From Chloroflexota bacterium (GTDB lineage Bacteria > Chloroflexota > Anaerolineae > B4-G1), in NCBI GenBank assembly GCA_024232355.1, contig JAAEPW010000617.1, positions 1 through 35,451 on the forward strand: a stretch of DNA of 35,451 bases, in the 5' to 3' direction. The translations under genes were made by a program, and so were the position numbers. Below, piece after piece: positions 1-35,451 of the stretch (positions within the stretch are counted from its first letter, which is position 1; each line of letters begins with the position of its first letter). The notes under the pieces were generated by a model that was not told the origin of the DNA, did not search any database, and was given only the letters and a program-made list of their open reading frames with translations.

Positions 1-31
1 GGGTACTGGTTCAGTTGAATGGGATTACGAT

Positions 32-87
32 GTAGACGAGGTTTCCATACCTCGTAGAGCCTTACGCGCTATGGAAAGCGCGGCTAC
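32..87. repeat. REPIN-like twin-hairpin repeat, copy 1
   Basis: The element is bounded by GTAG (32-35) and CTAC (84-87). Hairpin 1 pairs ACGAGGT (36-42) with ACCTCGT (49-55) around loop TTCCAT. Hairpin 2 pairs CGCGCT (65-70) with AGCGCG (77-82) around loop ATGGAA. The two loops are exact reverse complements, as expected for two inverted REP units. GTAG-footed palindromes are typical of REP sequences mobilised by RAYT (TnpA-REP) transposases. No RAYT gene is present here. Related copies lie at 5194-5238 and 16242-16287. Confidence 0.6.
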
Positions 88-162
88 AAGCTCAATTTCG
101 AGCCACAACAGACTATTCTCTAAAAATCCCACCCAACTGAATCGGTGCCACAGGAGGAAACC

Positions 163-822
163 ATGGCCAAATCATCGGCAAAGCAGCGACAAAAAACACG
201 TCAGCGTAAGGCAGCCAAACGAAAAAAGAGAAAAGAGCGACGCGGCCCCTCACTGCCCGCTCGTAGGAGCCCCCGTGCCATTGTGCGGGCCTCCGGTAGT
301 TGGCCTCTCTACGAGTGTCTGTTGACCAAAGAGTGGCAGGAAGAAGGCAACATCATACAAATCTTGGTAGCTCGCCGCTCACCTCAGGGACAAATTGCCG
401 TTGGTGCCTTTTTGGTAGACCTGGGTTGTCTGGGCGTCAAGAGCGCATTCGCCAGGCTCTTTGACAGCAAAAGGGAGTACAAAAAACTGCGGAACGATAC
501 AACTTCCCGGCAAAAAATGACAAAGGCCGACGTCAACCTGGTGGCCAAGATCATCCGCGAGGGGATTGCGTACGCCAAAGAACTGGGCTTTAGGCCAGAC
601 CCCGACTATCGTGACGCGATGCCCGTGCTAGGTGACGCCGACCCTGACGCCTGCGACGTGCTTGTTCCTCTAGGAAAAGACGGCAAGCCATTCTTTTTCG
701 CCGGCCCCTACGATAACGCGGAACGAATCATCGCCAAGCTGACACGAAAACTGGGACCTGACGGGTTTCATTTTGTGATGCCTGTGGGTGGGGATGAAGA
801 GATGTTTTTCCTTGATGATTGA
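163..822 (+). CDS. Conserved-looking hypothetical protein with basic N-terminal tail
   Basis: This is a 219-residue cytoplasmic protein that I cannot assign to a named family. The ATG at 163 is chosen because AGGAGG (151-156) sits seven bases upstream; an in-frame upstream start at 145 has no such site. Residues 1-30 are almost entirely Lys, Arg, Ser and Gln, which suggests nucleic-acid or ribosome contact. A compact alpha/beta region follows, with the segments WPLYECLL, ILVARRSPQGQIAVGAFLVD and LGCLGVKSAF, then a helical stretch, and an acidic C-terminus ending in Asp-Asp. There is no signal peptide or membrane segment. It converges on the zinc-ribbon operon with only 14 bases between the stop codons. 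A role is not inferable from the sequence. Confidence 0.75.
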   Translation: MAKSSAKQRQKTRQRKAAKRKKRKERRGPSLPARRSPRAIVRASGSWPLYECLLTKEWQEEGNIIQILVARRSPQGQIAVGAFLVDLGCLGVKSAFARLFDSKREYKKLRNDTTSRQKMTKADVNLVAKIIREGIAYAKELGFRPDPDYRDAMPVLGDADPDACDVLVPLGKDGKPFFFAGPYDNAERIIAKLTRKLGPDGFHFVMPVGGDEEMFFLDD

Positions 823-846
823 GAGTGGCTTTATCGTCAATCATCA
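813..846. terminator. Hairpin made of two convergent stop regions
   Basis: TGATGATTGA (813-822) and its perfect complement TCAATCATCA (837-846) flank a 14-base loop. The first arm ends the rightward gene and the second arm ends the leftward gene; both proteins end Asp-Asp-stop, so coding sequence itself builds the stem. It probably acts as a bidirectional transcription barrier. There is no long U-tract after the hairpin, so efficient intrinsic termination is uncertain. Confidence 0.5.
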
Positions 847-1913
847 GGCGTGGAACGCCGGTTAAAGACCCACACGCCGATAGCCGGAATGGGCGCTACA
901 AGCCCCAACAGCAGGCCAAACACCAGCATCAGGCCGCCCACAGGCGGTAGGAGTAGTGCCAGCAGCCCCCCTAAAACGAACAACATCGCGGCTATAGCGC
1001 CAAGGACTAATGAAGTGACGTTTGCCTTGCGCGTCGAAGCCCGCCGGACCCCGCTCACGTGCCCGCTTTGCCCATTGATAAGCACCGGCCAGATGCGTTC
1101 TCCCTCTCGATACCATGTGACGTAGGCGGGCAGCAAGAGTTGCGTCCAGTTCAGATTGCCGTATTCTACCTCTGGCCTCAAGTCGCGGATGTGATCGGCC
1201 CCGGCGGCTTGGCGGCACTCGGCTCCGGCTGCGTGGTTGAAAGCTGCTTTTACTCCATCCCAAGCTGCTTCCGGCTCCAGCGTGGGAATACGGATGGTTC
1301 CAGTGGTTATTGTTTGAGGTGCGTAATTGGTGCGTTGCCCCAAGTCGAAATCGCCCAGACGGTTCATCAACGCACGATGATCGTCTAGGGCAGGCGCGGC
1401 TACATTCTCATAACTCCGGCTGATCCGGCCCACGCGCGGTTCCCAACGAATCCGACCCTCTTTCACCTCTTGCGAACTCCAACCTTGCCCGTCACGGTAC
1501 CTATCTTGGTAACTGACGGCTTGATAGTCAAAACCCACGTCTGCCCGCCACGCGCCCTCAACCTGGCCATCCACCAGCCAGAGCGGGACAAAATAATGCC
1601 GCGCTCGCCGCATCAACACCTCGGCCTTGAATTCGTCGGGGCGGAACCGGACGCCTTGCGTCCACTGTTCCAGCATCCGGGCCAGTTTTTGCTTTGAGAT
1701 AGTGTGGGGCAGGATCTGCTCGGGTGGTTCCTCACGCAGATAGGCTGGTTGCGGCGCGACCGGTCCCTGGAGACAAAATGGGCAGCGTGATGGGATCGCG
1801 TCCTCCGGCACCAGGTGTGCTTCTCCACACCGAGCGCAATGTACCGCTGCCAACTCTACGCCCCAAACCGCTGCCACATCCGTCGCTTCTAGTTCTTCTC
1901 TTGCTTTCTGCAT
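837..1913 (-). CDS. Zinc-ribbon membrane protein B (paralogue of the gene upstream)
   Basis: This is a 358-residue protein with one N-terminal zinc ribbon (Cys26, Cys29, Cys44, Cys47; CARC and CPFC), a long central soluble region, and two C-terminal hydrophobic segments at about 297-350. The start at 1913 is chosen because GGAGG lies eight bases upstream and the ATG follows the upstream stop by four bases; a longer in-frame start would overlap the upstream gene. The middle region shares blocks with the upstream paralogue, such as PVLINGQSGHVSG here versus VMVNGQTGNVAG there. The layout (ribbon, soluble core, C-terminal anchors) resembles TFIIB-type zinc-ribbon membrane proteins such as Bacillus YdjG, which recruits partner proteins to the membrane. 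That similarity is from memory and unverified. It is translationally coupled to the 1918-3213 gene. Confidence 0.75.
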   Translation of the reverse strand: MQKAREELEATDVAAVWGVELAAVHCARCGEAHLVPEDAIPSRCPFCLQGPVAPQPAYLREEPPEQILPHTISKQKLARMLEQWTQGVRFRPDEFKAEVLMRRARHYFVPLWLVDGQVEGAWRADVGFDYQAVSYQDRYRDGQGWSSQEVKEGRIRWEPRVGRISRSYENVAAPALDDHRALMNRLGDFDLGQRTNYAPQTITTGTIRIPTLEPEAAWDGVKAAFNHAAGAECRQAAGADHIRDLRPEVEYGNLNWTQLLLPAYVTWYREGERIWPVLINGQSGHVSGVRRASTRKANVTSLVLGAIAAMLFVLGGLLALLLPPVGGLMLVFGLLLGLVAPIPAIGVWVFNRRSTPDD

Positions 1914-1917
1914 CTTG

Positions 1918-3213
1918 TTATGCCTCCTCCGACGCCCGCGCTTTTTGAAAGATGACGATTCCCCCAATTAACGCCGCCACCAACAGGATTCCGCCGATCA
2001 CCAATCCGATTCCCCCAACTCCTCCTAGGGGAAGCGTCAACAGCCCCAATAGCCCCAAGCATGCGCCCGGAGAGAGCATCGCTGCGATGGCCAGCCAGAC
2101 CCGTACCCAAGCGACAGGCTTTTGCCCAGCCACGTTGCCCGTCTGTCCGTTGACCATCACCTGGAACGTGCGGTCATCAAAGGGATAGGATGCCAGGTAG
2201 ACCGGCAGGAGGATATACCGCCATCGTTCGTCGGCAAAGTCTGCCGTCATCCGAAAGTTGCGCACGTGAGATGATCCGGTGTCTTGGTAGCAAGCGCTCT
2301 TGGCTTGCGCCCGCATCTCTTCTTTGGCGATCTTCCACCCATCTTGCAACTGGACGTCGTACCCTTTGGCTTGCCAACCGGCCAGGTAACTGGATTCGTA
2401 CTCGGTTAACCCATTCAGGTTAAAGGGCGTTACTTTGCCCATTATGACGCGGCTGACGTGCGTCGTGCCCACCACCAAGTGATCGTCTACCGGGACGCGC
2501 ACTCGTCCAGATCGCCAATTCCAGTCAATGACGGTGCGTGTCTTCCACTCTCCGTCCTGGCGATAGCGTTCGGTTCTCTCGGTGCCGACCTCGGCCTTCC
2601 AGTCGGCGTGGATGTCGGCGTCAAAGGTCCAAAAGGGAAGATAGACGCCCGTCAACTCTTGCAGTGCTCGCACGCCGCGAAGTTCGGGTGGGTGCATCCA
2701 GCCCCTACCCAGCCATTCGACCACCAACCCGCGCAGGCGGTCCTTGTCCACGGCAAAGGGGACCAGAGCGGTGGGCCGGAGCAAGTCACCGGTGACGTCG
2801 CGGGCGTGGACGCGGTTCGAGCCGCAAAAGGCGCACGAACTCGTCAGCACATCGGGCTCAACGGCGACGGCCGCACCGCATGCCTCGCACGCCAGTTCCC
2901 GCCGTTCCTCGCCCCAGCCATACCGCGCGCGCTCCATCGTCTCTAGCGTGAACTCGAACTCGGCCGCAGTCCGCCCTACCTCCTCGGCGGCCACTTTTTG
3001 CGAGCCGCCGCAGTAAGGGCAGGCCAGTTGTTGCTCGGTGGCACTATAAGAGATCGTGCCGCCGCAATGGCGACACTTGAAGGTACGCGTCTCCTCTTGT
3101 GGCTTTTCTTCGGGAGCGGGCGCATAGATCTCGATGCCGTCTACCAGCGAGGGCACGAGGATGAAACCTTTGGGAGGCGGCCATAGTTTACTCGGTTGGC
3201 TAGTAGTGTTCAT
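1918..3213 (-). CDS. Zinc-ribbon membrane protein A (two ribbons)
   Basis: This 431-residue protein carries two N-terminal zinc ribbons: Cys47/50 with Cys65/68 (CRHCGG, CPYCGG), and Cys109/112 with Cys127/130 (CEACGA, CAFCGS). A soluble beta-rich core follows, and two hydrophobic segments occupy about residues 375-425, so it is probably anchored with the ribbons in the cytoplasm. AGGAG lies about eight bases before the ATG. It is first in a two-gene operon with its paralogue and is divergent from the Ser/Thr kinase gene at 3434, with a face-to-face promoter between them. Automated annotation sometimes mislabels such proteins as primosomal or replication factors because of the ribbons; there is no helicase motif here. 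It may be an adaptor for the neighbouring kinase system (inference). Confidence 0.75.
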   Translation of the reverse strand: MNTTSQPSKLWPPPKGFILVPSLVDGIEIYAPAPEEKPQEETRTFKCRHCGGTISYSATEQQLACPYCGGSQKVAAEEVGRTAAEFEFTLETMERARYGWGEERRELACEACGAAVAVEPDVLTSSCAFCGSNRVHARDVTGDLLRPTALVPFAVDKDRLRGLVVEWLGRGWMHPPELRGVRALQELTGVYLPFWTFDADIHADWKAEVGTERTERYRQDGEWKTRTVIDWNWRSGRVRVPVDDHLVVGTTHVSRVIMGKVTPFNLNGLTEYESSYLAGWQAKGYDVQLQDGWKIAKEEMRAQAKSACYQDTGSSHVRNFRMTADFADERWRYILLPVYLASYPFDDRTFQVMVNGQTGNVAGQKPVAWVRVWLAIAAMLSPGACLGLLGLLTLPLGGVGGIGLVIGGILLVAALIGGIVIFQKARASEEA

Positions 3214-3260
3214 TGGATGGCTCCTATCAAGTCTTGTGTTTTGCGCTGCACATCTTGTAT

Positions 3261-3289
3261 ATTTTACGTGATGCTGTCTGTAAGGTCAA
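3261..3289 (-). promoter_or_regulatory. Promoter for the zinc-ribbon operon (divergent block, copy 1)
   Basis: Read on the minus strand, the -35 is TTGACC (3284-3289) and the -10 is TAAAAT (3261-3266), with exactly 17 bases between. It drives the operon starting at 3213. The -35 lies inside a block, starting GATGCTGTC and ending AAGGTCAA, that is shared with the region before the second kinase (9584-9603). Confidence 0.55.
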
Positions 3290-3296
3290 GCGCGTG

Positions 3297-3325
3297 TTGC
3301 GCGGGCGGTAAATTTGTGTTACACT
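3297..3325 (+). promoter_or_regulatory. Promoter for Ser/Thr kinase 1 (divergent block, copy 1)
   Basis: The -35 is TTGCGC (3297-3302) and the -10 is TACACT (3320-3325), with a 17-base spacer and a TG two bases before the -10. The predicted start site is near 3332, giving a leader of about 100 bases before the ATG at 3434. The same architecture recurs at 9612-9640 before the second kinase. Confidence 0.6.
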
Positions 3326-3433
3326 TGCTGTAGGTTGGATTTGTCCATCCAATTGGACGCTTCCTGGCAAAACCATCTACGAAGGATAGCAAAACCCAAG
3401 TCACAACAAAAGATTTCCTCAAAGGACAATACA

Positions 3434-5071
3434 ATGTCAGAATCCACGCAACTTGGCAAGTACAAAATCCTCAAAAAGGTTGGGCGCGGCGGCTTTGCTA
3501 CTGTATACAAGGCCCGTGATACAACTCTGAACCGTATCATTGCTCTCAAAATCCTTCACCCCCATATCGCTGAAGATGATGTCTTTATCAAACGCTTCTA
3601 CCAAGAGGCCAGTATCGCTGCCAATTTACGACACTCTAATATCGTCATCGTTCACGAAGTAGGTGAACGAGACGGACAACATTATTTGGCGATGAGCTTT
3701 CTGCCCGGCCAAACTCTGGAGGCTCTGTTGGCTGCTGCTCAACAACCATTGCCGCTAGAGCAAATCGCCGCAATCGTGGAGCAGCTTGCCAATGCCCTTG
3801 ATTACATTCATAATCGTGGTCTCATACATCGCGACGTTAAACCAAGCAACATCATCATAGATGACGCTGGTCAGGCCACCCTTCTTGATTTCGGCATCGT
3901 CCGCGCTGCCGATGGCACGCAAGTGACCACCACCGGCACCATAATAGGCACTCCCCAGTACATGTCGCCGGAGCAAGCTGAAGGCGAAAAGGTGGATGCC
4001 CGTTCAGACATCTACTCGCTCGGTGTCGTCGCCTACCGGATGTGCACCGGACAACCCCCTTTTAATGATGTCTCTTCTCTCGTTGTCCTCCGCCTCCATG
4101 CAGATAAACTGCCCCCGTCGCCTCATGAGATCAACCCCCAATTGCCGGTTGATGTTGGACGAGTGCTTCTCAAGGCCCTGGCCAAAAAACGGGATGAACG
4201 CTATCAGACTGCTGGAGAACTGGCCCGAGCATTGAAACAAGCTGGGAAATTCGGAACTGATGTACAACTGGATCGTTCATCACAGCCTGCAATTTGGATT
4301 CGGGTTGTGATCGGCGTGTTGGCAATAATACTACTACTGGCCTTGGGCAAGTTTGCACTCGATTTGATTAGCGTGGAGGATCTGACGCCAACGCCAACCT
4401 TGACAGCCACAGTGGCACTGGTGCCAACAGACACTCCCATGGTGGTCATACCGCCGACTGAGACACTGCCACCTGCTACACCTACACCAACTGACATACC
4501 TGCACCGACCAGTACCCCAACACCTACACTCGTGCCGGATAACACAGCCATCAGCCTTCAGAGCGCTAGCATCTTTGTCTCACCGGATGCGAATTCAACA
4601 GTGCTTGGTGGGATTAGAGTGGGGGAGCAAGTTGAAATATTGGGACGTTCTTCCTATGGTGATTGGTTCTACGTCAGTTACCAGAATGTAGAGGGCTTTG
4701 CATATGCTCCTCGCTTTGAGTGGTCGGGAGATTACGAGTCACTGATCATCGTCTCGTCGCCTTCACCGGTTACCCTCACCCCTACTTCCACGATTCCATA
4801 CTCTACCTTGACGATGGATCTTTGGGATATTCCAGGGAGTATCGGATGTTCCAATGGTGCATGGTACAAGTCTGTCTATATCAATGGAAAAGGTGGTGAT
4901 GATGTCTATACTTACTATTGGAACGGTGAAATAGTAGCCGGGCCGACTAGCGAAGACTACTCCTTCCAGGTGAGTAATCCAGATGGGCCAATCATTGGTA
5001 TCGGTAAGGTGGTCTCTGGTGATGGACAAGAGGTCGAGATGCAAATCCACATTGCAGGAACCGATTGCTAG
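3434..5071 (+). CDS. Membrane Ser/Thr protein kinase with SH3-like ectodomain (kinase 1)
   Basis: This is a 545-residue Hanks-type kinase. The start at 3434 is supported by AAGGA eight bases upstream; a longer in-frame start lacks a ribosome site. The kinase domain spans about 9-270: glycine loop GRGGFATVY, Lys39, C-helix Glu58, HRD 132-134 followed by VKPSN, DFG 152-154, and MSPEQ for the APE motif, so it should be catalytically active. A transmembrane helix lies at about 287-310, then a Thr/Pro-rich linker. A bacterial SH3-like domain follows at about 415-475 (ISLQSASIFVSPDANS to WFYVSYQ), then a beta-rich domain of about 90 residues with paired Cys that I do not recognise. The kinase faces the cytoplasm and the sensor faces outward, where SH3-like domains often bind cell wall. 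It heads the island that includes the CHAT protein. Confidence 0.93.
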   Translation: MSESTQLGKYKILKKVGRGGFATVYKARDTTLNRIIALKILHPHIAEDDVFIKRFYQEASIAANLRHSNIVIVHEVGERDGQHYLAMSFLPGQTLEALLAAAQQPLPLEQIAAIVEQLANALDYIHNRGLIHRDVKPSNIIIDDAGQATLLDFGIVRAADGTQVTTTGTIIGTPQYMSPEQAEGEKVDARSDIYSLGVVAYRMCTGQPPFNDVSSLVVLRLHADKLPPSPHEINPQLPVDVGRVLLKALAKKRDERYQTAGELARALKQAGKFGTDVQLDRSSQPAIWIRVVIGVLAIILLLALGKFALDLISVEDLTPTPTLTATVALVPTDTPMVVIPPTETLPPATPTPTDIPAPTSTPTPTLVPDNTAISLQSASIFVSPDANSTVLGGIRVGEQVEILGRSSYGDWFYVSYQNVEGFAYAPRFEWSGDYESLIIVSSPSPVTLTPTSTIPYSTLTMDLWDIPGSIGCSNGAWYKSVYINGKGGDDVYTYYWNGEIVAGPTSEDYSFQVSNPDGPIIGIGKVVSGDGQEVEMQIHIAGTDC

Positions 5072-5093
5072 CCCAAGGGATCGTTTAAAAATG

Positions 5094-5137
5094 ACTTTGT
5101 ACTTTTCGATTCGTTTTCTACCTAACAAGTACAAAGT
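5094..5137. terminator. Long-loop hairpin after kinase 1
   Basis: ACTTTGTACTT (5094-5104) pairs perfectly with AAGTACAAAGT (5127-5137) over an 11-bp stem with a 22-base loop. It begins 22 bases after the kinase stop codon. No clean U-tract follows, so it may stabilise or process the kinase transcript rather than terminate it. Confidence 0.4.
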
Positions 5138-5193
5138 TGTCTCTGAACAACGCCCAAACTGTCGGGAGCATTTCACAGAACAATGACGAGTTT

Positions 5194-5238
5194 GTAGTAG
5201 GCGCTTTAGCGCCATTTTACGTTACTAAAGACGACTAC
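5194..5238. repeat. REPIN-like repeat, copy 2
   Basis: It starts with GTAG and ends with CTAC. Hairpin 1 is GGCGC-TTTA-GCGCC (5200-5213). The second half (5220-5233) has only a three-base-pair stem, but its loop contains CTAAAG, the complement of CTTTAG in the first half, so it looks like a decayed inverted unit. It lies between kinase 1 and the CHAT gene. Confidence 0.55.
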
Positions 5239-5278
5239 TGCCAAGAAACAGCTTGTTGAAAAAGGCCCAAAAATCCGC

Positions 5279-7873
5279 ATGAACAACGATACTCAAAACT
5301 CTATCCCAACTCCAATTTGGTCCGCATCATTAGCGTTGCCCCCTGCCATTCCACCTTTGCTCGCGGGTAATTTGCTGCTGGTCGCTACACAGGATACTGG
5401 CTCATCCGACCATCCGGCTGTGCTTTACGCCCTCGACCTGCGCGATGGCAGCATTTCTTGGTCGCAAACCTTTGAATATGGAATGATCAGTGGGTTGGCA
5501 GTCACCGCCGACGGTCATATCTTGGTTGCTATCACCAGTACCAATATGATCCACGGTCAGGGCGCGCTCGTGTTTCTGGATACGACGGGACAGGAACGCA
5601 ACCGCTGGTCCCCTGGCATACAGCGTGTCTCTGCCCCAGTTGTGCGTAAAGGCATAGCATGCTTCACCGCAGATGCCCATACCTTGGTCGTCGTCGATTC
5701 TGCTACTTGCCAGGAACAGGTTCGTATTTCTTTGGAGACTACTGCCTCTCTGTCTGCCCCTGCTTTGTCTGGCCGAGTTGCATACGTTCCCTGCCATAGT
5801 CCCCATGTTCTGGCGGTGGACCTTGATGAGAAGAGCGTCAGGCCCTTGAAGGTGCAGGATGCCTCTGACGCTTGGCTCGACAAAACTCCCGTCTTGCTTG
5901 GAGAGAACCTCTTTACTGTGCTTAGTACTGGCGCACTCCTGGCCCTGCGGACCGGCAACGGTTCGCAGATGTGGCGCACCAATGTAGGGCCAGCAGGTAG
6001 GTCTCTCAGCACCCCCACAACCGATGGTGTCCACCTATACGTCGGTGCCCGCAACGGCCTGCACGCCCTCACCCTGGCAGACGGCGGCGAGGCGTGGTTC
6101 TTTCCGACGTCTCGCAGGATCGAGGCTGCGCCCGTCGTGTCTGGAGGCGTGGTCTATGCTGCTTGCTGTGATCATTTCATCTATGCCATCGATGCGGTCA
6201 CTGGGCGGGAACTGTGGCGATACGAACTCGGACGGCGGCGGATCGAGGTCACACCAGTCTTGGCGGCTTGTGATGAAACACCCTGTCTGCTCGCCATAGA
6301 TCGGGATGGTACCTTGACCGCCATCGCCCGTCCCCTCAGTGCTCAAGAGCACAAGGATGCTGGTCATTGGGTCAAAGCTGCATCCGCCTACGTCGCTCTA
6401 GGTCATCCCGCTCGCGGTGCCCAACTTTTGGAGGATCATGGTGAGCCGATCAATGCTGCCCAACTGTGGCAGATTGCGGGAGAACCGGAGCGTGCGGCCC
6501 AACAGTATGAGGTAGCCGGAGCCTGGCGGCAGGCCGCCGACCTATGGGCTACCTTGGACCAACCACTCAAATGGGCTGAGGCTTTGAAAGCCCACGCCCG
6601 CGTGTTGGAAGAAACCACGTGCAGCGCAGACGAATGTGCCAAGGTTTGGGGTATCGCTGCTCAAGCCTTTGAGGCTGGAGGAAATATAGAGCGCGCCACT
6701 GCTTGCAGGCAAGAGTTGACCCGCTGTCTTGAATTACCCATCATCACTGTTGACGTCCAACTAGACAAAGGATTGGTACTGGATGCTTGGTCGCTTTTGC
6801 GCTTTATCATCCGCAATCAGGGCTATGGGCCGGCCCGCAGCCTCATTATTCGCGCCACTGGCGATCAGTTCGAGGGGCAAGTGATGGCAACGCGCCAGAT
6901 CGCCGGGCTGAAAGCCGGTCTCGACCGTACGGATGTGTTCAACATCCGCCCCCGCGAGCATGGCGACAGCGTTCCGCTTCAGGTGATCGTAGAGTATGTT
7001 GATCAGAGCGGCACCACCCGTACTTGTAAACAGACCATCCACATCGCCGTTTCCCGCACCAAAGCAGCACGTGGCGCGGGAAAGGTTGTCAATGTATTTG
7101 TGTCTGGCAGTGGCGCGGCTGTGGTGGGTGATGGTGCGGTGGTTACTGGCGCTGGCGGCGTGGCCGTGGGCGGAGATGCAGGAGGAGATATTGCGATTGG
7201 GCAGACAGACGGCGTACACGGTCCAAGCTCCTCGGAGAGTGTTCAAGAGCCCGTTACGACACGTGGAGGGCAAATGATCAAAATTCTATTTCTAGCCGCC
7301 AACCCTACAGACACCACTCAACTGCGACTGGATGCGGAAATTCGAGCCATAGACCAGGCTCTGCGCCAGGCCGAATTCCGAGATCACTTTGATATCAAGC
7401 AGCATTGGGCCGTGCACGTGGGCGATATCCAAGAACTCTTTTTGCGTCACCAGCCCCACATCGTCCACTTTAGTGGTCACGGCAGCCCGTCCAGCGAAAT
7501 CATTCTGGAAGACAATGCCGGTGATAGCTACATTGTCCCAGCAAAAGCGCTCAATGATCTCTTCTCTGTGCTCAAGGACAACATCCGCTGTGTCGTGCTC
7601 AATGCCTGTTTTTCGGAACAACAAGCCGCTGCCATCGCTCAGCACATTGACTGTGTCGTTGGAATGTCCAGGGCCATTGGAGATGACTCTGCTATCAGTT
7701 TTGCCACTGCCTTTTACCGTGCCCTGGGCTACGGGCGTAATGTCGAGACAGCCTTCAAACTGGGTTGCTTGGAAATCAACCTAGAAAACCTGGATGAACA
7801 AGATACCCCGCAATTATTGACCGTCAAAGCTGATCCAGTTAAAATTCAGTTCGTGCACAAAGCTAAAAACTAG
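5279..7873 (+). CDS. Beta-propeller / TPR-like / CHAT caspase-like protein
   Basis: This 864-residue soluble protein has four parts. Residues 1-350 are PQQ-type propeller blades (repeats such as VLYALDLRDGSISW, LHALTLADGGEAW, IYAIDAVTGRELW). Residues 355-485 are alpha-helical TPR- or clathrin-like repeats rich in Ala and Trp. Residues 487-600 look like a CARDB/APHP-type beta-sandwich. After a Gly/Ala/Val-rich VGDG stretch (607-645), the C-terminus (about 666-864) is a CHAT domain, a clan-CD caspase-like protease fold. The catalytic dyad is visible: His734 in HFSGHG and Cys777 in LNACFS. CHAT proteases act in bacterial conflict and cell-death signalling, usually after a sensor domain detects a trigger. 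The only close start is the ATG at 5279, with just a weak distant AAGG. Kinase 1 upstream and a membrane peptidase downstream suggest a signalling cascade (inference). Confidence 0.88.
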   Translation: MNNDTQNSIPTPIWSASLALPPAIPPLLAGNLLLVATQDTGSSDHPAVLYALDLRDGSISWSQTFEYGMISGLAVTADGHILVAITSTNMIHGQGALVFLDTTGQERNRWSPGIQRVSAPVVRKGIACFTADAHTLVVVDSATCQEQVRISLETTASLSAPALSGRVAYVPCHSPHVLAVDLDEKSVRPLKVQDASDAWLDKTPVLLGENLFTVLSTGALLALRTGNGSQMWRTNVGPAGRSLSTPTTDGVHLYVGARNGLHALTLADGGEAWFFPTSRRIEAAPVVSGGVVYAACCDHFIYAIDAVTGRELWRYELGRRRIEVTPVLAACDETPCLLAIDRDGTLTAIARPLSAQEHKDAGHWVKAASAYVALGHPARGAQLLEDHGEPINAAQLWQIAGEPERAAQQYEVAGAWRQAADLWATLDQPLKWAEALKAHARVLEETTCSADECAKVWGIAAQAFEAGGNIERATACRQELTRCLELPIITVDVQLDKGLVLDAWSLLRFIIRNQGYGPARSLIIRATGDQFEGQVMATRQIAGLKAGLDRTDVFNIRPREHGDSVPLQVIVEYVDQSGTTRTCKQTIHIAVSRTKAARGAGKVVNVFVSGSGAAVVGDGAVVTGAGGVAVGGDAGGDIAIGQTDGVHGPSSSESVQEPVTTRGGQMIKILFLAANPTDTTQLRLDAEIRAIDQALRQAEFRDHFDIKQHWAVHVGDIQELFLRHQPHIVHFSGHGSPSSEIILEDNAGDSYIVPAKALNDLFSVLKDNIRCVVLNACFSEQQAAAIAQHIDCVVGMSRAIGDDSAISFATAFYRALGYGRNVETAFKLGCLEINLENLDEQDTPQLLTVKADPVKIQFVHKAKN
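7265..7276 (+). promoter_or_regulatory. Internal ribosome site and ATG before the CHAT domain
   Basis: GGAGGG (7265-7270) sits three bases before an in-frame ATG at 7274, exactly where the CHAT domain begins (MIKILFLAANPT). Internal initiation would give a free 199-residue CHAT protease. The spacing is shorter than ideal, so this is a candidate only. Confidence 0.35.
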
Positions 7874-7943
7874 CAAGATTTGTGCATGTGTTCAGGCTCA
7901 GTCGAAGGATTCGTGGTGCTAAAAGTTCAAGAAAGATGGGATT

Positions 7944-9383
7944 GTGAAAAAACTTGAGCGGATCAGCAAATACCAAACCCTCGACAAACTTGGCTGTGCT
8001 CTAGACCAGGCTGTTGAGACAGAGACTCACAAGCAGTTGCCCGAGCCGATACTGGCTCGAGTGTGGCTGGTAGGTACTCTTTGTGGTCTGGTAGTATTCA
8101 TCATCCTGAGCAAGCTGGCCTTGAGCGACAGCGTGACATCGATCGTGTCCATGTCAACTGCTCCACTAGTTCCCACAATCATAGGGTCAATCGTGCCTGT
8201 AATAACGCCGACCTCAACGCCCACGCCCAACACACCAACTCTTGTCGCCAAAGATGAGAACATTATCCACACAGTTGCTTTTGGTCAGACGCTAGAGGAT
8301 ATCGCTGTCCATTATGGTACAAGTGTCAAAGCTATCAAATCAGCAAATAGTTTGACTTTTGACTTTGTCCAACAGGGAAATACACTCGTAATCCCTTTGG
8401 GAGGATCTGTCACCGACTCACAAATAACTGAAACCACCAGTCAAACCTGGCAGTTCTCAGTCATTGAAGGTGATCTGAAGGCTAGCTATCCATTAGCCGT
8501 ACGTATGGATCGATTTACACTATATCACCAGCCCAGCTATTTGACTGACAGGAACCTTGGCCTGGTGTTAAAGATGGTGTCGACTGCTCTATCTCATATC
8601 GAGAATACACTCGACGTTCATTTGGATGGTCGGTTTAATGCCTATGCAGCCGGTTCTCTCTTTAGGCCGCCAGATCTGGCGTTGCGAGGGCGCAGTTTTT
8701 CATCCCAGCGTCGTTTCTTTTTCTTGCATGATGGAACAGGCTCTCTGGTCGATCAACAGTACAACTTGACTCACGAACTTGCGCATGTGATGACCTGGAA
8801 TACTATGGGAGAGCCTTCTTCCGTAATGCTACATGAGGGGGTAGCCGTCTATTTGGGGATCGAGTTAGTCAAGGATGCGGGTTACCTTCCTCTTGACTCG
8901 TTCTGTGCTGCGCATCACAGCGCAGGACAACTTTCCCGTGTGTCAACTGATCTCTCATTCAAAGGTCATATAAGAGACTTGGATAATTATTACGCAGCAG
9001 GGTGTTTTGTGCAGTTTCTGATCGAGAAATATAGGGTAGAGAATTTTGCCTCAATTTACCATACGGGAGATTACTATGGTGTCTATGGAAAAAGCCTGGC
9101 CGATTTGGAGGCAGAGTGGATTGCAAATATTGAGGCTGCCGATTATGCTATTCCTTTTGACATTGACGAGTTTGTATATTACGTGGACCAAGTTTCCGTG
9201 GCCTATGGTCGATTATTTAGTAGCTTTGATGGCACTGAGAACCAAATAGTCGCCTATCAAGAATTGGATCGAGCACGGATGGCTTTCTTGCAAGGGCGTT
9301 TGAATGAGGTGGCTTGCCATCTCTTGAAGTTTGAGAGTATCCTTAATCAGAAACTGGATCGGCCCGACGATATTTCTCGATAG
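7944..9383 (+). CDS. Membrane LysM metallopeptidase with kinase-like N-terminal stub
   Basis: This 479-residue protein starts at GTG 7944 with a poor ribosome site. A transmembrane helix at about 39-60 is followed by a Thr/Pro linker and a LysM domain (about 107-151: HTVAFGQTLEDIAVHYGTS), which normally binds peptidoglycan or related glycans. The outer domain is a gluzincin (peptidase-MA-like): HELAH at 277-281 gives two zinc ligands and the catalytic Glu, and LHEGVA with Glu298 is the likely third ligand. Its first residues, ISKYQTLDKLG, match the beginning of a Hanks kinase domain (kinase 1 has LGKYKILKKVG), after which the sequence diverges and runs into the membrane helix. It may therefore descend from a membrane kinase whose catalytic domain was deleted. 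Its last codons abut a NUDIX relic. Substrate unknown. Confidence 0.85.
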   Translation: MKKLERISKYQTLDKLGCALDQAVETETHKQLPEPILARVWLVGTLCGLVVFIILSKLALSDSVTSIVSMSTAPLVPTIIGSIVPVITPTSTPTPNTPTLVAKDENIIHTVAFGQTLEDIAVHYGTSVKAIKSANSLTFDFVQQGNTLVIPLGGSVTDSQITETTSQTWQFSVIEGDLKASYPLAVRMDRFTLYHQPSYLTDRNLGLVLKMVSTALSHIENTLDVHLDGRFNAYAAGSLFRPPDLALRGRSFSSQRRFFFLHDGTGSLVDQQYNLTHELAHVMTWNTMGEPSSVMLHEGVAVYLGIELVKDAGYLPLDSFCAAHHSAGQLSRVSTDLSFKGHIRDLDNYYAAGCFVQFLIEKYRVENFASIYHTGDYYGVYGKSLADLEAEWIANIEAADYAIPFDIDEFVYYVDQVSVAYGRLFSSFDGTENQIVAYQELDRARMAFLQGRLNEVACHLLKFESILNQKLDRPDDISR

Positions 9384-9508
9384 ATGTGAGGCCTATTACC
9401 CGGAATTCAGGCACAGATCGCGATGATTCCGATCCAGCATATCCTCGAATCCCCTCCCAGCGCCAAGTCTCGGCAGGCAAGGGCTTGCTGCTGTTGTATT
9501 CAATTTGA
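9384..9508 (+). pseudogene. Decayed 5' fragment of a NUDIX hydrolase gene
   Basis: Translated from 9384, the fragment reads GLLPGIQAQIAMIPI and then SAKSRQA. It aligns with GPLPGIQAQITMAPI and AKSRQA at the start of the intact NUDIX gene (11949-12554). It has a stop at its second codon and a one-base deletion after SRQA; restoring that base continues as LLLLYSI and then a stop. A 23-base stretch is identical between the copies (9397-9419 and 11989-12011). The fragment begins immediately after the peptidase stop codon. It is a relic of duplication or recombination around kinase 2. Confidence 0.8.
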
Positions 9509-9574
9509 ACTGATAGGCAATGTTCATAGGGTATCCTATCGTGCTGCACACATTACGTTTTGCGTATCACGTCA

Positions 9575-9640
9575 ATATTGCGCGATGCTGTCAGAAAGGT
9601 CAAATGCTGTGTTGCACGAGTCGCCAATTTGTGCTACACT
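9575..9640. promoter_or_regulatory. Promoter block before kinase 2 (divergent block, copy 2)
   Basis: On the plus strand, the -35 is TTGCAC (9612-9617) and the -10 is TACACT (9635-9640), 17 bases apart with an upstream TG. On the minus strand, TTGACC (9598-9603) and a weaker CAATAT (9575-9580) are also 17 bases apart. The motif GATGCTGTC...AAGGTCAA (9584-9603) matches 3270-3289 at 18 of 20 positions. Here no divergent gene remains on the left, so the minus-strand promoter appears vestigial. About 110 bases of 9641-9750 hold nothing else recognisable. Confidence 0.6.
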
Positions 9641-9815
9641 ATTTGCCACTTGATTATGGTAGGGCATTGGCTTCTCGCATCATAACTACAGAACAGTTTC
9701 ACTCCATCTTACAAACTCATTGACATATTAGATTGAAAACAACCACATATTTACAGGTCAAGGGCTTGCCAGATAATGGTTGTCGGTAGGCATACCTTGA
9801 TTTAGGAGTAATGCG

Positions 9816-11744
9816 ATGACTTTGACCGTAGGAGAAATACTTCAGAACCGGTATCGTATCGTTTCTCCTCTTGGCCAAGGAGGAATGGGCGCTGTTTACC
9901 AGGCTTGGCATCTCAGTCTCAATTTGCCGATCGCCATCAAGGAGATGATGCCCCAGCCTGATCTTGATGCCCAAGTGTTGGCTCAACTTCGCCAACAGTT
10001 TCAGCACGAGGCTGCCACCTTGGCCCGCTTGGATCATCCCCACCTGGTCGCCGTCATAGATTTCTTTGAAGAAGGAGACAATGCTTATCTGGTGATGCAC
10101 CTGGTGGAAGGGGAGAGCCTGGCAGATCGCATTGAACGGGACAGTGCGTTGTCTGAAGATCAGGTGCTAGTTTGGGCCGACCAGTTGTTAGATGCTTTGG
10201 AATACTGTCATAACCAAGGAGTCATTCATCGGGACATCAAACCCCAGAACGTGATCATTCGTTCTGATGAACGGGCAATACTGGTGGACTTTGGATTGGT
10301 AAAGTTGTGGGATCCTAGTGATCCACGAACAAAGACAGTGGTGCGGGGATTGGGCACGCCCGAGTACGCACCACCAGAGCAGTATAGTGTTCATCGGAGC
10401 CACACTGACCCACGCAGCGATCTATACAGTCTGGGTGCCACCCTGTACCACGCACTGGTTGGCTATGCGCCGATGACAGCCACTGACCGGATGGCAACTC
10501 CCGACCAATTTGAACCGGTACGTGATTTGAACCCCCGGGTGAGTGCTGGAACTGAAACTGCGATACTAAAGGCGATGGAGTTGCCACTTGTCAATCGTTT
10601 CAAGAATGCAGCCGAAATGAAGACATCATTGGGCATCGGTGTGCCTACCCCAACCCTATTCACAAAGCAGTCGACGAAAGTGATGCCGAGCGCGCGAGTG
10701 ACTACCTCACCTCGGTCCAGGCGTGTGCCCGTGTGGGTTTGGATTACGAGTGGGATAATAGCGTTCGTACTGCTGATTTATCTGGTCAAGTTCGGATTTG
10801 GATGGAAAAGTGCGGACGAGCTAATAGCTACACTATTTCCTACCGTCACATCCACAGTTGTGCCAACGTCAACTCGAACATTTACACCCACGCCCACAGC
10901 CACACCGACCCGAGCACCAACACTGGGTGATACTCGGACCCGTCCCACTGATGGCATGGTGATGGTCTATGTCCCCAGCGGCACATTCCAGATGGGCAGC
11001 ATCGATGCTGAGATTGATGCTGCATTCTCTTTGTGCGAACAGGATCTTGGAAGTGGCGAATGTGAGCAAAACTGGTACATTGATGAGTCTCCTCAACACC
11101 TCGTTACCCTCGATGCCTTTTGGATAGATCGGGCCGAGGTCAGCAATATCCAATATCGCCAGTGTGTGGAGGCGGGAGAGTGTGATGCGCCAACGACATG
11201 TGATTGGGGAGACCTGACTTTTAGTGATGCGGCGAAGGATGATCATCCAGTAGTTTGTGTGAATTGGCATGAGGCGGACGCATACTGCCAGTGGGCAGGC
11301 GCGCAGTTGCCGACAGAGGCCCAATGGGAGTATGCAGCGAAAGGAACACAAGGGTATGTTTATCCCTGGGGAAACACCTTTGACGGTGCGCGAGTGAACT
11401 TTTGTGATGCCAACTGCACCTATGATTGGAAAACGAACGAATATGATGATGGGTACGAAAGGACATCGCCAGTAGCGAGTTTCCCAAATGGTTCCAGTTG
11501 GTGCGATGCTATGAATATGGCGGGTAACGTCTGGGAATGGACCACTGATTGGTACGGTGATTACTTTTCCGGGGCGCAGATAAATCCCACTGGCCCAACA
11601 GAAAGAGATCGCAAGGTGCTGCGCGGGGGCGGCTGGGTCGTAAGGCAGACGGATGTCCGCGCATCCTACCGCGGCAGCCATCCCACTGAATTTCGTAGCC
11701 CTAGTCTTGGGCTGCGGTGTGTGGATGACGTGCTGGGACAGTGA
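9816..11744 (+). CDS. Membrane Ser/Thr kinase with FGE-like ectodomain (kinase 2)
   Basis: This 642-residue protein starts at ATG 9816, eight bases after AGGAG. The kinase domain (about 13-275) has QGGMGAVYQ, Lys42, Glu65, HRD 138-140 with IKPQN, DFG 158-160 and APPEQ, so it should be active. A transmembrane helix lies at about 305-326, then a Thr/Pro linker. Residues 380-637 form a formylglycine-generating-enzyme/sulfatase-modifying domain (VYVPSGTFQMGS, LPTEAQWEYAAKG, AGNVWEWTTDWY, VLRGGGW, LGLRCV). The two copper-binding cysteines of true FGE, expected after RGG, are Val609 and Val614 here, so sulfatase activation is unlikely. The domain probably serves as an extracytoplasmic ligand-binding or scaffold fold. 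Extra cysteine pairs suggest disulfides. It shares its promoter block with kinase 1. Confidence 0.93.
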   Translation: MTLTVGEILQNRYRIVSPLGQGGMGAVYQAWHLSLNLPIAIKEMMPQPDLDAQVLAQLRQQFQHEAATLARLDHPHLVAVIDFFEEGDNAYLVMHLVEGESLADRIERDSALSEDQVLVWADQLLDALEYCHNQGVIHRDIKPQNVIIRSDERAILVDFGLVKLWDPSDPRTKTVVRGLGTPEYAPPEQYSVHRSHTDPRSDLYSLGATLYHALVGYAPMTATDRMATPDQFEPVRDLNPRVSAGTETAILKAMELPLVNRFKNAAEMKTSLGIGVPTPTLFTKQSTKVMPSARVTTSPRSRRVPVWVWITSGIIAFVLLIYLVKFGFGWKSADELIATLFPTVTSTVVPTSTRTFTPTPTATPTRAPTLGDTRTRPTDGMVMVYVPSGTFQMGSIDAEIDAAFSLCEQDLGSGECEQNWYIDESPQHLVTLDAFWIDRAEVSNIQYRQCVEAGECDAPTTCDWGDLTFSDAAKDDHPVVCVNWHEADAYCQWAGAQLPTEAQWEYAAKGTQGYVYPWGNTFDGARVNFCDANCTYDWKTNEYDDGYERTSPVASFPNGSSWCDAMNMAGNVWEWTTDWYGDYFSGAQINPTGPTERDRKVLRGGGWVVRQTDVRASYRGSHPTEFRSPSLGLRCVDDVLGQ

Positions 11745-11884
11745 GTGGTTGTGCTTGGGGCTGTTGGTTCCTGGGCTTTTTTTCTCTCTGAACTGTTGAG
11801 GAGAATTTCCTGTCGCTTTTCCCGCATTCATCCCGATTTTGAGGAACTCGTGTGCCGTTAATGGAGAACGATATCCGTAACAAG

Positions 11885-11914
11885 TTGACAAACCTGGAGA
11901 ATGTTTTTTGCACT
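11885..11914 (+). promoter_or_regulatory. Candidate promoter of the NUDIX gene
   Basis: A consensus -35 TTGACA (11885-11890) is followed 18 bases later by TGCACT (11909-11914), close to the TACACT -10 used elsewhere in the window. If real, transcription begins near 11921, which excludes the in-frame ATG at 11901 and favours a start at TTG 11949. The rest of 11745-11900 holds nothing I recognise. Confidence 0.35.
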
Positions 11915-11948
11915 GGCGCAGGGTAATCAAGTGGGAGAATCCACAAAT

Positions 11949-12554
11949 TTGACTATCGAATACATTCGCGCCGCGATGCGTGGCCCACTACCCGGAATTC
12001 AGGCACAGATCACGATGGCTCCGATCCCGCGTGCTCTCGAACTCCCTGCCGGTGCCAAGTCCCGGCAAGCGGGAGTCTTGTTGTTACTGTATCCCATTCG
12101 TACGGTGCTCCATCTGATGCTGACCGTGCGCACATCTAACTTGAACCACCATAGCGGGCAAATTTCGTTGCCGGGTGGGGGGTTGGAGAAAGAGGATGCA
12201 TCACTTCAAGAGACGGCGCTACGGGAAGCTCGAGAGGAGACCGGAATCGTCACCGATGAACTGGAAATGCTAGGCCCTCTCACACCCCTTTATATCCCGC
12301 CCAGCAATAATCTTATTTATCCTTTCGTTGCCTACACGCCCCAACGACCGGCCTTTCGTCTCGACCCCAGGGAGGTAGCCGAGTTGCTGGACGTTTCGCT
12401 GCGCTTGCTGCTGAACCCAGCGACCCGGAGCGAGGAGGAGTGGAAGTGGCGTGGAGCCCCTTTGCACGTCCCCTTTTACGCCGTGAACGAACACAAGGTC
12501 TGGGGTGCGACCGCTATCGTGCTGGCCGAGTTTCTGGCACTGATCGTCCAGTAG
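11949..12554 (+). CDS. NUDIX hydrolase, CoA pyrophosphatase type
   Basis: This is a protein of about 201 residues. The start is taken as TTG 11949 with GGGAGA about ten bases upstream, giving MTIEYIRAAMRGPLPG; ATG 11901 and GTG 11931 are in-frame alternatives. The NUDIX region reads SGQISLPGGGLEKEDASL then REAREETGI, supplying the metal-binding glutamates. The preceding LMLTVRTSNLNHHSGQ matches the extra motif of the NudL/NUDT7 subgroup, which hydrolyses coenzyme A and its thioesters to phosphopantetheines and 3',5'-ADP. It is cytoplasmic and lies 87 bases before the ABC exporter genes. A broken copy of its 5' end lies at 9384-9508. Confidence in NUDIX is high; the CoA subtype is likely. Confidence 0.87.
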   Translation: MTIEYIRAAMRGPLPGIQAQITMAPIPRALELPAGAKSRQAGVLLLLYPIRTVLHLMLTVRTSNLNHHSGQISLPGGGLEKEDASLQETALREAREETGIVTDELEMLGPLTPLYIPPSNNLIYPFVAYTPQRPAFRLDPREVAELLDVSLRLLLNPATRSEEEWKWRGAPLHVPFYAVNEHKVWGATAIVLAEFLALIVQ

Positions 12555-12600
12555 ACCGCACCAGCTCTGTTTGGCCGGTGTGCCTTTCCCTTAATCACCA

Positions 12601-12629
12601 TTTGTGGTATGCTTGCCGTACACCACAAA
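12601..12629. promoter_or_regulatory. Inverted repeat over a candidate -10, before the ABC exporter
   Basis: TTTGTGGT (12601-12608) and ACCACAAA (12622-12629) are perfect complements around a 13-base spacer. An extended -10-like TGTGGTATGCT overlaps the left arm (TATGCT at 12608-12613), and the exporter start codon lies 12 bases after the right arm. This arrangement fits a repressor operator for an efflux gene, or a short mRNA hairpin. No good -35 is visible. Confidence 0.4.
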
Positions 12630-12641
12630 CGGAGAACCTCA

Positions 12642-14396
12642 TTGACCAAGAGAGAATTCAGACTAGCGGACGAAATCCATTACAATCGCTCAGGGCCGGT
12701 GCGTTGGATCATCTCCCACCTGATGCGCTACCCGCACTTTCCCCTGATCGCGATTCTGGCCGCTATCCTGAACAACCTTTGTTACGGTAACGTCCAGATA
12801 TCTATTGGGCGGGTATTTGACTTGATCTCCTCACCCGGCTGGGAAACGAGTGTGATGCTGACACTGGCTCTCGGTGTACTGGGGTTCGCTGTGGGCCAGG
12901 GATTGACGGGCCTAGTGCGCAACTATTCGAACGAATTCTTGGCCCAGCGCATCGAACGGGATGCCCGTGACGAGTTATACGTCAGCTTGTTGGGCAAGAG
13001 CCAGACCTTTCACGGTCGGCAGCGCATCGGCGATATTATGGCTCGTGCCACCAACGACGTGCGTACGATCAACATGATGTTCAGTCCTGGTCTGGTACTG
13101 ATTTTGGATTCGACCATGGCCTCTATCATTCCCATTATTCTGATCGGGCAGCTTTACTTTGAGTTGCTGCTTGTACCCTCTATCTTTCTTGTTGTGCTTG
13201 CCATCACCATAGCCGATTACAACCGCCGGCTCAAGCCAGTCAGTATGGCCTTGCGTAAGCAGTTTGGTACGATAAACGCCGGACTGGCAGAGGCTATCGC
13301 CGGGATCGAAGTGGTCAAAGCGAACACTCAGGAACGGTACGAGTGGCGCAAGTTCACCCGGGATGCCCGTCAGTTCCGCGACCATTTTGTGCAACAGGGC
13401 GAAATCCAGGCCCGCTATTTGCCAATGTTGACGTTCACCTTGGCCTGGGCTGGCGGGTTTTTACACGCAATGCTGCTTTGGCGGGCAGGTAGTATCAGCC
13501 TGGGCACTGTGGTCGCTTTTATGGGATTGATGGGCGCGCTCCGCTTTCCCACCTTTATCTCGATATTCACCTTTAACCTGGTACAGTTGGGTGTGGCCAG
13601 CGCCGAGCGGATACTGGAATTGATCAACACGGAAACAGAGCTGGACGAAAACGAGGCCGGCGTCAACCAAACGATCCAGGGCGAGGTGACCTTTGAGAAC
13701 GTCAGTTTTGGCTATGACGGCAAGCCGGTGCTACAAGATATCAGTTTTACCGCCCGCCCGGGAGAGACTGTTGCCATCGTGGGGCAGACCGGCTCTGGAA
13801 AAACTACCCTCACCCAACTTATCAACCGGATATTCGACGCCAACAGCGGGCGGGTGCTGGTCGATGGGGTAGACGTGCGCGATTGGAGCCTAGAGTCGCT
13901 TCGCTCGCAGATCTCGACCATCGAGCAAGACGTCTTTCTCTTTTCCCGCTCCCTGGCTGAAAACATCACCTTTGGGTATGCGGATGCCGGTCAGGATGAG
14001 ATCGAACGGGTAGCCCGCGAGGCCCAGTCACACGAATTTATTACCGATTTTAGCGACGGTTATGAGACTGATATCGGCGAACGCGGTGTGACCCTTTCTG
14101 GCGGGCAACGACAGCGCATCGCCATTGCCCGTGCCTTTCTCACCGACCCCCGTATCTTGATCCTGGACGACAGCACCAGTGCCATCGACAGCGCCACCGA
14201 GGATCAGATTCAGCGCGCGATGCGGCGCATCAGTCGCCAGCGGACCACCTTTATCATCACACACCGCCTCAGCCAGATTCGGTGGGCCGACCGTATCCTG
14301 GTTCTGCGCCGGGGTGAGCTGGTGGACCAGGGGACACACCAAGAGTTGATGGAGCGCAGCGCCGATTACGGCCGTATCTTTGCGAGGTATGATTAG
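12642..14396 (+). CDS. ABC exporter half-subunit with degenerate ATP site
   Basis: This is a 584-residue half-transporter: six membrane helices (about 30-320), then a nucleotide-binding domain. The start is TTG 12642 with GGAGA seven bases upstream; an ATG at 12609 falls inside a likely promoter and operator. Walker A GQTGSGKT is at 381-388 and signature LSGGQ at 485-489. Walker B ends LILDD, so the catalytic Glu is replaced by Asp510. The partner gene follows after five bases. Such pairs form heterodimeric type IV exporters (BmrCD or TM287/288 type) for drugs, lipids or peptides. The substrate cannot be read from sequence. Confidence 0.92.
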   Translation: MTKREFRLADEIHYNRSGPVRWIISHLMRYPHFPLIAILAAILNNLCYGNVQISIGRVFDLISSPGWETSVMLTLALGVLGFAVGQGLTGLVRNYSNEFLAQRIERDARDELYVSLLGKSQTFHGRQRIGDIMARATNDVRTINMMFSPGLVLILDSTMASIIPIILIGQLYFELLLVPSIFLVVLAITIADYNRRLKPVSMALRKQFGTINAGLAEAIAGIEVVKANTQERYEWRKFTRDARQFRDHFVQQGEIQARYLPMLTFTLAWAGGFLHAMLLWRAGSISLGTVVAFMGLMGALRFPTFISIFTFNLVQLGVASAERILELINTETELDENEAGVNQTIQGEVTFENVSFGYDGKPVLQDISFTARPGETVAIVGQTGSGKTTLTQLINRIFDANSGRVLVDGVDVRDWSLESLRSQISTIEQDVFLFSRSLAENITFGYADAGQDEIERVAREAQSHEFITDFSDGYETDIGERGVTLSGGQRQRIAIARAFLTDPRILILDDSTSAIDSATEDQIQRAMRRISRQRTTFIITHRLSQIRWADRILVLRRGELVDQGTHQELMERSADYGRIFARYD

Positions 14397-14401
14397 GTTC
14401 A

Positions 14402-16231
14402 ATGGGATTTATCTTAGACGGCCTCGATACCGAGGCATACGATCGCAATTATAGCGACAGAGAACTGCTCCTTCGGACCATTGGCTACTTTCGGCCCTAC
14501 GCCTGGCAGATGCTGCTGATCGCCGTTATGATTACTTTGAACTCGGCGGCAGGGACTGGCGGGCCGATCATTATTTCCAAGGCCATCGATACCCTGGCTC
14601 AAGACCCGTCTACCAAAAAGCTGCTCTTGTTGACGGCCGCTGTGTGGTTGATGGGAGGAGCAGGCTGGGCGTTCAACTATGTGCGTCAACTGTTCTCGGC
14701 CCGCGTCATTGGGGACGTGGTCCTCAAATTGCGAGAGGACGTCTTTGATGCCACCATCGGGCACGACCTATCCTTCTACGACGAACACCCCTCCGGCAAG
14801 ATCGTCAGCCGGGTCACATCAGATACGCAGGACTTTGCCACAGTCGTCGACTTGATCCTGAATTTGCTCAGCCAGGTGTTAGTGGTTCTCCTGCTCTCGA
14901 TTTGGCTGTTCAGCACCCACTTTTGGTTGACTGTGTTGATGTTGGCGATGACGCCGGTGACGGTCGTCATTGCGCTCAGCTTTCGGCGTGTTGCACGGAC
15001 GGTCACTCAACGTGCCCGCCGGGTGACGGCCAAGATCAATGCCCAGATTCAAGAGTCGGTCAGTGGCATTGTTGTGGCCAAGAGCTTTCGACAGGAACAC
15101 GCTATCTATGCCAATTTTAATGCCACCAACGAGCAATCCTATCAGACCGGGCTGCGTCGTGGTCTGACGCTCATCACGATCTTTCCCATTATGGGGATCA
15201 CTTCTGGCCTAGGGACAGCGGCGCTGGTCTATGCGGGTAGTCTGTCTATTCGCAGCGGCACAGTGACTCCTGGTGATTGGTATTTATTCATGCAGGCCGT
15301 GGGGCTGTATTGGTTTCCAATGATGAATATCGCCTCTTTTTGGAGCCAGTTCCAGGATGGGCTATCTGCCGCCGAGCGAGTGTTTGCGTTGATTGACGCT
15401 GATCCCAAGGTGGTGCAAGTAGCCAGCGAACCGGTGGAGCAACTGGATGGGCGGATCGAGTTCCGCAATCTCGCATTTTCCTACGTTGACAGAGAGATTG
15501 TACTGCCCGATTTTACGCTAGAGGTCAGCCCCAAGGAGACGTTGGCGTTAGTGGGCCACACCGGCGCGGGCAAAAGCAGCTTGGCTCGACTGATCACCCG
15601 TTTTTACGAGTTCCAGGGGGGCGAGCTTTTGGTTGACGGTCGGGATGTCCGCTGCCTGGACCTGGGCCAGTACCGGCGGCACATTGGGTTGGTCCCGCAA
15701 GAGCCATTCCTTTTTTCCGGCACCGTGGCGAACAATATCCGCTATGGCCAGTCGGGGGCTACCGACGAGCAAGTGCGCGAAGCAGCCACGTATATCAGCA
15801 ACGGCGATTGGTTGGCCGATCTGCCGGATGGGCTAGACACTGACGCGGGCGAGCGCGGAGCCAATCTCTCAATGGGCCAGCGACAATTGGTCGCCCTGGC
15901 GCGCGTGCTGCTCAAAGACCCTGCCATCTTTATCCTGGACGAAGCGACCGCCAGCGTGGACCCCTTCACCGAGACCCAAATCCAGGAGGGGCTAGAGATC
16001 ATTATGCGCGACCGAACCGCCATCGTCATCGCCCACCGGCTGTCCACGGTCAAGAACGCGGACCGGATCATTGTGATGGATCACGGCCAGATCATCGAAG
16101 AGGGCACCCATGACGGCCTGATGGCCCAGAGCGGCCATTATGCCGAGTTATACAACACCTACTTTCGACACCAGTCGGCAGATTACGTGCCGTGGGAGCT
16201 TGAGGACAAAGAGACGCCTAATCTACGGTAG
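14402..16231 (+). CDS. ABC exporter half-subunit with consensus Walker B
   Basis: This 609-residue partner of the preceding gene begins five bases after its stop and is probably translationally coupled. It has six membrane helices in about 45-330 and a nucleotide-binding domain with Walker A GHTGAGKS at 385-392 and Walker B FILDE with catalytic Glu514. Its signature is LSMGQ (489-493) instead of LSGGQ. Combined with the partner, one site pairs Glu514 with LSGGQ (competent), while the other pairs Asp510 with LSMGQ (degenerate). This asymmetry is characteristic of heterodimeric exporters. A REPIN-like repeat follows ten bases after the stop. Confidence 0.92.
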   Translation: MGFILDGLDTEAYDRNYSDRELLLRTIGYFRPYAWQMLLIAVMITLNSAAGTGGPIIISKAIDTLAQDPSTKKLLLLTAAVWLMGGAGWAFNYVRQLFSARVIGDVVLKLREDVFDATIGHDLSFYDEHPSGKIVSRVTSDTQDFATVVDLILNLLSQVLVVLLLSIWLFSTHFWLTVLMLAMTPVTVVIALSFRRVARTVTQRARRVTAKINAQIQESVSGIVVAKSFRQEHAIYANFNATNEQSYQTGLRRGLTLITIFPIMGITSGLGTAALVYAGSLSIRSGTVTPGDWYLFMQAVGLYWFPMMNIASFWSQFQDGLSAAERVFALIDADPKVVQVASEPVEQLDGRIEFRNLAFSYVDREIVLPDFTLEVSPKETLALVGHTGAGKSSLARLITRFYEFQGGELLVDGRDVRCLDLGQYRRHIGLVPQEPFLFSGTVANNIRYGQSGATDEQVREAATYISNGDWLADLPDGLDTDAGERGANLSMGQRQLVALARVLLKDPAIFILDEATASVDPFTETQIQEGLEIIMRDRTAIVIAHRLSTVKNADRIIVMDHGQIIEEGTHDGLMAQSGHYAELYNTYFRHQSADYVPWELEDKETPNLR

Positions 16232-16241
16232 GCAATGTTCC

Positions 16242-16287
16242 TAGTACGCGCTTTAGCGCGTGTTTATGGCGATGAATCACCCACTAC
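16242..16287. repeat. REPIN-like repeat, copy 3
   Basis: The first half has the stem CGCGC-TTTA-GCGCG (16247-16260), sharing GCGCTTTAGCGC with copy 2. The second half (TGGCGATGAATCACCCA) is an imperfect palindrome ending in ACTACAAAC, the inverse of the GTTTGTAGT-like edge of copy 2. It separates the ABC exporter from the secreted protein gene; the rest of 16288-16364 shows only the ribosome site. Confidence 0.5.
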
Positions 16288-16364
16288 AAACTTGTTCTTA
16301 ACAGTGTGTCCGTTTGAATGATCTGCGTTTGGAGAGTAGCTTGCCATTCACAAGGAGGTGTATC

Positions 16365-18200
16365 ATGAAACGTTCATCGGCTTTGGGGCGTTGCGCCCCC
16401 AAACTCTGTGTTTTGTTTATTCTGTTGCTGACCATCGTGCCTCCCACGCTGGCCCAAGGAAGTCAGCCCGACGATCCTATGCCATCGGCTGAGCCGGTCA
16501 AGCTCATCTTTGTTCACCATTCCACCGGCGGCAACTGGCTGGCCGACCCGAACCACGATCAACCCTATGGCGGCCTGGGCAGCGCTTTGCGAGACAATAA
16601 CTATTTTGTAAGCGCCACCAACTATGGTTGGGGACCAGACTCTATCGGAGATGGCACCGATATTATCAATTGGCCTCAATGGTTCACCGGCCCGAACAGC
16701 AGGACCTATCTGGACGCGTTGTCCAGTGAGAGCGATCAAAATGTTGGTGATTTCGGCTCCTGGTCTCGTCTGGCGACCGACCCTGGCGGTGAGAACGAGA
16801 TCATCATGTTCAAATCCTGCTTTCCCAACTCGGACTTGTATGGCAGTCCCGGCGATCAACCTGCCCCGGCGCCCAACGATCAGTATACGGTGAGCAATGC
16901 CAAAGCGGTCTATAACGATCTGCTGGCCTATTTCGAGACCCGCCAGGACAAACTGTTTATCGTCATCACCGCGCCGCCGATGGCGGAAGGCGAATACACG
17001 TCGGACGCCCAATCTGGTGCCGAGCGCGCCACCAATGCCCGTGCTTTCAACAACTGGTTGATGGGCGATTGGCTGGCCGGTTACGGGTACAACAACGTCG
17101 CCGTATTTGACTATTATAACGTGCTCACATCCAACGGCAGCTCTAGCCGTACCGATGCTCCAGGGACCAACGAAGAACCCAACGACGCGGGCCAGGAAGA
17201 CGGCAATCACCACCGTTGGTGGAATGGCACAATACAACATGTCCAGACCGTGGGCAACAACTATTCGGCTTATCCTACCGATTCGAGTTGGGACAGTCAC
17301 CCCACGACCGCCGGTCATCAAAAAGCCACTGACGAGTTCGTCCCACTGCTCAATGTTTTCTACAACCGCTGGAAAACAAGTCCCGCGGCTCCCAGACCGA
17401 CGCCCGCTTCTGTTGAACCAACAGTACGACCTACGCCCGCGCCCCAGGAGACAGAAACCACGCCGACCGTTGCGCCAGAGACCGAACCCAGCCAGCCATC
17501 AACAGCCGCAGATATGATTGACGATATGGAGGCAGAGGACTATTGGGAATCCTACGGCGACGACGCCGGATCTACGGTCACCTCTCGTTTCGACACCGAA
17601 ACTGCCCACAGTGGATCATCCTCCCTGCGCATCGAATATGACATCAAGGATGATGGATGGGGGGATACAGGATTTTCTCACGAGTCTCACCAGGATTGGA
17701 GCAGCGGTAATGGCATCTCCCTGTGGCTCCACTCTGATGGAACCGGTCAACCGGTGGCGTTGATGCTGTTATCCGGTGACTCTAACATGCCAACGCCCTT
17801 TACTGTGCATTTTGAGACCACAGTAGAGAGCGCGGCCGGGTGGGCGCAGTTTGCCTTTGCATGGACGGATTTTGGGCTAGCAAGCTGGGCCGACGAAGGC
17901 GGCCTGTCCGAGTTGGACCCAACACGAGTGGTCGCTATGGGATTCAATTTCAGCCCGAGCCAGGGCATCCTCTGGGTAGACGATGTTGGCCTTGCCACCG
18001 GCGAGACACAGCCCCCGCCCTCGGTAGAAGAAGAGGAAGAAGAGTCTTCTCCAACCCCTACTACTGCGCCGGAGCAAGCTCCGCCGGACGACGAACCCGA
18101 ACCCACCGAGTCGGAAGGTGGCGGACCCTGTGCTTTGGCAGCCATGTTGCCGATGGTAGCTGTTGGCGTGGTGTGGGTGTGTAGGCAGAGAAATTCTTGA
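16365..18200 (+). CDS. Secreted modular protein: SGNH-like domain plus carbohydrate-binding-like domain
   Basis: This 611-residue exported protein starts at ATG 16365, after AAGGAGGTG. A signal peptide covers residues 1-31 (cleavage near LAQG). Residues 46-345 resemble an SGNH/GDSL-type hydrolase: FVHHSTGGNW near the start could hold the Ser (Ser53), ITAPP fits a central block, and WDSHPTTAGHQ (Asp310, His312) could supply the rest of the triad. The spacing is atypical, so activity is uncertain. After a Pro/Thr linker, residues 383-545 look like a CBM11/CIA30-type beta-sandwich. A Glu/Pro/Thr linker leads to a terminal GGGPC, a hydrophobic helix and Arg-rich tail, resembling a C-terminal sorting or anchoring signal. 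Likely cell-surface and glycan-directed (inference). Confidence 0.8.
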   Translation: MKRSSALGRCAPKLCVLFILLLTIVPPTLAQGSQPDDPMPSAEPVKLIFVHHSTGGNWLADPNHDQPYGGLGSALRDNNYFVSATNYGWGPDSIGDGTDIINWPQWFTGPNSRTYLDALSSESDQNVGDFGSWSRLATDPGGENEIIMFKSCFPNSDLYGSPGDQPAPAPNDQYTVSNAKAVYNDLLAYFETRQDKLFIVITAPPMAEGEYTSDAQSGAERATNARAFNNWLMGDWLAGYGYNNVAVFDYYNVLTSNGSSSRTDAPGTNEEPNDAGQEDGNHHRWWNGTIQHVQTVGNNYSAYPTDSSWDSHPTTAGHQKATDEFVPLLNVFYNRWKTSPAAPRPTPASVEPTVRPTPAPQETETTPTVAPETEPSQPSTAADMIDDMEAEDYWESYGDDAGSTVTSRFDTETAHSGSSSLRIEYDIKDDGWGDTGFSHESHQDWSSGNGISLWLHSDGTGQPVALMLLSGDSNMPTPFTVHFETTVESAAGWAQFAFAWTDFGLASWADEGGLSELDPTRVVAMGFNFSPSQGILWVDDVGLATGETQPPPSVEEEEEESSPTPTTAPEQAPPDDEPEPTESEGGGPCALAAMLPMVAVGVVWVCRQRNS

Positions 18201-18286
18201 ACAGTGATCTGAACCATATTCACCCGCCAGGACGAAAATGTAGGTCATGTTTTTAACGTGACAGTTGCTGTCGTCATGCTACAAGC

Positions 18287-19402
18287 GTGATCTACAGAGT
18301 TGTTCTCATAATAGGTATGTTTTTCGTGGTTGTAGAAATGTCGCTATTCATACGTTTGCTTGTTGCAACGGTCTTTATGACAGCAGCGTTGTGTCTGTTT
18401 CTTCTGCTCTTGAACCGCAGATTGATACTCATCAAGGATTCAGCATACAAGACGCCCTTGATAGCCTCTATATTTGTGGCCTTTATGGTCAGTTCAGGTG
18501 TTCTTGGCTATGCTGCCGGGTTCTCCATCTGGTTGCTTCTGCCCATAGTTATCCTGGTTGGTATACTGGTGGGGGAAGTCAGGCGGGCGGTGATTCGATG
18601 GCGTTTTCGGGGGCCATCTCCGGTCTCTAGGGAGAATGTGAATGTATCGTTGACTCAGCCTTTCACCACCACGGAATTACAGGTTGCCCACTATGAGGTT
18701 GATTGTCCACAATTGAAAGGCAGTGGGTTCACGGTCGTACATATTAGCGATCTTCACGTCACCGGTGACATTCCACGTGATTACTATGTGGCTGTTATGG
18801 AGCGAGTGAACAAGGCACAACCGGATCTTGTCTTTATTACGGGAGACTTTGTGACCAAGCTCGAGTTTGTCTCTCTTTTGCCTGGGATACTCGAGGTAGC
18901 CAAAAGTCGTCGTGGGATTTTTGCCGTCCTGGGTAACCATGATTATTGGACAGATGCCAAAAGTGTAGCGGATGCGGTTCGCAGTGCCGGTGTCGTGCTG
19001 TTACATAATGGATGCCAGCGTATTGCTGTTGGTGATCGTGATGAGGTCCTGATCTATGGATATGAGGCTCCATGGGGTGAAAGTCAATTGCAGATGCCGG
19101 TCGCTGCCGATGGTGACATAGCACTGGTATTAACGCACACGGCGGACAATATCTACCGCCTGAGCCGAGCCAGGGTAAAAGCTGCCTTTGCCGGTCATTA
19201 CCACGCGGGTCAAATCAGAATCCCGTTGTTGGGTTCGGTTGTTGTGCCATCCAAATACGGGAGACGTTTTGACCATGGTCATTTCATAATAGATGGGACG
19301 CATCTATTTGTCACCTCTGGCGTTGGTGCAGCTATGCCGCCATTTCGGGTCTATTGTCAACCGGATATTTTCGTGATCAGGTTCAGGGGAAGCGCTGAAT
19401 AG
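18287..19402 (+). CDS. Membrane metallophosphoesterase (YkuE/YaeI-like)
   Basis: This 371-residue protein has three or four N-terminal membrane helices (1-105), then a calcineurin-like phosphoesterase domain with all metal-binding blocks: HISDLHV, TGDFV, GNHDY, LTHTAD and GHYHAGQ. The family includes YkuE- and YaeI-type enzymes and relatives of UDP-diacylglucosamine pyrophosphatase that act on lipid-linked substrates at the membrane. The GTG at 18287 is taken as start, but a possible promoter (GTGACA 18258-18263, TACAAG 18280-18285) would place transcription just past it, so ATG 18317 is an alternative. The AAA+ gene follows 41 bases later. The gene ends in a typical VTSGVGAA...PPFRV block, so it looks intact. 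Confidence 0.87.
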   Translation: MIYRVVLIIGMFFVVVEMSLFIRLLVATVFMTAALCLFLLLLNRRLILIKDSAYKTPLIASIFVAFMVSSGVLGYAAGFSIWLLLPIVILVGILVGEVRRAVIRWRFRGPSPVSRENVNVSLTQPFTTTELQVAHYEVDCPQLKGSGFTVVHISDLHVTGDIPRDYYVAVMERVNKAQPDLVFITGDFVTKLEFVSLLPGILEVAKSRRGIFAVLGNHDYWTDAKSVADAVRSAGVVLLHNGCQRIAVGDRDEVLIYGYEAPWGESQLQMPVAADGDIALVLTHTADNIYRLSRARVKAAFAGHYHAGQIRIPLLGSVVVPSKYGRRFDHGHFIIDGTHLFVTSGVGAAMPPFRVYCQPDIFVIRFRGSAE

Positions 19403-19443
19403 ACAAACTGGCAGCACACGATCTTTCTCAAGGAGCAAAGAAC

Positions 19444-20838
19444 ATGTCCGCAAATAACGAACTGATTCAAGCCCTACGAACTGCCCTTGAGGCATCCCCT
19501 GAGGCCGTACCCCTGCGCAAGCACCTGGCCGACCTGCTGATGGAGGCCGGTGAGTTTGATGAGGCTGCTAAAATCTATCGCCAGACCCTCGACCTAGCGC
19601 CTGAGGACGACGGGATCAGGCTGTTGCTGGCTGAAGCGTATTACCGGCAGGGTGAAAAAGACGTCGCCATAGTCGTTCTGGAGCGGCTGATCGGTGGTCC
19701 TGCTCCCACGGCCCATGCGTTTTTGCTCGCGGCCCGCGTTTACGTAGAGACCGGCGAAATAGCCAAGGCCGCACAAGCCTATAAACAGGCCATTGCCCAA
19801 GATCCGGACCTAGCAGACCCCGATTTGCAGCGTCAATTGGCCGTCACCGGGATAGAAGCGCCGCCACGAGATGGGGCAGAGCCAGAGTCGGAAAAGGACG
19901 AACTTGTGTTCGTCGTCGCTGACGAGTCACCGGCGGATGATCTCATCGAACGTCCGCGCATCACCTTTGAAGATGTGGGCGGGATGGACAAGCTTAAGGA
20001 AGAAATCAGGATGAAGATCATCTACCCGCTCACGCATCCCGAAATCTACGAGGCTTATGGCAAAACCATCGGCGGCGGCATCTTGATGTACGGCCCGCCA
20101 GGGTGCGGCAAGACCTATCTGGCCCAAGCAACCGCTGGCGAGGTAAAGGCGCATTTCGTGTCGGTGGGGTTGCACGACGTGCTCGACATGTATATTGGGG
20201 AGAGTGAGCGCAAGCTGCACGAGATTTTCGAACTAGCCCGCAACCACACCCCGTGCGTGCTCTTCTTTGACGAGGTGGACGCTCTGGGCGCGAGCCGCTC
20301 TGATATGCGGTACAGTTCGGGCCGCAAGCTCATCAACCAGTTCTTGGCCGAGCTGGATGGCGTGGACACGTCAAACGAAGGTGTCTTGATCCTGGCCGCG
20401 ACGAATGCTCCATGGCACGTCGACCAGGCCATGCGGCGACCGGGCCGCTTTGACCGCGTCCTGTTCGTGCCTCCGCCCGATGCGGCGGCTCGTGGGGCCA
20501 TCCTCCGTATTCAATTGGAAAACAAGCCAACGGGCAAGGTCGACTATCAGAAACTGGGGCGGCAGGCGGATGGCTTTTCTGGCGCGGATTTGAAAGGCGT
20601 CATCGATATGGCCGTGGAGCGCAAACTGCGCGAGGCGATGCAGACCGGCGTTCCCAAGCCACTGACCACCAAGGACCTTCAAACGGTGATCAAGATCGTG
20701 CATCCCACGATCAAAGAATGGTTCGCCACCGCGCGCAATTACGCCATCTATTCCAACCAGGGTGGCATCTATGATGATATTCTGGACTATATGAAGATTT
20801 CTCGCGGTCCCAAGTTGTCTTCCGGACGGTCTCGCTGA
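19444..20838 (+). CDS. TPR-AAA+ ATPase (CDC48/Msp1-like single AAA domain)
   Basis: This 464-residue soluble ATPase starts at ATG 19444 after AAGGAG. Residues 5-120 are about three TPR-like helical repeats for protein binding. Residues 174-420 are one AAA+ module: Walker A GPPGCGKT (217-224), pore loop around MYIGESE (249-255), Walker B FFDEVDA (Asp276, Glu277), sensor-1 AATNAP and the arginine-finger segment RRPGRFDR. The region is most like classical AAA unfoldases (Cdc48, Msp1, FtsH) rather than MoxR. A remodelling role, extracting or disassembling targets picked by the TPRs, is inferred. A TPR membrane protein follows after 11 bases and is the obvious partner. Confidence 0.92.
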   Translation: MSANNELIQALRTALEASPEAVPLRKHLADLLMEAGEFDEAAKIYRQTLDLAPEDDGIRLLLAEAYYRQGEKDVAIVVLERLIGGPAPTAHAFLLAARVYVETGEIAKAAQAYKQAIAQDPDLADPDLQRQLAVTGIEAPPRDGAEPESEKDELVFVVADESPADDLIERPRITFEDVGGMDKLKEEIRMKIIYPLTHPEIYEAYGKTIGGGILMYGPPGCGKTYLAQATAGEVKAHFVSVGLHDVLDMYIGESERKLHEIFELARNHTPCVLFFDEVDALGASRSDMRYSSGRKLINQFLAELDGVDTSNEGVLILAATNAPWHVDQAMRRPGRFDRVLFVPPPDAAARGAILRIQLENKPTGKVDYQKLGRQADGFSGADLKGVIDMAVERKLREAMQTGVPKPLTTKDLQTVIKIVHPTIKEWFATARNYAIYSNQGGIYDDILDYMKISRGPKLSSGRSR

Positions 20839-20849
20839 GAGAGTTCATA

Positions 20850-22163
20850 ATGGAGACGGAACAGCAATTGACGCAGGTGCAGGTGCTCCTGGACACCAAA
20901 CGTTACCAGGATGCCGAGATCAAGCTGCGCGAAATGCTGGCCCGCACCCCGAACGATGCCCGCGCCCACGCATTGTTGTCGTATGCCATGTACCTCCAGG
21001 ACCACAACCTGGGGGCGCTAAAGGAGGCCCAGACGGCTATCGGCCTGGACCCCAATGACCCGACCGGTTATCATGTCCAGTCGTTGGCCCTCCTACAACT
21101 GGGGCGGACGAAAAAAGCTCTCACGGCGGTCCGAGAAGCCCTGCGCATCAACCCTGATTTTGCGCCTTACTATGCCACTCTCAGCCGAATCCATGTGCGG
21201 AAAAAAGGCTGGAAGAAAGCGCTGACCGCAGCGGAAGATGGGCTGCGGGTGGACTCGGAGTACGTTTCCTGCATCAATCTGCGGGCGTTGGCCCTGGTAA
21301 ATATGGGAGAGCAGGACGAGGCTGCTGAGACCATCGAAGCGGCCCTCGCCCGTGACCCCGAAAACGCCACGACCCACGCCAACCAGGGCTGGGCGCTATT
21401 GCACCGTGGCGATCACCAGCAGGCGTTGGTGCATTTTCGTGAGGCGCTGCGCTTGAACCCGATGTCGGATTGGGCGCGGCAAGGTATCGTCGAAGCGCTC
21501 AAAGCACGGAACGTGATTTACCGCCTCATGCTGCGCTATTTTCTCTGGATGTCGCGGCTGACCACGGCCGAACAGTGGGGAGCCGCCGCCGCGATTTCTG
21601 GGGCGAGACAAGCACTGCACATCATCGCGCGCCAGGTGCCGATCCTGTACATCGTCGTCATCCCGATTTCGCTCATTTATTTCTTTTTCGCTGTCCTGAC
21701 CTGGACTGCTCGCCCTCTATTCGCCCTCGTGCTGCGATTCGACCGTTTTGGTCGTCTGGCGCTGCCACGAGAGGAGATCGTGGCAGCGAATTGGGTAGGT
21801 ACAAGCCTGCTGGTTAGCTTGGGTAGTCTGATCTTGGGGCCGACCATCGGGCTGGTACTGTTCCTCACCCAGAGAACCGAGTACGTGATCTTTCCACTCC
21901 TGGCATTCTTTGTCTTGGCGCTGGCCGCGTTGGCGATGATTGTGCCCATCTCTGGTGTCTTTCGATGTCGTCCTGGCGGGGGGCGCGTCGTTTTGGCCGT
22001 GTACACCGCTTTACTAGCCCTGGCAGGGCTAGCCGCTTTTGTGTTGGTGTTGTTTGGCACTTGGGGGACTGCGGCTGCGGTTGTGCCGGCGGTTTTGTTC
22101 CTCGCAGGGTGGACGTCGTACACGTGGGTTGCCAGTCTTGTTATCATTGTTACTGCCAAATAG
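20850..22163 (+). CDS. TPR-repeat polytopic membrane protein
   Basis: This is a 437-residue protein. Residues 1-215 are tandem TPR units (for example LLDTKRYQDAEIKLREML and WALLHRGDHQQALVHF, ending in the typical LNP). Residues 265-437 contain about five or six hydrophobic helices with no recognisable enzyme motif. It begins 11 bases after the AAA+ gene, with GAGAG as a modest ribosome site, so the two are probably co-expressed. The TPR half likely faces the cytoplasm, where it could dock substrates or the AAA+ ring at the membrane. I do not recognise a named family for the membrane part. Confidence 0.85.
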   Translation: METEQQLTQVQVLLDTKRYQDAEIKLREMLARTPNDARAHALLSYAMYLQDHNLGALKEAQTAIGLDPNDPTGYHVQSLALLQLGRTKKALTAVREALRINPDFAPYYATLSRIHVRKKGWKKALTAAEDGLRVDSEYVSCINLRALALVNMGEQDEAAETIEAALARDPENATTHANQGWALLHRGDHQQALVHFREALRLNPMSDWARQGIVEALKARNVIYRLMLRYFLWMSRLTTAEQWGAAAAISGARQALHIIARQVPILYIVVIPISLIYFFFAVLTWTARPLFALVLRFDRFGRLALPREEIVAANWVGTSLLVSLGSLILGPTIGLVLFLTQRTEYVIFPLLAFFVLALAALAMIVPISGVFRCRPGGGRVVLAVYTALLALAGLAAFVLVLFGTWGTAAAVVPAVLFLAGWTSYTWVASLVIIVTAK

Positions 22164-22266
22164 TGACCGAGCGTGTGAGAGAGCTTTATGTCGATTGATG
22201 GGATTCCAATGACAATTTTAGCCAAGGTAAAGATGATGATACAATGTATCTTGACAGGAAAGACTG
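22164..22266. other. Gene-free spacer, possibly transposase debris
   Basis: No gene is supported. A 20-codon frame beginning MTILAKVKMMIQ before a stop vaguely resembles the start of some IS4-type transposases, but it is too short to call. Confidence 0.2.
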
Positions 22267-22458
22267 CATGATGAGATAGTCTTGGGCATTTTCAGGAGGT
22301 GGTCCAAGCGGCGGCGGGTACTGGGAATTGACGAGATCTACCTTGGTCACAAAGAATATGCACTGATTCTTTCAGACATAGAGCGCCGCCGGGGCAACAG
22401 CAATTCTCATTATGAGGTTGGTAGTGACAATTCACTGCACAGAATCTTGGAGTTTTGA
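22267..22458 (+). pseudogene. ISL3-like transposase fragment
   Basis: An open segment reads RRVLGIDEIYLGHKEYALI then LSDIERR. This is the first catalytic-Asp block of ISL3-family DDE transposases (pattern GIDE, GH, Y, D). It has no start codon, and no downstream DDE blocks: after ERRR the similarity stops and a TGA ends the frame at 22458. No terminal inverted repeats were found nearby. The remaining 22459-22600 shows nothing else. Confidence 0.6.
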
Positions 22459-22600
22459 CCCACCGCATGGGCCTATGCAACAGTATGACATTTCCAGACA
22501 AGGTTTTCGCCCCCTAAAACGCCCCTGGGACAGTGGCAAAGAGTTTGGGAAGAATAGAACTGAACAATCTTCCCTGAAACCCATATAGAGCCCTGACCTT

Positions 22601-23614
22601 TTATGCACTCATCCTGCGACCATGTCGCACAGCCACGATCTCTGCCAAAATCGCCAGCGCGATCTCGGCTGGCTCGCGCCCACCCAGATCAAGTCCTACC
22701 GGGCCATGGATGCGTGCCAGTTCCACATCACTAAACCCCACCTCTCGCAGCGCGGCCTTTCGTTTGGCCTGAGTAGCACGAGAGCCAATAAGCCCAACGT
22801 AAGCTGCTTGGCTGCGCAGCGTCATCTGCAACGCGGGCAGGTCAAACTTGGGGTCGTGGGACAGAATCACGACATGGTGCTGCGGTCCCAGTTTTTCGGT
22901 TGATAGCGCGTCTTGCGGCCAGGCCACGATCAATTCATCCGCCGTGGGGAAACGATCCGGGGTGGCAAAGGTGCGGCGCGCGTCCACCACTTGCACGCGA
23001 AAGCCCAGCGTCTGCGCCAGACTGACCAGTGGCACCGCTACGTGCACCGCTCCAACAATGACCAGCGTCAATGGTGGAATGAATACTTGGGAAAAGACAT
23101 CTTTCCCATCAACATGATGCAATTCAGTGGCGGGATCAGAAAACAATGCAGCCAAATCGGGAACCAGAGAAACGTCGCCCACGATACGACCATCAGGCCA
23201 TGCCAACAGGTGTGCCCCACCCCGATCATGATCATCGTCAAGACAGGTTGCGAGCGCGACTGTCTCCTCCGCCTCTAGCGCGGTGAGCAACTGCCGGTGG
23301 ATGTCCACCAGCGGCTCGACATAGACCTCGATGGTGCCGCCGCATGCCAGCCCCACCTGCCAACCGGTCTCGTCCGCCACGCCGTAGCGGAGACGCTTTG
23401 GCGGCCTCCCAGCGAGCATCTCTTGGGCCTCCTCAAAAACTGCCCCCTCCACGCACCCACCGCTAACAGACCCCACCATCTGCCCGGATTTGGTCACCGC
23501 CATGCGCGAGCCTAGTGGTCGAGGGGAAGAGCCCTCGGCCCACACCACCGTTGCCAGTGCGATTTGCTCTCCGTCGGCCAACCAATGCTTTAAATCATCC
23601 GCTATCTTTTGCAC
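22601..23614 (-). CDS. xdhC: XdhC/CoxI-family molybdoenzyme maturation protein
   Basis: This 337-residue protein starts at GTG 23614, seven bases after AGGAG; longer in-frame forms reach 23698 but lack a ribosome site. The N-terminal half has the XdhC signature (GSSPRPLGSRMAV, GSVSGGCVEG, ACGGTIEV). The C-terminal half is a Rossmann-like domain (LVIVGAVHVAVPLVSLA, LSHDPKFDLPAL, YVGLIGSRATQAKR). The family binds molybdenum cofactor and promotes its sulfuration and insertion into xanthine dehydrogenase-type enzymes. No such dehydrogenase lies in this window, so its client is elsewhere. In GAVHV the usual Gly-x-Gly-x-x-Gly-type loop is partly changed. It is divergent from the TadA-like gene. Confidence 0.9.
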   Translation of the reverse strand: MQKIADDLKHWLADGEQIALATVVWAEGSSPRPLGSRMAVTKSGQMVGSVSGGCVEGAVFEEAQEMLAGRPPKRLRYGVADETGWQVGLACGGTIEVYVEPLVDIHRQLLTALEAEETVALATCLDDDHDRGGAHLLAWPDGRIVGDVSLVPDLAALFSDPATELHHVDGKDVFSQVFIPPLTLVIVGAVHVAVPLVSLAQTLGFRVQVVDARRTFATPDRFPTADELIVAWPQDALSTEKLGPQHHVVILSHDPKFDLPALQMTLRSQAAYVGLIGSRATQAKRKAALREVGFSDVELARIHGPVGLDLGGREPAEIALAILAEIVAVRHGRRMSA

Positions 23615-23646
23615 TATCACTCTCCTGTTCACATTTCTACTGCCAT

Positions 23647-23675
23647 AGGATACCACGCAATTAAGCCCAGGCCAA
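23647..23675 (-). promoter_or_regulatory. Candidate xdhC promoter
   Basis: On the minus strand, TTGGCC (23670-23675) and TATCCT (23647-23652) are 17 bases apart, with TG before the -10. This gives a leader of roughly 25-30 bases to GTG 23614. Confidence 0.4.
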
Positions 23676-23677
23676 AT

Positions 23678-23697
23678 TGCCAGGTAGCACCCTGGCA
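23678..23697. promoter_or_regulatory. Palindromic candidate operator between divergent promoters
   Basis: TGCCAGG (23678-23684) and CCTGGCA (23691-23697) form a perfect 7-bp inverted repeat with six bases between. It lies exactly between the -35 of xdhC (23670-23675) and the -35 of the TadA-like gene (23707-23712), the position expected for a regulator acting on both. Confidence 0.45.
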
Positions 23698-23706
23698 CAT
23701 TTGCGG

Positions 23707-23735
23707 TTGTGATGGCCCTACATCTTTGCTACAAT
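23707..23735 (+). promoter_or_regulatory. Promoter of the TadA-like ATPase gene
   Basis: TTGTGA (23707-23712) and TACAAT (23730-23735) are 17 bases apart, and the -10 is preceded by TGC (extended -10). The leader is about 100 bases. Confidence 0.55.
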
Positions 23736-23746
23736 AGAGCCACTAT

Positions 23747-23789
23747 AACGGATTGAGAAAAGAACTGAAAGAAGACAAAATCCGTTTTT
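23747..23789 (+). terminator. Possible attenuator hairpin in the TadA-like gene leader
   Basis: AACGGATT (23747-23754) pairs with AATCCGTT (23779-23786), and the right arm runs into five T residues (23785-23789). The stem is AT-rich and the loop is 24 purine-rich bases, so it is a weak terminator candidate just after the predicted start site. Confidence 0.3.
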
Positions 23790-23845
23790 CCCAAATTCGT
23801 TGTAGTGTTGCGTAGAATCCTTTAGAATCCTATGGAGGTGTGAAA

Positions 23846-24913
23846 ATGAAGGCAGTTATTGAGGCAATGACGACTCTGTTGGAGGACGATAGCGTCGTCG
23901 AGATCATGGTAGATGGACCGGATCAGGTCTATATCGAACGAAATGGACAGTTGGAGGATGTCGACGTCCACTTTGCCAATGAGCGGCAAGTGATCGACTG
24001 GGCCAATGGCTTGCTGGTCTCGCACGGATGGGAACCAGTAGGAGAAGGGCGGTTGTGGGCAGAGGGCCGGCTGCACAACAAAAGCCGTATACTGGCCGTT
24101 ATCCCTCCGGTGGCGGTGAGCGGGCCCAGTGTAGTCATCCGAAAATCCCACAGCGGACCACTGACATTCGAACAATTGTTCAGCTATGGCAGTGTCAGCC
24201 CGACCATTGTGGACTTTATAAAGACCGTGATGCAGGCCCGGCTGAACGTGATCGTCGCCGGGGGCACAGCCAGCGGCAAGACGACGTTGACCAACATGAT
24301 CGTAGAGCTGGCACCAGCAGGAGAACGGCTGATTGCCGTCGAGCAGGTCAACGAGCTGCGCCTGCGAAACGAGCGCGTGATCTACCTAGAGGCCCAAGCG
24401 GCCAAAGCGAGTGGCGCGAGCGCGGTGGATGTGAGCGAATTGCTCCAGGTAGCTGCCCGCATGCGCCCTGACCGGATCATCGTCGGCGAGTTGATGGGGG
24501 ACGAAGTGCTCCAAGTGCTGCGCCTGATGAACACGGGCCTCGATGGCATGATGGCGACGATCCACGCCAACAGCCCACGCGACGTGCTGGCTCGGCTGGA
24601 GAAAATGGCGACGATGTCTGAACCTAGCCTGACGTTGCCCGTCATCCGGGCCGAGATGGCGGCGGCCATAGATTTGATCGTTCAGATTGGCCGATTGGAT
24701 GACGGCTCCCGCAAGGTCTTGTCAATCGTAGAGGTACGGGATCTCAAAGGAGACAACGTTGTGCTGGAGGAGCTTTTCGCTTGGGAAAAGACTGGCGTTG
24801 GGGCAGACGGTCGCTTCACGGGTATCTTTAAGGCGACGGGTGCAACACCGTCGTTTGCACCCACGTTGGCGACGATGGGATTGACCTTCCCGGAAGGCAC
24901 GTTCGAGCCATAA
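23846..24913 (+). CDS. CpaF/TadA-type secretion ATPase (orphan)
   Basis: This 355-residue protein starts at ATG 23846, seven bases after GGAGG. An N-terminal domain (1-110) precedes the RecA-like ATPase: Walker [10 protein letters not shown] (139-147), Walker B region [11 protein letters not shown] (210-220), and the His box [12 protein letters not shown] around His240. Family members power Tad/Flp pilus assembly or type II/IV secretion at the inner membrane. The usual Asp-box (TIED.AEL) reads AVEQVNEL, so an acidic residue is lost, and the GEvRG motif reads GELMG. No pilin, TadB/C, secretin or prepilin peptidase genes are adjacent. Activity and partners are uncertain; it could serve a dispersed pilus system or be specialised. 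Confidence 0.88.
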
Positions 24914-24936
24914 GCGTGATGCATGTTACATGGTTG

Positions 24937-25797
24937 TTATACGAGGCCGCGTTGTAAAGCCAACACCGCGGCCTCGGTGCGCGATGCGACGCCGAGTTTA
25001 CTCAATACATTACCCAGATGGAATTGAACGGTGCGGTCCGAGATGCCGAGCCGGGCGGCGATCTGTTTGTTCGTCAGCCCGGCGGCAACTCTGACCAACA
25101 CTTCTCGCTCGCGAGGGGTGAGCGGCTCGATCAGTGGATCACTCGGACCAGTAGAAACAGTTTCTTGCGGCACCAACGGCAAGTAGGCACGCACCTGGGT
25201 TCCTACACCAAGCACCGAGTTGATTTCCAACTGACCGCCCACTGCCGCAGATTGTTCGACCATTTCGGCCAACCCCCACCTTTCATCGACAGCCAATGCC
25301 TCCAACGGTTCCGGTGGTTGAAATCCATCACCATCGTCGGCGATGGTCAACCGCAAGCCATCTCGCTCTGACCGCAAGCTGAGACCCACCCGACCAGCCC
25401 CAGCATGTTGCCCGGCGTTGTGCAACGCTTCTTGGGCTATGCGATAGACGGCGAGCGTCAGATTGTGCGAGACGGTGGCGATGCGCTCTGGCAGATCAAG
25501 AGTGACAGCAAGCCCATAGCGTCGTTCCATCCGCAGCGACAGCATCTCCAGCGCAGGGCCAAGACCCAGATCATAAAGATCGCTGGGGTGCAGATCAGCC
25601 ACCAGATCGTAGAGATCTTCCAACGCGCGGGCAATCATCCCAGCCAGAGTGCGGGCCGCCTGCTGAGTCTGCACAGTGCCGTACGCATTGGCCTGCGCCA
25701 GGAGCAAGTTGAGCGATTGGCTTACCCCTTCATCTAGCAGACGTGCCAGGCGGCGGCGCTCTTTTTCTCGGACAGTAGTTGCAAAAGGCTTTTTCAT
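24937..25797 (-). CDS. HATPase-LuxR fusion regulator lacking phospho-acceptor His
   Basis: This 286-residue soluble protein has three parts. Residues 10-75 match the HisKA_3 dimerisation helix of NarL-type sensor kinases, but the acceptor motif (R-x-A-x-E-L-H-D) reads [12 protein letters not shown]: Asp22 replaces His and Glu23 replaces Asp. Residues 105-207 are a HATPase_c domain with N-box [10 protein letters not shown] (123-132) and DDGDGF (154-159). Residues 226-283 are a LuxR/GerE helix-turn-helix ([34 protein letters not shown]). There is no receiver domain. It therefore cannot use the normal His-Asp relay and may act as an ATP-gated one-component DNA-binding regulator. It follows the GT39-like gene by six bases with a weak ribosome site. 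Confidence 0.9.
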
Positions 25798-25803
25798 TCT
25801 CAG

Positions 25804-28080
25804 CTATTTAACTCGGACTGATTGCAGAACAATGACACGGTCGGGTTGCTCTATCCCCTGCTCATTCCAGACCGGCAAACGCTCCAAGCTGGGCCAGCGG
25901 TACATTCCAACTTGCAGTCGATACACCCCCAAGGGTAAATCGGATCCCAGCACGATGCGATGCACGTCTGGCACAACATCCCCCGGAAGCCACGCACTGG
26001 GAGGATACCGCCCACCCATCGGCGGTCCATCGTGTTGGGCGATGGGTTGGCCATTGGCATCGAGTAGATGAACAAACACAAAATAATCATCCTCCGGCGG
26101 CCGCTGCGCCTCCCAGTACAACTTGACGTCAAACTCGGTACCCGGCGATACACTGTCCACCGTTTTCAAGCCCAACAAAGTGATTTGATTTCCAAAATCA
26201 GCATTCACCGGTCTCATTCCATCCAGTGAACCTTGCCAGGGCACGACCACGTATCCCAAGGTGGCACTTTTGAAAGGAACTGTACCGTCATCCAGGTAGA
26301 TGGACAGAAAAATTTCCGAACTATGGGATGCTGCGGACACATCCAGGCGGTATGCACCGACTGGAATATCGTCCGGTGGCGTCAACACCAACTCCTCAGC
26401 GACCACCAGTCCTGTCCGCCACGAATCGGTCAGCACATTGCGAGCGGCGACCGCCCACTGCTGCGCCCAACTGGTGCCGTCGTTGGGCGACACGAGCCGC
26501 ACGACAGGCCGGAACGATCCACGAAAAGATAACGGCTGCGTCCATTGCGAAAAGAGGGTCACGTGGATTGCATCGCCAGGCCGAAACCGCTCTGGCTGGT
26601 ACTTGTACCCCACCCAGTATGCCCCGTCCGGCAATCGTACACTCAACGGATGCGCCGCCTGCTCTGCCCAATCAAACGCACGGAACCGCCGCCCCCATAC
26701 CGTGATAGGCGACGCGGCATCATAAGGCGACTCGAATACCGCCAATGGTACGTACTCATCCTGAAACCAACCCGTACGCATCAGCCGATCCCAGGCCAGG
26801 CTCTTGGAAGAGACACAATAATCGGGCGAATTCCCGGCCAGGAAATCCGGCAAAAAGACCAACTCGCTCCCTTCCTCACTCCACGCCAAAACAGAGCGAT
26901 CTGCCAGATACCCAATCTGCTCGGAACCCAAAACCACCGCTGTCGACTCACTGTAAACGGACAACCACTCTGCTGCCTGCTGCTCGAGTGCCTGATGGAC
27001 AACAGGCCTAAAGCGATACCGTTGGTAGAGTGACGATGCTTGCGCCAGACCCAGAAACGCCCCAGCGGCGAGGGCCACACTCACCGTCAGTGTCAAGCGG
27101 TCAAGGTGGCTGAGATAATGCTCAACGATCCATTGAGCGATCCAGTGAACGCCTACCCCGGTCAGAAACAACCCCATTGTAACCATCATTGCCATAGCCG
27201 TCAGGCTGCCACTCGAGACCGATGCCACTCCCCACGCCCCCCACAGCAACCCGATCCCCGATATTTTACGGGATGTACCAAGCAGTTCGATCACTCCACA
27301 CACAAGCAATGGCAGAAACAGCCAGTACAGTTCGCTCTCGTCCAAAAGTTGGCTGACGGCGCGCCCCCATTCGCTCAAGTCGAGATCGGCCTGGAGAATG
27401 GGGGCGGCGATTTGTTGCGTTATGACAAACACCCAAGCGATTGCGACGACCGTCAGAACCGCATAGAGCCATAATGGAATACGCCGTCTTTCGACCCACT
27501 GAACAGCCAACAACAACATTGCCAATGTGAGCGTGCTTAAATCGAGGCGAACGCACAACATCAATACCAATGCGACGTTGTGGATCCCCCAGCGCTTTTT
27601 CACGGATGCCGCGATGGCGATCCACGCCAGCGCCACAGTCCAGGGGATTTCGGTTCCCAGCGTCGATATGACCATTGGGTTGAAAGCGACCAACACCGCC
27701 GATACAACTGCAACCGTCGACCTGCCCATTGCCTGGCCAGTTACATAGAGGGCGATGGCGATCGCTCCCCATCCCAGTGCGCCCCCAATCAAGCTGGCCT
27801 GCGACAATGGAATTCCCAACCCAGCCAATAATGCCAACATCAACGTATAGAAAGGTGAGTCGAGCAGCGTTTGCCCTTTGGCCCAGTTGCCGGGTGCCAG
27901 GTCACGGGCGTGGCGAAACGTAGCGTACACGCTATCATCAAAATAAGCCCCCCAGGCTACCCCAATGATCAATGGGATCATCAGAAACGTTAACCAGAGC
28001 ACGACTTTTGAGCGCGATCCAATTTCTTTTTCTCCCGCTTTGACTGGTTGTTCTTGTAGAGGATAGGCAGTTTCGTTCAT
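25804..28080 (-). CDS. GT39-like polytopic membrane glycosyltransferase
   Basis: This 758-residue protein has about ten membrane helices between 27 and 355 and a large extracytoplasmic C-terminal half (360-758). The first loop carries FDDSVYATFRHARDLA with Asp48/Asp49, matching the acidic motif of GT-C enzymes (PMT/ArnT type) that use polyprenyl-phosphate sugars. The C-terminal half contains beta-sandwich-like segments (VFVHLLDANGQPIAQHDGPP, PLGVYRLQVGMY) often seen in Chloroflexota membrane glycosyltransferases. It probably glycosylates surface proteins or polymers outside the membrane. The start at 28080 lies 52 bases from the divergent CotH gene. The LuxR-HATPase regulator gene follows directly in the same transcript. 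Confidence 0.82.
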   Translation of the reverse strand: MNETAYPLQEQPVKAGEKEIGSRSKVVLWLTFLMIPLIIGVAWGAYFDDSVYATFRHARDLAPGNWAKGQTLLDSPFYTLMLALLAGLGIPLSQASLIGGALGWGAIAIALYVTGQAMGRSTVAVVSAVLVAFNPMVISTLGTEIPWTVALAWIAIAASVKKRWGIHNVALVLMLCVRLDLSTLTLAMLLLAVQWVERRRIPLWLYAVLTVVAIAWVFVITQQIAAPILQADLDLSEWGRAVSQLLDESELYWLFLPLLVCGVIELLGTSRKISGIGLLWGAWGVASVSSGSLTAMAMMVTMGLFLTGVGVHWIAQWIVEHYLSHLDRLTLTVSVALAAGAFLGLAQASSLYQRYRFRPVVHQALEQQAAEWLSVYSESTAVVLGSEQIGYLADRSVLAWSEEGSELVFLPDFLAGNSPDYCVSSKSLAWDRLMRTGWFQDEYVPLAVFESPYDAASPITVWGRRFRAFDWAEQAAHPLSVRLPDGAYWVGYKYQPERFRPGDAIHVTLFSQWTQPLSFRGSFRPVVRLVSPNDGTSWAQQWAVAARNVLTDSWRTGLVVAEELVLTPPDDIPVGAYRLDVSAASHSSEIFLSIYLDDGTVPFKSATLGYVVVPWQGSLDGMRPVNADFGNQITLLGLKTVDSVSPGTEFDVKLYWEAQRPPEDDYFVFVHLLDANGQPIAQHDGPPMGGRYPPSAWLPGDVVPDVHRIVLGSDLPLGVYRLQVGMYRWPSLERLPVWNEQGIEQPDRVIVLQSVRVK

Positions 28081-28092
28081 CGTTGACCTTAT

Positions 28093-28121
28093 TTGACAAG
28101 TTACTCAATCAAGTTTACACT
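28093..28121 (+). promoter_or_regulatory. Near-consensus promoter of the CotH gene
   Basis: TTGACA (28093-28098) and TACACT (28116-28121) are separated by 17 bases. Transcription should start near 28128, only about 14 bases before ATG 28142, so the mRNA has almost no leader and no ribosome site is visible. Confidence 0.65.
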
Positions 28122-28141
28122 ACATCGAACGATTGTGCAAG

Positions 28142-30499
28142 ATGTCTATGAAAACAGAGAGCAAACGGCCATATCTGTGGATCATCTGTTTCACGATTTT
28201 GGCCCTGACTATACCATATCTCATTGATACCCTCCCCCATCAGATCTCTGCCAAAGCTGGATCCGCGCTAGAGCCTACTTTTTCCATCCCCAGCGGCTAC
28301 TATGATCGTGACATTCAACTAGAGATCACATCCCCCAACCCCGTCGCCAACGCGATCTTTACCGTTGATGGCAGCTTGCCCTCATCCACCGTCGGAGAAA
28401 TCTACACCCAGCCCATTCACCTGCGCACAGAGATACCGGCCGTCACCGTCATTCGTGCGCGAACCGTCCTGCCTGGTGGCGAATTGGGACCGGTCGCCAG
28501 TGCGTCGTATTTCGTTGGCGTGCGGGCCAGGCTGCCGATGATGTCATTGATCGTGGAACCCGACGACCTGTGGAGCCTGGAACGCGGTATTTACGTCAAT
28601 CCCCACGAACGAGGAATCACGTGGGAACGGCCCGTAGACGTCACCTATGTGGATACAGATCGCCGCTTGGGATTCTGCGTTCCGGCGGGGGTGCGCATCC
28701 ACGGACGATGGAGCCGCCGTTTTGAGAAAAAATCACTGCGACTCTATTTTCGTCAAGAATACGGCACTTCTTTCGAACTGCGTGCAACCTCCGGTGGCCC
28801 GGCGATCTTGGCTTCCAAATCGCCCAGCGTCAATCGGCTCGAGTATCCCCTGTTTGCCAAAAGCCCGGTACAATCGTTCAAACGCCTGGTCTTGCACTCT
28901 GGCGGGCACGATTATGCAGTCCCTCCCCGGTGGAACTGGACGCTGATGCGCAATCGGCTGGCCGACGACCTGGCTCTACAACTCGGGGGATATGCCACGT
29001 ACAGCCAGCCCACTCTGCTATTTATCAACGGCGAGCCGTGGGGAATTTATTACATCCGCGAGCGGTTGGAAGATCGTTTCCTGGCGGATCACTATGGCAT
29101 TGAATCGGCTGATTTTTTGGAAGAGCCCGAGTGGTCTCCAAACACTCTCACGGGTGATGACGAGAATTGGAATCATCTTTTGCAATTCGTCGACACACAC
29201 GATCTGGCAGACCCGGCTAATTATGCATACGTGCAGAGTCAGGTGGACATTGCGAATTTCATCGATTACAATATTCTTCAAATCTATTCGGCAAACCTGG
29301 ACTGGCCCCATGCCAACGTGCACCAATTTCGCTCCCGTGTGCAGGGCGGGCGTTGGCGGTGGATATTTTGGGACAGTGACAACGCTTTTGGAGCCGAGCC
29401 AGAAGGCAGCGTTGATTTGAACATGATCCAATACGTATTAGATTATGTCCGCCCCGAAACCGGCGGGCGCGACACGCTCCTACTGCGCAAGTTACTGAAA
29501 AACCCGGCGTTTCGTCAGCAATTCCTCTCGCGCACCGCCGATCTACTCAATACTACACTTGCCCCCTCGTCGGTTGTTGCTCAGATTGACGCCATAGCTG
29601 CCGAACTCGGGCCAGATATGGCTTACGAAACGATGCGTTGGCCGCTAGGCTCAGTCGAATGGCAGACCAACGTACAAGAGATGCGTGATTTTGCCCGTGA
29701 CCGGCCCGGCTGGATCCGGCAGCACATTGTTGAAAGATTTGAGTTGAACGGCACGGCGCAACTGACTTTTAAAAAGCCAGCCGGCGGTTCTGGACACATC
29801 GCCGTTAACGGATTGCTCGTGCCAGATTTGCCGTGGCAAGGCACTTTTTTTCAGGGCTTGGTCATCCAAGTCTCCGCCGTACCCACGCCGGGCTATCGCT
29901 TTGCTGGCTGGGATCCGCCCGATCTGCCACAAACCCCAATCATTACTTTGACAGCCAACACAGCTATGACGATCACATCACGCTTTGAACCAATTGACCA
30001 CGATGCGGTTCATCCAGGTGACGTGATCCTGGTTGGATATCACACAAGTAACAACAGTCATCTCACAGACGACCAGTTCGAGTTACAAGTGACACGCCCC
30101 GGCGGCGTTGACCTGCGCGGTTGGCGCGTGACCGATAACGATAGCAAAACTGCAACCGACGAGGGATCCCTGATCTTTGCCGACATCCCGGCCTTTGCCC
30201 ACGTGCCCCGTGGCACGACTATCCTCATCGTCGCCACGCAGGCAAGTGACAATCACATCCCGCTAGATGATTTGGACACCTGGGATCGGCAAATGGTTCT
30301 TTACGAGGGCAACGGCAACCTGGATAACGACACCGATCCGGGGTTCAACCTGGGACCCACCGATAACCTCGTGCTCCTGGCCCCCGGCCCGACCAGGGCA
30401 TTCAGCGATGACCAAGGTATTGCGTTCGTCAGTCCAAACGACGCCGTCACACCAGGTTCCTTTGGTATTCTGACTGATGGCGTGCTACCTACTCACTAG
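28142..30499 (+). CDS. Surface CotH-kinase-family protein
   Basis: This protein of about 785 residues has an N-terminal membrane or signal helix (about 12-30). Order of domains: a chitobiase C-terminal-like beta domain (YYDRDIQLEITS), a CotH kinase domain at about 130-530, an InlB B-repeat-like module (HIAVNGLLVP, PTPGYRFAGW), and a lamin-tail-like domain at about 625-700. CotH motifs visible are FEKKSLRLYFRQEYG, FINGEPWGIYYIRERLEDRF and RWIFWDSDNAFG, where the Asp-x-Asp is the metal-binding pair. CotH kinases phosphorylate secreted or surface proteins; the target here is unknown. Starts at TTG 28133 or ATG 28148 are possible, none with a ribosome site. mobB follows nine bases after the stop. 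Confidence 0.88.
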   Translation: MSMKTESKRPYLWIICFTILALTIPYLIDTLPHQISAKAGSALEPTFSIPSGYYDRDIQLEITSPNPVANAIFTVDGSLPSSTVGEIYTQPIHLRTEIPAVTVIRARTVLPGGELGPVASASYFVGVRARLPMMSLIVEPDDLWSLERGIYVNPHERGITWERPVDVTYVDTDRRLGFCVPAGVRIHGRWSRRFEKKSLRLYFRQEYGTSFELRATSGGPAILASKSPSVNRLEYPLFAKSPVQSFKRLVLHSGGHDYAVPPRWNWTLMRNRLADDLALQLGGYATYSQPTLLFINGEPWGIYYIRERLEDRFLADHYGIESADFLEEPEWSPNTLTGDDENWNHLLQFVDTHDLADPANYAYVQSQVDIANFIDYNILQIYSANLDWPHANVHQFRSRVQGGRWRWIFWDSDNAFGAEPEGSVDLNMIQYVLDYVRPETGGRDTLLLRKLLKNPAFRQQFLSRTADLLNTTLAPSSVVAQIDAIAAELGPDMAYETMRWPLGSVEWQTNVQEMRDFARDRPGWIRQHIVERFELNGTAQLTFKKPAGGSGHIAVNGLLVPDLPWQGTFFQGLVIQVSAVPTPGYRFAGWDPPDLPQTPIITLTANTAMTITSRFEPIDHDAVHPGDVILVGYHTSNNSHLTDDQFELQVTRPGGVDLRGWRVTDNDSKTATDEGSLIFADIPAFAHVPRGTTILIVATQASDNHIPLDDLDTWDRQMVLYEGNGNLDNDTDPGFNLGPTDNLVLLAPGPTRAFSDDQGIAFVSPNDAVTPGSFGILTDGVLPTH

Positions 30500-30508
30500 G
30501 AGGAGCAG

Positions 30509-31009
30509 ATGAAAACTCCAATCGTCTCCATCATTGGCAAATCGGATAGCGGCAAGACTACACTGTTGGAAGGATTGATCGGCGAACTCAAGCGGCGTGG
30601 TTATCGAGTGGGAACGATTAAGCATGACGCCCACTCCTTTGAGGTTGACCATCCGGGGACCGACACTTGGCGTCATGCCCAGGCGGGCAGCGATCACGTC
30701 GTCATCTCCTCACCCCAGCGAGTGGCCTCTATCCGCCGAGTTGAGCAAGAACAACGGCTCGATGAGTTGGCAACTAGAATGACGGACGTGGACATCATCC
30801 TGACAGAAGGCTACCGGCGCGGCAACGCGCCCAAGATCGAGGTCTCACGGCGGGAGCGCAGCAGTACGTTGATGTGCCGATCCGACGAACTCTTGGCCGT
30901 GGCTAGCGACCAGCTTTTCGATCTGAACGTGCCCCAGTATGGCTTGAATGACTATGCAGGCCTGGCCGATCTGATCAAAGCACACTTTCTGATTACGAAC
31001 GTGGAATGA
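30509..31009 (+). CDS. mobB: Molybdopterin-guanine dinucleotide biosynthesis protein MobB
   Basis: This 166-residue P-loop protein is of normal length for the family. It has Walker A GKSDSGKTTL (10-19), the typical TIKHDAH and DHPGTDTWRHAQAGSDHV blocks, and ILTEGYRRGNAPKIEV. MobB is a GTP-binding accessory to MobA in attaching GMP to molybdopterin. A strong AGGAGGAG precedes the ATG. It lies nine bases after the CotH gene and converges on the subtilisin-like gene. Together with xdhC it indicates molybdoenzymes in this organism, although none is encoded here. Confidence 0.93.
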   Translation: MKTPIVSIIGKSDSGKTTLLEGLIGELKRRGYRVGTIKHDAHSFEVDHPGTDTWRHAQAGSDHVVISSPQRVASIRRVEQEQRLDELATRMTDVDIILTEGYRRGNAPKIEVSRRERSSTLMCRSDELLAVASDQLFDLNVPQYGLNDYAGLADLIKAHFLITNVE

Positions 31010-31026
31010 CGGTACGGAAATCAGTC

Positions 31027-31059
31027 AGAGCCGCCCTACGACGTGAACAGGGTGGCTCT
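31027..31059. terminator. GC-rich hairpin between convergent genes
   Basis: AGAGCCGCCCT (31027-31037) pairs with AGGGTGGCTCT (31049-31059) over 11 bp with one G-T pair and an 11-base loop. It lies between the ends of mobB (31009) and the subtilisin-like gene (31085), so it probably terminates both, although no U-tract is present. Confidence 0.55.
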
Positions 31060-31084
31060 CTCCATTGTTCAGCTTTATAATTTG

Positions 31085-33940
31085 TCACCTTAATACGAGA
31101 GGTAAATAGATCTCTATCAACTCAAAGGTGGCCGTGATGGTCTTGTGCCCGTCCATCAGTAGCGAGGTTGGATTGGTTGAGCCGCTCAACGCACCGTTCC
31201 AGCCAACGAACTTGGAGCCGGGGGCTGCTGTGGCTGCCAGGTTGGCGATGTCATTCATCCCATAGGTATGCTGCCCCGAGGCTGGATCAACTGTACCGCT
31301 GCCCGTGCCGTCCGCCGCAATAGTCAAGAGAGGCACGATGATGTCAGTCTCCCCTAAATCGCTGCTTCCGAGAGAACCGCCTTCTCGCCAGTACGCTCTG
31401 TCCGTAAAAGTGTAGGTCTCTCCCACAATGCTGGAATCAGCCTGGATGTACCAGCGGACGTGACGGTCGTACCAGGCCAGGGTTGAGCCGAGCGCTGCCC
31501 GCCAATAGTTATCGCCTGCCACGTGGCGCAGTTCGCTGTCGTCGTAATAATGTTCAATGCCGTCCTCGGTGTATATCCTGGCTCCATGGACCGTGAAACC
31601 ATCCGGGACGTAGAGCCGTGCATAGCTACCGCCGGCCGTGTAACCGCTGTTACTGACGTACTGGTGATAATAAAAGTAATCACCCGGCCCCACGCCCACG
31701 GGAGCATCGGCACTGATACTGAGATCAGCATCCGCCATGATGGGATGAGTGACCAGCCCAAAGGACTGGCCGGAGGAGAGAGAAAAAGCACTGACGGTCA
31801 CCGTCCAGGTCCCGGAAGCGTAGGGAGCGGTGATCTTGACGTACTCGACCGGATCGTCGGGAGCAGAGGACGACCCACGATGTACTCCATTAGCGTCCCT
31901 CACGCTCGAAATATCCAGGTCGTTGTCCACCTCGTTGGAGCCAGCAGGGTCTGCCCAGGTCAGGACGACCCGGACCTCTTCGTAGCCATCGGGGACGTTA
32001 AAAGTGAAATCCTTGGTTTCCCCGGTGGTGGCGACGCTGTTGCCCCAGAAACTCATTGGAGCATCGACCCCGGCCTGGTAGTAGATGGCGTGATACGGGT
32101 TTACCAGGCCGTGGCCATAGAGGTCGGTGTTTCCACCCACATCCACCGTGGTCGCCAGCAGCATGGCCTTGACCACCATCGGCCAGTCGAACAGCCAGGG
32201 GTTGGAGGAGGAGTGAGCGTCCAGTATCTGAGCCAGCGCGCCAGAAACGTGGGGTGTGGCCATACTGGTTCCATGCTTAAAGCCATAATAGTCATAGCCG
32301 CCCAGATACCAAGGCGTGGTGGAAAAGATCATCGCGCCAGGGGCCATCACGTCTGGCTTGACCCTGGTGTTGGTGTCGCCATCGGTGTCGATGGGACCAT
32401 AGTTGCTGTAACAGACCCGTTCGCCAGGCGGCCAGTTATAGTCGTCGGTCGTGCCACAGGTGGTAAAGGCGATGTCTGGGTAGTTGCCGTCTTTGACCGA
32501 GCCAACAGTGATGACATTCTTGCCCGTTCCGGGAGCGCAGGCAAGGTCGTCGTCGTTGTGGCTAAGAATGACCATGTTGATCGGCTCGCTGTTGTATTCG
32601 CCGCGCACGGCCCGATCGGCGATCTCACTGTGGGTGCTGTAGGTGCCGTTACCACCGCCCCAACTGTTGTTCGATATATGCGCCGTGCGCCCACCAGAGG
32701 TGGCGCGCTCCAGGGATTGCTGAAACCAGACGCTGGAGAATTGGTCGCCGCCGCAGCAGAGTTTATAGATCAGGAGATCAGCGCCGGGAGCCACGCCCTG
32801 CCAAGCCTCCACGCTGTTCATATTGCCGTTGTCGTACAGCCCGCCGATGGAACCGGCCACGTGGGATCCGTGGCTGTTGTCGTCGGCGGCGTTGGTGTCC
32901 GTGTTCTGATAGTCGTACTGGTCCAGGATGCGGCTGGCTTGCAGGTCGGGGTGGTAGGTCGTGCCGTCGCGGGCGATGCCGGTGTCCACGACCATGACCT
33001 GCACGCCAGTGCCGTCAAAGCCCAAGGTCCCCCTGACGATGTCGGAGCCAATGCCCATGCCCCCCTCCAAATTGCCCAGAGTGTTGACCTGCTGCGGCTC
33101 CACCCAGCGGATGTATCCCAGGCGGGCCAGCTCCTGGATGGAGGAGCCGAGCGCCTGTCCCTCCAGAATGTGCATAGGGCCATCAGAGCGACGGTCAATC
33201 GTCAACAGTTTTTGCAGTTCTTCCAGTTGGGCAGGGGTCGGTTCGTCAAAGGTCAAAACGATCACCGAATGTTCCATTTTCGGGCTGGCCTCTGCCTGTG
33301 CTGCCAGGTTTGGCTCAACTTTGGCTTGAGTGGGGATGCTTCCCACATAGAGAATCGCTCCCTTTGCTATTGTGTTTTGCAGCGTTTCCAGAGCTTGTGC
33401 TGGCACTCGAGCATACATTCCAGATACGCCGACGTAATCGTAAAAAGTTACGCCGATCTCTTCCAGACGGTAGCGCGCCTGGGTAGGGAAAGGATAACTG
33501 AATTGGATCAGGTAGTAGTCGTTGTCGCCGGACATTAGTTGTTCCCGGACAGATGGGGCCATCCCAGGCTGGGGATGAATAGTAAGGCCAGAACGAAAGG
33601 TGAGTCGCGTCGGGTCCACGCCCGCCAACTTTTCATTATAGTATCGCTCGTACGCAGCTTGCTCTTCTGGGGAACGAACGAGCGAGGTGTGAACGGTGGG
33701 GTCATCCAGAAATTGACCGGTCTCTTTGTCATATCCCAGGTGCCCGGAGTGAAGAGCGGGTTGTTGCTGCGGACCAAGAGCAGATTCGTCTATCGGGGTA
33801 TACACATCGACTATAGCATCTTGATCTTCCCCAGGGTCTCTGCCATCTTGGGCCAACGAGTCGGATAGCGACGATGAATTGAGGGCCAAAACCAAGGCCA
33901 TCAATACCAGTAACAACGCTGCAATTTTTGCATTTCTCAT
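31085..33940 (-). CDS. Secreted subtilisin-like (S8) serine protease
   Basis: This 951-residue protein starts eight bases after GGAGG and has a signal peptide (about 1-30). Residues 31-300 form an unusually long pro-region. Its part at about 140-300 is homologous to the lipoprotein encoded just upstream (YYLIQFSYPF, FYDYV, VGSIPTQAKVE). The S8 domain has a full triad: Asp319 (VVDTGI), His357 (SHGSHVAG) and Ser559 (HGTSMATPH), with the oxyanion Asn in ISNNSWGGG. Beta-sandwich domains follow (pre-peptidase-like near 640-730 and a CARDB-like region), then an InlB-type repeat (TYGMNDIANLAATAAPGSKF). The protein ends IYLPLVLR, a tail common on exported Chloroflexota proteins. It likely degrades extracellular protein and is translated 33 bases after the lipoprotein gene. 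Confidence 0.93.
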   Translation of the reverse strand: MRNAKIAALLLVLMALVLALNSSSLSDSLAQDGRDPGEDQDAIVDVYTPIDESALGPQQQPALHSGHLGYDKETGQFLDDPTVHTSLVRSPEEQAAYERYYNEKLAGVDPTRLTFRSGLTIHPQPGMAPSVREQLMSGDNDYYLIQFSYPFPTQARYRLEEIGVTFYDYVGVSGMYARVPAQALETLQNTIAKGAILYVGSIPTQAKVEPNLAAQAEASPKMEHSVIVLTFDEPTPAQLEELQKLLTIDRRSDGPMHILEGQALGSSIQELARLGYIRWVEPQQVNTLGNLEGGMGIGSDIVRGTLGFDGTGVQVMVVDTGIARDGTTYHPDLQASRILDQYDYQNTDTNAADDNSHGSHVAGSIGGLYDNGNMNSVEAWQGVAPGADLLIYKLCCGGDQFSSVWFQQSLERATSGGRTAHISNNSWGGGNGTYSTHSEIADRAVRGEYNSEPINMVILSHNDDDLACAPGTGKNVITVGSVKDGNYPDIAFTTCGTTDDYNWPPGERVCYSNYGPIDTDGDTNTRVKPDVMAPGAMIFSTTPWYLGGYDYYGFKHGTSMATPHVSGALAQILDAHSSSNPWLFDWPMVVKAMLLATTVDVGGNTDLYGHGLVNPYHAIYYQAGVDAPMSFWGNSVATTGETKDFTFNVPDGYEEVRVVLTWADPAGSNEVDNDLDISSVRDANGVHRGSSSAPDDPVEYVKITAPYASGTWTVTVSAFSLSSGQSFGLVTHPIMADADLSISADAPVGVGPGDYFYYHQYVSNSGYTAGGSYARLYVPDGFTVHGARIYTEDGIEHYYDDSELRHVAGDNYWRAALGSTLAWYDRHVRWYIQADSSIVGETYTFTDRAYWREGGSLGSSDLGETDIIVPLLTIAADGTGSGTVDPASGQHTYGMNDIANLAATAAPGSKFVGWNGALSGSTNPTSLLMDGHKTITATFELIEIYLPLVLR

Positions 33941-33973
33941 TTGCGTCTACCTCCAAATTGATTTTCTGCTGAC

Positions 33974-34600
33974 TCAATCCCCCAGTTCCATTGGGATCTG
34001 CTCCTCCATCCACTTGACGAAAGGCAGGGACAGGATCGTCTCAACATCCGTCCCTGCCACTATACCTTTGGCCATGTTCACTGGTCCAAAGGTATACTCC
34101 CTCACCTCCATCAATGCTTCCAGTTCTTCTTTTACAGTCAGAGGCGGCTCCTCGAAAAACTGTACAATGACGTCAAACCGCTGGCCGGTGTCTGCCTGTA
34201 TCTTTTCCCCAAGTCCTGCCTCCAGTTTTGCCTCGACGGGAATGGAACCCACGTGTCTGACGGTTCCGGCTTCCATCAGTTGCTCCAAGGCGGCAAGCGA
34301 CTCGGGCGGCAGGAAGACATAATAAGCATAGTTGGGGACGTAATCGTAGAAAACAACATTGACTCCCTCCAACGTCGCCCGAGTGTCCTGACCCAGAGAA
34401 TGGCTGAATTGAAGCATAAAGTATCCGCCATCTCCCTGGTTCAATTGCTGTTTTGCCACCTCTTGAATATGAGCATCGGGGTAAAGGGAGGAGCCAGAGG
34501 GAAATACAACACCTGTTCCCTGAACAGATGTTGTCTCAGTCACTCCATTGCAAGCTGTTACCAAAAGAAACAGTATTACCACTACAATCCGTCCAATCAT
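33974..34600 (-). CDS. Lipoprotein homologous to the protease prodomain
   Basis: This 208-residue protein starts at 34600 after AGGAGG; a longer in-frame start at 34636 has no such site. A lipoprotein signal (IGRIVVVILFLLVTAC) places the lipidated Cys at 17. The rest aligns with the pro-region of the neighbouring subtilisin-like protease: YFMLQFSHSLGQ versus YYLIQFSYPF, VVFYDYV versus VTFYDYV, HVGSIPVEAKLE versus YVGSIPTQAKVE, and FVKWMEEQ versus YIRWVEPQ. It contains no protease domain. Prodomains of subtilases act as folding chaperones and tight inhibitors, so a membrane-tethered inhibitor or chaperone for the protease is the best guess. It is first in the operon, with the protease second. 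Confidence 0.85.
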   Translation of the reverse strand: MIGRIVVVILFLLVTACNGVTETTSVQGTGVVFPSGSSLYPDAHIQEVAKQQLNQGDGGYFMLQFSHSLGQDTRATLEGVNVVFYDYVPNYAYYVFLPPESLAALEQLMEAGTVRHVGSIPVEAKLEAGLGEKIQADTGQRFDVIVQFFEEPPLTVKEELEALMEVREYTFGPVNMAKGIVAGTDVETILSLPFVKWMEEQIPMELGD

Positions 34601-34648
34601 TTGCCGACCTCCTTGCAGCCAAACATGCAAAAGCATCTTGATAATTTT

Positions 34649-34676
34649 ATTGTATCACAACAATATTTCTTCGCAA
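34649..34676 (-). promoter_or_regulatory. Promoter of the lipoprotein-protease operon
   Basis: On the minus strand, TTGCGA (34671-34676) and TACAAT (34649-34654) are 16 bases apart, with TGA before the -10. The leader to ATG 34600 is about 42 bases. Confidence 0.5.
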
Positions 34677-34729
34677 CTTGAGCCACATCACAGGTATTAT
34701 GGTACCAGAAAAAAGTATCGCCTCGTTCA

Positions 34730-35236
34730 TCAATTGATTGGACACTGTTCTACAATCTGACCAGGATGCAGAGCCCCCACAATACTCAACAAGCTCTCTT
34801 TTCCCCTGGACGACAAACCAAAATTATTCAACTCTTCCTGAAACCTTTCAATCGTCCCATATCCGGCAATATAGCCATTTATACGTGCAGCGGCCGTAGA
34901 AGAGACAAAATCCTCATTGTTGGGGTATATCGCACGGAAATCTCTCACCAGTACTGACGCCCCTTGCAATCGGTACTTTTGATGATACGCTTCAGCCAGG
35001 TAGAATTCAGAAAAAGGTATGATCTCTGTAAATATCGACTTTTGCAGTTTGTCTGCCTCACGATCCATCGTCTCCAGGGCAAGTCCTTTTTGCTCATCGT
35101 TGTGATAAAATACAGCAGACATGTACTGCCGTGACCAGGCTTGATGCGTTGGATTGTGGCTATTCCAAAACACGTTGGTAGTGGTTAAATGGCAAGTGAT
35201 GGAAGCAACAGGCTCAAGTTGTAATCGGCGATTCAC
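34730..35236 (-). pseudogene. N-terminally truncated msrA relic
   Basis: The reading frame keeps the C-terminal two thirds of a peptide methionine sulfoxide reductase A: VFWNSHNPTHQAWSRQYMSA, VFYHNDEQKGLA, IIPFSEFYLAEAYHQKY, then the helical tail SSTAAARINGYIAGYGT. The N-terminal segment with the catalytic GCFW cysteine is absent: the frame upstream of GTG 35236 runs through unrelated sequence to a stop. The residues before VFWNSH are poorly conserved. Without the catalytic Cys it cannot reduce methionine sulfoxide. It is adjacent to the end of an unrelated gene, which suggests a rearrangement near 35240-35275. Confidence 0.65.
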
Positions 35237-35273
35237 TAGCGTATACCCCCCCAGTTCAAAGGCAGAAAAACAA

Positions 35274-35451
35274 TCAGGTACACAAATAGTTGAACGAATC
35301 AGGAGGCGGCAGATTCAAAGTCGGGAATTCTAGACGCTCGTTCAGAAGATGGTCCAGGTACATAAGACCCAATTGGAACAAGCTGTAGTAAGGGGCATCC
35401 GTGCGCACGAATTGTCCGAGTTTGCCAGAGCGGATCAGTTCGACACCCAAA
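35274..35451 (-). CDS. C-terminal part of an unrecognised gene (runs off the window)
   Basis: The frame enters from beyond 35451 and ends at TGA 35274-35276, giving 58 residues that include LGQFVRTDAPYYSLFQLGL and end NYLCT. I do not recognise the family. Open reading to the window edge and a normal stop are the only support. Its end lies 38 bases before the msrA relic. Confidence 0.45.
   Translation of the reverse strand, partial: LGVELIRSGKLGQFVRTDAPYYSLFQLGLMYLDHLLNERLEFPTLNLPPPDSFNYLCT

What the first reader, a model, noticed from the sequence alone, without database searches (positions are those of the whole stretch)
3214..11744. Kinase / CHAT-protease / LysM-metallopeptidase / FGE-kinase island
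Four consecutive same-strand genes encode two membrane Ser/Thr kinases with different outer sensor domains, a beta-propeller-TPR-CHAT caspase-like protein with its His734/Cys777 dyad, and a membrane metallopeptidase. A divergent zinc-ribbon membrane pair shares the promoter region. CHAT, FGE-like and kinase domains recur in predicted bacterial conflict and cell-death systems; the Gly-rich VGDG linker before CHAT is also typical of such effectors. This exact set is not one I know. One model: envelope stress is sensed outside, relayed by phosphorylation, and triggers CHAT proteolysis.
Basis: partly seen in the sequence, partly recalled or inferred. Interest (0 to 1): 0.78.

Follow-up and report, generated by a model that had tools for sequence, protein, structure and literature searches.

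The report
Kinase-linked adaptor with swappable death domain
In this Chloroflexota-like bacterium a membrane kinase gene sits beside a gene for a scaffold protein that ends in a caspase-like protease; in relatives the same scaffold carries other killing or recruiting domains and again usually lies next to a kinase, which suggests a kinase-controlled, plug-in cell-suicide or defence switch.

Summary
The four genes are real, and the His734/Cys777 dyad is kept in 36 of 36 aligned CHAT sequences (window included). The "island" is not one conserved set of four. Its conserved core is kinase 1 plus the CHAT protein. Residues 1-600 of the CHAT protein (8-bladed propeller, helical repeats, beta-sandwich) form a scaffold that recurs with interchangeable tails: Mrr nuclease, CHAT, caspase, bDLD1-TIR, SIR2-like, EAD7, EAD8. 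In Anaerolineae genomes the scaffold gene lies beside a same-strand Ser/Thr kinase in 12 of 16 loci (13 of 17 with the window); about 0.17 of 16 is expected by chance, before allowing for relatedness. Kinase 1, ten such neighbours and a kinase-scaffold fusion form one clade. Kinase 1's outer domain also caps kinase-caspase fusions. In one relative the neighbouring kinases carry FGE domains diversified by a diversity-generating retroelement (25 of 26 mismatches at template adenines). Kinase 2-FGE, the LysM peptidase and the zinc-ribbon pair are not conserved partners. Best reading: a receptor kinase gates a plug-in effector scaffold, an NTPase-free variant of EAD-type conflict systems. Phosphorylation, proteolysis and any phage or stress trigger are inferred, not shown.

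The parts
3434..5071 (+). Kinase 1 (K1): Hanks-type Ser/Thr kinase, one TM segment, outer SH3b domain plus C-terminal beta-rich domain; the conserved partner
   Evidence: Pfam Pkinase 2.4e-50, SH3_3 1.6e-7; HRDVKPSN, DFG present; TM by hydropathy; kinase clade of 12; outer domain shared with kinase-caspase fusions
5200..5213 (+). terminator-like hairpin between K1 and the CHAT gene (weak; pattern match only)
   Evidence: 20 such sites found in the region against a mean of 8.2 in shuffles
5279..7873 (+). Scaffold-CHAT protein, 864 aa
5312..6328 (+). 8-bladed PQQ-type beta-propeller (residues 12-350)
6341..6730 (+). helical TPR-like repeats (residues 355-484)
   Evidence: model; weak sequence match to IFT144, E 0.0016
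6743..7054 (+). beta-sandwich (residues 489-592)
   Evidence: model secondary structure; many near-invariant columns in the 48-sequence alignment; fold not tested separately
7109..7273 (+). Gly-rich then Ser/Thr-rich linker (residues 611-665), predicted disordered; scaffold/effector joint
   Evidence: pLDDT below 50; shared with scaffold proteins carrying other tails
7277..7783 (+). CHAT domain (about residues 667-835)
   Evidence: Pfam PF12770; PADLOC chat; SAVED-CHAT 8tl0 E 7.9e-16; poorly modelled here
7478..7480 (+). codon of catalytic-type His734
7607..7609 (+). codon of catalytic-type Cys777
7944..9383 (+). membrane LysM + HExxH peptidase-like protein; not a conserved partner
   Evidence: Pfam LysM; 116 of 120 listed family members (window included) have HExxH, PF13485 precomputed in some
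9816..11744 (+). Kinase 2: Ser/Thr kinase, TM, outer FGE (C-type-lectin-fold) domain; different kinase lineage, membership unproven
   Evidence: Pfam; tree
1918..3213 (-). zinc-ribbon-like membrane protein, not conserved with the scaffold
837..1967 (-). second zinc-ribbon-like membrane protein, homologous to the first

Best explanation
Kinase 1 (3434-5071) and the scaffold-CHAT protein (5279-7873) form a two-gene receptor-kinase/effector module. K1 senses a cue with its outer SH3b and beta domains (in relatives, often with an FGE lectin-type domain) and phosphorylates the cytoplasmic propeller/helical-repeat/beta-sandwich scaffold or its Ser/Thr-rich linker. That releases or clusters the C-terminal effector, here a CHAT caspase-like protease, whose cleavage of cellular proteins kills or arrests the cell. 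The scaffold is a plug-in hub: relatives keep it and exchange the tail for an Mrr nuclease, SIR2-like, caspase or bDLD1-TIR part, or for an EAD7 or EAD8 adaptor that would recruit effectors in trans. Shown: the domains, the tail exchange, the conserved neighbourhood with one main kinase lineage, the kinase-scaffold fusion, the kinase-caspase fusions with K1's outer domain, and DGR diversification of the partner kinases' FGE domain in one relative. Inferred: phosphorylation, activation, proteolysis, death, and the trigger.
For: Tail exchange: of 91 scaffold proteins (window included) 27 carry Mrr, 23 EAD7-like, 10 CHAT, 6 SIR2-like, 2 caspase and 1 bDLD1-TIR tails, the rest coiled-coil, other or none (Pfam/PADLOC support on examples). 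Neighbourhood: 12 of 16 relatives' loci have an adjacent same-strand kinase; at 5-65 kinases per genome about 0.17 is expected. By 50%-identity scaffold clusters, window included, it is 6 of 8. Lineage: K1, ten kinases of the relatives' loci and the kinase of fusion P0036 form one clade of 12 without a background kinase (96/81). P0036 joins kinase and scaffold in one protein. K1's outer domain caps kinase-caspase proteins P0262-P0264. Dyad in 36 of 36. L001 DGR: 10 of 11 and 15 of 15 mismatches at template A; RT and Avd confirmed by Pfam.
Against: 4 of 16 relatives' loci lack an adjacent kinase: L028 and L029 (sister genomes, DsbH and GNAT genes upstream), L033 and L038 (EAD7 at the N-terminus, CHAT tail). 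More distant matches L123, L006, L007 and L008 also lack one immediately adjacent. Partner kinases are not one clade: those of L030, L031, L034, L049 and L050 form a second group. Kinase and scaffold distances correlate over 14 pairs (Mantel r 0.70, p 0.0001) but not significantly once close relatives are removed (9 pairs, r 0.28, p 0.13). A terminator-like hairpin lies in the 207-bp gap between K1 and the CHAT gene. The counted relatives come from two overlapping samples of one class and orders in it. No phospho-acceptor, protease substrate or phenotype is known. K1's outer domain is also found on AAA and TPR proteins, so it is not specific to death effectors.
Confidence: 0.6

Rival explanations
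1. The scaffold-effector protein is an ordinary EAD-type conflict protein that acts with an NTPase or other partner elsewhere in the genome; the neighbouring kinase only regulates expression or is a passenger.
For: EAD7 occurs in 12 of 12 relatives' genomes examined, with 2 to 28 matches each; 4 of 16 loci have no adjacent kinase; Pfam found no STAND, MoxR or other NTPase in the island's proteins, so a partner could be remote.
Against: The kinase association (12 of 16 loci, one clade holding K1 and ten neighbours, one direct fusion) is far above background.
Confidence: 0.2
2. The module is a developmental or envelope-homeostasis signalling pair; CHAT trims specific proteins and causes no death. 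(This overlaps with the best explanation in mechanism and differs in purpose.)
For: K1's outer region has an SH3b domain, often a wall-binding type (recalled); the window adds LysM and HExxH features; cyanobacterial STK-CLec proteins are read as regulatory tuning in PMC7517822 (passages).
Against: The alternative tails (Mrr nuclease, TIR, SIR2-like, EAD7, EAD8, bDLD1) are largely the kit of conflict systems in PMC7159879 and PMC8195603 (passages).
Confidence: 0.25
3. All four genes, with kinase 2-FGE and the LysM peptidase, form one envelope-sensing operon.
For: Same strand, gaps of 207, 70 and 432 bases; FGE-kinases are partners of the scaffold in five other loci.
Against: Kinase 2 falls outside the partner kinase groups and sits with two background kinases; no LysM-peptidase gene flanks the scaffold in the relatives' loci (one partial LysM match about 6.7 kb away in L049).
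Confidence: 0.1

Closest known systems
EAD-principle conflict systems (PMC7159879, 2020; PMC8195603, 2021; same group)
   Same: Exchangeable effectors (caspase-like proteases, TIR, nuclease-fold domains) and EAD7/EAD8/bDLD1 adaptors on a common core; FGE (FGS) domains and DGRs in some loci
   Different: The core there is an NTPase (MoxR-vWA, GTPase, STAND) or a proteolytic cascade; here it is an NTPase-free propeller/helical/beta-sandwich scaffold beside a Ser/Thr kinase. The window's own protein carries no EAD. Kinases appear there as effectors or as one theme of GAP1-N2 loci (passages).
DGR-diversified STK-CLec proteins of cyanobacteria (PMC7517822)
   Same: Ser/Thr kinase with a C-terminal C-type-lectin-fold domain diversified by a DGR, as in relative L001
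   Different: The passages read name no downstream target. The window's K1 has SH3b and beta domains instead of FGE, and no template repeat for kinase 2-FGE was found in the window.
SAVED-CHAT (PDB 8tl0) and TPR-CHAT Csx29/Craspase (PMC9729208, PMC10028731)
   Same: CHAT caspase-like domain; 8tl0 aligns over 165 residues including the His and Cys
   Different: Those are CRISPR-linked with SAVED or gRAMP activation (partly recalled; abstract starts); no Cas or SAVED domain was found in the island's proteins.
Kinases with anti-phage annotation (PD-T4-6, MAD6 models of PADLOC)
   Same: K1 and K2 score strongly against the kinase part
   Different: The same models also match P0036 and P0263 strongly, so the hits reflect the generic kinase domain
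Kinase-caspase single proteins P0262-P0264 (found here)
   Same: Pkinase, caspase-like domain, then K1's SH3b/beta outer domain
   Different: One polypeptide with a C14 domain instead of a separate scaffold-CHAT; Ser in place of the catalytic Cys in P0262 and P0264

Membership tests
CHAT caspase-like protease | CHAT domain with His/Cys dyad | tested here: met
   Pfam over cut-off; dyad in 36 of 36 aligned sequences
CHAT caspase-like protease | proteolytic activity | not testable with these tools
   needs biochemistry
EAD-type conflict system | common core with interchangeable effectors | tested here: met
   91 scaffold proteins with at least six tail types
EAD-type conflict system | EAD in the protein itself | tested here: not met
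   none found by Pfam in the window protein; EAD7, EAD8 and bDLD1 in relatives
EAD-type conflict system | NTPase switch (MoxR-vWA, GAP1 or STAND) in the locus | tested here: not met
   no such domain in island proteins; nearest AAA gene found is 19444-20838; remote genes could not be seen
Hanks-type receptor Ser/Thr kinase | intact catalytic motifs and one TM segment | tested here: met
   ALK, HRDVKPSN, DFG in K1; AIK, HRDIKPQN, DFG in K2; TM by hydropathy
DGR target (kinase 2-FGE) | template repeat and reverse transcriptase | tested here: inconclusive
   no second copy of the region in the window; whole genome not held
DGR target (relative L001 kinases) | TR/VR pairs with adenine-specific mismatches beside RT and Avd | tested here: met
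   10 of 11 and 15 of 15 mismatches at A; RVT_1 E 8.6e-20, bAvd E 5.8e-16
Craspase / SAVED-CHAT | CRISPR or SAVED activation module | tested here: not met
   no SAVED or Cas domain in the island proteins by Pfam; remote genes not visible
PD-T4-6 anti-phage kinase | specific match, not generic kinase | tested here: inconclusive
   models hit all four kinases tried: K1, K2, P0036, P0263

The most novel reading that the evidence does not exclude
This is a previously undescribed class of bacterial conflict or cell-death system in which a receptor Ser/Thr kinase, in some lineages with a hypermutating (DGR) lectin-type sensor, replaces the NTPase switch and gates a plug-in propeller scaffold loaded with one of many death effectors. 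It would supply the missing downstream target of DGR-diversified kinases.
Probability: 0.38. Interest if true: 0.85.

Novelty: new variant of a known kind. Interest (0 to 1): 0.62.

Why it matters
Known bacterial death and immunity hubs of this style are switched by NTPases or second messengers. A receptor-kinase-switched hub with exchangeable killers would resemble the logic of eukaryotic receptor-kinase and death-adaptor signalling. It would also give DGR-diversified kinases a concrete candidate substrate, so 'what do hypermutated kinases signal to?' becomes a two-gene experiment.

Tried and rejected
A direct genome scan with the CHAT protein gave no loci; the alignment A1 gave 8. I rejected 'CHAT genes sit by kinases': only 2 of the 12 kinase-linked relatives carry CHAT (L001, L036); the others carry Mrr (L002), EAD7 (L032 over Pfam's cut-off; L030, L031, L034, L049 below it), EAD8 (L050) or no recognised tail (L035, not scanned as a whole protein by Pfam; L039, L040). 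I rejected 'VGDG linker marks CHAT effectors'. I looked for a DGR template for kinase 2-FGE in the window and for template copies in L002, L032, L035, L036 and L039: none found beyond tandem-paralogue similarity in L002. CHAT was poorly modelled (pLDDT mostly under 50), because only 6 of 48 aligned proteins are full scaffold-CHAT proteins. IMG/VR gave one weak match, L122. One search repeated the genome set and added nothing. The structure list was filled by the propeller, so the helical and beta-sandwich parts are hardly tested by fold. My script label 'TIR_P7' proved wrong: Pfam puts P0007's TIR at residues 7-127, not in its tail; so the only TIR tail counted is P0082, while P0007 carries TIR at the N-terminus.

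Rows dropped from the neighbour count: L045, L051, L037, L041, L042 (a neighbour missing or cut at a contig end). L004 (3.1-kb contig) was not in the count although its upstream same-strand gene is a kinase-FGE cut by the contig end. L006, L007, L008 and L123 were too weak or partial and are misses. Small ORFs (81 and 86 aa, opposite strand) between kinase and scaffold in L035 and L032 were read as spurious. L003, L043, L044 duplicate L035, L001, L002. Background kinases in the tree are 40 from the best-scoring listed places, not a random draw; one of them (L091) is the same gene as neighbour L001:17653. Most counts of tails use my own reference pieces, with Pfam or PADLOC checks on examples only; the coiled-coil and one short helical tail have no family support.

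Papers: PMC7159879 abstract and passages; PMC8195603 passages; PMC10907252 passages; PMC7517822 passages; PMC3501461 passages; PMC9729208, PMC10028731 and PMC11417357 search listing with abstract start only. The statement that no description of this kinase-scaffold pair was found rests on the searches and 79 of the open-licence library only; supplements were not open to me.
Full report

A scaffold with exchangeable tails. A protein search found 163 proteins at E <= 0.001 (the window's own included), of which 120 were listed. Of the 120, 91 share the N-terminal scaffold. Their tails are: Mrr-type nuclease in 27, EAD7-like in 23, CHAT in 10, SIR2-like in 6, caspase in 2, bDLD1-TIR in 1; the rest have a coiled-coil piece, another short helical piece, a kinase at the N-terminus (P0036), or no recognised tail. 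Some proteins carry two. These labels come from matching my own reference pieces; Pfam confirmed Mrr_cat, EAD7, TIR, bDLD1, caspase and kinase on examples, and PADLOC gave a SIR2 model on P0021 (E 2.6e-7) but nothing on P0087, while Pfam gave no SIR2 on P0007 or P0021. The CHAT tail in turn is 65-78% identical to CHAT domains fused to unrelated domains, before or after them, while scaffold identity to the four non-CHAT relatives compared is 51-64%. The Gly-rich linker belongs to the scaffold: 24 of 91 scaffold proteins against 0 of 29 other CHAT proteins by a strict pattern (18 of the 29 have residues upstream of CHAT).

The kinase neighbour. The helical/beta-sandwich part was searched in whole genomes: matches in 16 of 396, 17 of 396, 5 of 48, 9 of 56 and 3 of 20 genomes at E <= 1e-20, and in 2 of 400 phylum-wide at 1e-10 (the sets overlap, and one search repeated one search's genomes). 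Loci were drawn by scaffold, not by kinase. Of 16 relatives' loci with both neighbours visible, 12 have an adjacent same-strand Ser/Thr kinase: L001, L002, L030, L031, L032, L034, L035, L036 (upstream), L039, L040 (downstream), L049, L050 (upstream). Five of these neighbours carry FGE (L001, L002, L032, L035, L036). The four without a kinase are L028, L029, L033 and L038. With 5-65 kinases per genome the expectation is 0.17 of 16; a simple model gives P about 1e-21, overstated because loci are related. By 50%-identity clusters, window included, it is 6 of 8. L004, left out of the count, has a kinase-FGE just upstream; L123, L006, L007 and L008, more distant, do not have one adjacent.

Main kinase lineage. 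In a tree of 60 kinase domains (40 background rows from the same genomes, 19 neighbour or fusion rows, one CHAT-fused kinase), kinase 1, the kinases in L001 (two), L002 (two), L032, L035, L036, L039, L040 (two), and that of fusion P0036 form a clade of 12 with no background row (96/81). The neighbours in L030, L031, L034, L049 and L050 form a second group with one background row, so the partners are not one clade. Kinase 2-FGE groups with two background kinases instead (100/99). Kinase and scaffold distances correlate over 14 pairs (r 0.70, p 0.0001) but not after removing close relatives (9 pairs, r 0.28, p 0.13), so strict co-inheritance is not shown.

Fusion evidence. Kinase 1's outer region (SH3b plus a C-terminal beta-rich domain) has 32 matches (itself included), among them P0262, P0263 and P0264: kinase, caspase-like domain, a hydrophobic stretch read by eye as TM, then SH3b. 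In P0263 the caspase Cys is present; in P0262 and P0264 it is Ser. The same outer domain also caps TPR and AAA proteins, so it is a general sensor cap.

A hypermutated version. In L001 a reverse transcriptase (5541-6626; RVT_1 E 8.6e-20), an Avd gene (6623-6991; bAvd E 5.8e-16) and a template repeat (7039-7162) lie between two kinase-FGE genes, both in kinase 1's clade, directly upstream of a scaffold-CHAT gene. The two variable repeats (5283-5406, 9549-9672) differ from the template at 11 and 15 positions, 10 and 15 of them template adenines. One target has a predicted TM segment and one has none, so sensing could be inside or outside. The window itself shows no template for kinase 2-FGE.

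What is not part of it. No LysM-peptidase or zinc-ribbon gene flanks the scaffold in the relatives' loci; L049 has one partial LysM match about 6.7 kb away. The LysM protein belongs to a common family, 116 of 120 listed members (window included) with HExxH.

Reading. The anatomy and context favour a receptor kinase that gates a plug-in effector scaffold; the tail set is largely that of EAD-type conflict systems (passages of PMC7159879 and PMC8195603), but without an NTPase seen in the locus. DGR-diversified kinase-CLec proteins are known in cyanobacteria, where the passages read propose phosphorylation cascades without naming a target (PMC7517822). I found no description of this pair in the open library. 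Phosphorylation, protease activity, cell death and the trigger remain to be tested.

Noticed in passing
L001:5283-9672: Complete diversity-generating retroelement (RT, Avd, template) with two kinase-FGE targets directly upstream of a scaffold-CHAT gene
   Followed up: yes
L033:4641-11497 and L038:8220-15393: Scaffold variant with EAD7 at the N-terminus and CHAT tail, followed by a 1173/1252-aa gene (PF16158 in L033) instead of a kinase; possibly a sister system
   Followed up: partly
P0262, P0263, P0264: Single proteins joining kinase, caspase-like domain and kinase 1's outer domain; two have Ser in place of the catalytic Cys
   Followed up: partly
window:7944-8022: The LysM protein begins with a stretch (ISKYQTLDKLG) that looks like the start of a kinase domain, absent from the 10 homologues whose N-termini were printed; perhaps a remnant of a deleted kinase domain
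   Followed up: no
L030:5843-6088: Stand-alone 81-aa EAD7-like ORF next to a scaffold gene whose own C-terminus matches EAD7 just below the cut-off
   Followed up: no
L050:8766-10961: Kinase-linked scaffold with an EAD8 tail
   Followed up: no
window:19444-22163: AAA ATPase with TPRs followed by a TPR protein, about 8 kb downstream
   Followed up: no
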